Shown piece after piece: positions 1-64,000 of a DNA stretch of 64,000 bases. How positions within the stretch are numbered: position 1 is the stretch's first letter; every line of letters starts with the position of its first letter. The stretch is from Branchipolynoe longqiensis (taxonomy: Eukaryota > Annelida > Polychaeta > Phyllodocida > Polynoidae), in assembly GCA_030323885.1 (NCBI GenBank), contig CM059196.1, positions 42,493,798 to 42,557,797 of the forward strand, written 5' to 3'. Under the pieces are notes generated by a model that saw only the letters and a program-made list of their open reading frames with translations, was not told the origin of the DNA and did not search any database. The position numbers and the translations under genes are program-made.

Positions 1-104
1 GTCACACTGCGGGTGTCACAAAGTCAGTGGCAGCTCCATCCCCTCCAAACCCTCTCAAGTCTTTGACACTGCCAGCATCGCTTGCTGTCACTAGTTTCAG
101 TCTT

Positions 105-215
105 TTAAAGTTGCATAATCTGCTGGTTTTGTATTTCTGACATAATCTTTAGATAAATAAGTATGTTGACCTTCATGAACTGCTTCAGTTTCGCTTGGTG
201 TAATTTAAAAAAAAA
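105..215 (+). mobile_element. TTAA-MITE fragment (left end)
   Basis: The stretch begins TTAAAGTTGCATAATC and runs through 'gtatttctgacat' and 'agataaataagtatgttgac', matching the left third of the TTAA-MITE family seen intact at 35475-35830. The remainder is missing, and SINE-A follows at once. It is a non-coding relic. Confidence 0.7.
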
Positions 216-231
216 TCATAAATAACTACTT

Positions 232-585
232 TTTGGTTGGTTGGCGGTTGGAGTTTTAGGTCCTGGCAACATATATGGTCATATCAGGACTGGTATGCAT
301 GACTTGTGACAGTGCACACTAATGGTGACTTTATAGTGCTGCCCCACTGGGAAACCAGGCTGCCAGCACCATGACCCAATATCCCACTCAGTCAGATTAT
401 CCCGATATTGAGGCAACCAGTCCTTGTCATATACTAATAATGCTGAGCAACTGGCTAGGAAGCGACGAGTATCAATTTTTAAGTAATTGATTTGTCACAA
501 CCAGGTTTCGAACACGTGGCTTTGAATCCCACAATCTACCAAAACGGGAAATGGACGCTCAACCCATTTGGCTATCCCACCTGGT
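232..585 (-). mobile_element. SINE-A copy
   Basis: Reading the minus strand, a tRNA-like head with an A-box-like 'tagccaaatgggttgagcg' is followed by the SINE-A body (acttgt...gcttcctagc, cagcattattag, gtgactgagtggga, gcactataaagtc, ggtcatatcaggac). The copy is diverged: the B box reads TTCAAAGCC and the 3' tail is rearranged. It belongs to the most numerous dispersed repeat of the window. Confidence 0.85.
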
Positions 586-1295
586 ACTACTTTATGATGA
601 TCTTTGATGCGAAAGCGCATAGAATAAATCTGTTGTGCTCACCTGATGCACTGCATTGCTTTGTTTACCCATGTTTGATGCTAATCAGCGTAGTGCAGGT
701 GCATCAAAACTGAAAACTACACTGGTACCCATGGAATGCTGGACATTATAGATGCATGAATCGCTGCAGAGTAACTCAGGAGGCAATTTTCAACTACACT
801 AACCCCTGTGACACGTGACATTATTTCCGGTGTTCAATTCATGTTCTAATACATTGACATAGGATTCCTCAGAAGCAGTTATTAATGAGGTCACCAGTCT
901 CATAGATTGATTAGACATGATCAAATCTGGCTAACTCTTTTGATTTTGAAAAGATTATTGAACTTTAAGTAAGAATATTATTATACTTACGTTGGATTAC
1001 AAAAGTTACACTATTTCCTCTTGTTGTTATGGTCATCAACTCTCACAGAACTCACTCACCTGAAAGAGTGAAGCAAAACTGAATTTGAAAGATTGCTGCA
1101 GGAGACATATTTGCACTGAGATGCAACAACAACATAATTAATTTATGGAGAAATACACACAGGATTAATCAAATAAGCAACAGTTTAACAAAAGAGCAAA
1201 ACAATAACGATGGTCTTATTAAACAGTAATATTGTCGGCTCAACATATTCACATTGACGTAGCGAACCCACATGTTGCAGTAGGACCGTTGTGAT
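586..1295. other. no gene recognised
   Basis: AT-rich intergenic DNA. I see no conserved coding frame, tRNA fold or terminal repeat. Short open frames here have no recognisable domain. Confidence 0.5.
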
Positions 1296-1436
1296 TCAGT
1301 GCCTACTAACAATTGTTGTTATGTTAAATTTGCATGGTCCGACCTACTATAATTATTTCTAAACCAAAATATTTACCTACATCTGTCCACATGTTGAAGT
1401 TACATCGCCTGATGTAGCATAATATTTCAAAATTAA
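1296..1436 (+). repeat. two units of a dispersed ~68-bp tandem repeat
   Basis: Two degenerate units share the framework 'gttaaatttgcatggtccga', 'taattatttctaaacc' and 'acctacatctgtcc'. The same monomer forms arrays at 4439-4556, 4824-4880 and 5851-6128. It is probably a satellite or an internal array of an unidentified element. Confidence 0.7.
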
Positions 1437-1480
1437 TTTGGAGGAACGAACGAGACTTTATTCAAAGTGTGTGTGTGTGT

Positions 1481-1493
1481 GGGGGGGGGGGGG
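1481..1493. repeat. TG microsatellite and poly-G tract
   Basis: A short (TG)n runs straight into a homopolymeric G run, a combination that recurs at about 3730, 14265, 19457 and 41333. Confidence 0.9.
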
Positions 1494-1539
1494 AATAAAA
1501 CACATTTAAAACAGAGACATGTTTGTTAATAGCTGAACA

Positions 1540-1980
1540 ACGGCAGTTGACATAATAAATTAAAAACAAAAGTCTATGAAATAATCAATTAATAACAAAG
1601 GTGGTTGAAATAATATTAAAAACAAGAGCGGATGAAATAATAAATTACTAATAAAAGCACTTGAAATGATAAAAGAAATAAATAAACGATTGGAAATGAG
1701 AAAGAAACCAAATGGAACATATGAAAAAAAATCATAACAAAGTCAGTCGAAAAAATACAGTCAGAGAACTAGCGATTGAAATAAAAGAATTCATCACAAA
1801 AACAGCTCCAATATAAAAAGGAAACACCTCATAAGAAAAAGGAGTCTAAAAGAAATTGCTAAGAGTATGTGAAATAATAAAAAATCAATCAAAGAAAACC
1901 CTTAGAATTCTTTTAAAAAGCTAGTGAAATAACGAAATGATAAAAGCATTAAAATAATTTCTACCAAAAAGCGGTTGAAA
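1540..1980. repeat. A-rich degenerate minisatellite
   Basis: Motifs such as 'gaaataataaatta' followed by 'aaaagc(a)gttgaaat' recur roughly every 30 bases with heavy divergence. There is no coding signal. Confidence 0.6.
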
Positions 1981-2139
1981 AGAGGTGAATATGATCCCGT
2001 ATCACGTCTATCTTCTCGCACTGCACGCACAATTAAACACAAACTCAGAGTGAGATAAATAAATCATTCACTCGGATCACTTTTTTCTTTCTATTCTGTG
2101 TGTACCATTGAACCATGAATGGATATTTATTTTAAACCA

Positions 2140-3440
2140 GTCCCCCTTCACCTCTCAACTTTCACCCCCACCTCTTCCCCTTGTCTCTCCCACCTCTTCC
2201 CTCTCCTCCCCCACCTCTCTCTCCCACCTCTTCCCTCTCCTCCCCCCACCTCTTCCTCCTCCTCCTCCCACCTCCTCCCCGCACCTCTCCCTCCCACCTC
2301 TTCCCCTCCATCCTCCTCCCACCTCCTCCCAGCTCCTCCCCGCACCTCTCCCTCCCACCTCTTCCCCTCCTCCTTCGTCCTCCTCCCACTTCCTCCCACC
2401 ACCTCTCCCTCCCATCCCTTCTCCCTCCTCCTCCCCCCTCCTCCCTCCCACCTCTTCCCTCTCCTCCCCCCACCTCTACCCCCTTCTCCTCCGTCCTCCT
2501 CCCACCCGCCCACCTCTCCCTCCCACCTCTTCCCCCTCCTCCTCCGTCCTCCTCCCACCCCCACCTCTCCTTCCCACCTCTTCCCCCTCCTCCTCCCACC
2601 CCCACCTCTCCCTCCCACCTCCCCACCCTCCCCTCCACCTCCTCCCCGCACCTCTCCCTCCCACCTCTTCCCCTCCTCCTCCCCTCCTCCTCCCACCCCC
2701 ACCTCTCCCCTCCCACCCTTTCCCCCTCCGTCCCCTCCTCCCACCTTCTCCCCCACCTCTCCCTCCCACCTCTTCCCCCCCTCCTCCTCCTCCTCCCACC
2801 CCCCCTCTCCCTCCCCCTCTCCCCCTCCGTCCCCCTCCCACCTCCACCGCCCACCTCTCCCTCCCACCTCTTCCCCCTCCTCCTCCATCCTCCTCCCACC
2901 CCTCACCTCTCCTTCCCACTCCTCCTCCATCCTCCTCCCCCCACCTCTCCTTCCCACCTCTTCCCCCTCCTCCTCCGTCCTCCTCCCATCCCTCACCTCT
3001 CCCTCCCACCTCTTCCCCTTCTCCTTCGTCCTCCTCCCACCTCCTCCCCCCACCTCTCCCTCCCATCCCTTCCCCCTCCTCCTCCGACCTCTACTTCCCT
3101 CCAGCTCTCTCTCCCCTCCTCCACCGTCCTCCTCGAACCTCTACCCCTTCCTCCCTCCACCTCATCCTCCCACCTCTTCAAACCCCACCTCCTACTCCGA
3201 CCTATTCCCCCCCCCCCCCCCCCATCAACTGCCCCCGTCCTCCCTCCCGCCCCCTTCTCCCCCATCCCCTCCCCCACCTCCTCCAACGTCCTCAACCTCC
3301 TCCACTTCTCCTCCCACACCTCATTCTAGTCCATTTCTTGCCCCCTCTTCCCATTCCCCTCCCTTCACCCATTTCCTCATTTGCTCTCCCCTCCCGCACC
3401 CCTCCACCTCCCCACCCCATCACCACCATCCTACTCCCAA
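2140..3440. repeat. 1.3-kb polypyrimidine minisatellite (CCTCCTCC/CCACCTCTTCCC)
   Basis: The plus strand is almost purely C/T for 1.3 kb, built from 'cctcctcctcccacc' and 'tctccctcccacctcttccc' modules. The reverse strand is therefore a purine mirror able to form triplex DNA. Long Pro/Ser/Leu-rich frames on plus and Gly/Glu/Arg-rich frames on minus are open only because the composition lacks stops. They overlap in several frames and carry no domain, so I do not call genes. Confidence 0.95.
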
Positions 3441-3866
3441 CCCCCACATTGAACTCATACAAACCAGGGTCATAAAATTAACTCCCACTAAATATCATAG
3501 CATTATGAAAGGGACAAATAATGATGACCAAAAAAACCCCAAAAAACTGTCAAGCGGCAGTTCAGCACAAACTAGGTCAGTCGCCAATCAGACAGCCGTG
3601 ACCCAGATTCAGGGGACCTTGCACAAATAGCGTGACCTTGGCTATTGGCGAACACCTGTCTACTAGAAGCGGGCCTGCAGCCAGGCGACTGTCTGACCGG
3701 GGTCTCGTGTTTACTTTTCTACTTGTTTATTGTGTGTGTGGGGGGGGGGGGGGGCGGGGGCGGTCCCCTTTCTAATGCCAGTCAGACAACATCCGTCGTT
3801 CGCGCTATTCAATGAACAACTTTAACCTGCCAACTCCATTGATGTAAAAGGTGCTACTTTTCACAA
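3441..3866. other. no gene recognised
   Basis: Mixed-composition DNA with a poly-G run near 3740-3760. No domain, RNA gene or element boundary was recognised. Confidence 0.5.
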
Positions 3867-3995
3867 CCTACCCAGGTGCTCAGCATTATTAGGATATAGC
3901 AAAGACTGGTTGGCTCAATATCAGGATAATGTGACTGGGTGGGATATCAGGTCATGGTGCTGGCAGCCTGGTCTCCCTGTGAAGCAACACTATAA
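3867..3995 (+). mobile_element. SINE-A, left piece of a split copy
   Basis: The body segment from the 'ggtgctcagcattattagg' module to 'gcaacactataa' is on the plus strand. It stops exactly where a second SINE-A has inserted and resumes at 4344. The 9-bp duplication ACACTATAA sits at 3987-3995 and 4344-4352. Confidence 0.88.
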
Positions 3996-4343
3996 CATGT
4001 TTTGTTGTTTGTTGTTGTTTTATGTCCTACCAACATCTAAGGTCATATCAGGACAGGTACCGACTTGTGACAGTGCGCACTCATGGCAACTTTTATAGTG
4101 CTGCCCCACTGGGAAACCAGGCTGCTGCATCATGACCTGATATCGCACTCAGTCACATTATCCTGACACTGAGCCAATCAGTTCCTGCCCTATCCTAATA
4201 ATGCCGAGCGCCGGGCAAGGAAGTGACAAGTATCAATTTTTAAGTGATTGGTTTGACTCGACCAGGGTTCGAACCCACGAGCCGCGATCGACCAGCACGG
4301 GAGACGGGCGCTCGAACTCATTCGGCAATCCCGTCTGGTCGAC
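3996..4343 (-). mobile_element. SINE-A inserted into another SINE-A
   Basis: A full-length minus-strand copy: head (gacgggattgccgaatgag, B box GGTTCGAACCCTGG), body and a 3' end rich in 'aacaacaaacaac'. It is flanked on both sides by ACACTATAA, a target-site duplication of the length expected for LINE-driven insertion. The host copy is in opposite orientation, so the locus could form a long hairpin. Confidence 0.9.
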
Positions 4344-4411
4344 ACACTATAAAAAGTTGCTATGAGTGAACATTGTCACAAGTCGGTACCCGTCCTGATA
4401 TGACGTTAGGT
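4344..4411 (+). mobile_element. SINE-A, right piece of the split copy
   Basis: Continues the 3867-3995 copy (actataaaaagttgc, 'catgagtg'-like, ggtacccgtcctgatatgac) after the nested insertion. Confidence 0.85.
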
Positions 4412-4438
4412 GGCTTCATGGATTACCGTGAGCATGGT

Positions 4439-4556
4439 CGTGATGTTAAAGTTAGGCATGGTCCGACGTAACATAGCTATTTCTAATCCAAAATGATTAC
4501 CTTCTTTTGTCCTGATGATAAAGTTGCATGGGCCAACATAACTGCATGGGCCAACA
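4439..4556 (+). repeat. ~68-bp tandem repeat units
   Basis: Units with 'gttaaagtt..gcatggtccg', 'atttctaatccaaaatg' and 'tttgtcctgatg', as at 5851-6128. The array is interrupted by the H-MITE at 4560. Confidence 0.7.
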
Positions 4557-4559
4557 TAA

Positions 4560-4823
4560 TGGCCGGTGCACACCTACCGTTTACGATTCGCGCACTAAAA
4601 CTCGCGACTCGACCCGACCCGCTTAAAACTGAAAACGGGCCGATTCGTTTTTCGAATCGCGAATCGCAATCGTAAATGGCCGCTTTTAGCACTAAAAACT
4701 TAGTTTTATGCGCGAATCGCATGCGTCTAGTGTGCTAGGGGGTCGCACACCTAACGATTTTTGGGCAGTTTTAGATCGTATACGGTAGGTGTGCGCGGAA
4801 AAACAGTAGGTGTGCACCGGCCA
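4560..4823 (+). mobile_element. H-MITE copy 1 (Harbinger-like)
   Basis: A 264-bp element with inverted ends TGGCCGGTGCACACCTACCG and its complement, and internal palindromic modules (gattcgcgcactaaaactcg, gcagttttagatcgta). It is flanked by TAA at 4557-4559 and 4824-4826. A 3-bp TWA target duplication is characteristic of PIF/Harbinger. It is non-autonomous, with no coding capacity. Copies also lie at 9592-9845 and 52017-52280. Confidence 0.85.
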
Positions 4824-4880
4824 TAACGTAAACGTTTCTAACCAAAATATTTACCTCCATTGCCATATAATATTTCTGGA
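4824..4880 (+). repeat. ~68-bp repeat unit resumed after the H-MITE
   Basis: 'gtttctaaccaaaatatttacctcc' continues the array broken at 4557, and then breaks again at about 4878. Confidence 0.6.
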
Positions 4881-5850
4881 TGCCCGGCCGCATGAACACC
4901 AGATAATACTACACAATTCTCCCCTTCATCTCACTCCCTGATGCATCCCTTAAACAACCCTTCTACAAACTCCTAAGGAATAAAAGGAAGACAAGTCACA
5001 CAGATAAACAGTGGTGAAATTGTGCTTTAATGGCATCAACTCCTGTCCACCTCCTAGTGGCCTATCACCCACACCCCTTACCTTCTGTTCACACAGAATC
5101 TCATTACTAATTTAGCCTGTATAAGAATAAATGCATACAGCCCATTGAACCGGAGTCCCTTGGGTGTTGCACTCAACTCAATTTAGATATATGAATTTGC
5201 CTAGCATCAGACAGCGTGTCTGGGGTCCCTGCTCTAGAGAAGGTGTGTCTCACTCCAGAGCCAGGAGTAGAGTGATCTCTCTTCAGTGTGTCTGAAGCAG
5301 AGTCTTGAATAATTAATGAATCTCAGAATGAGGATAATGTGGTCAGAGGGCCAAGAGGGCATAGGTGACTTGGCAGTCCCACAGTCAGCCAATCAGGCAC
5401 CCCCACAGCCGCGGTGGGAGCCACCCCCCAGTGGTGGTGGCTGTCACTCAACTCAGCTGCAGGTGGTGTTCTGGGTGCATATGCAAATTAGGCTGTGGTG
5501 GCCCCGCCCATGGTCATGGGAGGACAGGTAGTTGCAAACAGTTACAATAGATCTCTGTTAATATGACCTTTTCTCCAATTGCACTCTTTATGGGTGCATA
5601 GAGAACATGTCAATAATCATGTACTGTTTTCTTATATAGGAACATCTCTTACTTAATTTCAGGCATCATGTAGGAACATATATTTCACATGGCTTATATC
5701 ATGTCACAATGGGAGTGGGACATTATTGCTTTTATATTACATAACCTTGTCCCCACTCCGTCAACCAAGAAAAATAATGCTCTCTGCCAATATATAATTC
5801 TGAACTGAAAATCCGTATATTTTTGCAGCCAGTTGTATGGTGTGACCCAG
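4881..5850. other. ~970-bp unidentified insertion within the 68-bp array
   Basis: The segment separates two pieces of the same tandem array, so it is probably an inserted element. It starts near 'tgcccggccgcatgaac' and ends near 'gtatggtgtgaccca'. I see no paired terminal repeat, no clear duplication and no coding domain. A solo LTR is possible but unproven. Confidence 0.4.
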
Positions 5851-6128
5851 TATAATTCTTTCTAAATTAAGTGCCTACCAACAATTTTCGTTATGTTAAA
5901 TTTGCATGGTCTGACATAGTATAATTATTTCTAAACCAAAATATTGACCTACATCTGTCCACATGTTGAAGTTACATCGTCTGATGTAGCATAATATTTC
6001 TAAATTAAATGCTTTCCAACATGTCTCCTCATGTTAACGTTGTATGGTCCGACCTAGCATAAATATTTCTAATCCGAAATGCTTACCTACATTTGTCCTG
6101 GTGTTAAAGTTGTATGGTCCGACATAAC
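5851..6128 (+). repeat. array of ~68-bp tandem repeat (about four units)
   Basis: Four successive units carry 'catggtctgacatagtataa', 'catcgtctgatgtagcataa', 'tatggtccgacctagcataa' and 'tatggtccgacataacatag', spaced about 68-72 bases apart. tTRIM copy A is inserted in the last unit. Confidence 0.8.
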
Positions 6129-6165
6129 ATAGTGTCGTGGGGGTGATGAAAATGGGAAATACTGC

Positions 6166-6237
6166 GCCTAGAGCGGGACTCGAACCCACATCTCTTTGCA
6201 TTCCGGGCCAGTGTGCTAACCATTATACCACCTAGGC
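6166..6237 (-). other. tRNA-like (Gln-like) unit inside tTRIM A repeat 1
   Basis: 72 nt on the minus strand. The acceptor stem GCCTAG pairs with CTAGGC, the A box is TGGTGTAATGGTTAGCAC (one substitution in this copy), and the T arm GTGGG-TTCGAGT-CCCGC contains a B box. The 5' half closely resembles tRNA-Gln as I remember it. The anticodon arm does not fold well, so this is not a functional tRNA gene. A TTTT run about 20 nt downstream could end pol III transcription. The second repeat carries the same unit at 6485-6556. Confidence 0.75.
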
Positions 6238-6484
6238 TCCCTGATATCAATACACTCCCCACGCCTACCTGTCTATGTGGTTACTTGCCTGAGAGGTCAG
6301 TGCAGACCACTACACTCGTCCCCCTGGAATTGTAAGTCTTGTAATGCTTACAATTACATACATACAGGCAATGCACTAACACATACATACACAGGGTAGG
6401 TTCAACAACCATACAGCAAATCTTGTACAGGATCCTGATCACGGCAACCAGTGTCGTGGGGGTGATGAAAATGGGAAATACTGC

Positions 6485-6556
6485 GCCTAGAGCGGGACTC
6501 GAACCCACATCTCTTTGCATTCCGGGCCAGTGTGCTAACCATTACACCACCTAGGC
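6485..6556 (-). other. tRNA-like unit inside tTRIM A repeat 2
   Basis: Same 72-nt unit as at 6166-6237, with intact acceptor stem, A box and B box. Confidence 0.75.
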
Positions 6557-6637
6557 TCCCTGCTATCAATACACTCCCCACGCCTACCTGTCTATGTGGT
6601 TACTTGCCTGAGAGGTCAGTGCAGACCACTACACTAG

Positions 6638-7360
6638 GCTAAATATTTGGCAGGCATTAGAGCAGCTTCCATATACAGGTACGAGATGGGTGAAGAAAAC
6701 CACCAGTTGTTATTGTTAATTATATTTGTGTGTGATGCAGGTATTGCAGGTATAGCAATACCTCAGGGAGTTTGACGCCCCTGCCTTGCAGAGTTGCCAC
6801 TCCCTTGTGGTACAGGTTCTTGACAGAACCGAAGGCTAAGGGAGCAAACCCTAAACAGAAAACCATGTCACTGTGGCAGCATTAAGGGCGGTTGATGTAT
6901 GGAACTCCCAACCTCTCCCGACCAGCCACTGCAGGGACAAATAGTTTTGCGCCTGTCTTGACATGTTCTTGCCGGTGTGAAACCTCTATTTGCTCCCCCA
7001 GAGAGTGCCGCTGGTAACTTGCAAAAGCCAGCAGCACTTCAACACTTTTGCAGGCAGCTTTCATGAAATGCACAACCGCACAAAACACCATACCGGCTCG
7101 GTCGTCACCCGGGTTACCAAGGACCGCGCTGCTCGAGCTCATCTTCCATCGACAGCGGAAAATCAGCTAGGAGGATGATGTGATAAGTAAGTGGAGTGCT
7201 GTCGGTAGGTAGCTTTCTGTGCTTGCTATGTGCGGATGTTGTAACTAGGTAACTTTAGCTCATTTTAAATTGTTTTATTTCAAAGAACGAGACCCAGCCA
7301 GACGGCCTTTTAATTTGCTGCTGCGTGTATGCAACAATGCGACTTAGGATGATGCATAAA
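6638..7360. other. no gene recognised
   Basis: The 68-bp array resumes briefly ('ctaaatatttgg'), followed by moderately GC-rich DNA. The 86-codon minus-strand frame ending near 6882 shows no domain I recognise. Confidence 0.45.
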
Positions 7361-7962
7361 GGTAATGCCCCGGTTACATACACATTAGCGGACGTAGGTG
7401 GACGTAGTTGAACGTAGTGGAGGCTAACATAGTTGAACATGGTTGAACGTTGTTGAACGTGGTTGAACGTGGTTGAGCGTAGTTGAACGTAGTTGAACAT
7501 AGTTGAACATGATGTTAACTTGGTAATAACATGGGTGAGCCGTGATGTCTGATTACATTTTTGGACATGTTCAAAGAGCACTATGTTAGAGGCTGAATTT
7601 GTATCCATGATGCTAATGTACACTAGCATACTCTAGCATACTCTAGCATACTCTAGTGTACTCTAGTATACTCTAGCATACTCTAACATGCTCTAGCATA
7701 CTCTAGCGTACTTGGACGAAGACCTGGTCACATGGCCGTTAGTGGACATAGGTGAATGTAGTGGAGGTTAACGTAGTTGAACGTACTTGAATGTACCGGC
7801 ATCCATACCATAACTTATTTATCCGCACCATAACGTATTTATCTGTACCAAAACCTGCCGTACCGCAATGTATTTCAATGTAGTTCAACATACTTACCCC
7901 ACGTTTTACCCACGTTAGCCTCCACTACGTTCATCTACGTTAAACTATGTCCACTAACGTGG
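7361..7962. repeat. element built of subterminal short repeats
   Basis: The ends are roughly inverted: 'cattagcggacgtaggtgg' at the left, and 'ccacgttagtggacatag' on the minus strand at the right. The interior has 10-bp 'gttgaacgta' repeats (7405-7515) and 10-bp 'ctctagcata' repeats (7619-7712). A related fragment in the other orientation lies at 51815-51875. It looks like a MITE with subterminal motif arrays. No target duplication was determined. Confidence 0.5.
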
Positions 7963-8110
7963 TGGTGTTGGTGGTGTTGGTGTTGGTGGTGGTGGTGTTG
8001 ATGGTGTTAGTGGTGTTGGTGGTGTTGGTGGTGTTGGTGGTGTTGGTGGTGTTGGTGGTGTTGGTGGTGGTGTTACTGTTGGTGATGTTAGTGTTGGTGT
8101 TGTAGGACAT
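7960..8110. repeat. TGG/TTGGTGG trinucleotide-rich tract
   Basis: 'ggtggtgttggtggtg' is iterated. The minus strand reads as a Thr/Asn-rich frame that extends to 8374 through low-complexity DNA. I regard this as composition, not a gene. Confidence 0.85.
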
Positions 8111-8744
8111 GGTTTTGTTGGTGACTGATGTGGTGCTGGCATTTGGGGTTTTGTTCGTGTGAAATCTGGTGCTTGGGTGCTTTTTGTTGTAGGTGTTGGG
8201 CTGTGTTCTGGTATGTGGCGTGGGTGTAAAATATTGTGGTGGTGCAGGTTGTACTGATGGTGTGGGCTGTGTTGATGCAGGTTGTGAAGTGGGCTGTGTC
8301 GTTGATGTGGCTTGTGTTGTTGATGTGGCTCGTGTTGTTGATGAGGGTTGTGTTGTTGTATGATGTGTTCTCAATCAGACTTTCGGTTGCTGCACTATTG
8401 GTCTAGGATATTATCTTGCTGAGTGTTGCACTATTCATCCCGGGTCTAGTTGCTGATGGTTATATAATTGTAAGAGTATATATAGTCTAGGACTATCTTC
8501 TGTACGGATCAAAGTTACCGAACAGTTTTAACTCACTACTTACTTCTAGACGCGTATTCTGATCACCCAATGGCACCCCACTCCTTAAGAATGGGTCGAC
8601 AGAGCCCCCTGGCGGGCATTTCGTCACGTGGGTAATTATCTCCCCTTCGACCAATCACGTCCCGGTGTGCACACAGTGTAAAATTAAACCCGCTCAGACA
8701 GTGAGAGCGAAACACAAACATTAGCCGAGATGCCGCCTCAAAAT
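8111..8744. other. no gene recognised
   Basis: T/G-rich sequence up to about 8370, then unique DNA. No domain, RNA fold or element boundary was seen. The 9-bp duplication of the next SINE-A is at 8736-8744. Confidence 0.45.
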
Positions 8745-9085
8745 TATGTTTGTTTGTTGTTGTTTTATGTCCTAGCAACATCTAAGGTCATATCAGGACG
8801 GGTACCGACTTGTGACAGTGCACACTCATGGCGACTCTATAGTACTGCCCACTGGGAGACCAGGCCACCAGCACCATGACCTTATATCCCACTCAGTCAC
8901 ATTATCCTGACACTGAGCCAACCAGTCCTTGCCCTATCCCAATAAAGCTGAGTGCCTGGCTAGGAAGCGACACATATCAATTGTTAAGTCATTGGTTTGA
9001 CTTGACCCGGGTTCGAACCCATGATCCCACGGTCTACCAACATGGGAGACGGACGTTCCAACTCATTCAGCCATCCTGTCTGGTT
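8745..9085 (-). mobile_element. SINE-A, full-length copy with target duplication
   Basis: Well-preserved minus-strand copy: Leu/Ser-like head (aggatggctgaatgagttgg, B box GGTTCGAACCCGGGT), complete body, and tail 'aacaacaacaaacaaacat'. It is flanked by CCTCAAAAT at 8736-8744 and 9086-9094. This is the best template for the family's boundaries. Confidence 0.92.
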
Positions 9086-9175
9086 CCTCAAAATAGTCAG
9101 TGGTCAGTTCGTTAAATTGCCTTAGACTTCATTGTATATACATCTATTCCCACCATGTTCTGCTGGTGACCTGGG

Positions 9176-9981
9176 TTAAAGTTGCATAGTCTGATGGTTT
9201 TGAGTTTCTGACATTTTCTAAGATAAATACATTATGTTGATCTTTATAATGTACCTTACTCTCGCTTGAAGTAACTTTTATTTTATGCAAAATAAGCCAC
9301 TTTTATTTTATGCCAAATAAGTCACTTTTATTTCATGCAAAATAAATGTTGGCAACCATGCCAAAACTTTGACCCCATAGGTTTCTGCAATAACAAGTTC
9401 TATTCAATTACCTCAGTATTCCTTTCTGTGTAGCAACAAATGTTTGATAAATGCACCAGCATCTATGTTAAATATGTAGAACCAAATAACTTATTTTAGA
9501 TAGCTAACATTTGAGAATATTTGAAGTGCAGACATGCAAATTAATTTGTGCATGCACTTCACAACTCTGGCGCAAGTGGCTTCAGCAGTAATGCCAAGTA
9601 CACACCTACCATATAGGATTCGCGCACTAAAACTCGCGACAACCTTATGACTGAAAACGGGCCGATTCATTTTTCGAATCACGAATCGTAATCGCAAGCA
9701 AGCAGTTTTAGCCCTGAAACTGAGTTTTAAGTCGCGAATCGCAATCGGTAGATGTGCTAGGGTATTGCACACCTACTGACTTTTGGGCAGTTTTAGATCG
9801 TAAACGGTAGGTGGGCGCAGCTAAACGGTAGGTGTGTACCTGGCATAACAGGTTCTAGTAAATTGACTCAGTATTTCCTTCTATGCAGCAACAAATGCTT
9901 AATAAGTGCATTAATATATAACTGAGATTTTTAGAATGAAATCTAGATAAATGTTGTAGTTTTGAAAATGTGCTGCTTTAA
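9176..9981 (+). mobile_element. composite TTAA-MITE carrying an H-MITE
   Basis: Starts TTAAAGTTGCATAGTC and ends GCTGCTTTAA. The interior is longer than the roughly 350-bp family length because part of the body is duplicated ('ggcaaccatgccaaaac' and later 'gcatgcacttcacaac' are the same module). The H-MITE at 9592-9845 interrupts the module 'cttcagcag TAA caggttct', which is uninterrupted in sister copies. tTRIM B inserted just beyond its right end. Confidence 0.8.
9592..9845 (+). mobile_element. H-MITE copy 2, nested in a TTAA-MITE
   Basis: A 254-bp copy with ends TGCCAAGTACACACCTACC and its complement. TAA flanks it at 9589-9591 and 9846-9848. Other TTAA-MITE copies have the empty site (for example 'ttctgcagtaacaggttcta' at about 35670), which confirms that one TAA was duplicated at insertion. 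Confidence 0.92.
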
Positions 9982-10064
9982 TCATACTGTAGTAGTCTGC
10001 ACTACCCTCTCAGGCAACTACCCACATAGACAGGTAGGCGTGGGTAGTGTGGTGACATCAGGGA

Positions 10065-10136
10065 GCCTAGGTGGTGTAATGGTCAGCACACTGACGTGGA
10101 ATGCAAAGAGATATGGGTTCGAGTCCCACTCTAGGT
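10065..10136 (+). other. tRNA-like unit in tTRIM B repeat 1
   Basis: 72 nt: GCCTAGG acceptor start, A box TGGTGTAATGGTCAGCAC, B box GGGTTCGAGTCCC, and 3' strand CTAGGT with one pair lost relative to copy A. The equivalent unit in repeat 2 is 10369-10440. Confidence 0.72.
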
Positions 10137-10368
10137 GCAATATTTCCCGTTTCATCACTCCCATGACACTGGTCCTGTACAAGCTATGCGCTGTATTGTT
10201 GTTGAACCTACCCTGTGTATGTATGTGTTTGGGAATTGCCTGTATGTATGTAATTGTAACCATTAAAAGACTTACAATTCCAGGGGACGAGTATAGTAGT
10301 CCTCAATGCCCTCTCAGGCAAGTACCCACATAGACAGGTAGGTGTGGGTAGTGTGGTGACATCAGGGA

Positions 10369-10440
10369 GCCTAGGTTGTGTAATGGTTAGCACACTGACC
10401 CGGAATGCAAAGAGATGTGGGTTCGAGTCCTGCTCTAAGT
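10369..10440 (+). other. tRNA-like unit in tTRIM B repeat 2
   Basis: Same unit with A box TTGTGTAATGGTTAGCAC and B box GGGTTCGAGTCC. The acceptor 3' strand has decayed (CTAAGT). TTTT follows at about 10456. Confidence 0.7.
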
Positions 10441-10477
10441 GCAATATTTCCCATTTTCATCACTCCCACGACAATAG

Positions 10478-10899
10478 TATGTAGTTTACATGATACTAGG
10501 ATGGGAATTCCCAACAACAAAAAACAAAGTGTTGCCTTCAGTGGAATGAATCCACCTACTGCGCATGCCTGAATAAAGCCAGTGCAATCCTGCAGCTGCA
10601 CACACTCCATTGGGTTTGTGAATGACTTTATATTTCTCGGAGGCTTGTATTTGTGTTCCTGACCCGCTTACGTCATTTCTGCGCAGGAAGCCACCTGAAC
10701 CTGGATTTGCTGATCCATGATGGTCTATAGCGAGTCAGTGCACAGTGTTTGCAGTATTGTAGTTAATGTAATGTTTCTCTCCATTATGGGATGATTTGAA
10801 TGTATAAAAATGATCTAAATTGAACAGAGGCCCATGAAGGATCCCTGCTGAGGTGCTGTCAAATAAAACCATCAGGTGACATGTTTACTCCTTGGTTAG
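10478..10899. other. no gene recognised
   Basis: Unique-looking DNA between tTRIM copies B and C, with no coding or RNA signature. Confidence 0.45.
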
Positions 10900-10903
10900 A
10901 TAC

Positions 10904-11392
10904 TGTCATGGGGGTGATGAACATGGGAAATATTGCGCCTAGAGCGGGACTTGAACCCAATTCTCTTTGCTAACCATTACACCACCTAGGCTCCCTGATA
11001 TCACCACACTACCCATGCCTACCTGTCTATGTGGTTACTTGCCTGAGCGGTCAGTGTAGCCTACTACACTCGTCCCCCTGGAATTATAAGTCTTTTAAAT
11101 GGTCATTTGATGCTTACAATTACATACATACAGGCAATGCACTACAATATACATACACAGGGTAGGTTCAACAACCATACAGCACTACAGGATCATGGTC
11201 ACGGCACCAGTGTCATGCAGGTGATGGAAATGGTAAATATTCTGCCTAGAGCAGGACCCGAACCCACATCTCTTTTCATTCCGGGTCAGTGTGCTAACCA
11301 TTACACCACCTAGGCTCCCTGATATCACCACACTACTCATGCCTACCTGACTATGTGGTTACTTGACTGAGAGGTCGCTGCAGACTACTACA
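10904..11392 (-). mobile_element. tTRIM copy C with 4-bp target duplication
   Basis: Direct repeats 10904-11068 (165 bp, a 17-bp deletion inside the tRNA-like part) and 11211-11392 (182 bp) flank a 142-bp interior with the same primer-site-like start (c TGGTGCCGTGACC) and purine tract. The element is bounded by ATAC at 10900-10903 and 11393-11396. The surrounding DNA is a TTAA-MITE. The intact tRNA-like unit is 11244-11315. Confidence 0.78.
11244..11315 (-). other. tRNA-like unit in tTRIM C
   Basis: 72 nt with acceptor pairing GCCTAG/CTAGGC (written TGCCTAG on the plus strand), intact A box TGGTGTAATGGTTAGCAC and B box GGGTTCGGGTCC. The partner repeat has a deleted version at 10937-10991. 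Confidence 0.7.
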
Positions 11393-11560
11393 ATACATTG
11401 TCCTATGATTTTTAATTTCTGTAATTTTATTTCAGATCAATATATTAGGTAGATCATGATAATCTATCTCACTTCAGTTTGAAGTAACTGTCAGTTACAT
11501 GGCGAACTTTGGAGATAGTTAAGTGTGGCATACTTTTTAAATCATTACTTAAAAACGCCT
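11393..11560 (+). mobile_element. TTAA-MITE fragment
   Basis: 'cctatgatttttaatttctg', 'agatcaatatattaggtag' and 'cagtttgaagtaactg' match the left half of the family. tTRIM C interrupts its start. Confidence 0.65.
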
Positions 11561-12243
11561 AAACAAAGCCTATATACAAAGCCTATGTCTGTCTAACATT
11601 TATTCATGCATGCCATAATTAAATCAGCATGTTTTCACGGAAAATAACTGCAAATGTAAACCGTTAAATAAAAATCTCCTTTAAACTGGAGTACAGAAGA
11701 TTAAAATTATCAACCCAATATCCTTTTCTCAAGAATGTGACAGAAACTCTAAATTACTGGATTAAGTAAGAGGCTGTTCTAGCTAGTTTGACGTAATCTG
11801 GTTTGTGTTTCTTGCTAATACAGACAGTTTAGCCTCAGTCTCCTCCTCCACCAATTCCTCCACGCGAAATTCTCTACTGACGCCAGAGGCAGCTGTCAAC
11901 ACCCACAAAAACAACCCCTTAGCTTTGGGTTAGTGAAATGTACCTGTATACCTGACTAAAGGGTGAATTACTGAAATGCATAAGTCTACCAGACACATTT
12001 TGTGGTTATGGATAAATGGTGGTTTACGGAAATATGCACGTCTACCTCAGAGATATTGCAGGATCTTGATCTATAGAGTTTGCATTCGTGAAATGTACAT
12101 GTCTACCTAACAGACTGCACATTACAGAGAGAGGGTATATTACTGAAATGTACATGCATGCATGACAGACTATAAATTACAGAGCGCGGGTAAATTATTT
12201 AAATATACATGTACACCTGAAACAGGACTGCAGTATATATATA
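11561..12243. other. no gene recognised; faint ~60-bp repetition
   Basis: Between 11935 and 12235 the phrase 'gaaatgtacctgtatacctgac', 'gaaatatgcacgtctacc', 'gaaatgtacatgtctacc' recurs every 55-65 bases, a decayed minisatellite. Nothing coding. Confidence 0.45.
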
Positions 12244-12410
12244 CAGTATAACCCCGATAAACCAAACTTGAAGGGACCCTAGAAATGTGCTTGGATTAAT
12301 CGATCATTGGTTTAACCGAGCTTTGACTTTGACTTGGCTTTGGCAAAAACGGGGTTGCATTATGAATGTACAATGGATTTGGACACTATGATTATTTTTT
12401 TTTTTTATGT
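12244..12410 (+). mobile_element. pogo/Tigger-like MITE fragment
   Basis: Begins CAGTATAACCCCGATAAACC after a TA dinucleotide, with 'cttggattaatcgatcattg' further in. Its right half is missing. It resembles the 12416-12739 element. Confidence 0.65.
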
Positions 12411-12415
12411 ATATA

Positions 12416-12739
12416 CAGTTTAACTCCATTAAACCAACCTCGGTTAAATCAAACGATCGGGTAATCCAAACTTTTTTCGGCGACCTGGCAAATACTACCA
12501 TTTATCATATTAAAAAGTCTCAGATGACCTCAAAACCACATGAAAGTTTGGTTTAACTGTACCGGAAGTGGCCAGGGGCAAACAATTTTGTTTGGATTAA
12601 CCAATACTTTGGATTAACCGACTTTGCTTTAACCAACTTTTTTATATGGTAAATGGTAGTATTTTGCCGGGCCGCCGAAACAAGTTTGGATTAACCGATC
12701 GTTTGGTTTAACCGAGCTTGGTTTAACGGGGTTGTACTG
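12416..12739. mobile_element. pogo/Tigger-like fold-back MITE
   Basis: 324 bp starting CAGTTTAACTCC and ending GGGGTTGTACTG, with TA on both sides (12414-12415, 12740-12741). The arms are inverted copies over about 90 bases (gtaatccaaacttttttcgg versus ccgaaacaagtttggattaa). CAG...CTG ends with TA duplication are typical of the pogo branch of Tc1/mariner. No transposase. Confidence 0.8.
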
Positions 12740-12741
12740 TA

Positions 12742-13075
12742 TATAGATAAAGTGTGAACACACCAAACTTTGTGCCTACTATTATGTGTTCTTCCCAAGG
12801 AGAAGTTAATTTGTAAATCTTTATTGCGTGGTTTTTATCGTTCTTTTATGTTTGACTAAGTATTTCTGCGCGATGTGATTAGAAACTTTATTGACTAAAA
12901 CGTCCATACTAAAGGGGCCATGACTAAGCATTTATCGAACTTAGTCATGCAAAACGAGAGTCACACAGTAATTGAAAAAAACCTAAAATATAGATGAACC
13001 GATGCAATCAGTATTAGTACAGGTTTATAGAGATTTTAACCCCTTTTGCCAAGACATACATTTTGTAGTGTTCGT
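12742..13075. other. no gene recognised
   Basis: AT-rich unique DNA. No element boundaries seen. Confidence 0.45.
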
Positions 13076-13120
13076 TTGTTTGTTGTTGTTTTACATCCTA
13101 TCAACATCTAAGGTCATATC
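13076..13120 (-). mobile_element. SINE-A 3' end fragment
   Basis: 'ttgttgttttacatcctatc' then 'aacatctaaggtcatatc', the tail and last body module only. Confidence 0.8.
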
Positions 13121-13185
13121 CGTTTGCATGGAACATGCACACTGAGTGGCGAGCCACATTAGTTATTGTTCACTGCCATCAGGTG

Positions 13186-13527
13186 AAACGGGAGGGAATA
13201 ATGAGTTGAGCGCCCGTCCCACGTTTTGGTAGATCGTGGGATTAGAACCCATGGGTTCGAACCCTGATCAAGGCAAACCAGTGATATACAAATGTATATT
13301 TTTATCTTCCTAGCCAGGCATTCGGCATTATGAGGATAGGACAAGTACTGGTTGCCTCAGTGTCAGGATAATGTGACTGAGTGGGACATTAGGCCATGGT
13401 GCTGGCAGCCTGGTTTCCAAGTCGGACAGCACTATAAAGTCACCATGAGTGCATATTGTCACAAGTCGGTACCCGTCCTGATATGACCTTAGATACTGAC
13501 GTAAAGACTCCAACAACCAACCAACCT
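13186..13527 (+). mobile_element. SINE-A copy
   Basis: Head decayed (agttgagcgcccgtccc, then GGTTCGAACCCTGATC as B box, with the preceding arm partly duplicated). The body is complete through 'ggtacccgtcctgatatgac', with tail 'aacaaccaaccaacc'. Confidence 0.88.
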
Positions 13528-13734
13528 CAAATCGCCAAACTCGGAAGGTGTCTAGCGGGCATGAGACCTAGGATTCAGATCTCATTTACAAAGGTACTTT
13601 GCAGCGGAGTGCCGGGTGTAGGCGATCGGTATCCTTGGAATCTGATCTAGTGGCTGTTAGGTTTTTTTAATGTATGTTTTTTTAAACGAATCCTATGCTC
13701 GGGAGTGACCTTATCGCACAGATCGCTTAAGGGT

Positions 13735-14275
13735 GTGGTGTGTGGTGTGTGGTGTGTGGTGTCTGGTGTGTGGTGGGTGGTGTGTGACATGGTGTGGTAT
13801 GTGGCGTGGTATGTGCGATGTGGTATGTGTGATTTTGTATGGTATGGAGGCATCGTATATCGGGTGTAGTATGTGGGGTGTGGAATGCGGTATCTGGGTT
13901 GTGATTTGTGGTATATGGGGTGTGGTATGTTGGGGCGTGGTATATGGGGTGTGGTCTGTGGGATGTGGTATGTGGTGTGGTTGACTGGGTGTGGGTGTGG
14001 TAGAGGGGTGTAGCTGTGTGTGGATGTTGGCGTGTGTGTGGATCTTGGTGTGTGTGGATTTTGGTGTGTGTGAATTTTGGTGTGTGTTTGGATATTGGTG
14101 TGTATGTATCTTGGTGTGTGTAGATATTGGTGTGTGTGGATTTTGGTGTGTGTATGGTGGATCTTGGTGTGTATGGATCTTGGTGTGTATGGATCTTGGT
14201 GTGTATGTATCTTGGTGTGGGTGTGGATCTTGGTGTGTGTAGATACTAGTGTGTGGTCGTGGGTGTGTGTGTGGG
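13735..14275. repeat. TG-rich minisatellite (TGTGTGGATCTTGG type)
   Basis: Units of about 22-26 bp such as 'ttggtgtgtgtggatc' are repeated. The minus strand reads His/Thr/Pro-rich in several frames, all compositional. Confidence 0.9.
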
Positions 14276-14290
14276 GGGGGGGGGGGGGGT
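14263..14290. repeat. (TG)n followed by poly-G
   Basis: An approximately 18-base G run directly follows the TG tract. Confidence 0.95.
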
Positions 14291-14429
14291 GCGGCGTACC
14301 ACCGTGAAGGCAATATGCAAGACACAGTCTGATAGCAGGCTCTGATAACCAGCAACCGTGACCCAGTTCTGTCTGATAACACGCTGCGGGGACCAGCAAG
14401 CAAGCAGCCGGGCAGCGACCGGTATGTGT

Positions 14430-15390
14430 GCCATGTGTGTAGATCTGTGTGTGCGCGTGTATATGTGTATGTATGTATGTGTGCATATATGTGTATGTGT
14501 GAATAGGCCTGTGAGTGTATGTATGTCTGTGTGGATACGGCTGTATGTGTAGGTATGTATGTCTGTGTGGATAGACATGCATGGGTGTGTATGCGTGTCT
14601 GGGTGGATACGCCTGTAGGTGTGTATGTGTGTCTGTGTGGATACGTCTGACTGTCTGTGTATGTATGTCTGTGTGGGTACACTTCTATGTGTGCATATGT
14701 GTGTCTGTGTGGATACGCCTGTATGCGTGCGTATGTATGTCTGGGTGGATATGCCTGTATGTGTGTATGTGTGTATGTGTGGATACACCTGACTGTGCAT
14801 ATGTCTGTCTGTGTTGATACGCATATATGTGTGTGTGTTGATTTGCATGTGTGTGTGGATTTGCATGTGTGCGTGTGTATGTGTGCTTCAGTGTATATGT
14901 GTTGATAAGTGTGCATAAGTGTATATGTGTGGACATGCATGTGTGTATGTGTGTATGGATCCACCTAAATGTGTGCATAATTGTGTCTGTGTGGACACAC
15001 ATGTCTGTGTGCATATGTGTATATGTGTGGATATATATGTGCGTGCATATATGTGTATGCATATGTGTCTGTGTGGATAACCTGTTTCTGTGCATATCCA
15101 TGTGTATGTGAATGTGTGGATATGTATGTCGGAGCATATGCATGTGTGCATGTGTATGTGTATGTGTGGATACACCTGTCTTTGTGAATATACGAGTGTG
15201 TGTCTGAATATGCCTGTATGTGTGAATATGGATGTGTGTACGTGTATGTGTGTATGAGTGTATGCGCATATATATATATATATGTGTAGGCATGTGTTTG
15301 TGTGTATGAACATGTCTGTGTGTATGTAGGTTTCTGTCCATACATGTCTATGTTTGTTTTTGTGTGTGCACACATATGTGGATGCATGTG
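14430..15390. repeat. TG-rich minisatellite (TGTATGTCTGTGTGGATAC type)
   Basis: Roughly 45-55-bp units containing 'tctgtgtggatacgcctg' and 'gtgtgtatgtgtg' are repeated for nearly 1 kb with decay. It has Z-DNA-prone alternating purine-pyrimidine sequence. Overlapping His/Thr-rich frames are artefacts. Confidence 0.9.
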
Positions 15391-16498
15391 ACGTGGGCAA
15401 GACTATAATCAAGCTGTGGCTGTGGCCGGTGCGGGCTTGGGTTGAGTAACCCGCATATGGAAATGTGGGTTGCTCGCCAAGACGAATCCGAATTGGCCAT
15501 CAAATGCGGCAACGGGTTCGCTGCTGTAACTCGTTGCTAGGAGATGCGCCGCGGCATCCCGCGCTACTCTCCTAGCAACATTGAAGGTTCGAGCCATTGG
15601 GCCGGGACCCATCACAAATGTTGGCGCTCTGATCTTTTAGATGATAATATGGCTTTAAATATAGTAATTGGGAGTATCTTAACTATAAAGCAAATGGATT
15701 TGAAGTATGTATTCATATACCACTGACATTTGAAGAGATTAGATGGTGTTGGTAAAGTTGTGAGCTCTTAAAATATGATTGAGACATTCCTTCCATTCCT
15801 TACCCTTTACGAACAGGTCCCTTATTACACTAACCGTCATGGCCACCTCCCTAATAATGGTTCATTATAATATCTATTACTATTGGCCTTCTGCGCAGAC
15901 AAGGGAGTGATGTAGACATCACAGTATGTAGCATAACCCTCTTCTCGGGACTAGTAACCACTTTCTCAATACAGACAATAATAATAGGTAATATCTTGGG
16001 TGCTTACAAGTGACAGTGGTGGCGGAGTACCTTAGCTCCTTAGCTATGGAAGCGGGGGAGTAATGGTAATTAATACACATCAGATGCGGGGGTAGAGCCT
16101 GTGAACATGTAGGACATAGGCTGTCGGCACTCGGGCGCGATTATATTAACGAAAACGTGAAATGGCTACGAGAAGGAGAGATGGCGGCAGCCAGCAGAAT
16201 TAATAGAATATTAATAGAACTAGAGGATCAGACCGGTTAAACATGCATATGCGTGTAAGCACATGTCTGTGTGAATGGGCATAGCTTTTTATATGCAAGT
16301 ATCTGTATGTGTGTGTTTGTATGCATGCATGTGTCTGTGTGTATGTGAGTCAGTAGGAACATGTGTTTACGTGCATATGCTTATGTGTGTGTACCCATCT
16401 GTGTATGTGTGTACATGCGCTAGTACCATCTGCAATGACTTCTAGACTCTCCCGGAACATCTTCAGATGCACCTCACATCTCAACGCTCTCATCCTGC
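15391..16498. other. no gene recognised; contains a short palindrome
   Basis: Mostly unique DNA. An RFX-like palindrome lies at 15533-15579, and a second weak TG-rich stretch at 16240-16420. No coding domain. Confidence 0.45.
15533..15579. promoter_or_regulatory. 12-bp inverted repeat resembling paired X-box half-motifs
   Basis: GTTGCTAGGAGA at 15533-15544 is exactly complementary to TCTCCTAGCAAC at 15568-15579, with a GC-rich 23-base centre. The arms resemble RFX X-box sequence (GTTGCYAGG). It could instead be a chance cruciform or a relic transposon end. Nothing downstream supports promoter function. Confidence 0.3.
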
Positions 16499-16748
16499 CT
16501 TCCATCATCCCATGCATTTACACTCTCCAAGCCCACATTTAATACTGTCCTTTCAGAGTAAACCAAAATGTGTGCACAGGCGAAATGAAGGAAGTCCAGC
16601 CAATCTGCTTGGAGAGCTACAAAGTGACAATTTCCCCATCAGCCTCCTTTTGAGCTGACAGGATCATGTGGTCTTGTCACGTGGCCAACACCGCCGTGCC
16701 CTTTGGTGGCAGTGTGACAGAATCCGTGTTCGGCTGCTGAGCGATAAT
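16499..16748 (+). repeat. unclassified dispersed repeat R2, copy 1
   Basis: Shares about 240 bp with 22215-22470: 'ctctccaagcccac', 'actgtcctttcagagtaaac', 'atcagcctccttttgagctg', 'tgtgacagaatc'. Neither copy contains a frame with a domain. Probably a transposon remnant. Confidence 0.65.
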
Positions 16749-16865
16749 TAGGGTTGTGGCCATCGCGGCAGAACAGCAGGGAGTGTGTGAGTTGGTTTTT
16801 AAGACCACCTTGATGAAGAGCAAGACCAAAGCTTTTCACCAGCACTGCAGCGAACAAGGCATATA

Positions 16866-16948
16866 GAGTGGCAGTAGATGGGAGTAGATGGGAGTAGATG
16901 GCAGTATATGGCAGTAGATGGCAGTAGATGGCAGTAGATGGCAGTAGA
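16866..16948. repeat. 11-bp tandem repeat (GCAGTAGATGG)
   Basis: About seven units of 'ggsagtagatg' in direct succession. Confidence 0.92.
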
Positions 16949-16989
16949 CAATTTGTACCACCAATCCACACTCTACGGTAGAGCAATAA

Positions 16990-18290
16990 CTAATGTCCTG
17001 CATGCAGTGTGTACAGCACACCACAAGTGTACAACAGGCCTCATGCATCAAGCACGCTCCATGCATATACCATGGAGCATGCATATCACACATCGCACGC
17101 ACATTGCGCACCATATGCATACAGTATTACATATGAAAATCATGCTGCAGGAATACATCACACAGCATTGCATAAAACACACCCCATGCATGCAACACAC
17201 TGGGTGCATACAACACTGTCTGCATCCAACACAGTGTGTGCATTTAACATGCCATGCGCATATGTATAAATCATGCGGCATGCCTACAGCATACATAACA
17301 CAGAATATACGCATACAGCATATCATGTGTGTACATCATGCTGCATCTGTACAGGATGACATTGTTAACAACATGATGCATGTGTATGGGATGTCACATT
17401 GGTCAACAACACCACATGTGAAAAGCACACTGCATGCACACACACATCACACCAGATGTGCAGATCACATCACATGCATAAATCACACTGAATGCATACA
17501 TTACATCACATGCATATAGCACACCATGTGCATACACCACAACATATGTGTAAAACACACTACATGCATACAAATTGATGCATGCATACAAATTGATGCA
17601 CGCATACAATACCCCAGATGCATACACCATGCCAATACATACAGCACATTTGTGCATAAAGCAAGTGCGTGCATGCATCTCTATACTACTCATACAGTAC
17701 TATGCATGCATAAAACATTCCACATGCATACATCACACCACGTGCATACAACACACCACGTGCATACAACATACCATGTGTATATAACATGTTGTGTGCA
17801 TACAACTTGTCATGTGCATACAATATGCCACATGAATACCATATTCTGCATACACACATCACAATATGTGCATACGACACATTGCATGTACACCACATGT
17901 CATGCACATGCATACATCATGATATTTGCATATAACATTCCACATGCATGCAACACGCTGGATGCATTCAACATGACATGCACATACAACACACTGTGTG
18001 CACACATCAAGCCACATGCATACACCAAGTCACATGCATTCAATACACCACATGCATAAAGCACACTGTGTGCATACAGCAAATTTTGTGCATAGAACAT
18101 CGTGTGTATACAGAATGAATTGTGCATACTGCAATTGTCATGCATAGAGCAAGTCACATGCATACAACATGCCACATGCATACAACACACTGTGTGCATA
18201 CAGCTCTCCACATGCATACAACACACTGCATGCATACTACAAACTGTGCGCATGCAGCATACCGCGTACAACCATCACACTGTGCACACT
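16990..18290. repeat. ~20-21-bp minisatellite (CACATGCATACAACACACCA)
   Basis: About 60 diverged units in which 'catgcataca' and 'acaccacatg' alternate over 1.3 kb. The plus strand reads as a His/Thr/Cys-rich frame with repeated H-x-x-C spacing and the minus strand as Cys/Met/Tyr-rich. The spacing comes from the repeat period, not from a zinc-binding protein. Confidence 0.92.
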
Positions 18291-18798
18291 GCCCGTGCCG
18301 TGCTAACGCTGCGGGCTGCCTGCCGCCTGCCGCGTGCTGCGGGTCTATATTTAGACACGCCGGGAGCTCCTGAGCTGCTCCCAGCCCATGGCAGTGCACG
18401 CTTCCACCGGCACGTGAGCCCGTCCCACTACTGCTTCACCGACCAGTTTCACCAACCAACCTTGAACGCAATGCAAATTCTCAACACTTCATGAAATCTT
18501 ATTTTCGTCTATATCTCATAGTCATACCCTCCAGTGTGCATATTATATGCACACGCATATGTATGTGTGAGGTATAAGCACTATTCCTGTATAAACGTGC
18601 GGAAGGTATAGTATTATATTGTTTATTATAATATTATTATGTTATATTATTAGCCAATGGGCATTCGCCATGTATTTTCTCCTTACTCATACGGGACTGG
18701 TGGCGCCACCACCGGCCGAACCTTCCTAACTAGCGGCGTTCCCACTGTCATTCGCGTCAGTATATATAGTATTAGTTATTAGTATAGTTATATGAGTA
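18291..18798. other. no gene recognised; short GC-rich patch
   Basis: 18291-18430 is GC-rich (ctgcctgccgcctgccgcg) and then composition returns to AT-rich. No exon structure or RNA fold that I can support. Confidence 0.4.
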
Positions 18799-19003
18799 TT
18801 ACCTAGGTACAGATGATGGATAACTTGTTTTCCCAAGGTAGGAGCCTCAGATAGTCATGGGTCAGGGAGAAGGAAGCACATCTGGGTCCAGCAATCTTAT
18901 ACATAATTAATAGGATACAAAATTATCTTTCAATTCTATGGATACTAATATGTTTTCGTTTTGACGCAAGCCAACGTCATAGACGTGGTAGGGTAAGGTG
19001 GGT
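18799..19003 (+). mobile_element. diverged mini-DIRS relic
   Basis: Matches the left arm and interior of the 43331-43647 element in order: 'acagatgatggataactt', 'ggtaggagcctcag', 'agggagaaggaagcacatc', 'gggtccagcaatct', 'gacgtggtagggtaagg'. The right inverted arm is lost, replaced by a TTAA-MITE end. It shows the mini-DIRS is a family, not a single rearrangement. Confidence 0.75.
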
Positions 19004-19097
19004 AATAAATGCACCAGTATCTAAGTTAGATATGCAGAATCAGATCTTGATAATTGTTTTGGTTTTGAAAATGTGATACCTCATCGGACTATGCAGC
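19003..19097 (+). mobile_element. TTAA-MITE fragment (right end)
   Basis: 'aaatgcaccagtatctaag', 'ttttggttttgaaaatgtg' and terminal CATCGGACTATGCAGCTTTA are present. The left part is absent. Confidence 0.8.
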
Positions 19098-19284
19098 TTT
19101 AGTTTCAGTAAAGAGTTGGGAGCTGATGGGAAAATAAATCTGCACATTGGTGCAATGAAAATAGATATTCCTATGGTGATGTTGGGGGTGTAGGTCATAA
19201 AGATTAATGTAACGCACATTCGGCAGTATGTGGGATGCATATGTGTACGTGGATGCCAGAGCGTCCCACCAGGGGGCACTGAGG

Positions 19285-19975
19285 GGGGTGTATGGGAGGG
19301 ACAGGAAGGCAAGGGAGGGAGGCCGGAGAGGGGAGCGGAGGGGAGAAGAGGGGAAGGAGGGGGAGGAAAGGAGGGAAGATGAGGGATGAGGGAGAAGGAA
19401 GTTGGAAGAAACAGCGGGGGAAGTGTTGGAGAAGGGGAGGGTGGGAAAAGATGTGTGTGGGGGGGGGGGGCAGCAGGGTACGAGGCGGAGAGAGGAATGT
19501 AATGGGCGAAGGGGACGATGGGAAAGGGAAGGCTGTTGGAGGAGTGCGAGGAACATGGGGAGCGGGAGATGGGCAGAAGGGAGGGGGAGTATGGAGAAGA
19601 GAAGAGTAAATAGGGAAGTGGGAGGAGAATGAAGATGGGCAAGGGGAGTCAGGGGGAGAGAGGGAGAAGGGGAGGATGGCAAGGAGAGGGGAGAGTGCGA
19701 GGGAGAATGCGAGGGAGAGGGAGAGGGAGAGCGGAGGGGAACAGGAGATGGGGATGGAATGCGGGGACGGGGGAGGGGAGGGGAGGGGAGGGCAGGGCAG
19801 GGCAGGGCAGGGCAGGGCAGGGTAGGGGGAAAGGGGAGGGGAGGGGAGGGGAAGGGAGGTGGGGGAGGGGAGGGGGGAAGGGGAGGGGAGGGGGAGGGGA
19901 GGGGAGGGGAGGGGAGGGGAGGGGAGGGGAGGGGAGGGGAGGGGAAGGGAAGGGAAGGGTAATGGAAGGGGACAA
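19285..19975. repeat. polypurine G/GA tract with GGGGA and GGGCA repeats
   Basis: Almost pure purine on plus. From about 19765 it is regular (ggggagggga, then ggcagggcag, then ggggagggga), with G-quadruplex and triplex potential. Open frames on both strands are compositional. Confidence 0.93.
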
Positions 19976-20289
19976 AGGGGATTATTGAAAGTTGCACCGT
20001 GCAGAGCGCATGTTGTCAACATGACGGCATGATAACTAGGAGGTGTATAGGGTTTCACAGCCTGACGAGATCTGCTCACCATCCTCCATCTGCTCAGGGT
20101 CCCCCATTCCGCGCTCATGTAAACAAACACTACCCCCCCCCCCCTCACCCACACACACGCGCCCACACTCACACCAAGCCAACCACTACCAATGCCCAGT
20201 AACCACAGACAGGGCCGTCTTTGTGTGACATGGGAAGCATGGTTAATTATATTTTCCCAGCTCATGTCAACAAGCATCGCTCTCTACCG

Positions 20290-20545
20290 ACCACCCTCTC
20301 CACATTCCCACCACCACCACCACCACCAACACCACTACACTGCCCTCTCCCGGGACACACTCTCCCCCACCACCCTCCCCACACCACCACCACCACCACT
20401 ACACTGCCCTCTCCCTGGACCCACTCTCCCCCACCACCATCTCCACACTCCCACCACCACCACAGCCCTCTCACCACCAGCCTCACCACCACCACACTAC
20501 ACTCTCCCTCCCCTCCGCCCCCACCACCGCTATCACCACCACCAC
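20290..20545. repeat. CAC/CCACCA-rich tract with ~80-bp higher-order unit
   Basis: 'caccaccaccac' blocks alternate with 'actacactgccctctccc' two to three times (about 20333, 20396 and a variant at 20460), a short higher-order duplication. Confidence 0.8.
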
Positions 20546-20559
20546 TATCACTAATAGTA

Positions 20560-21145
20560 ATACATAGGAACCATTAAGTAGGGAACCCTTTATACAGCGA
20601 CGATAAAGAGAATGTGTGCTACTTCTTGTAGCATTTCTTTTTTGATGGAGGGCGGGTGGGTAATTTATGTATGTGTCCTACATATGCTGCTTGCTTGCCT
20701 CAATATGGGTGAGAGCATTAGTACGCTATTGGCCACTTGTCAGATGGTGCTCAAGGAAAGAGTCCACATTAAAGGGTGTTCTTGTATGAATAAGGGCAGC
20801 TAGGGGGTTGAACAGGAAGCCGGTGTATTATTCCTCTTGCAATACAATTATATGTCACTTCCGTTTTAGTGATGGTCAGGAACCATCCTGATATTACCTG
20901 AAATGTTTCCAGGACGTAAACCACCGCCAAAGAAAGTGGTCAGGCACAGGAGGTAGCGATGAGGTGGCTGCTAGGGGGCATTCCTGTTGGTAGGAGGGTG
21001 AACTTTCTATATTACTATAATAATAACATGATGAGATGACTAAAGCGGTAAGACTAAGAGTGCTGGCTAGCGTTCCATGTTGGAGCTTATGCTTGAAAAC
21101 CCGACCAACTAAAATCAGTGACTTACCAAATTTATATATTGCGTT
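20560..21145. other. no gene recognised
   Basis: Unique DNA with no domain-bearing frame. Confidence 0.45.
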
Positions 21146-21345
21146 ACCCAGTTTGTTGTTCCGTATTAATAGGATAGGGCAAAGGACGACTGTATTGCTC
21201 AGCATCAGGTTAATGTGACTGAGTGGGATATTGGGTCGTATTGCTGAGGGCCCGGTGCCCTAGAGAGGCAGCATCATAAAGCCGCCATGAGTGCACACTG
21301 TCACAAGTTGCTGCCCATCAAGCTATGACGTAAAACGCCAACAAC
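21146..21345 (+). mobile_element. SINE-A, 5'-truncated
   Basis: Starts within the body (attaataggatagggcaaag) and continues through 'gtgactgagtgggatattgg' and 'catgagtgcacactgtcac' to the tail 'cgccaacaacaaaac'. Confidence 0.82.
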
Positions 21346-21361
21346 AAAACTATAAATAATT

Positions 21362-21722
21362 TTGACTTGAAGCCACATAATTCAATGAAAACAGCACATT
21401 TTCGAAAACGATAACCATCACCTAGATTTAATCCTAGATATTTAATCTAGATTCTGTTGTATTCAATAAGCATCCGTTGCTGGCTAGAAGTAGAAGACAT
21501 ACTAGGCTAAATTAATAGAACCTGTCACTGCTGAAGCGTATGATGCCTCCAATTTTAAATGCACATCAACACTAATTTGGCAAGTTGTCACTCCAATGTC
21601 AGCCATTTGTAATAAAAGTTTGCATCAAACTAACCAACAGTAGATTATAACGATCGACCTAATATAATTATCTGAAACAATATGACAGAAACTCAAAGTG
21701 ATCTGATTCGGTACCTTGCAGC
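21362..21722 (-). mobile_element. TTAA-MITE copy, diverged
   Basis: Reverse orientation: 'tttcgaaaacgataacc', 'cctagatttaatcctag', 'gaacctgtcactgctgaagc', 'gtagattataacgatcgacc' and 'gacagaaactcaaag' follow family order. Confidence 0.7.
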
Positions 21723-22079
21723 GAACATGCCCATGTCTATCCCGGTTCGTCTACACTCTCCTAGCACACTGCATCACAACCTGCCACCACCCTTAACCAT
21801 CATGAACAAACCAACAACACACCGAACATCCTACACAACTATCAATCTGTTTAAACACAGTGAACATTACATAAGACAGACAAAATGTCTTGTCAACTAT
21901 AAACTTAGCTTGTTTTATAAGAGAAAAATGTAACCCACAACGATTGTTTGAGTTGCCCCGAGTATACATCTTCTACTCGGTGCTGCTCCCCATTTTTGCA
22001 TGAACCGCAGCGACTGGTGCTGTACATGACACAGCAGGAGCCACTCCCTTAATTCTACACGATCGGTGCTGTGACTAAT

Positions 22080-22210
22080 ACAGGACTGACCAAACTTAGA
22101 TTATTTAGAATGTCAATTCCAATAGTAAGATGGCCAGAAGACCAGTGCTCCGGCACTGACAAATGTCATTTTCAGATGAATATATACTTTACCAAAAAAA
22201 CAAAAAAAAC
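22080..22210 (+). mobile_element. LINE-like 3' end with A-rich tail
   Basis: Contains the stem-loop module 'agaccagtgctccggcactg' followed by 'acaaatg' and an A-rich tail 'caaaaaaacaaaaaaaa'. The same module and tail occur at 28467-28570 and 36170-36765 on the other strand. No coding part is retained. Confidence 0.6.
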
Positions 22211-22214
22211 ACTC

Positions 22215-22470
22215 CTTGAGCATTCCCCCATCCCACTCATCTACACTCTCCAAGCCCATATCTACAACTGTCCTTTCAGAATAAACCAAAGTCATAGCGC
22301 CCACCCAAATCAAAGCCCAGCCATTCTGCTCAGAGAGCGACAACGAGACAATTTCCTAATCAGCCTCCTTCTGAGCTGACTGGATCATGTGGTCTTTGCC
22401 CCATGGCCAGCATCGGCTGCCCTGCCCTCTGGTGGCAGTGTGTCAGAATCTGTGCTTGGCTGGTGAGCGA
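22215..22470 (+). repeat. unclassified dispersed repeat R2, copy 2
   Basis: See 16499-16748. Shared modules are 'ctctccaagcccata', 'actgtcctttcagaataaac', 'tcagcctccttctgagctga' and 'ctggtggcagtgtgtcagaa'. Confidence 0.65.
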
Positions 22471-22784
22471 TATTTACATGTAAACAATGCTGATCAATAG
22501 TCCGTGCAGATCTCTCAGCAATCTTTGCCCCCCTTTTACTGAGTGAGTGGCCAGACATGGTCAGCTGCAGTTGTTGTGCTGTGGATTGCTGGACTAGTCC
22601 TGCTAAATATGCTAAACTATCGGAATACCTTCTTACCCCTGCAGAAATATATCTGTGAGGGGGCTGCTAAGGAACCCATTAAATTACACAAAATTGTGTG
22701 AAGGTTGCGGCGTGGAAATAACCACATGAATTTGTGTTAAATATATGGGTAAAATATTTAGCTATTGCAGTCCGCTAATTTGGA
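22471..22784. other. no gene recognised
   Basis: AT-rich DNA without identified elements. Confidence 0.4.
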
Positions 22785-23018
22785 AGTGAATAATTGATTA
22801 AATCTAGTTGATTAAAACACCTTAAAAGTAAAACGGACGGCTTCATGGAGCCACCATCTTTTATTTTTAATTTTTTGCATTCACTTCCAATTTCTTAACT
22901 CCACCCCATTACAAATAGCATTGCACACTGAATACAACAACTCAGTTTTTCTTCAGATTTAGACTAGGTTGCCAGTCACCCCTACTTTGGATAGAGGTGA
23001 ATCTTTAATCTTGGATCC
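22785..23018. mobile_element. diverged copy of the 9-bp-duplication MITE
   Basis: Parallels 60700-60929: 'aaaagtaaaacggacgg', 'gccaccatctt', 'ttttgcattcacttcc', 'tttagactaggttgcc', then terminal 'gaggtgaatctttaatc'. The left terminal repeat is not recognisable. Confidence 0.5.
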
Positions 23019-23052
23019 GTCGAATACCCAATAATGCAATGCATCACGCAAT

Positions 23053-23397
23053 AGCGGGCGTGGTAGCTGAAACGGTAGAGCGTTGGCCTCGCCTGTGTGA
23101 GATCCGGAGTACGATTCCCGGTCGAGTCAAACAAATGACTTACAATATTGATACTTGTCGCTTCCTAACTTGGTGGTCGGCATTAATAGGATAGGACTAG
23201 GAGTGGTTAGCAGAGTCTCAAGATAATGTGACTCAGTGAGATATTGAGTTATGGTCCTGGCGGTCATATTGCTCAGCGGGACAGCACTAAAATGTTGCCA
23301 TGAGTGTGCACTGTCTCAAGTCGGTACCCGTCCTGATATATGACCTTAGATGTTGCGAGGATGTAAAATTCAAGCAATGAATCAACCAACTTCCTGG
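23053..23397 (+). mobile_element. SINE-A with an alternative tRNA-like head
   Basis: The head 'gcgggcgtggtagctgaaac' with anticodon-arm-like 'ggcctcgcctgtgtgag' and B box AGTACGATTCCCGG differs from the usual Leu/Ser-like head, yet joins the normal SINE-A body at 'gagtcaaacaaatgactt'. The body runs to 'ggtacccgtcctgatatatg' and the tail. Confidence 0.85.
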
Positions 23398-23606
23398 CAG
23401 CTGAGTATCACCCTTGCTTATATAAACTGGAACACTGCATGAGCTGGCTAGTCAAACACTGTTCATCCACCGCCATCTTTGTTCCTTATAGTCCGAAATT
23501 GAACCATACAGACGATACTTTCTTGTTTATTTCCATGTATCCTTGTAAATACACTAGTTCCCAGGACGGTACTGACCTTGAATATTGTGTTTCAATCATA
23601 ATAAAG

Positions 23607-24527
23607 CTGAAGATCAAATGTGGAGTGCGACAAGGATGTGTTCTATCACCTAGTCTTTTCAACATTCATACAGAAATGATTTTCAGAGAAATAGATGACA
23701 TCATAGGAATAAATGTTGGAGGTGGAAATATCAATAACACAAGATACGCAGACGATACAGCACTGCTAGCCTTAACGTCAAATTGACTACAAGATATAGT
23801 GGATGAAGTAAAAGAAAAAAGTGAGAGATGTGGCCTCAAATGGATGTAAAGAAGACAAAATCCATGGTTGTCAGCAGAAAGGAATACAAACCAAGAGCAG
23901 AGATAAAAGTTAATGGTGTAATCTTGGAGCAGGTAGAGTCATTTGTGTATCTGGGCCATTTAATAACTAGTGATGGCGGATGTGAAAGAGAGATTAAACG
24001 GAGAATAAACATTGCCAAAACAACATTTCTAAAGATGCAGAAAGTACTAACATCTAGAGACATAAATATAAAAACAAGACTCCGACTGCTAAAATGCTAT
24101 GTGTGGTCTACACTTTTATATTGCTGCGAGACATGGACTTTGAAGAAAGCAATAACAACAAAGCTCGATGCATTTGAAATGTGGCAATACAGAAGAATGT
24201 TAAAAATTCCATGGACAGCAATGATAAGCAACGTGGAGGTCCTAACAAGAATGAAAATAAAGAGACAGATAATACAAACGATCAAAAACAGAAAAATTTA
24301 ATACTTTGGCCACATGATATGACACCAGGAATCACAGAGAAGAATAGTGGAAGGGAAGATAGAAGGGAAAAGACCAAGAGGGAGAATGAGAACAACATGG
24401 ATGGACAACATCACTGAGTGGACAGCAATGAGCTATGCGGAATGCGTGAGAGGAACGAATGAGAGGAAGAGATGGAGGTTCATTGCAGCTAACCTTCTTC
24501 GAGAAGACGGCACCCATTGATTGATTG
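23607..24527 (+). pseudogene. broken RTE-like LINE reverse transcriptase, C-terminal part
   Basis: The first frame has reverse-transcriptase motifs GVRQGCVLSPSLFN and YADDT (catalytic Asp pair) and then a TGA at 23784. The thread continues for about 20 codons and shifts into the next frame at 23828 (VKKTKSMVVSRK, VYLGHLITSDGG, CETWTLKK, MWQYRRMLKIPW), where the frame ends at about 24301. The C-terminal tail (FGHM..., GRPRGRMRTTWMDNITEW-like, then ECVRG) follows in another frame. The element ends in TTGATTGATTGA, a short 3' repeat typical of RTE LINEs. The endonuclease and N-terminal RT are missing, so it is dead and 5'-truncated. RTE is my best clade guess from memory. Confidence 0.85.
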
Positions 24528-24643
24528 AAAGCTCAGCCTAAGTTGACAAGCAAGTTGTGTGCTTTGTATATTTTAATAGTTGTTTGCTCTCCTATCATCG
24601 TACTGAGTTTCTTGTTTTATATATATATATATATAGGCCAAGT

Positions 24644-25050
24644 GGGGAAAGTTGTCGGCTTCGAGCATTGGATGTCGGTGTCGAACAGCATAATTATAGT
24701 TTAGCATTGACAGAGGTATTGGAAAGTCCTTAAATTTATCCTGAATGTAAAGGTAGAGAAAATACAACAACCTTATTTGTTTCTACCATAATTTAATATA
24801 AAACAAAGAAATGCACTACACTTTAAGAATTGCGACGCCCACATCTGTTAAAGTTGTTGGTGTCAAGCATTGGATGTCAGCGTCGAACGGCATAATTATA
24901 GTTTAGCATTGACAGAGGTGTTGCAAAGTCCTTAAAGTTATCCTGAATGTAAAGGTAGAGAAAATACAACAACCTTATTTGTTTCTAGGATAATTTAATA
25001 TAAAACATAGAGATGCACTACACTTGAAGAATTGTGATGCAGACATCTTA
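24644..25050 (+). repeat. 206-bp tandem duplication
   Basis: The unit 24644-24849 (aaagttgtcggcttcgagc...) is repeated at 24850-25050 (aaagttgttggtgtcaagc...) with roughly 90% identity. No coding content. A (TA)n microsatellite precedes it at 24620. Confidence 0.88.
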
Positions 25051-25109
25051 AATAAACCACCAATTGGCCCATTTTCGTGAGGCTGACTCATATATATATG
25101 TTAAGTGCA

Positions 25110-25381
25110 AGAGTCATTGGAGCAGCACAGCTGACATTACAACCACGTTTTTTCCCTAACCTCTGGGATTTGTCAAACTCCAACCCTGTCCATTCTCTGA
25201 TGTTCTCTTCCCACCTTTGTTCACCAAGTTTTCTTCCCAAGTTCACTGTGCATTGCAACGTGGCTTTGACCAAACCTGATGAATGGAAAATATGGCCATA
25301 CCTCTGCAGTTTGTATTTCTTTACAATTGTCAGATCTTTGTTGTGTGGTCTAATTGGATCTTGGTGTCGACATAAATAATA
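25110..25381 (-). pseudogene. fragment of a second LINE polyprotein C-terminus
   Basis: The minus strand encodes KKYKLQRYGHIFHSSGLVK, a diverged QGTV-like segment and NIREWTGLEFDKSQR. This is the recurring C-terminal signature of non-LTR polyproteins (KLRWYGHVxRSSGLAK ... EDNIREWTGLEF as I recall it). The frame is short and lacks reverse-transcriptase motifs, so it is a 5'-truncated relic. It differs from the RTE-like element immediately upstream. Confidence 0.75.
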
Positions 25382-25740
25382 CATTACTATGCTAATATGA
25401 ATTCTTAAAGAATTCTAAATGACCCACTAACTCCTATGCTTTCTCATTCATACACTTCCAACAAGGCTGATACTGAGACAGATATAACCGTTGGTGAATT
25501 TGGTAAATGGGTTCAAGTCCCACTGGCGAAGAATCGCTGAACTAACACACGGTCTGCCCGGAGGCGCTAACACTCTCGGTGGGATCCACCTGCTGACCCA
25601 GATCAGCACAGGCCGACGCTGATTGGCTGACGTTATCACGTGGTTGGACTCCGGCTGAAGGCCGGGTACCAGCGTGTCGGATTCAGCCTGCCGGGACGCT
25701 ATGCCCGCTGACAGCCGGCTCACACCCCGCCTCACCTGGC
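25382..25740. other. no gene recognised
   Basis: Unique, turning GC-rich near 25560-25740. No supported gene. Confidence 0.4.
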
Positions 25741-25879
25741 AGCACGCCGCCTACCGGTGGGAAAGTTACCGGAGGGGGTAGGGGAGGGGGTAGGGGAGGG
25801 GGAAGGGGGAAGGGGGAGTGGGAGGGGGAGAGTTACGGGTTAAGGGTAGGGGTAGGGGTTAAGGGGTAAGGGGTAGGGG
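25741..25879. repeat. degenerate G-rich lead-in with telomere-like words
   Basis: Runs 'ggagggggtaggggaggg' then 'gggttaagggtaggggtagg' and 'ggttaaggggtaaggggtag', passing into the 21-bp minisatellite. TTAGGG-like words are irregular. Confidence 0.7.
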
Positions 25880-28455
25880 GTAAGGGTAAATGAGTTGGGG
25901 TGGGGGGTAAATGAGTTGGGGTGGGGGGTAACGGAGTTGGGGTGGGGGGTAAAGGAGTTGGGGTGGGAGGGTAAAGGAGTTGGGGTGGGGGGTCAAGGAG
26001 TTGGGGTGGGGGGTAAAGGAGTTGGGATGGGGGGTAAAGGAGTTGGGGTGGGGGGTAAAGGAGTTGGGATGGGGGGTAAAGGAGTTGGGGTGGGGGGTAA
26101 AGGAGTTGGGATGGGGGGTAAAGGAGTTGGGGTGGGGGGTTAAAGGAGTTGGGGTGGGGGGTAAAGGAGTTGGGTGGGGGGTAAAGGAGTTGGGGTGGGG
26201 GGTAAAGGAGTTGGGGTGGGGGGTAAAGGAGTTGGGGTGGGGGTAAAGGAGTTGGGGTGGGGGGTTAAAGGAGTTGGGGTGGGGGGTAAAGGAGTTGGGG
26301 TGGGGGGTAAAGGAGTTGGGGTGGGGGGTAAAGGAGTTGGGGTGGGGGGTAAAGGAGTTGGGGTGGGGGGTAAAGGAGTTGGGGTGGGGGTTAAATGAGT
26401 TGGGGTGGGGGGTAAAGGAGTTGGGGTGGGGGGTAAAGGAGTTGGGGTGGGGGGTAAAGGAGTTGGGGTGGGGGGTAAAGGAGTTGGGGTGGGGGGTAAA
26501 GGAGTTGGGGTGGGGGGTAAAGGAGTTGGGGTGGGGGGTAAAGGAGTTGGGGTGGGGGGTAAAGGAGTTGGGGTGGGGGGTAAAGGAGTTGGGGTGGGGG
26601 GTAAAGGAGTTGGGGTGGGGGGTAAAGGAGTTGGGGTGGGGGGTAAAGGAGTTGGGGTGGGGGTAAAGGAGTTGGGGTGGGGGGTAAAGGAGTTGGGGTG
26701 GGGGGTAAAGGAGTTGGGGTGGGGGGTAAAGGAGTTGGGGTGGGGGGTAAAGGAGTTGGGGTGGGGGGTAAAGGAGTTGGGGTGGGGGGTAAAGGAGTTG
26801 GGGTGGGGGGGTAAAGGAGTTGGGATGGGGGGTAAAGGAGTTGGGGTGGGGGGTAAAGGAGTTGGGGTGGGGGGTCAAGGAGTTGGGGTGGGGGGTAAAG
26901 GAGTTGGGGTGGGGGGTAAAGGAGTTGGGGTGGGGGGTCAAGGAGTTGGGGTGGGGGTAAAGGAGTTGGGGTGGGGGGTAAAGGAGTTGGGGTGGGGGGT
27001 AAAGGAGTTGGGGTGGGGGGGTAAAGGAGTTGGGGTGGGGGTAAAGGAGTTGGGTGGGGGGTAAAGGAGTTGGGATGGGGGGTAAAGGAGTTGGGGTGGG
27101 GGGTAAAGGAGTTGGGATGGGGGGTAAAGGAGTTGGGGTGGGGGGTAAAGGAGTTGGGGTGGGGGGTCAAGGAGTTGGGGTGGGGGGTAAAGGAGTTGGG
27201 GTGGGGGGTCAAAGGAGTTGGGGTGGGGGGTCAAGGAGTTGGGGTGGGGGGTAAAGGAGTTGGGGTGGGGGGTAAAGGGGTTCGGGTGGGGGCTAAAGGA
27301 GTTGGGGTGGGGGGTAAAGGAGTTGGGGTGGGGGGTAAAGGAGTTGGGGTGGGGGGTAAAGGAGTTGGGATGGGGGATAAAGGAGTTGGGGTGGGGGGTA
27401 AAGGAGTTGGGGTGGGGGGTAAAGGAGTTGGGGTGGGGGGTCAAGGAGTTGGGGTGGGGGTCAAGGAGTTGGGGTGGGGGTAAAGGAGTTGGGGTGGGGG
27501 GTAAAGGAGTTGGGATGGGGGGTAAAGGAGTTGGGGTGGGGGGTAAAGGAGTTGGGGTGGGGGGTAAAGGAGTTGGGGTGGGGGGTAAAGGAGTTGGGGT
27601 GGGGGGTTAAAGGAGTTGGGGTGGGGGTAAAGGAGTTGGGGTGGGGGGTAAAGGAGTTGGGGTGGGGGGTAAAGGAGTTGGGATGGGGGGTAAAGGAGTT
27701 GGGGTGGGGGGTAAAGGAGTTGGGGTGGGGGGGGTAAAGGAGTTGGGGTGGGGGGTCAAGGAGTTGGGGTGGGGGGTAAAGGAGTTGGGGTGGGGGGTAA
27801 AGGAGTTGGGGTGGGGGTAAAGGAGTTGGGGTGGGGGGTAAAGGAGTTGGGATGGGGGGTAAAGGAGTTGGGGTGGGGGGTCAAGGAGTTGGGGTGGGGG
27901 GTAAAGGAGTTGGGGTGGGGGGTCAAGGAGTTGGGGTGGGGGGTGTAAAGGAGTTGGGGTGGGGGGTAAAGGAGTTGGGGTGGGGGTAAAGGAGTTGGGG
28001 GTGGGGGGTAAAGGAGTTGGGGTGGGGGGGTAAAGGAGTTGGGGTGGGGGGTCAAGGAGTTGGGATGGGGGGTAAAGGAGTTGGGGTGGGGGGGTAAAGG
28101 AGTTGGGGTGGGGGGTCAAGGAGTTGGGGTGGGGGGTAAAGGAGTTGGGGTGGGGGGTAAAGGAGTTGGGGTGGGGGCTAAAGGAGTTGGGGTGGGGGTA
28201 AAGGAGTTGGGGGTGGGGGGTCAAGGAGTTGGGGGGGGGGTCAAGGAGTTGGGGTGGGGGGTAAAGGAGTTGGGGTGGGGGGTCAAGGAGTTGGGGTGGG
28301 GGTCAAGGAGTTGGGGTGGGGGGTCAAGGAGTTGGGGTGGGGGGTCAATGAGTTGGGGTGGGGGTCAAGGAGTTGGGGTGGGGGTCAAGGAGTTGGGGTG
28401 GGGGGTCAAGGAGTTGGGGTGGGGGGTCAAGGAGTTGGGGTGGGGGATAAAGGGA
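25880..28455. repeat. 21-bp G-rich minisatellite, about 120 units
   Basis: Unit GGAGTTGGGGTGGGGGGTAA plus A, repeated almost without interruption for 2.6 kb. Variants are GTCAAGG for GTAAAGG (dominant after about 28200), TTGGGATGG (alternating as a 42-bp dimer near 26030-26120), and G-run length changes. Two G runs of at least 4 per unit give heavy G-quadruplex potential. Because 21 is a multiple of 3 and the unit lacks stops, all frames stay open and give false heptapeptide proteins (PHPNSFT on minus, GWGVKEL on plus). Confidence 0.98.
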
Positions 28456-28466
28456 GTTGTGGAGAT

Positions 28467-28570
28467 ATAGTTTTTTTTGTTTTGTCTTCAACTGGTTTTA
28501 ATCCACTTATTAACATGTTGTCAGTGCCGATGCACTGGTCTTCCGATTTTAATAACAAATGCCTATATAC
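28467..28570 (-). mobile_element. LINE-like 3' end (same family as 22080-22210)
   Basis: The minus strand reads 'ggaagaccagtgcatcggca', then 'ctgacaacatg', and ends in 'aaaacaaaaaaaact'. The stem-loop is conserved with compensating change (GTGCATCGGCAC). It abuts the minisatellite. Confidence 0.65.
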
Positions 28571-28639
28571 ATTAAACAACGTTATAACAAAATAGATGGA
28601 TTGCTAGAAATTAAGCAAGGTATTGATATGAATGACGAG

Positions 28640-29115
28640 TAGGGAATGAGATAAGATAAGAGTAAGGCGATAAGGTATGGGCGAGGGAGAGGCAATGGGA
28701 GCGGGGAGACAGGAGAAGGGGGAGGGGAGAGGGGAGATGGGATGGTAATGTGAGTGGAGAGGGAGTGGGACTGGAAGGAGAGTGAGAGGGAAAGGGGCAG
28801 GGACAGGGAGGAGAGGGAGAGATAGGAAGGGAGAGAGATGAAAAGGGAGAGGGAGAGGGAGGGGGAGAGATGAAATGGGAGAGGGAGATGCAGGGAGGAG
28901 AGAGATGAAAAGGGAGAGGGAGATGGAGGGGGGAGAGAGATGAAAAGGGAGAGGGAGAGGGAGGGGGAGAGAGATGAAAGGGGAGAGGGAGCGGAAGATG
29001 GAGAGGGAGAGGGAGAGGGCGAGGGAGAGGGCGAGGGAGAGGGAGAGGGAGAGGGAGAGGGAGAGGAAGAGGGAGAGGAAGAGGGAGAGGGAGAGGGAGA
29101 AAGAGCGGGAGAAGG
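28640..29115. repeat. GAGGGA purine minisatellite with ~45-bp higher-order unit
   Basis: 'gagggagagggagaggg' interspersed with 'gagagatgaaaagggagagg' at about 28830, 28860, 28900, 28935 and 28970. Arg/Glu/Gly frames on plus and Ser/Pro/Leu frames on minus are artefacts. Confidence 0.93.
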
Positions 29116-29204
29116 GGAGCAAAATGGGTTCACCTCCTCCACAGCTTTATAATGCTGCACACTAATATACCATCACACACTGATATTTCATTTGATATTT
29201 CATT

Positions 29205-29378
29205 TGACACTGAGCCAAGCTAATCAATTCCCTACCCTACTAACGTTGACTGCCTGTCGAGGAAGTGTACACAACTGTCAATTTTCCAAGCCATTAACTT
29301 GACTCAGCTAGGCATTGAACCCATGCTCTCACAGATACGAAGCTGGTGCTTTACCAACTAATTCATACTTGGTAGAAA
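29205..29378 (-). mobile_element. SINE-A 5' half, diverged
   Basis: The minus strand has a tRNA-like head with B box-like GGGTTCAATGCC, 'gagtcaagttaatggctt', and the first body modules up to 'cttggctcagtgtc'. The rest is missing. Confidence 0.65.
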
Positions 29379-29646
29379 AGATAAGAGCACAATACACACA
29401 TCGCTAACAATGCACTCAATTCCGGTGTCTTGTAGGATGAGTAGATATGACATCACTCACCAGTGATCAATGCAGCCGTGACGGAATCACCGAATGAGTT
29501 CTGAACACACTTCCACTGGTTCCAGTGGCAGGTCATGATGTCACAGCCTTCCAGTGGCAGTTCATGAGATTCAAACACCAGTTTCAAACCTCAACTTAGG
29601 AAACCCAATGACCTAAACATCTATACTGGTCTCTCCCTAACATGGT

Positions 29647-29985
29647 GGAGCGGGACGTAGCTCAGTCGGTAGTGTGTCCAGCTGTGTAGGTGTCAGTCAT
29701 CCGATCGATCCTGGTCAGTGGACACATTTACAGTTTGGGCTATTTTCCGTTCCGATGAGTGGTCCACAAGTGGGTCATCAAAGGCTGTGGTGATGTCCTG
29801 TATGTGGGAAAGTGCATATAAAAGACCCCTTGCTGCTTATCGGAAAAAGTAGCATATGTGGGGGCAGCAGGTTTCCTCTAAATAAATGTGTCAGAATGAC
29901 CAAATGTTTGACGTCCAATAGCTGATGATAAAAATCCTTCTGCTCTAGAGCCTTAGAGGTGTCGTTAAATAAAACAAACTTTTTT
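29647..29985 (+). mobile_element. SINE-B: typical molluscan tRNA-derived SINE
   Basis: The head 'gggacgtagctcagtcggta' has a Lys/Ala-like A box and a B box-like GATCGATCCTGG. The body contains 'gcatataaaagacccctt', 'aggtttcctctaaataaatg' and 'aaatgtttgacgtccaatag', and the 3' end is 'gtcgttaaataaaacaaact'. I know this body from many bivalve and gastropod genomes, which supports a molluscan source. It is full length by appearance. No target duplication was checked with certainty. Confidence 0.88.
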
Positions 29986-30762
29986 CCCTAACCTGGTGCT
30001 CAGCATTATGTGGATTGACAATGACAATGATTTGACAATGCCAATGATTATATTTGTTACTCTGTCGACCCCTCACAGGGTAGGCCTATGTAAGGAAGCA
30101 ACAACATAACAGCACAGAATGGATAAGGAAAGCATCACTGGATTCGTGAAGACCAATTGTAGTAGCTGACTGAAATTTCCACTTTTTTCTTCATTTTTTT
30201 CTTCTTGAAGATTTATGCTGCCTATCATGGATAAGTCTGAATAGACTTGTTTTCACCGTTAGACAGTTTGTCCATAGAAAACCAGAGCCTACACTTTTAC
30301 CGACCCAAGGGATTTTTAACCTCCCAGTCCCACACCACATAGACATGGTATGAGAGCAACCAGCCTTTGATGATGCGGTAAGTTATACACAGCGGTGGAA
30401 ATCCAAATTAGCAGAGGGGTGGCAGGGGGAAATCTTAATCAGCAAATATAACACCAAAAAACAAAACAAATCTCGTAAGGGAACTCGTCTATTAACTTTT
30501 ACCCCATCATTCACAGTGTTAGTAATACACGTGGCACGATGCCGCCACTTAGCGGTTAGACGCCCGGGGTCAGAGGTCACTGGGCGAGGTCCTGGAGCAG
30601 GTCCCGCAGAGCCCTGGGGTGGGCGCAGGTCACGTGACTGCAGTCAGTGACCAGGACTTCCGGTCATGGCTACCGCGTGTCGCATCAGCTGTGCTCACTG
30701 GCATAACTAATTGACGAAGTCCTCACCAAACTCCTTTCTCTTCCCACCCTCCATTTAAGTGC
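29986..30762. other. no gene recognised; GC-rich patch with ETS-like motif
   Basis: 30515-30700 is GC- and CpG-richer and includes 'aggacttccggtcatgg', an ETS-type CTTCCGG followed by an ATG that opens only 14 codons. A short noncoding promoter is conceivable but unsupported. Confidence 0.35.
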
Positions 30763-31250
30763 CTGTCACATTATGGCGGATTGAGCAACGGACAGAACCG
30801 GACAAAGAATATTCTAATCCGGTTTTATTCGGACTTGAAATGTATCGATTATGTAATGGACGGGTAACGGATGGGTAACAGACGATAACGGTTGATAACG
30901 TATCTAATGATCGACGGACAATTCAGAATACAAAACGAACTATAATGAACGGCAACGGACGTGTAATGGATATGTAATGGATGGGAATGGACGGGAACAG
31001 ATGGAAAGGGATGGGGAATGGATGGGGAAAGGGCAGGGGATGGACAGTAATGGATAATAACCACATAGGTCAGTCCGGTGCAATCCGTTACAAGTTTTGT
31101 GCATGCTCAAAACTTGCAACGGATCGGGCCGGATATCAACGGATATCAATGGATATGCAAAGGACATAAACCGGACGTTGCTGCCATTACAATAGCAACG
31201 GAATTTGTTTGCGTTTCTTTCCGTTTCCCCAATCCGGTGATGTGTGACAG
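30763..31250. mobile_element. 488-bp MITE with CTGTCACA ends
   Basis: The left end CTGTCACATTATGGCGGATT and the complement of the right end (CTGTCACACATCACCGGATT) match, and similarity continues about 20 bases more (aacggacagaac versus aacggaaagaaac). The interior is full of subterminal 'aacggat'/'taatggat' words. No target duplication could be assigned, so the superfamily is open. No coding domain. Confidence 0.7.
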
Positions 31251-31499
31251 AGCCTTTATTTTCAATAGCCCTTGTTTAGTTAGGATATGATTATTGATAT
31301 ATATATTGATATGTATATTTGTCAAACTAATTCTTGAACATTGCTTGCATGAACCTGTCATTTTGAGTTGCTATTTGATGTTGTTTGTTATATTGTTGCT
31401 CTCCACTTGACTTTCACTAACTTTCAGTCTAGTAATCAAAAGGATGTCATCAGCTTCGCATAGGTTTGTACGATTTCAAACAGTGCCAGGTCCTAATAA

Positions 31500-31861
31500 C
31501 TTAAGTTAATCTGCATAGTCCGATACAAACATCAACTTTTCAAAACCAAAAACGTTATCTAGATTTGATTCTAAATATCTAACTTAGATACTGGCGCACT
31601 TATTAAACTGTTGTCGCCACATAGAAGGGAACACTGAAGCAATGTAATATAAACTGTTACATCAGAAGACTATGGTGTCAGAGTTTGGGCATGCTTCCCA
31701 AAACTAATTTAGCATATTAGCACTTCAAATACCTCAAAAGTTAGCCATGAAAAATAAAAGTTACTTCAAACTAAAGTAAGGTAGGGTATAATGACCAACA
31801 TTACATGTTTATCTCGGAAAAAAATAGAAACTCAAAACCATCGGACTATGGTACTTAATGC
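31500..31861 (-). mobile_element. TTAA-MITE copy
   Basis: Near full length. Ends TTAATCTGCATAGTCCGA and CATCGGACTATGGTACTTAA on plus, with TTAA at both borders. The body is in family order. Confidence 0.85.
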
Positions 31862-31995
31862 AGCAGAATATTCCCCTTTACTCCACAATAAATGCTTAAC
31901 AAGTCTAACTAGTAACTAACCTGGATACACAGGACAAAGTAAAGCTAAGTGCTTGGGGTTTCGAAAACTAGATGCTTTAATCTGATTATGCAACT
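31862..31995 (+). mobile_element. TTAA-MITE right-end fragment
   Basis: 'attcccctttactccacaa', 'aatgcttaacaag', and terminal 'gattatgcaacttga' in plus orientation, abutting the previous minus copy. Confidence 0.65.
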
Positions 31996-32034
31996 TGAAT
32001 AACAACCTAAATGAGAATTAGGTCACACCCCGGG

Positions 32035-32217
32035 GAGCGTGTCTGTTCACTTCCGGTGCGCGCGTGCGCTAACCCAGCTGACGCATGCGCGTAGTGATAC
32101 ACAGTTCCCAGGGCGCATAACGGCGCCGAGACCTCGTTTCTCAGCATCACCAACTGCAGTTATAAATAACCAATGCGCCGAGCCCTTGTCCGTGTTACTA
32201 ACCAATAACAGACACAG
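32035..32217 (+). promoter_or_regulatory. possible CpG-rich promoter with splice-donor-like end
   Basis: CpG-dense sequence with an ETS-like CACTTCCGG, NRF1-like 'gcatgcgcg', two CCAAT boxes (32170, 32202) and a splice-donor-like CAG|GTATGT at 32217. This combination resembles housekeeping promoters with a noncoding first exon. No downstream coding exon is recognisable, and SINE-A and MITE sequence follows, so it may equally be a chance GC patch. Confidence 0.25.
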
Positions 32218-32332
32218 GTATGTGTGTTGAAGTGTGGGGGAAGCGGAGCCCAGGAGGTAGCAGGGAAGATAGCGTCACGAAAACATGTACATACAAATGT
32301 GTGATGTTTTCTGGGTTGTAGGCGCAAACATT

Positions 32333-32381
32333 AAGTTTGTTTGTTGTTGTTTTACGTCCTAGCAACATCTAAGGTCATATC
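32333..32381 (-). mobile_element. SINE-A 3' end fragment
   Basis: 'gtttgttgttgttttacgtc' and 'ctagcaacatctaaggtc' only. Confidence 0.8.
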
Positions 32382-32437
32382 AATTAAGAGCGAACTGTAT
32401 ATTAAATAGTATTACTCATAATGAGGTTGATTGAAGT

Positions 32438-32795
32438 TGCCTAGTCCGATGCTTTTGAGTTTCCTACATTTTACTGAGAATATATTAATTTGATTATTAT
32501 AAGCTACTGCACTTTAGTTTTAAGTAACTTTTATTTTAAATGGCAAACTTGTGAGCTATTTGAAGTGAAAACCTGTCAAATTACTTTTGCCAGGCAGACC
32601 AAATCTCTTGACATCACAGGCTTTTGCAGTATCAGGTCCTATTAAATTGCCATAGTCTTCCATTCTATGTGGCAACAAATGCTTAATAAGTGCACCAATA
32701 TTTAAGTTACATAATGTAGTAGAATCAAATCTATATCATTGCTTTGGTTTTGAAAATTTGATAGTCCATTCGACTATGCAGCTTTAATCTTGGGA
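32438..32795 (+). mobile_element. TTAA-MITE copy
   Basis: Near full length, from 'gaagttgcctagtccgatg' to 'gactatgcagctttaa'. Left border TTGA, right border TTAA. Confidence 0.85.
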
Positions 32796-32869
32796 CATAC
32801 ACTTGTTTGTAAAGCATAACGGGGGAGGTGTAGGGAATGGAGGAGTGGCCAGACAGATCCCACCCCACA

Positions 32870-33125
32870 TACCGCCCCCCCCCCTCCCCACCCACCCCGC
32901 CCCACTGCTACCAAACACCAGGCATATCTAGCACCGTAGCGCCCTCTTACAGCCTGCCCCACAGATCACAGACATACCTCACCCCCCCACACACATACCC
33001 CCACACATACACCCACACATACATTACCCACAAAACTAGCTCCCTTGACATACCCCACCATAGACACACATCCAAACACATACTTACTCCCATGCACATA
33101 ACCCGCTATAGATATACACCCTACA
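32870..33125. repeat. CA/CCCC-rich tract
   Basis: Poly-C followed by 'cacacatacccccacac' and similar phrases. Related in composition to 33776-34440. Confidence 0.8.
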
Positions 33126-33133
33126 CCGGAGAC

Positions 33134-33220
33134 GGTTACCTGTAGAACGCAGGGTGCCTGTGCGGAAGGTCAAGAGTTTGAGTCCCGGGCAAGTCAAACC
33201 AATGACTTACAACATTTATA
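33134..33220 (+). mobile_element. SINE-A head, left part of a split copy
   Basis: A head of a different type ('tagaacgcagggtgcctg', B box GAGTTTGAGTCCCGGG) joined to 'aagtcaaaccaatgactt'. It stops at the duplication AACATTTATA (33211-33220) and resumes at 33544. Confidence 0.8.
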
Positions 33221-33543
33221 TTAAACCAGACTGGATGGCCGAATGAGTTAGAGCATCCGCCTTCCGTGTTGGTAGATCGTGAGTTCGAACCCTGGTCGAG
33301 TCAAACCAATGACTTAAAAATGTATACTTGTTGCTTCCTAGCCTGGCATTATTAGGATTGGGCAAGGACTGGTTGGCTCAGTGTCAGGATAATGTGACTG
33401 AGTGGGGTATCAGCTCATGGTGCTGGCAGCCTGGTCTTCCAGTAGGCATCACTATAAAGTCGCCATGAGTGCGAACTGTCACAAGGCTGTACCCATCCTG
33501 ATAAGACCTTAGATGTTGCCAGGACGTAAAACAACAAAAAACA
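33221..33543 (+). mobile_element. SINE-A inserted into another SINE-A
   Basis: A complete copy with a Leu/Ser-like head (ctggatggccgaatgagtta, B box AGTTCGAACCCTGG), body and tail 'aaaacaacaaaaaacaa'. The 10-bp duplication AACATTTATA lies at 33211-33220 and 33544-33553. A few bases (ttaaa) precede the recognisable head. Confidence 0.9.
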
Positions 33544-33775
33544 AACATTTATACTTGTCATTAGTCTGGCGCTCGGTATTATTAGGATACCAGAAGGAAT
33601 GGTTAGCATAGTACCAGGATAATATGACTGTGTGATATTGGGTCATGGTGCCGGCAGCCAGATCTCCAAACTCACGATAGCACTATAAAGTCACCATGTG
33701 TGTGCACTGTTACAAGTTGGTAGCCATCCTGATATTACCTTAGATGCTGCTAGGACATACAACAAACAAATATAC
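33544..33775 (+). mobile_element. SINE-A, right part of the split copy
   Basis: Resumes at 'tatacttgtcattagtctgg' and runs through the body to 'gctgctaggacatacaac'. Host and inserted copies are in the same orientation. Confidence 0.85.
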
Positions 33776-34440
33776 ACCTACACACATAGCCCCCCCTCTC
33801 CCATACCCCCAAACGCATCTATCTACCACCACACACATACATCCCACATACATACACCCCTGTACATACACCCCCCCTACACACATACCCTACACACATA
33901 GCCCCCCTCTCACACACCCTCAAACGCATCTACCACCACACACATACATCCCACACACATACATCCCACACACATACATCCCACATACATACACCCCATA
34001 CATACACCCCATACATACCCTACACACACATCCCCCCTCTCACACACCCTCAAACGCATCTACCGCCACACACATACATCCCACACACATACATCCCACA
34101 CACACACATCCCACATACATACACCACCGTACATCCATTCCCCTACAGACATACCCTACACACACATCCCCCCTCTCACACACCCTCAAATACATCTACC
34201 GCCACACACATACATTCCACATACATACACCCCACCTACATACATACACCCACCATACATACATCCCCCTACATACATACCCTACACACATAGCCCCCCC
34301 CCTCTCACACACCCTCAAACGCATCTACCACCACATACATACATTCCACATACATACACCTCCAATAGATACACCACCCCCCTACATAAAACCCTGCACA
34401 CATATCCCCGTCAGATACCCTACAACACACATACACCTCC
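33776..34440. repeat. CA-rich minisatellite with ~130-bp higher-order unit
   Basis: The segment 'cccctctcacacaccctc', 'aaacgcatctaccaccac', 'acacatacatcccacac' recurs at about 33790, 33903, 34035, 34172 and 34305. Thr/His/Pro-rich frames arise from composition. Confidence 0.9.
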
Positions 34441-34565
34441 AATCCTTTCGCTGCACAGTGACGACTAAGCATTTCCAACAGATGTCCAATTGCAGTCCGC
34501 GCCATCTTAGATACAGAAAATTCCAGCCGCCACAGCTGTTCCCACCCTGGGTGGCTTATCCATCT

Positions 34566-34925
34566 CATGTATAGTCCAATGGTTTTGAGATTCTCTCCTT
34601 TTTCTGATATAAATATTATATTGAATTGATTGGTATAGTCTACCTTACTTTAGTTTGCGGTAACCTTTATATTAAATGGCTAATTTGGACTATTTGAAGC
34701 GCAGACATGGTAAATAAATAAATGTTGGCAAGCACGCCAAAACTCTGACACCATACGCATATGCAGTAACAGTTTCCATTAAATTGGCTCAGTATTATTC
34801 CCTTCTATGTGGAAACAAATGCTTAATAATTGCATCAGTATCTAAGATAGATCTGTACAATCAAATCTAGGTGAGTGTTTTGGTTTTGAAAATATGATGC
34901 TTCATTGGACTATGCAAAATTAACT
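34566..34925 (+). mobile_element. TTAA-MITE copy
   Basis: From 'tatagtccaatggttttgag' to 'ggactatgcaaaattaa'. The first few bases of the left end are lost and the right border is TTAA. Confidence 0.82.
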
Positions 34926-35340
34926 AACAGTTGAACCATGTCTTCCATTATTCAGCTTCGCCAGGTCTTATGATTATGAATCCACTAGAAACAAACTGTG
35001 CAGTGCTTATCTATATTGGTATATACAGTTTCTGAACTGAGAGAGAATGCAAACAAAAGATGGCAGCCATTGGATGCTCTCCATATGATTGAGTCTAGTA
35101 AACTACATGATTTCATCAGTTCTGGACTGCAAATCGTCGTGCAAAACACTGGCGGCAGGAGGTGTGGATTAGCAGCCATGGCAGCCACGCCCCGTGATGG
35201 ACGCCAAGCACCGGGCGAGATGACACCTTCCTCCCATCACCCTCCCTTCCCCCACCCCACCCCTCAGCCAGCGCGCATGCGTGTTAGCTCATCCGGTCAG
35301 CGTTCGTCCCAGCAGTTCTACTAAATTGGCTCTATTCATA
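34926..35340. other. no gene recognised
   Basis: A 108-codon plus frame ends at 35324, with Pro/Ser-rich C-terminal composition and no domain. An ATG in a good Kozak context (gcagccATGG at 35177) lies in it. I cannot support a gene. Confidence 0.35.
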
Positions 35341-35474
35341 GCTTCATGCCTGAACTCACCTGAACGATATTAGGGGTTCTATTCATAGCTTCATGCCTGA
35401 ACTCACCTGAACGATATTAGGGGTTCTATTCATAGCTTCATGCCTTAACCCCCCCCTGGTGATATTTATGCTTC

Positions 35475-35830
35475 CATTAAAGTTGCATAGTCCAATGGTT
35501 TTGAGTTTCTGAAGTTGTCTGAGATAAATACATTAGGTTGATCGTTAAATGTACCTTAATTTAGCTTGAAGTAACTTTTATTTTAAGTGGCTAACTTTTG
35601 AGATTTTTGAAGTGGAACCATGCAAAATTAATTTTGGCAAGCTTGTCAAAACTCTGACTCCATTGGCTTCTGCAGTAACAGGTTCTATTCAATTGCCTCA
35701 GTATTCCCTTCTATGTGGTGACAAATGTTTAATAGGTGCACCAGTATCTAAGTTAGATATGTAGAATCAAATTTAGATAATTGTCTTGGTTTTGAAAATT
35801 TGATATTTTCATCGGACTATGCAGCTTTAA
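35475..35830 (+). mobile_element. TTAA-MITE, best-preserved copy
   Basis: About 350 bp between TTAA borders (35477-35480 and 35827-35830), with inverted ends AGTTGCATAGTCCAATGG and CATCGGACTATGCAGCT. The host minisatellite phrase 'gcttc..t(c)cttaactcac' is split here, so the left and right flanks rejoin at TTAA. TTAA duplication occurs in piggyBac and Kolobok elements. No transposase is present. Confidence 0.88.
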
Positions 35831-36169
35831 CTCACATGGGTGATAGTAGGGGTCACATTCCCAGTTTCATGCAATATTTTGGATTTGTATTCATAGCTTC
35901 ATGCCATAACCCAACTAGGCAATAGTTGGGAAGTTCTATTCCAAGCTTCATCCTGTTACCCCCTTGGGTGCTATTTGTGATTCTATTCACAGCTTCATGC
36001 CATAATCACGCAAGGCGATATCTATCGCTTTATTCACATCTCTATGCATTAACCCCATGGGTGATATTTGGGGTCATATTCAAAGCTTCATGGCTTAGGC
36101 CCACAGTGCGATATTTGGGCTTCTATTCATAGCTTCATTCCTTACCCACGCTGGAAGATATTTGGGGGT

Positions 36170-36765
36170 TATACTTTTCTTTTTTTCTTTTCTTTTTTGT
36201 TGTGTGGGTAAATATGTTTATTCTGCTGAATAAGCATTTTGTCAGTGCGGAAGCACTGGTCTTCCAGCCATTTTTCAATTCAGGGTTATTTACACAAAAG
36301 GTATCTAGAATAAGGTATACAATAACTGTTGAATACACAATTTGCAGCATGTAACACAATGAAATTCTGTAACCCAAAAGTTCCTTAGCAATATGGTAAC
36401 AGTAGGGTCATATAAGTAGATCAATATTAGTCAGATCAATGTGAGTATTTACATAGTATTTAGAATGTAAGCAGAAGTTATCTTCTGTATTCAGTTGGTA
36501 AAGTTGTAGTACGTTTTAATGTTCAGTTGCAGTTAGGTAAGCGGGATATAAATGTCAGTTTGTTAGAAATATTCTAGTGTAACTCTAGTGTAGTTAGTTA
36601 TGTGAGTTTATGAATTATGTTGTTGGGGTTTTTAATAATACACTGGACCAGCTGTGAGCAGTGAAGCAGTGGGACCAATCCCAGTGCATTTAGGTCCTAA
36701 ATTTTACATTTTTATTTGGACTGTTTTCTGTCATTGTATATGGTTGAATGGAAATAACAGAGGAA
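36170..36765 (-). mobile_element. LINE-like retroposed 3' segment with A-rich tail
   Basis: About 600 bp on the minus strand ending 'gacaaaatgcttattcagc', 'agaataaac...', then an A-rich tail 'aaaaagaaaagaaaaaaag'. It contains the stem-loop 'gaccagtgcttccgcactga' shared with 22080-22210 and 28467-28570. It interrupts the 46-bp array. Coding parts of a LINE are not visible, so the autonomous partner is unknown. Confidence 0.65.
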
Positions 36766-37358
36766 CAGCCTTAACCCCTACAGTGCGATATTTGGCCATC
36801 TATTCATAGCTCCATACCTGAACCCCCGTGGCAGATATCTGGGGTCATATTTGGGATTCGATTAATTTTTTCATCCCTTACCTTCCCCTGGGCATTAATC
36901 AAAGTTTCGATGGGGATATTCGGAGGAGAACCCACAGCATACCCAGGTGGCTACGCACGGCCTAATAACGGCTCTCACCTGGCAGGTCAATGGTCACCAC
37001 ACTGAAAACTATGTGGCTGATATTTGGGATTCTATTCACAGCTTCATGTCGTAAGCACTCAGGGCCATATCTGCCACTTTATTCACAACTTCATGCCTTA
37101 ACCCCTGGGTGATATTTCGGGTTTTATTCAAAGTTTCATGGCTTAAGCCCAGAGAACGATATTTGGCATTATATTCATAGCTTCATATCTTAACTATCAC
37201 CTTAACCCCCATGCCAATATGTGGGTTTCCATTCCTAGTTCCATGCCTTAAATCCCCACGGGCGATATTTGGGGTTCTATTCATAATTCCATGCCTTAAA
37301 CCCACCTGGGCGATATTTGGGGTTTTATTCATAGCTTCATGATAATCAAGGCTTCAAT

Positions 37359-38177
37359 GACGATATTTGGTGGGAAGGATGGAACCCACAGCGTCCCTAC
37401 GTGGCTGCGCCTGGCTTAATCTGTGACTGAGTGGGTTTAATGACGGCTCTAATCTGGCAGGTCAATGGGCGCCACACTGAAACCCCCCCTGGCTGATATT
37501 TGGGGTTATATTCATTGCTTCATGCCTTCCCATCCCCTGGGCGATGATCGAGGCTTCCAGGGCGATATTCAGTCGGATCGAACCCACAGCGTACCCAAGT
37601 GGCTGCGCCCGGCCTAATAACGGCTCTCACCTGGCAGGTCAATGGGCGCCACACTGTAATCCCCCTGGCTGATATTTGGGGTTATATTCATTGCCTTCCC
37701 GTCCCCTGGGCGATGAACGAGGCTTTGATGGCGATATTCTGTCGGGTGGAACCCACTGCATACCCAAGTGGCTGCGCCTGACCTAATAACGGCTCTCACC
37801 TGGCAGGTCAATGGGCGCCACACTGTAACCGCCCTGGCTGATATTTGGGGTTATATTCATTGCTTCATGCCTTCCCTTCCCCTGGGCGATGATCGAGGCT
37901 TCGAGGGCGATATTCAGTAGGGTCGAACCCACAGCGTACCCAAGTGGCTGCGCCCGGCCTAATAACGGCTCTCACCTGGCAGGTCAATGGGCGCCACACT
38001 GTAAGCCCCCTGGCTGATATTTGGGGTTATATTCATTGCTTCATGCCTTCCCTTCCCCTGGGCGATGATCGAGGATTCGAGGGCGATATTCTGTCGGGTG
38101 GAACCCACTGCGTACCCAAGTGGCTGCGCCCGGCCTAATAACGGCTCTCACCTGGCAGGTCAATGGGCACCACACTG
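37359..38177 (+). repeat. ~175-bp tandem repeat, about five units
   Basis: 'aatgggcgccacactg' ends at about 37480, 37656, 37825, 38001 and 38177 (spacing 169-176). Each unit contains one 46-bp-type module (gctgatatttggggttatat) plus a GC-rich module (gtggctgcgcccggcctaat, cggctctcacctggcaggtc), so it evolved from the neighbouring minisatellite. An earlier isolated unit lies near 36940-37004. Confidence 0.92.
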
Positions 38178-38368
38178 TGCCGGGGTCCCATGTCGATGAC
38201 GGACAATAACGAGAGACACACGGCGTCCCATCGATCTGCCACGGGCCGCAACCATCCGCGCCCGGTCCCGATAAAGGCCACAATAAATGATGGACCACCG
38301 GGCCACGTCACGTGGTCGCCAATACCAGCGCGCTGACCCGGGCCGGGCAGAGAAAAAAAAGGAGAAAC

Positions 38369-38398
<30 letters not shown>
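38178..38398. other. unique CpG-rich DNA ending in a 27-28-base poly-G
   Basis: Nothing coding. The G run at about 38370-38397 is the longest homopolymer of the window and will be error-prone in assembly. Confidence 0.6.
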
Positions 38399-38399
<1 letters not shown>

Positions 38400-38812
38400 A
38401 GTGCAGGGCTCTAACCAGACGGACAGTCGCCGACTGTCGGCTTGTTTTTTCTGCCAAATTTAGAAAGATGCATCGTCCGATGGTTTTGAGATTCTTTCAC
38501 AATGCAGGGATCTAACCACAAGGCAGGGCTCTAACCACAATGCAGGGCTCTAACCAGAGTTTTGAGATTCTGTCAGAATGCAAGGCTCTAAGTCTAACCA
38601 GACGGACAGTCACCCACTGTCGGGTTGTCATTTCTTCAAAATTTAGACAAAGGTGCATAGTCCGACGGTTTTGAGATTCTTTGACAATGCAGGGCTCTAA
38701 CCACAATGCAGGGATCTAAACACAATGCAGAGTTTTGAGATTCTGTCACAATGCAGGGCTCTCATCAGACTGATAGGCACTGACTATCGGCTTGTCATTT
38801 GTACCGACTTTA
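38399..38812 (+). repeat. ~170-bp tandem units containing TTAA-MITE ends
   Basis: 'cagacggacagtcgccgac', 'tgcatcgtccgatgg', 'ttttgagattct' and 'caatgcagggctctaacc' recur at 38416, 38600 and (first module) 38766. The third unit runs into the complete TTAA-MITE, so the two earlier MITE ends are probably unit-duplication products. Confidence 0.75.
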
Positions 38813-39168
38813 GTTAATGCTGCATAGTCCAATGGGTTTGATGTCCAGTCATTTTCTGTGATAATTATCTTAGGTTGATCGTTATAATCTACGTTACTTT
38901 CATTTGAAGTACCTTGTGTTTTAAAGGGGTAACTTTTGAGATATTTGAAGTGGAAACACGCTAAATTAATTTGGGTAAGCGCGCTAACATTCTTCGGATG
39001 AGATAGGGTTCTGCAGTAACAGCTTCTATTAATTTGATTCAGTATTCCTATGTGGTGGCAAATTTGCAATGCTTAATAAGTGCAACAGTATCTAGATATG
39101 TAGACTAACATCTAGATAATTGTTTTTGTTTTGGAAATTTAATGTTTTCATCGGACTATACAACTTTA
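38813..39168 (+). mobile_element. TTAA-MITE copy
   Basis: From TTAATGCTGCATAGTCCAAT to CATCGGACTATACAACTTTAA. Diverged but complete. Confidence 0.85.
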
Positions 39169-39475
39169 AAGTTGCATAGTATGACGAAAATATCAAATTT
39201 TCAGACCCAAAACACTTATTTTGATTTAATTCGACACATTCCGCTCAGAGTTAGATACTGCTGCCCTTACTAAACATGTGTTTCTGCAGAGAAGGACACA
39301 ATAAGTCAATTTAGTAGAACCTATTATCATTGAAACCTATCATGTCACACAGGTTGTGACGTACTTGCCAAAAGTAATTTGCCATGTTTTTACTTCAAAT
39401 ATCTCCAAAGTTAGCCATTTAAAATAAACGTTACTTGAAACTAATGTAAAGTAGATGATAAGTACTGATCTAATG
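39165..39475 (-). mobile_element. TTAA-MITE copy sharing its end with the previous one
   Basis: Begins TTTAAAGTTGCATAGTATGA directly at the right end of the preceding copy and runs in reverse orientation to about 39475, where it is truncated. The two form a tail-to-tail pair sharing TTTAAA. Confidence 0.8.
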
Positions 39476-39784
39476 AAAATGTGAAGTACTCCACCTACAG
39501 AAGAATTCAATCCCACACTTCTAGCAATCATTGCTCCAACTGGCGTAATCTATGTCATGAACTGAATAAAATTATCGATGGTGTCAACTGGGCCTACTGA
39601 GGCATGGCATTAAGTTGGTCAATTTAGTATGCATGATTTTAAACTGGGAACATTTATGTATTTACACTAGTTGGGTTAATTTATGCATTGAGTCAACTTG
39701 ATCGACTTATCCAGTATATCATGCATTGGTTCAGGAGCATCGTGAGGTTGTTACACATAAAAACATATCACAGACAACCGACAT
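39476..39784. other. no gene recognised
   Basis: AT-rich unique DNA. Confidence 0.4.
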
Positions 39785-40095
39785 TGAATAAATTAGAATT
39801 GAATTGAATCGAAGTAAATTAGGATTAAATTGAATTGAATAAAATCAGGATTAAAGTTAGTTGAATTAACGTTTGATTAAATTGAATTGAATTAACTTAG
39901 GATTGAATTTAATTGAATTAAATTCGGATTAAATTGAATTGAATACAATTAAGATTGAATTGAATTAAAATAGGATTAAATTGAATTGAATTAAAATATG
40001 ATTAAATTGAATTGAATTAAAATAGGTTTAATTGAATTGAATGAAAATAGGATTAATTTGAATTAAATTAAATTAATATGAAATTTAATTCGGAT
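39785..40095. repeat. AT-rich minisatellite (GGATTAAATTGAATTGAATT)
   Basis: About nine units of 33-37 bp, with 'aaattgaattgaatt' alternating with 'aaaataggatt'. No coding content. Confidence 0.92.
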
Positions 40096-40369
40096 AGAGT
40101 ATGTTCAGTTACCTCTCAGCATTGTAAACCTGTGTCGCTTTAGCAGCTAGAGCCTCGCTACATTCGTCCTATTCAAACAAATATGTGGGAAACCCACGCC
40201 CGAATGCCAGCATTCTGAACCAGTGTTTACTCTTGATCCACCTGAGTTGCCTTAATAATGAGCCCCCCCCCCCTCCCCAATCCCACCGCCCCCCTACCGC
40301 AATGACTAGGTACGAGTACACCATCTATAACTCAATAATTCAGAAGCCGTCAGTATGATGCGGTGTGAG

Positions 40370-41165
40370 AGGGGGAGCGAATGGGGCAGTGGGAGGAGAG
40401 GGAGGAGAGGGAGGAGAGGGAGGAGGGGGGCAGGGAGGAGGGGGGAGGGAGCGGGGAGAAGGTTTGGTTAGAGTGGGAGCGAGATGAGTGAGGGGAGGAG
40501 AGGAGGGGAGGGAGTGAGGGGGGAGGAGAGGGGGGGGGATGAGGAGGAGAGAGGTGAGGGAGAGAGGATGGGGAGAGAAGAGAAGAGGAGAGGAGGTGGA
40601 GGAGAGGAGAGAGGAGGAGGAGGGGGGGTGGAGGGGAGAGGGATGGGGGAGAGGAGTGGGGGAGTGGTGAGTGAAAGGAGGGGAGGGGAGAGGAGAGGGA
40701 GAGGAGAGGAGAGTGGGAGAGGAGAGGTGGGGAGGGGAGAGGAGAGGAGAGGGAGGAGAGGAGTGGGAGAGGAGAGGAGAGGAGGGGAGAGGAGGGGGAG
40801 GAGTAGGAGAGTGGAGGAGTGGAGTGGAGAGGAGAGGAGAGGAGAGGGTAGGGGAGGGGAGGGGAGGGGGAGAGGAGAGGAGAGGAGAGGAGAGGAGAGG
40901 ATGGAGAGGATGGGAGGGGGAGGGAGGGGAGGGGAGGGGAGGGGTAGAGGAGGGGAGGGGAGGGGGGAGGTGGGTAGGAGAGGAGGAGAGGAGAAGAGGA
41001 GAGGAGAGGAGAGGAGAGGAGAGGAGAGGAGAGGAGAGGAGAGGAGGGGAGGGGAGAGGAGGGGAGGAGGGGCGGGGAGGAGGGGATGGTAGCGGAGGTG
41101 GGGACGGGAGGAGGAGAGGAGGGGGGTAGGAGGAGGGGAATGGAGGAGAGGGGGGGGGGGGCTCC
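40370..41165. repeat. GA-rich polypurine tract (GGAGAGGAGAGG)
   Basis: Nearly pure purine on plus, with regular 5-bp 'ggaga' runs (40860-40910, 41000-41050). Overlapping Arg/Glu/Gly and Ser/Pro/Leu frames are artefacts. Triplex-prone. Confidence 0.95.
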
Positions 41166-41330
41166 AGTAAGCTGAACACTGGCTCCTGAATGAAGCTCAA
41201 ACAAGGCCTGATCAACGCGCACAGGTGCGAATTGGGAGGTGGGACAGGGGTGAGTCACAGTCCGCATGAGTCCTCCAGGTGGCGCAGGTAGGCGGCCCGC
41301 CCTGGAGACCGCAAACAGGCAGGTTTGTTT
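41166..41330. other. short unique island between purine tracts
   Basis: Normal-composition DNA with no gene; a (TG)n/poly-G combination follows. Confidence 0.4.
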
Positions 41331-43080
41331 GTGTGTGTGTGGGGGGGGGGGGGGTGTGATGGAGGGAATGTGTGGGGGGGGGGGAGGAGCGGGAGGGGGG
41401 TTTGGGGTGGTGGTTGACCAGTGGTGTGATCGGAGTGTGTGTCGGCATTGGAAGGAGGGATAGGTTGGAGGATGAGTGAAGAGGAGAAGGGGAGAGGGGA
41501 GGGGTGGGGAGGGGAGAGGTGAAGGGGGGGAGGGGAGGGGAGGGGAAGGGGGGAATAAATGAGATAGGATGTGGGGAAATTGGTGAGGGAGGAATGGAGA
41601 GTGTGAGGAGGGTGAGATAGTGGAGACGGGGGGGGGAATGCAATACAATTAGCGAGTCTTATGTTAGGCTGGAGAAGAGGGGGGAGATAGGGGGAAGGCA
41701 TGAGATGGACTGCAGAGGGAGATGAGAGGGCGAATCTGTGAAATGGGGGATGAGGGGAGGGGAGAGCCAGGAGATGGGGCAGGTGGAGTGGACGGAGATC
41801 GGTGTTCAGTAATAGGAGAAAAAGCCCCGGATGAAACAAAAGATGAAAGGGGGAACGGGAGGGAGGGAACCCATGAGAGGGTTAGGGGAGGTGTGAAGCA
41901 GGGATAGGCGGGGGGTTTGAAGAGGTGGATAAAAGGGGGAAGGGCAGGGGAAGTAGAATGTGTAAAACCGGAAATGAGTGAGCAGAAGGGCAGGAGGGGA
42001 AGGGTGATTGAGAGGAATTGCATCGGGAGGCAGTAGGGGAGGAGAGAGATTAGTGGATAGTAGAGGGGAGGGGAGGGGGAGGGGTAGGGGGGAGATGGGG
42101 AGGTGGGAGTGGGAAGGGGAGGGGGCAGGGGGAGGGCGAGGGGGAGGTGGAGGGAAGAGGAGAGGGGATAGGAGAGGAGGAGAGGAGGAGAGGAGGAGAG
42201 GAGGAGAGGAGGAGAGGAGGAGAGGAGGAGGGGAGAGGGGAGGTGGAGGGGGAGGCGGGGGAGGACGTAGGGAGGGGTAGGGAAGATAGCAGGACGGAGG
42301 GAGGGGTAGGGAAGATAGCAGGATGGCGGGAGGGGAGTACAGCGCTGTCCTGTGTGGTTGTCTGTTTGCTTGTGTAGTCTGGATGTATGTGTGCAAGTAG
42401 GGCAAGTGTATGTGTGTCTGCAGGGGTGGGGGTGAGGTGTCCCTGTGCGCATGCGCATTTAGACGCTCCGTGCGGTGCACCAGGTGTGAAATTGTGAGGA
42501 GCATCAAATTATGAGCCGAGCAAAAGGTTAGGGTTCTCAGGGGGAATGGCAGAATCAAGGCAGGCGGGCAGAACGTGGGGAAGGTAGAGGGGAAAGGGAG
42601 GGGGGAGGTGGAGATCGGGTGGGTGTGGCGGTGTGGAGGAGGAGTGGGGGAAGAGGAGGGCGAAGGGGTAAAAGGGGGCGAGTGAGGGGATAGCAGAGAG
42701 AAGAGGGAACCGTAACGGGCGGATGGAAGAGGAGTGGCAATGGAGGAGAGGATGGGAGGGCGAGAAGAGAGGGAGGGCGGAATGGGAGGGGAAGGATGGG
42801 GGGGGGGGGGTAGGGAGGGGAGGGGGGGAGGGAGGAAGGAGGGGGGGGGAGGCGGAGGGAAGGGGGGGGGATTGGGGGAAGGGGTCTTAGGGGGGAGGGG
42901 ATGAGATGGGGGGGGGGAATGAGATGGGAGGGGATGGGATGGGAGGGGATGGGAGGGGAGCAGATAGGAGGGGATGGGAGGGGAGGGGATGGGAGGGGAT
43001 GAGATGGGAGGGGAGACAGGGGACGGGAGGGGAGAGAGGAAACGGGAGGGAGGGGAGAGATGGGAGGTGCAGGACTGTAG
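41331..43080. repeat. long degenerate purine-rich tract
   Basis: GGGGA/GGAGA-rich DNA with internal 5-6-bp arrays (42165-42230 'gaggagaggagg', 42905-43010 'gggatgggagggg'), a 23-bp direct repeat (agggaggggtagggaagata at about 42270 and 42299), and short islands of normal composition (for example 42350-42540). Confidence 0.9.
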
Positions 43081-43280
43081 TGAGGCAGCGAGGCAGAGTG
43101 GCGGGATCTGACAAAGTGACCACGGCGGACTGTTATTGATGACACACAGGGTTACCCGGTACGCAGGCGCCAACACTTCCCAGGCAGGCCTGATGCACGG
43201 ATGGGTGCGGGCCGAGCGTGTGGGAGCGATGTCCACACGTGGTTGGGCGAGGGTGGGAGGGTGGGAGGGGTGAGAGGTCG

Positions 43281-43320
<40 letters not shown>

Positions 43321-43330
43321 TATATATATA
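43081..43330. other. unique DNA ending in (TG)n(TA)n microsatellite
   Basis: No gene. From about 43280 a TG tract passes into a TA tract that abuts the mini-DIRS. Confidence 0.5.
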
Positions 43331-43647
43331 TAGATTAGTTAGACGAATCTTACCTGGGTATAGATGATGGATAACTATTGTTTTACCGAGGTAGAAGCCT
43401 CGGTTAGACGTGGGCGAGGGAGAAGGAAGCACATCCGGGTCCAGCAATCTTTACCTACTAATTCAGGATAAAAATGATTCTAAAAAACAACCTAAGGTCA
43501 AGTGACCTCATGCTAAATTGAGTGATTGACTAGACGTGGCAGGGCGTGGTGGGTGGGCCCTCGCCCACGTCTAACCGAGGCTTCTACCTCGGTAAAACAA
43601 TAGTTATCCATCATCTATACCCAGGTAAGATTCGTCTAACTAATCTA
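43331..43647. mobile_element. mini-DIRS: 317-bp element with perfect 90-bp inverted ends
   Basis: The left arm 43331-43420 and right arm 43558-43647 are exact reverse complements by my reading. Next to the left arm is 'agaaggaagcacatccgggt' + 'ccagcaat', the same sequence that follows the inverted terminal repeat of the full DIRS element beside it (reading inward from 48737). The 'ggataaaaatgatt' further in is the complement of the other DIRS subterminal region. It looks like an internally deleted, non-autonomous relative. No reading frame. A diverged sister is at 18799-19003. Confidence 0.82.
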
Positions 43648-43691
43648 TTTTACCTCGGTATGCCGCCTCTGGCTAGCCGTAGGCTAGGGAG
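43646..43691. repeat. DIRS inverted terminal repeat, 3' end of element
   Basis: Reads inward 'tattttacctcggtatgccg' and then 'cctctggctagccgtaggct'. It is matched by 48737-48782. The outermost TA is shared with the mini-DIRS. Confidence 0.92.
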
Positions 43692-43833
43692 ACCTTTACG
43701 TAAAATAATTTTTATCCTGATATTCTTGTTTTGTTATTATTCTTTAGTGATTATGTCTTATGTATGCAACAATGGAAAAGCGATTTGTATGGCAAAAAAG
43801 AGGAAAAACCAATGTTTTTCTTACCTCTCTCTT

Positions 43834-44943
43834 TCAGTTGGTGAGTAGCCTGTGCGCTATAGGCTGAGGCTTCTCTAGTCGTTTGTGGTAATGTCTAGCA
43901 AACGAAGTAGCGGTTTTCCATCCCGCGTGAGCTAGGATCCGTTTAACGGAGATGCCTAGCAATCTTGCCTTGGACACCATTGCACCACGTGTAGAGTGCG
44001 ATGAGTACCTGTCTGTATTTACTCCCGCCAGTTTTAACACATTCATTGTCCATCGGGCGAGGGTATCCCTGGAAATGGCCTTGTGTGGCTTAATAAAGCT
44101 GACCAATAGCTGTCTTGAGTTTCTTATTAATCTTGTCTTGGATATATAATTTCGTATCGCAGATACGACACATAACTTGCGATCCTGAGTGAAACTGGAC
44201 ACCCCTATCGTAGAAAGGGGGTCACCTAATCGGTTTGATTTTAATAAAGTTGATAAATCAAACGTGGCCTCTTTACTGTCAATTTCTAGACCATTCAGCG
44301 ACAGGGCAACTATAGTTTGGCCTCTGTGTCCAGTGACCAGGAGAAGCAAAACTGCGACTTTGAAACCTAAAAGTTTAACGTCCAGAAACTTATTTTCTGG
44401 CCATTTCTTGAAGAGGTTGAACACTAGAGAAACATCCCAAAACCTATTATATTTGGGTTTAGGCGGATTCCTCTGATAAATTGATCGTATGATCCAACAA
44501 ATAACATGGTGTTTACCCATTGTTTGTCCATTAACCCGCGGTAGGATTATCGACAGAGCACATCTGGCAGCGTTAATAGCGCCATATCCTAGGCCTTCGT
44601 CCTCTAGGTAACGTAGGAAGAGTCCTACCTGGGATACTGTGGGAGTCATTGGCTTGACTTTCTTAAGCAGGCAATAAATACCCCATTTCTTTAAATACGT
44701 AGTATACATTTTCACCGTTCCTTTTCTCCACGCATCATCAACCAAACGCTGTTGTGTAATTTTGTCTAAGCCAAACTGTTCTAAATATTTATTTAAAAAA
44801 GGAATGCCACTAACGGAGTTGTCGACACGTTTCCGTGGCGTTCTAGTGGTCCCTGATGTTTGAGGTTTCCTCGGAATCTTGGGAAGCGAAGGCTGCTTTT
44901 GGCTGTGGCTAGTAACGTCGGTAGCCACGGTTGCGTGTGCCAC
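43834..44943 (-). CDS. DIRS tyrosine recombinase (integrase-like)
   Basis: A 369-residue protein that would insert the circular DNA intermediate by site-specific recombination rather than DDE integration. The N-terminal half (about 60-160) fits a SAM-like core-binding domain and 190-360 the catalytic domain. The conserved residues are all present: Arg207 in VTGHRGQT, His316 and Arg319 in SSHSTRG, His339 (with Trp342) in LAHAGW, and the nucleophile Tyr352 in ARHYHK. The frame is uninterrupted. It overlaps the end of the upstream RT-related frame by about 150 bases in a different phase, an arrangement usual in DIRS elements, so translation probably needs reinitiation or an internal start. The ATG used is the first in frame and the true start could be internal. 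Confidence 0.9.
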   Translation of the reverse strand: MAHATVATDVTSHSQKQPSLPKIPRKPQTSGTTRTPRKRVDNSVSGIPFLNKYLEQFGLDKITQQRLVDDAWRKGTVKMYTTYLKKWGIYCLLKKVKPMTPTVSQVGLFLRYLEDEGLGYGAINAARCALSIILPRVNGQTMGKHHVICWIIRSIYQRNPPKPKYNRFWDVSLVFNLFKKWPENKFLDVKLLGFKVAVLLLLVTGHRGQTIVALSLNGLEIDSKEATFDLSTLLKSNRLGDPLSTIGVSSFTQDRKLCVVSAIRNYISKTRLIRNSRQLLVSFIKPHKAISRDTLARWTMNVLKLAGVNTDRYSSHSTRGAMVSKARLLGISVKRILAHAGWKTATSFARHYHKRLEKPQPIAHRLLTN

Positions 44944-45233
44944 TCGGGGACGATGAGTATGGCGTGTGTCCCCTCCATTTGAATCTTTCTGGCGACTTTG
45001 CTAATGATAGTAAAGGGGGGGAAAATGTAAAAGAAATGATGTCGCCACTTTAGGGAGAAGGCATCAATGTGCCAAGCATTGGGTTCCGGGTGCCACGAAA
45101 CATATTTTGGAATTTTAAAGTTATTACGCGAAGCGAACAAATCGATCTGAGGTGAACCCCATGTGTGACAAATGTGTTTGAAAATGGATGGATTAAGTGA
45201 CCACTCTAAGTGATCATGGAACTGGCGACTCAT
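44793..45233 (-). CDS. continuation of DIRS RT-RNase H polyprotein (post-RNase H domain)
   Basis: 146 codons beginning MSRQFHDHLEW. The segment after RNase H in DIRS proteins typically has a PSIF...WG...DLFASR...W motif. Here it reads NPSIFKHICHTWG, IDLFASRNN and SWHPEPNAWHIDAF, with a C-terminal 'PEWHTQPWLPTL'. It belongs to the same protein as 45242-46702 but lies in another frame: coding similarity crosses the stop at about 45242 with a one-base offset. That is most simply a frameshift mutation, less likely programmed. The last 150 bases overlap the recombinase frame. Confidence 0.82.
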   Translation of the reverse strand: MSRQFHDHLEWSLNPSIFKHICHTWGSPQIDLFASRNNFKIPKYVSWHPEPNAWHIDAFSLKWRHHFFYIFPPFTIISKVARKIQMEGTHAILIVPEWHTQPWLPTLLATAKSSLRFPRFRGNLKHQGPLERHGNVSTTPLVAFLF

Positions 45234-45241
45234 CTTGTCAG

Positions 45242-46702
45242 CTAGACAATTTGTGTGCCTGGAATGTGATTAACAGTTAACCAGACATCAAAGGTTTGAG
45301 CCCAGTTCCAAATGAGAAGTGCCATTGCATTACATTTAATCGATTTTGTACCTCCCATATTTCTGACATAAGCCATAGCTGTGGTGTTATCCGTGAGGAT
45401 ACGTACATTATTTTTGGGTATTTTTACTAGACTGGTTAATCCCAAGTAAATGGCCCTTAGTTCTAGAACGTTAATATGATCGGGGAGTTCCGATTCTAGC
45501 CATCTTCCTCCCGTTGCTACATCATTTTGATGTGCTCCCCACCCTTGGAGAGACGCGTCAGTGGTAACGGTAGTGTCAGGCTCTCCCATTCTAATGGGAT
45601 TGGGGGAATGGTCAAAGTGGTTTAGCCACCAATCAATGTCGGCTAGGCCGTTCTCCGAAATAAACATGGTCTTTTCAAAGTTTCCCTTTGCGCGGGCCAG
45701 CGCCAAATTTTTATCAATTTCGAGGGATTTTATGTGTGCCGCTCCGTATAGAATAGCGGGACTATACGAAACCATGACCCCGATAAGGACCGCGACCTGT
45801 CTAATCTTTGGCCTAGAAGTGTCTAACAGCTGTATCGCTGTGCGGTAAAGCTTATCTTTCTTTTGGCGTGTAAGCGAAACGGTCATAGCCGTGGTGTTCA
45901 GAATGAACCCGAGACACTTAAGCTCCTGAGTAGGAGAAAAAACCGATTTCTTGTTATGTATGAAGAAACCCAATTTGGTGAAAATTTTGCATAAATCTTT
46001 AACAGCGAGTTCACATTGCGTGAAAGATTGGCCCATAATAAAAGAATCATCTATGTATGGAAACATACAATGCCCCAATTTTGCCATGTGTGCAAAAATT
46101 GGTTTCAACAACTTAGTAAACAGACGCGGTGCGCAGGCCAAACCATTAGGTAAACATGTAAATTCAAAAAGTTGGCCATTCCAGAGAAAACGTAGGTATT
46201 TCCGATCTGTCTGGTGAATAGGAACGGTGTAGTACGCATCCCTTAAATCAACACTCGCTAGCCAACACCCTGGGGTAATTAAATCACGAGCTGTTTCTAA
46301 AGAAAACATTTTGAAATGTTTGTATTCAATGATTTCATTCAACTGAGTTAAATCTAAAATCATTCGGATTGAACCATCAGGTTTAGGAGTAGAGAAGATA
46401 TTGGAAATATATTCCCCTTCAGTATGTTCAACTCTGTTGACAATGCCCTTAGACTCAAACAGTAGAACCTGGTGATCTAGCTGAGATTTTTCTAGTGAAT
46501 TAAACTGATACGGAAAAGGCGCTCTCTTTTGTATAGGCAATTGTGTGAAAGGGATGTGAATGCCTTTAACAATATTCAGGACCTCTGGATTAGTGGTTAA
46601 CTGTTGCCATTGATGTAAACAATTAGAAACATTCCCTGCTTGAAAAAGGCTTACTTCAGTTTGAGTTTCCTCCGTGACCATTGTAGGGTCAGGAGGCTGC
46701 AC
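45242..46702 (-). CDS. DIRS reverse transcriptase-RNase H (3'-truncated by frameshift)
   Basis: 486 residues. Reverse transcriptase spans about 75-275: template-grip region FSTPKPDGSIRMILDL, catalytic Asp152 in SVDLRDAYYTVP, LPNGLACAPRLFTK, and the YIDD box at 216-219 (the third and fourth residues are the catalytic pair). RNase H spans about 375-480, with Asp382 (TTDAS), Glu414 (LELRA) and Asp438 (LTDNTTA). It ends at HIPGTQIV where related proteins continue, and the missing part is in the next frame downstream. The start ATG follows the gag-like stop by 17 bases in a different phase. It would copy the element's RNA. The frameshift truncates the protein after RNase H and probably affects function. 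Confidence 0.9.
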   Translation of the reverse strand: MQPPDPTMVTEETQTEVSLFQAGNVSNCLHQWQQLTTNPEVLNIVKGIHIPFTQLPIQKRAPFPYQFNSLEKSQLDHQVLLFESKGIVNRVEHTEGEYISNIFSTPKPDGSIRMILDLTQLNEIIEYKHFKMFSLETARDLITPGCWLASVDLRDAYYTVPIHQTDRKYLRFLWNGQLFEFTCLPNGLACAPRLFTKLLKPIFAHMAKLGHCMFPYIDDSFIMGQSFTQCELAVKDLCKIFTKLGFFIHNKKSVFSPTQELKCLGFILNTTAMTVSLTRQKKDKLYRTAIQLLDTSRPKIRQVAVLIGVMVSYSPAILYGAAHIKSLEIDKNLALARAKGNFEKTMFISENGLADIDWWLNHFDHSPNPIRMGEPDTTVTTDASLQGWGAHQNDVATGGRWLESELPDHINVLELRAIYLGLTSLVKIPKNNVRILTDNTTAMAYVRNMGGTKSIKCNAMALLIWNWAQTFDVWLTVNHIPGTQIV

Positions 46703-46719
46703 TGTTTGTGTGGAAATCT

Positions 46720-48069
46720 CTACTTGTTCCCTTGTTTCGGGAACTGGGGCTTGGGAACGAAATCCCTCTTGTAGCCGCGGTTGTCGTTCCAGTTTGAGGC
46801 CGGCCTGTCGCCTCGGCCCCTTCCTCGCTGGTTGAACTGGAAGGACGGTCCGCCCCTGAACGGCCTTCCTCCTCTGCGGAATCGAAAATCCGTCCTAGAC
46901 TTTCTGAACCCTGCTGGGTTTTGGAAGCGACGACTCTTTGCTTCAGTGTTTTTAGCACTCTTGTAGTCGACCTCTACCTGTTTGTACAGGTAAGCTAGCT
47001 GACCCCCAAACATCTTGGATTTATCTAGCGGTTTGCTCTTGATAGGGGTAGGTCCGGAATACACGGTGTATTCCTTACCATCATGGTCCGTTACCTTGTT
47101 CGAGCGGGCAACCTCTTTTCCGGCATCTGTGGTGACCGATTTGAAAACGTTTTCAAATCTCCGATGGGTCATGTAGTTACTAGCGGCTGCTAACAAAGCT
47201 ATGCCCCGGTCCATAACCCGCGCCAAAGACGAGAACTTGTTCTCTGTCTGCATCCTGTTAGCCACAGGGATAACAGACGTCAAGGCACCCAAAACTGCCT
47301 TATGGATAAGGCAGAGGGAAGTTTCATAACGACGGCGTTCGTCGGAAAGATGAATGCCGGAATCCATCTCTTTGAAAACCGAAGCAGGAATGCCCTTAAC
47401 TCCTGAAATCTGCTCAGTCAACTTGTTGATGACTTCGATCGGTTTAAACGTAGTGAAATGGCTATTCACCGTTTTGCGCATCATGGTAGTGGTGCGCACT
47501 TTCTGAGCTTTCTTTTTGACAATTTTCTTGCCAGCTTTAACGCCTATTTTGGCGTAGACACCCGCTCGTTCCGTGTCGGAATCCGACTCGGTGGAAGAAG
47601 AGTCGGACGACGAGTCTGAAGAAGAGTCCTTCTTCTTCTTCTTCTTTTTCTTTTTGGACTTTTTGGAGCGCTTAGACTTCGCTTTCTTTGTGAACTCGTC
47701 ACCAGAACTGCTCACTGGGCGGCGTTTCTTGCCGCGCGCTTTCGGTTTCGGAACCTCAGGTGCCGAAAGCGTGTCCTCTTCGTCCTCAGAAAAGTCTTCC
47801 CAATCCTCATCAGGGATTTGGGAAGGATCTGGAAAGGTCTGCGCCTGGAAAAGGCGCATCTTCTCCTCCATCATCTCCGCCATTTTCGCCTCCCACCCCA
47901 CTGGTTGAGGGGCGTGATCACTGTCTTGATCCGAGGCATGAGCCCCAGGATGTGGGGACGGCGGAGCCGTAGCCGGTGGAGACGAATCGTAATCCGTAGG
48001 GGGGACACCCACCGCTGCAGCGGGCGGCTTATTCCGGCGAGTGGCCATCGGGAACTGTAACGAAACCAA
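46720..48069 (-). CDS. DIRS gag-like protein (ORF1)
   Basis: 449 residues with no enzymatic motif, in the position of the gag-like ORF of DIRS elements. A Pro/acidic N-terminal part (about 1-105, EDWEDFSEDEED) is followed by a poly-Lys stretch (nine Lys after SKKSK) and a Ser/Asp-rich segment, possibly a nuclear localisation signal beside a phospho-acidic patch. A central helical region (about 195-370) may be the multimerisation core. The C-terminus is Arg/Gly-rich (FRFRRGGRPFRGG, NQRGRGRGDRP), suited to RNA binding. The frame is intact. The likely start is the second Met, MATRRNKP at 48048, because the first seven codons are unremarkable. Confidence 0.8.
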   Translation of the reverse strand: MVSLQFPMATRRNKPPAAAVGVPPTDYDSSPPATAPPSPHPGAHASDQDSDHAPQPVGWEAKMAEMMEEKMRLFQAQTFPDPSQIPDEDWEDFSEDEEDTLSAPEVPKPKARGKKRRPVSSSGDEFTKKAKSKRSKKSKKKKKKKKKDSSSDSSSDSSSTESDSDTERAGVYAKIGVKAGKKIVKKKAQKVRTTTMMRKTVNSHFTTFKPIEVINKLTEQISGVKGIPASVFKEMDSGIHLSDERRRYETSLCLIHKAVLGALTSVIPVANRMQTENKFSSLARVMDRGIALLAAASNYMTHRRFENVFKSVTTDAGKEVARSNKVTDHDGKEYTVYSGPTPIKSKPLDKSKMFGGQLAYLYKQVEVDYKSAKNTEAKSRRFQNPAGFRKSRTDFRFRRGGRPFRGGPSFQFNQRGRGRGDRPASNWNDNRGYKRDFVPKPQFPKQGNK

Positions 48070-48736
48070 AGCGTTACTAACCCGGAATCATCTCAACTAC
48101 ACAAGTGTAAGCCAGTAAACTGGGTTGAGGAACATGGTACAGAGAACGTGTGTTGCAACGTGTCAGTACAGGCGTGAAGCTAAATTTGCCGTAGGTGTGT
48201 GGTAACGAAACCAACCAAACGGAGGGCATCGATCGTGAGATCGGCCCCTCTCTCTGTTCCGTACACTTCTCCCACCTGTGGCTACAGCGCCAACAAGTTG
48301 GAGAAAATATTACGAAACTCGGAGGTTCGCCTTAAACCGGTCAGGGGTGTTTATAAAAAACACCCAGAAGCATCCCCAACATCATCCTCTATTAGGATCC
48401 GGGAGACTTTTCTTAGGAAATGAGCAACTCGGGTTGCCATTTCTCCCTGTCTGAAAAACAGGTGTCGATAGAACTCAGTATCGGTTTCGTTTGTGCCAGC
48501 GGCACGCAATGTTCTATCCGTAAGTTAAAAAACGTACAAAGTCCAAACAGGACTGAAGAAAGTTCTGAACTTTCATAAAAAGATGCTATAGAGCATGATA
48601 AACAAAGTTATCGAAGAAAACAGTACTTACTTTTGGATAAAAGCAGTAGTAGTAGATAAATCCTGTGGAGCAACTCACAAACGTCCTCCCGTTGTGAGTT
48701 ACTTATGCTAATTGCTGGACCCGGATGTGCTTCCTT
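48070..48736 (-). other. DIRS 5' leader
   Basis: About 670 bases between the terminal repeat and ORF1. It begins with 'aaggaagcacatccgggtcc' shared with mini-DIRS, expected to contain the promoter. I see no clear TATA box and no long frame. Confidence 0.6.
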
Positions 48737-48782
48737 CTCCCTAGCCTACGGCTAGCCAGAGGCGGCATACCGAGGTAAAATA
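48737..48782. repeat. DIRS inverted terminal repeat, 5' end of element
   Basis: Exact reverse complement of 43646-43691 by eye, followed outward by (TA)n. Confidence 0.92.
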
Positions 48783-49047
48783 TATATATATATATATGTG
48801 CTCTATAATCTATTATGGGAATATAAACAAGGACACTACCCCTAGCAGTTCTCTCCCTTTACTTACTCTATACCCTAATTTTATTGAGCTAGTACTACCA
48901 GCCTCATAGGACTAGGTTAGTTCCTTCATTCTCCACTGTACTGCCACCTGTGAGCAGCTCATGACTGCATGATACCAGCTGCGCCTGGTCACTACCACTA
49001 CCGCTCCCTCTCAGCAGGACGGATTTTAAACGCCTCCAGGACCGCCG

Positions 49048-49104
<57 letters not shown>

Positions 49105-49357
49105 TATAAATTTAAAATCCGTCCTGCTGAGCGGGAGCGGCAGTGGTAGTGACCAGGCGCAGCTGGTATCATGCAGTCATGAGCCACTCACAGGTGGCAG
49201 TGCAGTGGAGAATGAAGGAACTAATCTAGGCATATGAGGTTGGGTAGTACTAGCTCAATGACATTAGGGTATAGACTAAGTAAAGGGGGAGAACTGCTAG
49301 GGGGTAGTGTCCTTGTTTATATTCCCATAATAGATTATAGAGCTCATATATATATAG
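48783..49357. mobile_element. fold-back element: ~233-bp arms around a (TA)n loop
   Basis: The left arm 48800-49030 and right arm 49111-49343 are reverse complements at roughly 93-95%. The loop is a 'gcctccaggaccgccgcc' remnant plus a 60-base TA microsatellite. TA runs also border the outside. The arms contain no ORF. A single-stranded copy would form a nearly perfect hairpin, so it could be a dsRNA source. Probably a snap-back MITE with a TA target. Confidence 0.85.
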
Positions 49358-49439
49358 TAGCGAAGGTACGAGGGGTGTGGGCGAGTAGTGTGTGTATATG
49401 GCGTCTTGAGATGTATGCATATGGTGTTGCCCTCTAAGT

Positions 49440-49590
49440 TCTAACTGATCCTCTGTGAAAGCGCCCTCTATCGGCAAGCCAGCCGGTGCCCTTTGCCCAT
49501 CAAACCGCCTTCTAACTGACCCTCTGTCTGTCAAAATGCCCTCTATCGGCAGGCCTATTAGCACCCTGTATCCGTCAAACCGCCCTCTCC
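49440..49590 (+). repeat. ~72-bp tandem duplication
   Basis: 'ctaactgatcctctgtg' + 'gccctctatcggcaagcc' at 49440 recurs at 49512 (ctaactgaccctctgtc, gccctctatcggcaggcc). Ends in a poly-pyrimidine stretch. Confidence 0.8.
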
Positions 49591-49689
49591 CCCTTTCTCG
49601 GGGCTCCTGGAGGATGTGGCGCAGGTGACTTCCGGTCCCGCCACGCCCCCTGTCGGCCGGCCATACGTCACGTGATATCACTCAGCATG

Positions 49690-49957
49690 ACTCACCCTGG
49701 TAGCCAAATGAATGGAGCACTCGCTTCGCAAGCGGACGGTCGGGGGTTCAATCTACAGCCGAGTCAAACCAATGGCTTGATTATCCCGACACTGAGCCAA
49801 GCAGTCCTTGCCCTATCCTATTAATGCTGAGCGCCAAGCTAGGTAGCGACAAGTATCAATTTGATAAATCATTGGTTTGACTTAACCGGGACTCAAAAGT
49901 CCCGATCTCCCGCATTGGGGGCCTGCACTCTACCGATTCGGCCACCCGTGTCCGGGA
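49690..49957. mobile_element. two SINE-A heads in opposite orientation
   Basis: 49690-49765 is a plus-strand head (ggtagccaaatgaatggagc, B box GGGTTCAATCTACAGCC, then gagtcaaaccaatgg). 49766-49957 is the 5' half of a minus-strand copy with a third head type (cgggtggccgaatcggtaga, B box GAGTCCCGG). The junction lies inside the body, implying rearrangement or truncation at insertion. Confidence 0.75.
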
Positions 49958-49999
49958 GGGTTATTCAAAGATATGACATTTATTCCTCATGCGCATTGT

Positions 50000-50766
50000 C
50001 AATAGACTACATCACGGTTCCGAATGCGCATGCGCTGAAAGCGGCGCTGGGAGCAAAGCAAAGGCGAACGGCCATTGAGTTTGCCGATTCGCATAGGGCA
50101 AAACTGCCATTTTATTAAAAATTAATAGAAATACATAACAATTTGGCACAAGCATGGACAGAAGGATACAATATAATAATATAATGACTATGTTTAGGAC
50201 ACAACTCTCTATAACTAAGCATTTTGAGCTAAGAAACATACAATTTCAGTCACTTTACAGGCTGATGTTTACATCACTATTGATTAGCCAGAAGTAATTC
50301 TTGTTCTAAATATTAAAATGTCAAATGTGTCAACAAAAACTTGTTTCAAAGAAATATATAACCAATATCTGATTAACCCTACTCATTTTCTATTTCTACA
50401 TTTGTCATTAAGCATAGGATATAAATAAAAACATAAATAAAATAAGTAAAACTGACTCTGGCTATGGCTCTAACACTAGTCTGAGTGCCTAGATTTGTCT
50501 AAATCTAAATGCACATGGCATAAGATTTTCTGATTATATTGATGTAAATGCAATGCTGGATAAAAGATTAATATCTTAATTTATTATATATATATTTTTT
50601 TAGTTGGTATTCTATGTTTCAAAAAAGAGCTGAGATGAGCTGAAACTAGCACATTTCATAACTGCACCCAGTGTATTAGCATGTGCCATGTGCTTCTCGC
50701 GGGTTTGTTTTGCTCTGACGCATCCCACAATGCACCGCACCGCTGGAACTGTTATGTAGTCTATTG
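50000..50766. mobile_element. candidate 767-bp DNA transposon/MITE
   Basis: The left end CAATAGACTACATCACGGTT and the complement of the right end (CAATAGACTACATAACAGTT) agree at 20 of 22 bases including the next CC. A second similarity follows (ggagcaaagcaaa versus cagagcaaaacaaa). The interior is AT-rich with no ORF. Flanks show no clear duplication, so the superfamily is undetermined. Confidence 0.6.
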
Positions 50767-51189
50767 CGATTGGCTGAACACCTCCTGCCTAGCTGTGTGC
50801 CAGCCCACTATTTTCTGCAGAACATTTTGTATCAACTTCATATGAAGATCATCAATCCCAGCTTTGTCAGGATGGAGTGGGGTGGATTCATGAAGAAGTG
50901 CTGGCCAATACTGCAGGCTGCGTGCAGGGAAGGAAGCATTCTGTATTAGTGGATGCCTGTCTGAATGCGGTCCTGGGGCTGTTGTTAGTGTCAGTGTTGC
51001 AACAGAAAACACATCCGGCATCCGGCAGATTTCAATCTTTGAAATGAAGTTAAGTTGACATCCATCAGCACAAGCCGCATATCTCACACAGCGAGGGAGA
51101 ATGTCCAGGCGACACATGCAATAAAACTCCAGATACTATATATGCACCTATCATAGCAGATGCAGCCCCAAGACAAAATTATCCTTAAT
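50767..51189. other. minus-strand open frame without recognised domain
   Basis: A 118-codon minus frame (51117 to 50761) covers most of this stretch and ends inside the preceding element's terminal repeat. It has Cys/His-containing but unfamiliar sequence (MCRLDILPRCVRYAACADG...). It may be a decayed transposase or chance. I do not call a gene. Confidence 0.35.
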
Positions 51190-51445
51190 GGTTCAATAAT
51201 CCGATGACTGAGTTTCTATAATTTGTGTACATACATATATATAAGCCTGGTTATTATAATCACTTTATTTTTTAGGTTAAAATAATGTTTACTTTAATTG
51301 GTAAACTTTTTATATACTTGACGGACAAACATGCTAGGTTAATTTTGTCAAGCCCGTCCAAACTTTGAGGATTCTGCCGTGACCTAGATACTTATTGTGG
51401 TTTCGACAATTTGATGCCTTCACCAGACTCTGCAGCATTACCAAA
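51190..51445 (+). mobile_element. TTAA-MITE copy, diverged and shortened
   Basis: 'aataatccgatgactgagtt', 'gttaattttgtcaagcccg', 'ttctgccgtgacc' and terminal 'gactctgcagcatta' follow family order. Part of the middle is missing. Confidence 0.65.
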
Positions 51446-52013
51446 AGTACCTAATGTACCACTAATGACAGTTACTCTTATAATGAAAGATGCATCAATA
51501 TTACAACACTGCATCAACTAACAGTTACACCTAAAAAAATCCAGATGCACTGACATTGAATGACTATGAATGACAGCTGTACCTGAAATGACAGTTAAAA
51601 CCTTCGACCTTCTGGCGCAAAAGCAAACCGGCGGTGAAGCGACCTGGCGAATGTCATTCATTTGATTTCCGTTTTTAATTCCATGTTCTGACTCCTATTT
51701 CCCTCGTGACATGCAGTATGGCTGACCTCGACCCAGATAGCGTCTACCACGTTCATACCATGTGTGCACCGAAGGCACCAGAACCGTGAGGGTGACCTGT
51801 GTGGAATGAGAAGGTTAGCAGCCTCCACTACGTTCAACTACTTTCACTAATGTGTATGTGACCGGGCCTTTAGAATAGAGCGGGAAATCCTCCACTTGGC
51901 TGTTGGTGGGTAAACTGCATAGAATGGGACACAAAAGTGGCGGTTTTTATCGCAGATGATTTTAAATGTGAATTGGTGCAGCTGACATAAAAAGCAGAAA
52001 AAGAGGGCGCATC
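51446..52013. other. no gene recognised; carries a fragment of the 7.4-kb repeat
   Basis: 51815-51875 (cagcctccactacgttcaac, cattaatgtgtatgtgacc-like) is the reverse complement of the left end of the 7361-7962 element. Otherwise unique. Confidence 0.5.
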
Positions 52014-52016
52014 TTA

Positions 52017-52280
52017 TGCTAGGTACACACCTACCGTTTTTCCGCACCCACCTACTGTATACGATCTAAAACTGCCCAAAAGTTGTGAGGTGTGCACTCC
52101 CCTAGCACACCTACCGATTGCGATTCACGACTTAAAACTCAGTTTTAGGGCTAAAACTGCTTCCTTACGATTGCGATTCGCGATTCGAAAAATGAATCGG
52201 CCCATTTTCAGTTTTAAGCAGGTCCGGTCGGGTCACGAGTTTTAGTGCGCGAATCGTATACGGTAGGTGTGTACCTAGCA
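52017..52280 (-). mobile_element. H-MITE copy 3
   Basis: A 264-bp copy in opposite orientation to copies 1 and 2. Ends TGCTAGGTACACACCTACCG and its complement. Flanked by TTA at 52014-52016 and 52281-52283, the complement of the TAA seen at the other two, which is what an oriented TWA target predicts. Confidence 0.92.
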
Positions 52281-53038
52281 TTACACTTACAAGTTACAGT
52301 AGAGATCAATTTGCAGTTGAGGCCTGATGCAAAGTTAATGCCATATGTCAATGATAACATTCTCCCTTCCCAGATAATGTTTGAATGCATGATATTCTCC
52401 TAAATGTGATATAAACATAACAAACTTGTAGATCCTCAAAAACCGGTGAAGTCAGTAATTTAGATTTCATATCTGGTAATACAAGTTGGCCTCTTTTGTG
52501 TCGAACACAAGTCGGTCATGTGTGAGCAGTCAGAGATTCACAGCACACACGACACCACACACGGCCCACACTATCGAACGCAACTCAACATCCCCACACA
52601 CCCCTCACACCCCACCCCCTCTCCCCCACCCTCCCCAGCCTACATACCAAAACAACACCAGGCCGCGGACAAATCTCACGTCGTTCTGAATCAAATGGGC
52701 CCAGTGTGCACAGTTAGTCCGGACTTTTGGTGAGAGCTGTCACCGGACCAAATCGGGTTTAGCTAACGCCCAGTAAAACATCCCTACATACAAACAAACA
52801 GACCAGACGTCACCCCTCAAGGCTCTGCTTTTACTAGCCGGTGAATGGGCGGGGAAGCCCGGCGGCCACCCCCACCCTCCACCCACCCTCACCCACACAG
52901 ACACACTTCCTTGGTTGCGCCGTTGCCTGGCAACGCTCTGTTGCAATATATGGGTGGAGATTGCACACTGACGCGCATGCCATGTGCGCGTTTTCTAATG
53001 GCGGCAAAAAGCATCCGGCGTCAAGTAGTGGAACCACG
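52281..53038. other. no gene recognised
   Basis: Unique DNA with CAC/CCC-rich patches at 52545-52640 and 52865-52900. No exon supported. Confidence 0.45.
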
Positions 53039-53160
53039 AGCAGGCCGGTTTACTAACACCTCGCTGACCACACACCAGCAGAGGCCGGGTCACTAACACA
53101 ACGCCGAGTAGTCACAAGAGGCCGGGTCACTAACACAACGCCGAGTAGTCAAAAGAGGCT
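53039..53160 (+). repeat. ~41-bp minisatellite (GAGGCCGGGTCACTAACAC)
   Basis: Three units at about 53043, 53081 and 53119. The array continues at 53868-54003 after an interruption of 0.7 kb. Confidence 0.85.
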
Positions 53161-53867
53161 GTATGCATGGGGTGGTGTTAACGCCATAAACAAGTTTTGG
53201 CGGGCACCACATGGCTAACGGTGGAAAATCTGCATACAAGAAGCGGTGCCAGCACTAGCCGCCAACCGTAGCCTAGGCTAAGCTACCCTGTTTTCATATC
53301 AGGGTTAACGGTGGGGTTAGGTACCGATTAGGCCTAAATCTATTCAATGCTATCATATTTAACAGAATAAGTTACTCCAAAAGTGAAATTTGGTCAAATT
53401 AACCCCAAAATCGAAGCTATATTAACACCGCACCTACATCGGTGGTGATATTCACACTGTCGAATGTAAATAAAACAAATCGCCGCCACCGCCACTGCCA
53501 CCGACAGAATAACATTTAAAAAAAGTGAAAGTTGGCCAAATTAAACCAGAAATCGAAACGATATTAACACCGCTGCCGAATTTGGTCAAATTTGGTCAAA
53601 TTAAACCAATAATCGAACCGATATTAATGCCGCCGCCACCGAATCGGCAGCGATATTGGCAAATAGTGGTGGTCGCCGGGAACAGGCTGAGAGGGATTTC
53701 CCAAATCTATAAATAACTACACGGTTTGCTATCCGCACCGGTTTGGGCATCGGTGCATACGGCTTGACCTAAATCGCCAAGCTGGTGCTAGCCGGTGATA
53801 GCTACCCCAGAGCTACCGTGTAGCACTGGCTACGCGTAGCACCAGCCTATGCATACGAGCCCAGAGG
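53161..53867. mobile_element. candidate element splitting the 41-bp array
   Basis: Imperfect inverted ends: 'tatgcatggggtggtg' at the left and 'tatgcataggctggtg' as complement of the right. The interior repeats 'tttggtcaaattaa' + 'accgatattaa' three times (53390, 53535, 53590) and has trinucleotide-rich 'gccgccaccg'. AGAGGCTG borders both sides (53153-53160 and 53863-53870) but may be array sequence. Confidence 0.5.
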
Positions 53868-54003
53868 CTGGGTCACTAAGACCTCGCTGACCACACACCA
53901 GAGGCCGGGGCACTAACATAGCGCCGAGCACTCACCAGGACGGACCACTAACACTAGTAATAGTAACACCTGACTGAGCACTCACCTGAGGCCGGGTCAC
54001 TAC
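53868..54003 (+). repeat. ~41-bp minisatellite, right portion
   Basis: Units with 'gaggctgggtcactaag', 'gaggccggggcactaac' and 'gaggccgggtcactacc'. Confidence 0.82.
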
Positions 54004-54108
54004 CAGGCCTTGCCCTATCCTTTTAATGCTGAGCGCTAGGCTCGGTAGCGATAAGTAGCAATTTTGTATATGGTTGTTGTTTTACGTCCAAGAAACATCT
54101 AAGGTCAT
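54004..54108 (-). mobile_element. SINE-A fragments
   Basis: A middle body piece (aatgctgagcgctaggctcg) is joined directly to a 3' tail piece (gttgttgttttacgtcc), a deletion derivative. Confidence 0.7.
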
Positions 54109-54401
54109 GCATATACACATATGAAGCCACCTAGTGCTCTCACTGTCCTTTCCTTTAAGTAGGCCGTGGTACATTTTCCTCGCAGACCCCTATTGTAGTG
54201 AACATCATCGAAATAACCTCTACATTTCGTGACCGATGAATCTCAACATGACCTAGTGTATTTACAAGGTTACATTGACATAAACAAGAAGGTAACGTCT
54301 GTATGGTTGTATTTCAAAGAGAAAGCATGTGCAACTGGAACTGTTTTTGGTTGTTGGTACATTAGCTGTTTAAGCAGGGGAAATTTCAGTTGCAGATGAC
54401 T

Positions 54402-54583
54402 GGTCTTCCTCATTCCACTGCTCTTTGCTCTATCCTAATAATGCCGAGCGCCTGGCTAGGAAGCGACAAGTATCAATTTTTAAGTCATTGGTTTGACTCG
54501 ACCAGTATTCGAACCCACAATCCCATGATCTACCAACACGGGAGACGGACGCTCTAACTCATTCGGCCATCCTGTCTGGTTTC
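54402..54583 (-). mobile_element. SINE-A 5' half
   Basis: Well-preserved Leu/Ser-like head (aggatggccgaatgagttag) and first body modules. The 3' half is lost. Confidence 0.85.
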
Positions 54584-54659
54584 CTTGACTATGTCATTCT
54601 AACAGTTTTAATGTTGAACAATATTATCTTCCCCAGTCTCATTATTTTAACACATAATC

Positions 54660-54800
54660 AATCCCGTCTTACTGCTGGAAGTCTGACCCAATATCTTCCT
54701 CAGTCAGTCATATTATCCTAATACTATCCTTGCCCTATTCTAGTAAGGCTGATCACCTGGTGAATAGTATAAATTTTGTAAGTCACTGGTTTTACTCAGG
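54660..54800 (-). mobile_element. SINE-A body fragment, diverged
   Basis: 'gacccaatatcttcctcag', 'ttgccctattctagtaaggc' and 'gtaagtcactggttttactc' match the central body. Confidence 0.65.
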
Positions 54801-55851
54801 TGTGTGCGTGTATGAGTGTGTAACATGTGGTAACATGTCGGAGCATGTGTGCCCATATATGGGTCTGAGGGTGTGTCTTCATGTGTGAATTATCTGTGTG
54901 AGTGTGAGTTCATGATGGAAATATATGTTCTCATGTACGAATTATGTGTGCCAGCATCTGTTCATGTGTGAATTATTTGGGGCCGTGTTCATGTGTGAGT
55001 TGTGTGTGCAAATGTGTGTTCAGATATGATGAATGTGTATGAATATCTAGGCCTACTTTGGCGTGCATTATATGTGTGTGGGTGGGTGTGTGAGTGTGTA
55101 TTGTGTGCGAGCATATTGTAATGTGCTTTTCCTTTTATTTATTTATTTATTTATTTATTTATTTTATTGAGGATGTATTTATACTGTCCATAGCATACAA
55201 GGCTGGGTACCCAGGCTTGTTTTCAATGCTGGCCAGTTGTAGTGTTGGTGTTATCTTACCACACAGTAGCTGCTGATAAGTTATTTGATTGACTGCATTT
55301 CAGTAGCAGATAGGTAATTGGTTGGTATGGTTAGTAGCCTATGTTACTATTGTTAGTTTTAAAATTTGTTATCAGCATATATGTATTTTATTTTGTTCTA
55401 CTCTTATTACTATACTAGCCTACTCCTATTTACATATCATAGGCTTGTATGTAGCTGTGTGGTGTGCTATCTGGCTACTTTTGGCATGGTTACCTTCCAT
55501 TGGGTGTCCCACTGGTGGGCCGTAACATATCACATGCCCCTTTGCAGTGCAGCTTAGTGGGGGTTTCATAGCTGTATTTTGTACAGATATTTGTTGTAAG
55601 TTCTTAGGTCAGAAAATGTGTGTGCATAATGTGGTAGCACCTGTGTTCCATGTTTATTATGTGAGAGGGTGTTTTCATGTGTGAATTATGCATGGACGTG
55701 TGTATTCATGTCTGACTTAGGCATGCATGTGTGTGTGATTGTGTGCATTATCTGTGTGTTCACATGTCAGTGTGTGTCTTCATGTGGATATTATTTGTGC
55801 ACAAGTCGATGAGCAAATTTCTGCACGTTGGTGTACGTATGCATGTATGTT
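54801..55851. repeat. TG-rich degenerate minisatellite around unique DNA
   Basis: 'gtgtgaattatgtgtg' and 'tgttcatgtgtgaat' recur at 54800-55110 and 55610-55840, with a (TTTA)n microsatellite at 55135-55165 and unique DNA between. No gene recognised. Confidence 0.65.
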
Positions 55852-56102
55852 AGTTGGTACCTTTATAGTGCTGCCCCACTGGGAAATCAGACCACCAGCA
55901 CCATGACCCGATATCCGACTCAGTCACATTATACTGCCACATAGCCAACCTGCCCTTTTCCTATCCTAATAATGTCAAGCGCCAGGCTAGGAAGCGACAA
56001 GTATAAATTCTATAAGTAATTGGTTTGACTCGACCGGGAATCAAACGCCCGATCTTCCGCACGGTAGGCCTGCACTTTACCGATTCGACCACCGTGTCCA
56101 GT
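55852..56102 (-). mobile_element. SINE-A with an alternative head
   Basis: The minus strand starts 'ctggacacggtggtcgaatc' with B box GTTTGATTCCCGG, the same head type as at 49880-49957, joined to the usual body at 'gagtcaaaccaatt'. The 3' tail is missing. Confidence 0.82.
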
Positions 56103-56782
56103 GGGTGTGTTTATGTCAGTATTTTATTTTGCACAAATCGATAAGCAAATTTCTGCACGTTGGGGTATATGTGCATGTATGTACCCATGTGTTCAGGAGG
56201 AACTTACATAATGTATATTATGTTGAATAAATTATTTCAAACAACAACAAAAAGAGTAAATGTGCTTGGAGCTGAGTGAGTGTGAGTGCACGTGTGCGCA
56301 TGTCCGCGCCTGTGTGTACCTCTGCCTGCATGTCTATTTTTATCACAGTTATTTCAGGGGCGTGCTTATAACCAGCTACTGACAATTTGTTAATACTAGA
56401 TGTGCACATTGTTGATGTTGTCTTTTGTTTTGCTTTATTTGTTCTGTTGTTTTTGTTTCTTCGGACTTTACATTTTGCGTGGTGCAGAACAAAGTTCAGT
56501 GCAAGATAGCCGTTCTCCATCCTCTCAAACCAGGCTCTCCCAGTACTACTAAGGCACCAGTGACGAGGGAATATTGAATAAATACTGTCATAATGTAAAC
56601 GGAGTTTGCCTACATTCAAGCGTACTAAATATTCATTCCAACAACATCAGATAGAAGATATGCTGGTCTTCTAGGTTTTGCAATTTCATGAAAATCAAAA
56701 ACACACAGAACTATTTATGAGCATGTGAATATTGATGAAAATGCACCATTCCTGGATTGTTCATGGCGCTGCCGGGTCAGAG
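56103..56782. other. no gene recognised
   Basis: Includes a repeat of 'aagcaaatttctgcacgttgg' also seen at 55812, so this TG-rich unit flanks the SINE on both sides. No coding domain. Confidence 0.45.
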
Positions 56783-56854
56783 ACTAAGAGACTGCAAGTT
56801 AAAATTGTTTAATCCAATATTTTCTAGTTTCTGCCATACCTTTTAGATACATGA

Positions 56855-57113
56855 ATATGAGCCTGTCTCAAAAGGTGATAACTATTTTTTTTTGTCCATT
56901 GTAATGATTGACACAAAACAGCACAGATACGGTTACACTGAAAACACAAGGTATTTGCTTCAAATCAATATGTATTCTATTGGGATTATGAAACACCATG
57001 CAAAAGCAAATCAGTTTATCCTGAGCAAATGCATAAACAGAGAGCATGTTGATCGTTACAATGGACAATATTTTGTCCCATATTGCTTAGCACCTTTTGA
57101 GACGGTCTCATAT
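56855..57113. mobile_element. 259-bp MITE with GAGACCGTCTC-type ends
   Basis: The left end ATATGAGCCTGTCTCAAAAG and the complement of the right end (ATATGAGACCGTCTCAAAAG) match at 18 of 20 bases, and GGTG follows in both. A second inverted match is inside (ttttttgtccattgtaa versus ttacaatggacaatattt). No ORF with a domain. A TA target is possible. Confidence 0.72.
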
Positions 57114-57249
57114 ATTTAGTAAAATCATGATTTTCTACTTTGCTTTAGTTTGCAGGACCTTTAAAAACCAAAATCTAATGACCACTAACACAACACAGTG
57201 AAGGCAGTCAGGGAAAGTAAGTATCCGTAGCCAAACAACTAACCAATTG

Positions 57250-57535
57250 TAGACCTAACACATATATATAAACCCACACACAGACACACACATACACACC
57301 CACATACCAACACACATACACACAGTCCTACTCACATAGACACACAAACGTACTCACAGACACACACAGACATACATACACACAGAAACAGAACCACACA
57401 ACGACACCCACACAGACACATACAGAGCTATACACATACCTCACACATACCCACCTACCCACAAAGATCTACACACAAGCTTATACTCACTCTCAAACAC
57501 CAACACACACAGACACACTCACTCACTCACACAGC
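57250..57535. repeat. CA-rich degenerate microsatellite
   Basis: 'cacacagacacacacatac' and similar throughout. Confidence 0.9.
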
Positions 57536-58479
57536 TCGCCAGGAGGCTTGTTAAATGGCCACCTCCTCAGCCAGTCCTGCTGGAAACCTGTCGCTCTCCT
57601 CCCGCCCACCAGGTGGCAGTGTTTGTAAACGCTCCCCAGGCTGCAATTTATAACGGCAGGCTCCCACAGCCCCCTTCCCTCCCACCCACACACTCTCCTT
57701 CCCTCACCCACCCGCATCCAACCATGGTCAATATAATCGCTGCCAGGGGAACCCTTCAACAGATGGCCGTTACCTATCAATAATTATTCATTAAACTGTG
57801 GCATCAAAATATAGTATATGCTATGAGAGAGCTACCTATGGTATACATCATGAGAAACCACAACCATCCTGAAGGATCTTTAAAACATCTACAAATACTA
57901 GGTCGTTGTTTTAACCCACAACAAGAAGTTGTCCGCATACTATTCGCGGACTATGTTTTATCATGGTGGGACAGAGAAATGTGAGTAAGTCGGACCTGGT
58001 GCTATGTTTTGTCAACAGATCCGCACGAAGCAATCCACCCTAATACCTTCCATGTTCCTGTGTCCAATTTACTTAATTCTTCTCAGTGCAGGACACCGTC
58101 TCCCCAGAAAAAAAGGCCCCACACAGATCAAGTTTGTTGAGCCAAACACAGCAATATGAGCGTTGGCACCAGAAGGAAGGATAAAAGGAGCACACTGGAC
58201 TATTTGTCGCGAATGAGCGGTGAACCGCCAACAAGTACATCCATCCTAGTGCTAAGTCTTCGCCTTGCTCCTTCCGCTGCCCTTTCGGTAATAAAGGGGC
58301 TCCCAGCACAAAGGCGCAAAGCAACCAGCATGACACGCAGCAATCCTTCAATTTCTCTCGCGCGAGATTGAAGGAGCCGAGCTACTTCCCTCACACTGTG
58401 GGATATCCCTGTGATATGGGCAACTCTGAAGGGATGTACACTTCTGAGCAAATATGTGTAGGTGTGACGAGTTGTGAGA
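57536..58479. other. no gene recognised
   Basis: Normal-composition DNA, no element boundaries. Frames at 58073-58450 are short and lack domains. Confidence 0.45.
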
Positions 58480-59180
58480 TGTGAGCCGATGTGAGCAGAT
58501 GTGAGCAGTTGTGAGCAGTTGTGAGCAGCTGTGAGCAGCTCTGAACATTTTGCTCTTTAGCAAAGATGCCAAGTACTGAACAGCTCTGAGCATTTTGCTC
58601 TTTAGCAAAGATGACAAGCTCTGAAAAGCTTTGAGCATTTTGCTCTTTAGCAAAGATGCAAAGCTCTCAACAGCTCTGAGCATTTTGCTCTTTAGAAAAG
58701 ATGTCAAGCTCTCAACAGCTCTGAGCATTTTGCTCTTTAGCAAAGATGCCAAGCTCTGAACAGCTCTGAACAGGTCTGAGCATTGTGCTCTTTAGCAAAG
58801 ATGCCAAGCTCTCAACAGCTTTGAGGAGCTCTGAGCGTTTTGCTCTTTAGGTTAGATGACAAGCTATGAACGGCTCTGAAGAGCTCCGAACATATTGCTT
58901 ATTAACCAAACCAAGGTGACAAGCTCTGAACAACTCTGTGCAACTCTGAACATATTGCTAATTAGCTAAGATGACAAGCTGTGAACAGCTCTGAGCATCT
59001 TGGAGCAGCTGTGGCTAACTAGGCGGATAACGGCAGTATATCTGACCATCCCGGGGCAGTTCCGAGCTGCTCTGCAAAGCTGAGTAGCTCTGTCCAGTTC
59101 TAGACAGTTCTAGGGGCTCTGAGCAGTCTTGAGTAAACCCTGCTAGGTCTGACCAGTTTGTATTAGCTCTGAACCGTTCT
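58480..59180. repeat. 45-bp minisatellite (GCATTTTGCTCTTTAGCAAA...)
   Basis: 'ttgctctttag' ends at 58560, 58605, 58650 and 58695, a strict 45-base period, then decays to about 59180. The period is a multiple of 3, so the minus strand stays open as a 15-residue repeat (SLLKSKMLRAVES-like) over about 100 codons. A palindromic core, GCTCTTTAGCAAAGA, recurs. I regard the frame as a by-product. Confidence 0.9.
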
Positions 59181-59811
59181 GAGCCCCTGTGACTGAGTAT
59201 GCGTCGTTGTGGTTTAGCACAGGCGTATCTAGGTCAATAGGATCTCTTACACTTTTCATATAGTTATGTATTACAGCGGCTAAGTAGAAAACTGTATTTT
59301 ATCCATTTCCAAGATCATGTGTTGATGTGAGAAATAGGGGACTCAACTGGCTATGCTGATCAACACAAGGCCAAGGAAGGTCACAGATTTCCTTTGAAAA
59401 CAAAGGGCTGAAGTTTACTATGCAGCATATGGCTCCATATACCAGAGTTTCAGCTTGTACATTGAGAACTTGTCTGCAAATGCCAAGGGTTTCGCTGATC
59501 ACAGGGGTCGTTGGTGACAAGGATTTATTTGTTCAGCACTGACTGATAGAAAATATGTGTATTCCGAGATACTGAAGCTGGGACACCGCAGGCCAGTAAT
59601 CAGTCTCCTAGCTTTGCTACCATGGAAATAAAGCACACTCTTCAGAATATCTTCGCGGAGTATCTATGTCAGGCTAAAATTCAGGGGTAACTGATCAGCC
59701 GGTAGGGGGAAAGGTAGCGCCTGCTGACCAGAAATGGACTATGCCTAATTTGCTGCAAGCCCCCCCCCCCCAAGTTACTCCAACAGCACAAAACCAGAAA
59801 ATTGTACACCA
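59181..59811. other. no gene recognised
   Basis: Unique DNA; a poly-C run at 59761-59772. Confidence 0.45.
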
Positions 59812-60163
59812 CAGGTTGTGGTCACATAATATTCGCATAAACCTCCATTTTATATTTACACATACCTCGAGTTTCAGCCTTTTTTCATAGATAAATATAT
59901 TAACTTAATTACTATACTCTACTCTATTTTTGATTTGTGTAAATGTTATCTTAAATTTTAACGTAAAAGGTTAACTTTGGAGATAGTTTAAGCAAAAGAA
60001 AAGACACTAAGTAGGCTTCAACAGGGACATTGTCTATTAAATTGATTTAATATTCTTTTGATGCAGGAATATATGTTTCATAAGTACGCCAGTTTCCAAC
60101 ATGAATCTAGACGACTTTGGTTTTGAAAATGTGAGGATGTCATGCGATTAGGCAGCTTTAAAT
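59812..60163 (+). mobile_element. TTAA-MITE copy, diverged
   Basis: 'gagtttcagccttttttcat', 'gataaatatattaactt', 'ttaactttggagatagttt', 'actttggttttgaaaatgtg' and terminal 'gattaggcagctttaa' follow family order. Confidence 0.72.
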
Positions 60164-60502
60164 GCTTAGAATATAAAAAAAAACAATCAAGTAATCTCGT
60201 GAAAGTTCAGCAATCTGGATCCCAATTTCACACTTATTTGCAACAGGAACTGGAGAAATAAAAACTAGTTTCAATAATCCAAAGAATGGAGCAGTCCTCA
60301 TAAGTACCAAAGTCAAGGACTGTCATGGTACATTGCTCCACAATAGCCAGTCTCAGTCTGCATATTCTATGTGGAAAGATTTACTCACCAATGACAACGT
60401 AGGTTCAGATCGCATTCTGCTTATTAGCTACATACCTGGAAGAAAAACAGAAACAGATCATGAGTGAATGAATGATTATACATGTGGGTAAGCTGATTGC
60501 CT
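60164..60502. other. no gene recognised
   Basis: AT-rich DNA without identified features. Confidence 0.4.
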
Positions 60503-60511
60503 CAGAGATCC

Positions 60512-60929
60512 TAGATAAAAGATTCACCCGGTACTTGTAGTACACGGGTGAAGATCAGCCTTATATAAAAATGGTAGAAAAATCGGGCTAATGAACTGAG
60601 TCTTTATGAGAGCCTAATTTCTCAATCTAAGAAGCCACATTTATTCTTTGCATATGTCTTCATGTTTACCACCTGGTTTTGAGTTGGAAAATATAATAAA
60701 ACATATACTTTAATGCAATTTAAAAGTGAAATCGACGGTGTTCTCTGGCCGCCATCTTGTCTTTTTGCATTCTCACCCATTTCACCAACTCTGTGCCTAT
60801 ATGAGTAGCCATTTGATACTGGAGCCACAGTTTCTAGTTCATGTTCCATACTAAACCTATTTTCGCCCGTATTTAGACTACGTTGTCCTTCACCTGTGTA
60901 CTACAAGTACCAGGTGAATCTTTTATCTA
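60512..60929. mobile_element. 418-bp MITE with 9-bp target duplication
   Basis: Inverted ends of about 42 bp (60512-60553 and 60888-60929): TAGATAAAAGATTCACCCGG at the left and TAGATAAAAGATTCACCTGG as complement of the right. CAGAGATCC flanks it at 60503-60511 and 60930-60938. A 9-bp duplication with long ends fits Mutator-like or Merlin-like elements. The interior has 'ggccgccatcttgtc' but no domain-bearing frame. A diverged relative is at 22785-23018. Confidence 0.85.
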
Positions 60930-60938
60930 CAGAGATCC

Positions 60939-61532
60939 CAGATAGTCTACTGGTTAAGATGCTAGCCCTGGAATGGCAGGACTCGATGTGACTTGGACTT
61001 CATGTCTGGTCAAATACAAAGTACATACAACTGAAGGAGTAAAGACCAACACATTCACACATGCCTTTCAACCACCTTCAAAATAAGGATTGCCCACCTC
61101 ACAATTCATTCAACATGGACAATTCAATCGACAATCAAATTGTTCATGTTCCCAAAAACTGCCTGTGTAAATAGACTTGTGCGTGATGTCATTCACGACA
61201 AGCCTGTGACAATTATGCCATTGTGCTAAATATAGATTGTGAATTTGTTTGGCTGACCGTCTGCCCATTTGAATGTTCATTTCGGCATGTCAGGACATAG
61301 AGTTCAGGCGCAACACCACATAAACGCCAATCCAGAAATGGAGATAAACATTGGAATCAAACTTACAAAAATAGTGGGTTTTTTTAATTCCTTTTTTTGT
61401 TGTTCATTACTCCATAACTCTATTATTATATGAAAAGTGGAATTTCTGAGAATTATAATTATTTTCAAGGAAAAATGTTTTATTTAAATTGCAATTTTGG
61501 ATTGGCATTTACATGGTTTGGCATCTGAACTC

Positions 61533-61540
<8 letters not shown>
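60939..61540. other. no gene recognised
   Basis: AT-rich unique DNA. Confidence 0.45.

Positions 61541-61607
<67 letters not shown>
61540..61607. repeat. (TA)n microsatellite
   Basis: About 65 bases of TA with one interruption (gtatata). Confidence 0.97.
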
Positions 61608-61611
<4 letters not shown>

Positions 61612-61962
61612 GGCGTGCCTTCCGTGTGGGAAACCGGGAGTTCAATTCCGAGTTGAGTCAAACCCAATGAATTACAAAATTTATACTTGTCACTTCCTAG
61701 CCTGGCACTCAGCATTAATAGGATAGGGAAAGGACTGGTTAGTTCAGTGATAGAATAATGTGACTGAGTGGGATATCGGATCATGGTGCTGGTGGCCGGA
61801 TTTCCCATTGAGGCAGCACTATAAAGTCGTCATTAGTGCGCATTGTCACAAGTGGGCCAGCACTATAAAGTCACCATGAGTGTGCACTATCACAAGTCAG
61901 TACCCATTTTGATATTACCTTGGATGTTGCCAGAACATAAAACTCCAACAACCAACCAACCG
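61608..61962 (+). mobile_element. SINE-A with internal 52-bp duplication
   Basis: A shortened head (ccttccgtgtgggaaaccgg, B box GAGTTCAATTCCGAG), body, then 'cagcactataaagtcgtcat' followed 52 bases on by 'cagcactataaagtcaccat', each with the 'tgtcacaagt'-type phrase. Tail 'aacaaccaaccaacc'. Confidence 0.85.
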
Positions 61963-62575
61963 ACGCGAGTGATGTTTTCAAGGTATGCAGGTACCGGGGA
62001 GCGCCGGGGGTGGCGCCACCAGTAGCGAACATGGAAGAGGCAGCCCAGTATATAGCGTAATAATAATAATAATAATTAGCACACGATAATAACAATAAAG
62101 ACTTAATTCCCTTCCGTGCCTTTATACTCGTATAATGCAGTATGCATCACATACAGGTGCGGGACAGGAGAGCAAATACTGACTACGGCAGTAAGGAGAG
62201 ACAGTAAACTGAGAAGCAGCACAACACATTGTCAAATCTCATTCCTGATTCTCAGTCCCAACAGCCATCCGTCATTAGCTACAGTGTTTCCACAAAAAGG
62301 GGACCGAGGTACATGCACAGGCACAGATCTAAGACGGCCAAGTCTCAAGCAGCCTCCATGTGTCCTAGAGGCATGGATCAGTACAGAGAAGGTCAGAGTG
62401 CTTGATCCCGCAGGTTAAGGTCAGTGTATGTAGCTTACCATTTAACCTTGGTGTGACCTTCCCCACCTGGGGGCAGGGTTGGACGAGACCTTTCTTAATG
62501 ATGTATCAGAGGGGTGTCCTGGGGGCTTGGAGGTCACTGTGATGATACACACTTAGACATACACACACACATGCA
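61963..62575. other. no gene recognised; AAT microsatellite
   Basis: (TAA)n at about 62059-62077. The plus frame ending near 62418 has no known domain. Confidence 0.4.
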
Positions 62576-62703
62576 CACATGCACACATGCGCGCAACTTA
62601 TACTCACTCAAGTCATTCTCTAGACACACCCTACACTCACTGTCCACACACACACCCTACACTGACTCTCCACATACACACACACACACCCTACACTGAC
62701 TCT

Positions 62704-62745
<42 letters not shown>
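62560..62745. repeat. (CA)n microsatellite with CACACCCTACACTGACTCTC units
   Basis: Three 'ccctacactgactctccac'-type units separated by CA runs, the last about 35 bases long. Confidence 0.93.
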
Positions 62746-62746
<1 letters not shown>

Positions 62747-62837
62747 ACACTTGTATCCAATACTACCATTACCTGGTAACGGCTTGTTTTGTGCATGGAA
62801 CCCCGCCCCTTCCCAAACCCGACACTTTATGAAATTG

Positions 62838-62962
62838 ATACAAGTCACTACCTTACTAGAATAGGGAAGCACTAATTGGCTGATCTCAGCATCACGGTAT
62901 CCCAGTAAGACATAACCTTAGGTGTTGCCACGGCGTAAAACACCAATAAATAAATAAATCAT
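62838..62962 (+). mobile_element. SINE-A remnant
   Basis: 'atacaagtcactaccttac', 'aatagggaagcactaattgg' and 'cataaccttaggtgttgcc' followed by a tail 'aaaacaccaataaataaat'. Internally deleted. Confidence 0.6.
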
Positions 62963-63225
62963 TGAAGAAATGAAACGTGATCGGTAAATAGTTAGTGTGC
63001 CCTCCGCATGCTCTCACACTGTAGTATCCTGGCGTCCCGCTGCGGGCCGCCACTTGTCTTTCTCTGGGGAGCGAACAGTTCTCGTGACAGCTCCTGCCCT
63101 GCAATGAAGTCACATGACTAACTCGCGGTGCTGGATCGGAGTTACTGACGAGTCGTTGACCATTTCGGTGTAACTAACATTTTTTGTTTCTTCTTCTCCC
63201 ACTTTCTCATAAATAAGGGCCCAAG

Positions 63226-63293
63226 ATGAGTGTGTTGTTCAAACGCCGTGCCGGTTTTACTAAGAAGTTGTTGACTTTCGGGGATGGAAAAGG
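63226..63293 (+). CDS. possible short coding exon (start of a gene, unconfirmed)
   Basis: An ATG in a favourable context (ccaagATGA, A at -3), preceded by an in-frame TAA, opens 22 codons: MSVLFKRRAGFTKKLLTFGD then GK. It then meets a splice-donor-like AAAGG|GTGAGG at 63293. An acceptor-like pyrimidine tract plus CAG lies at 63341; using it would leave a 48-base intron and stop after eight to nine codons. Otherwise the partner exon lies outside the window. I do not recognise the peptide. The upstream DNA has a GTCACATGAC-like E-box and CpG patches. It could be chance. Confidence 0.25.
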
Positions 63294-63477
63294 GTGAGGT
63301 TAACAGCCCACCGGGTCAGACTTTGTTTTCCTACTTTACAGATCCAAGACTGTATTATTGAGTAAATAAGAGATTTACACTGATTGGTACAATGCATGAC
63401 TGACTGCAATGAAAGAGGCATAAACGTGATAATTGTCACTACCTGCCTGATAATCATCATAGCAAGGGAGGTGTATG

Positions 63478-63784
63478 CTTGTTTGTTTGTTTGTTGTTGT
63501 TTTATGTCCTAGCGACATCTAAGGTCATATCAGGGCGGGTACCGACTTGTGACAGTGCGCACTCATGGCGACTTTATAGTGCTGCCCCACTGGAAGACTA
63601 GGCCGCCAGCACCATGACCTGATATTCAACTCAGTCACATTATCCTGACACTAAGCTAACCAGTCCTTGCCCTATCCTAATCATGCCGAGCGTCTGGATA
63701 GGAAGCGAAAAGTATCAATTTTTAAGTCATTGATTTGACTCGACCAGGGTTCGAACCCACGACCCCACGATCTACCAACAAGGG
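63478..63784 (-). mobile_element. SINE-A, head truncated
   Basis: A well-preserved body and tail (tttgtttgttgttgttttat on plus). The B box GGTTCGAACCC is present but the 5' head stops after 'gatctaccaac'. Confidence 0.88.
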
Positions 63785-64000
63785 AAGTGTAAGGATTGGT
63801 TCCAGTAGTATGGAATATCTTTGAAGCAGCACTATTAATGTGTGATGACTATCCATTATCACATAACACATTTATACTGCTGCCTCAGACGAAGATCTTC
63901 GGATAAACCTGATATTTTTCTAGAGCGCAACACCTCATTCAACCACCGACGTTTGATGGGATGTAGAAACCTTGTCGCAAGTCAGCCAGAATTACCCCAT
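63785..64000. other. no gene recognised
   Basis: Unique DNA to the end of the window. Confidence 0.4.

Follow-up and report, generated by a model that had tools for sequence, protein, structure and literature searches.

The window analysed here, a stretch of 64,000 nucleotides, holds on its minus strand two direct repeats that each contain a tRNA-like unit, and the question raised by this locus is what kind of element carries such a unit twice within 501 bp. We consider it very probable that the element is a non-autonomous TRIM-type LTR retrotransposon with a tRNA-derived pol III promoter in its LTR, that is, a Helenus family.

Structure of the element and its older relatives

The features of the element, hereafter copy A, are listed below, the LTRs being named in the sense orientation.

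6133..6633, minus strand: whole element, TG...CA, 501 bp
6452..6633, minus strand: 5' LTR, 182 bp
6133..6314, minus strand: 3' LTR, 182 bp, two differences from the 5' LTR
6315..6451, minus strand: internal region, 137 bp
6437..6450, minus strand: PBS-like TGGTTGCCGTGATC, starting one base 3' of the 5' LTR
6320..6326, minus strand: PPT-like CAGGGGG, separated from the 3' LTR by five bases (ACGAG)
6485..6556, minus strand: tRNA-like unit of the 5' LTR, 72 nt, with A and B boxes and paired acceptor strands; called by ARAGORN and Rfam (47.1 bits)
6166..6237, minus strand: tRNA-like unit of the 3' LTR, 72 nt; called by ARAGORN and Rfam (41.0 bits)
6468..6471, minus strand: TTTT downstream of the tRNA-like unit in the 5' LTR, candidate pol III terminator and putative end of R
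6149..6152, minus strand: TTTT downstream of the tRNA-like unit in the 3' LTR
6634..6637, minus strand: 5' flank of the target duplication, CTAG in sense
6129..6132, minus strand: 3' flank of the target duplication, CTAT in sense, 3/4 match

An earlier sequence-only reading had proposed two 182-bp direct repeats with two differences, TG...CA ends and a 137-bp interior with a PBS-like start and a PPT-like end, all of which are found on the minus strand. The longest stretch common to both repeats is 186 nt and reads AG-TG...CA-CT, while the interior, on the minus strand, starts with C-TGGTTGCCGTGATC and ends with CCAGGGGGACGAG (CAGGGGG-ACGAG). The target duplication of this copy is imperfect, and in the frame list of the window no stop-to-stop frame of at least 130 aa overlaps the element.

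Two older copies of the family lie in the same window.

9988..10473, plus strand: older copy B, 86% identical, PBS region mostly deleted, flanks ATAC/ATAG (3/4)
10904..11392, minus strand: older copy C, 84% identical, exact 4-bp duplication ATAC, single-T PBS TGGTGCCGTGACC

An arbitrary sample of 20 stretches of 10 kb, taken at round-number positions and making up 264 kb together with the window, contained one full old element (L051, duplication CATA), a single LTR with no clear duplication (L060) and decayed pieces (L050 and L061). Given these old, decayed copies and the young copies described below, the family looks both long-lived and recently active.

Several other features were noted in the sampled DNA. 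In L048, at 5836-6350, an LTR of the family is split by an insertion of about 330 bp. Positions 5833-6131 of the window, next to the insertion site of copy A, are taken up by diverged repeats in tandem (spacings 138 and 69 nt). A COX1 search of the whole assembly gave no match. As judged by eye from the translations, the window also carries DIRS-type-looking frames, reverse-transcriptase-like and tyrosine-recombinase-like, at 43834-48087 (minus strand), and LINE-type reverse transcriptase remnants in two frames at 23367-24301 (plus strand).

The tRNA-like unit and its putative promoter

ARAGORN called one tRNA-Ser(GGA) in each repeat of copy A, and both units score above the gathering threshold (29) of the Rfam tRNA model RF00005. 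Together with the paired acceptor strands and an intact B box, GGTTCGAGTCC, this confirms the 72-nt tRNA-like unit previously read in each repeat. The A box and D arm are presumably tRNA-Gln-like. In the window tRNA alone reached its Rfam threshold; two antisense matches to another family at the repeats of copy A fell far under the threshold of that family. Genome-wide, the unit has 24,096 matches at three mismatches or fewer, against 0 for a reversed-pattern control, which excludes a chance origin. All eight Rfam tRNA matches in the 264 kb lie within copies of this family. Even in the old copies B and C, three of the four LTRs still pass the threshold of the tRNA model, the one below it being at 10904-11070.

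These motifs suggest that the tRNA-like unit is used by pol III. Alternatively, pol II may transcribe the TRIM from U3 and the tRNA-like unit may be a passenger, for instance a SINE that inserted into the LTR long ago; this we regard as unlikely. Conservation was compared in a set of 40 copies, comprising the window copy and 39 copies fetched with their flanks, which are the best 40 of 1,908 candidates and 95-100% identical; the set was picked by likeness to the window copy, so that close relatives are over-represented and LTR ages are unrepresentative. In agreement with a passenger, the mean major-allele frequency of the tRNA-like unit in this set is no better than that of U3 (0.985 vs 0.983), and for the A-box stretch the value falls to 0.972, mainly through LTR position 89, where the set is biased. 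However, none of the other stretches compared is as conserved as the B box (0.993), the units of copies B and C have largely remained recognizable to the tRNA model, the sense strand of the window copy contains neither AATAAA nor ATTAAA, and boxes A and B are conserved across Helenus families (Kojima 2024, PMC10886601).

Downstream of the unit, a T4 run at LTR position 163 is conserved in 34 of 37 5' LTRs and intact in 76 of 80 LTRs of the set. Two further signs were rejected: the scarcity of T4 runs outside the LTRs, which as evidence of pol III use is not significant (two or fewer in 89.8% of shuffles), and the stability of the cloverleaf, for which the lone RNA shows no significant preference (z -0.84).

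Genome copies and target duplications

Two LTRs or more are present in each of the 40 close copies. The count is three in L036, L045 and L047; one LTR of L040 is truncated, and an additional fragment occurs in L022. Exact 4-bp target duplications flank 27 of the 39 assessable copies (L030 was dropped for an N), as compared with 120 of 5,460 shifted comparisons (2.2%), and exact 5-bp duplications were found in none of the 40. A few of the 27 could be due to chance, as the duplication of L034 sits in a TTA repeat and several others in AT repeats. The exact duplications favour NTAN, 22 of the 27 having T as their second base and 24 having A as their third, and the three-LTR copy L045 has a single exact outer duplication, CTAT. 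Among the 12 copies that have no exact duplication, which include the window copy, some are arrays or have altered ends: interior sequence stands directly ahead of L022 and L047, the array continuing upstream, and the 3' LTR of L040 is altered. Five of the 12 mismatch at the fourth base alone. In L009, L033, L038, L039, the window copy and L087, three duplication bases match and the fourth base on the 5' side is G, the base usually preceding the 3' LTR; the old copy B is an exception to this rule.

A second set was drawn from matches to the 72-nt unit and not by similarity of the whole element. In the first 12.4 Mb of C1, 69 places among the one-mismatch matches listed reduce to 42 loci, 19 of which have at least two units among the matches listed, four of these having three to six; at a fifth such locus (3373201/3373846) the spacing of 645 implies three units. 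The other 23 loci are apparent singles, of which 20 were fetched (L068-L087). They comprise 14 LTR-internal-LTR copies, three solo LTRs, one rearranged copy (L078) and two parts of arrays (L072 and L086), within both of which the fetched stretch ends. Exact 4-bp duplications flank 14 of the 20, including two solo LTRs (L077, CTAT; L083, ATAT), whereas the third solo LTR, L080, has none.

Variants are shared between both LTRs of a copy far more often than under shuffling: 242 of 296 cells match (37 two-LTR copies by eight variable columns), against a mean of 180.7 and a maximum of 208 in 2,000 shuffles. This is expected if a single template served for both LTRs. Within a pair, the LTRs differ at 0-19 of about 182 sites, and those of L023 and L027 are identical. 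At LTR position 89 the 40 top-scoring copies read GA (14), GG (18), AA (4), AG (0) or, in those with three LTRs, GGA (3), with one single reading. Since the query copy is itself GA, the excess of GA is attributed to ascertainment, and a real 5'/3' asymmetry was rejected because GA is absent from L068-L087, in which 14 loci are all G, L075 and L078 are A then G, and four gave a single reading. These 20 have a bias of their own, being drawn from one-mismatch matches to a pattern with A at position 89; exact A units are rare (31 among the matches listed genome-wide).

The support that the sequence-only reading had asked of the genome, LTR-internal-LTR copies with short duplications together with solo repeats, is thus present in both sets or in the second, and neither A-rich tails nor duplications of 10-15 bp, by which it would have recognized a SINE, were seen in the copies examined. 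A tRNA-derived SINE in dimeric or tandem form, mobilised by a LINE, would share the tRNA-like head with A and B boxes and could fit the head-to-tail arrays, but it is very improbable in view of the fixed 4-bp duplications at the LTR termini, the TG...CA ends, the PBS- and PPT-like sites, the solo LTRs, the LTR concordance and flanks that, where examined, show no A-rich tail. A tandem cluster of genuine tRNA genes has next to no probability, even though ARAGORN and Rfam both call a tRNA, as the Rfam alignment contains two non-standard anticodon-stem pairs, the Ser anticodon comes with no long variable arm, the insertions are dispersed and flanked by target duplications, and the unit occurs 24,096 times.

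Primer-binding site and polypurine tract

In the 40 close copies the PBS takes the form TTGCCGTGA in 33 and the single-T form TGGTGCCGTGA in seven. The single-T form fits what we take to be the complement of the 3' end of an animal tRNA-His, and TGGTTGCCGTGATC resembles this presumed complement, with one extra T and a C>T change. Four versions, TT/T, T/C, TT/C and T/T, are seen in 29, 5, 4 and 2 of the 40 copies, respectively. As the PBS is usually reset by reverse transcription to match the primer, an extra T in the majority of young copies is unexpected. Either a variant host tRNA or a tolerated bulge may explain it; a host tRNA ending in ...CACGGCAACCA would account for the extra T. At the other end of the interior, CAGGGGG is present in 37 of 40 copies and absent in L031, L036 and L047. 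A scan of the 264 kb for TGG-T(T)-GCCGTGA returned two copies of the family and one other site, in L057, and no helper element was found there.

Proposed mechanism of transposition

For the TRIM-type element favoured here, we propose that pol III would start near the tRNA-like unit, at LTR position 78, which would place U3 at about 1-77, let R extend from about 78 as far as the TTTT (163-166) and leave about 16 nt for U5. Some transcripts would pass the TTTT of the 5' LTR and stop at that of the 3' LTR, and this read-through of the first T4, which a full template needs, would yield a template some 410 nt long that begins and ends with R. An autonomous Gypsy-type element would supply the reverse transcriptase, capsid and integrase, and a tRNA with a tRNA-His-like 3' end may prime the first strand. 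The integrase would then trim ..CACT to ..CA and join the ends to target cuts 4 bp apart, with a preference for NTAN. The common LTR ends AG-TG...CA-CT fit such retroviral-type end processing, and the G at the fourth 5' base in six copies is as a partly kept two-base AG overhang would give.

An abundant family with recent copies makes the promoter activity of Helenus elements testable. It also calls for caution in annotation: in such a genome uncurated counts of tRNA genes would probably be dominated by the element, as all of the Rfam tRNA matches in the sampled DNA (8/8 in 264 kb) belong to it. A more far-reaching claim strikes us as quite doubtful: that no known TRIMp3 family is more abundant, that its host lies outside the groups on record for molluscan Helenus, that the PBS of the active lineage became one base longer because a variant tRNA primes it, and that one genome holds tens of thousands of mobile pol III promoters.

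Comparison with known systems

The structural reading proposed from the sequence, a TRIM with a tRNA-like unit in its LTRs as an animal counterpart of Cassandra, is supported by the 4-bp duplications and the solo LTRs. Like Cassandra, a plant TRIM, the element is a coding-free LTR element with pol III promoter-type sequence in the LTR and forms tandem arrays, which are reported for Cassandra as well (PMC7215508). In contrast, its LTR sequence is tRNA-derived and that of Cassandra 5S rRNA-derived, and membership of Cassandra was rejected on the Rfam result for the window. With Ajax, a nemertean TRIM, it shares the TRIMp3 layout, but Ajax contains a partial 5S sequence and makes 5-bp duplications (PMC10886601). 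The bivalve biv-TRIM (Satovic 2019, PMC6934838) is likewise a short coding-free LTR element with solo and tandem forms; in the accessible part of that source it has repeats of 202-218 bp, an interior of 77-80 bp and the PPT GGGGAGA, and 'polymerase III' occurs 0 times in the main text. By this description, membership of biv-TRIM was rejected, the present element having 182 and 137 bp and CAGGGGG. Membership of the tRNA-derived SINEs was also rejected, as neither an A-rich or LINE-like tail nor variable, longer duplications were found.

The closest likeness is to Helenus, the TRIMs with tRNA-derived LTR sequence described and named by Kojima (2024, PMC10886601), so that the earlier statement that no description was known did not hold as to kind. 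In the accessible part of the literature since 2023, 'Helenus' as the name of an LTR retrotransposon appears only in that paper and in a meeting report citing it. Helenus elements have a PBS and a PPT between the LTRs, occur as solo LTRs and measure 311-1263 bp in total; in animals they make 4-bp duplications, tRNA-His is among the bivalve primers, and mobilisation by Gypsy was inferred by Kojima from PBS similarity (PMC10886601). Tandem arrays are reported for LTR-11_DR, Pteriomorphia are the only molluscs on record, and according to the discussion of that paper the promoters lack experimental validation (PMC10886601).

The present family resembles them in being a short, gene-free TRIM of 501 bp with two LTRs, in the tRNA-derived A- and B-box sequence in both LTRs, in the PPT before the 3' LTR (CAGGGGG in 37/40), in the solo LTRs and tandem arrays and, as regards animal Helenus, in the 4-bp duplications (27/39 and 14/20 exact vs 2.2% in the control). 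As to the PBS, the dominant form here carries one extra T relative to the presumed tRNA-His complement. The copy number looks unusually high for Helenus, with 24,096 units (three mismatches or fewer in 72 nt) vs 5,575 LTRs of LTR-11_DR and 1,124 of Helenus-2C_CGi, figures obtained under different counting rules. Matched to Helenus by description rather than by consensus sequences, this is a new family, possibly already catalogued, of a kind that is already known.
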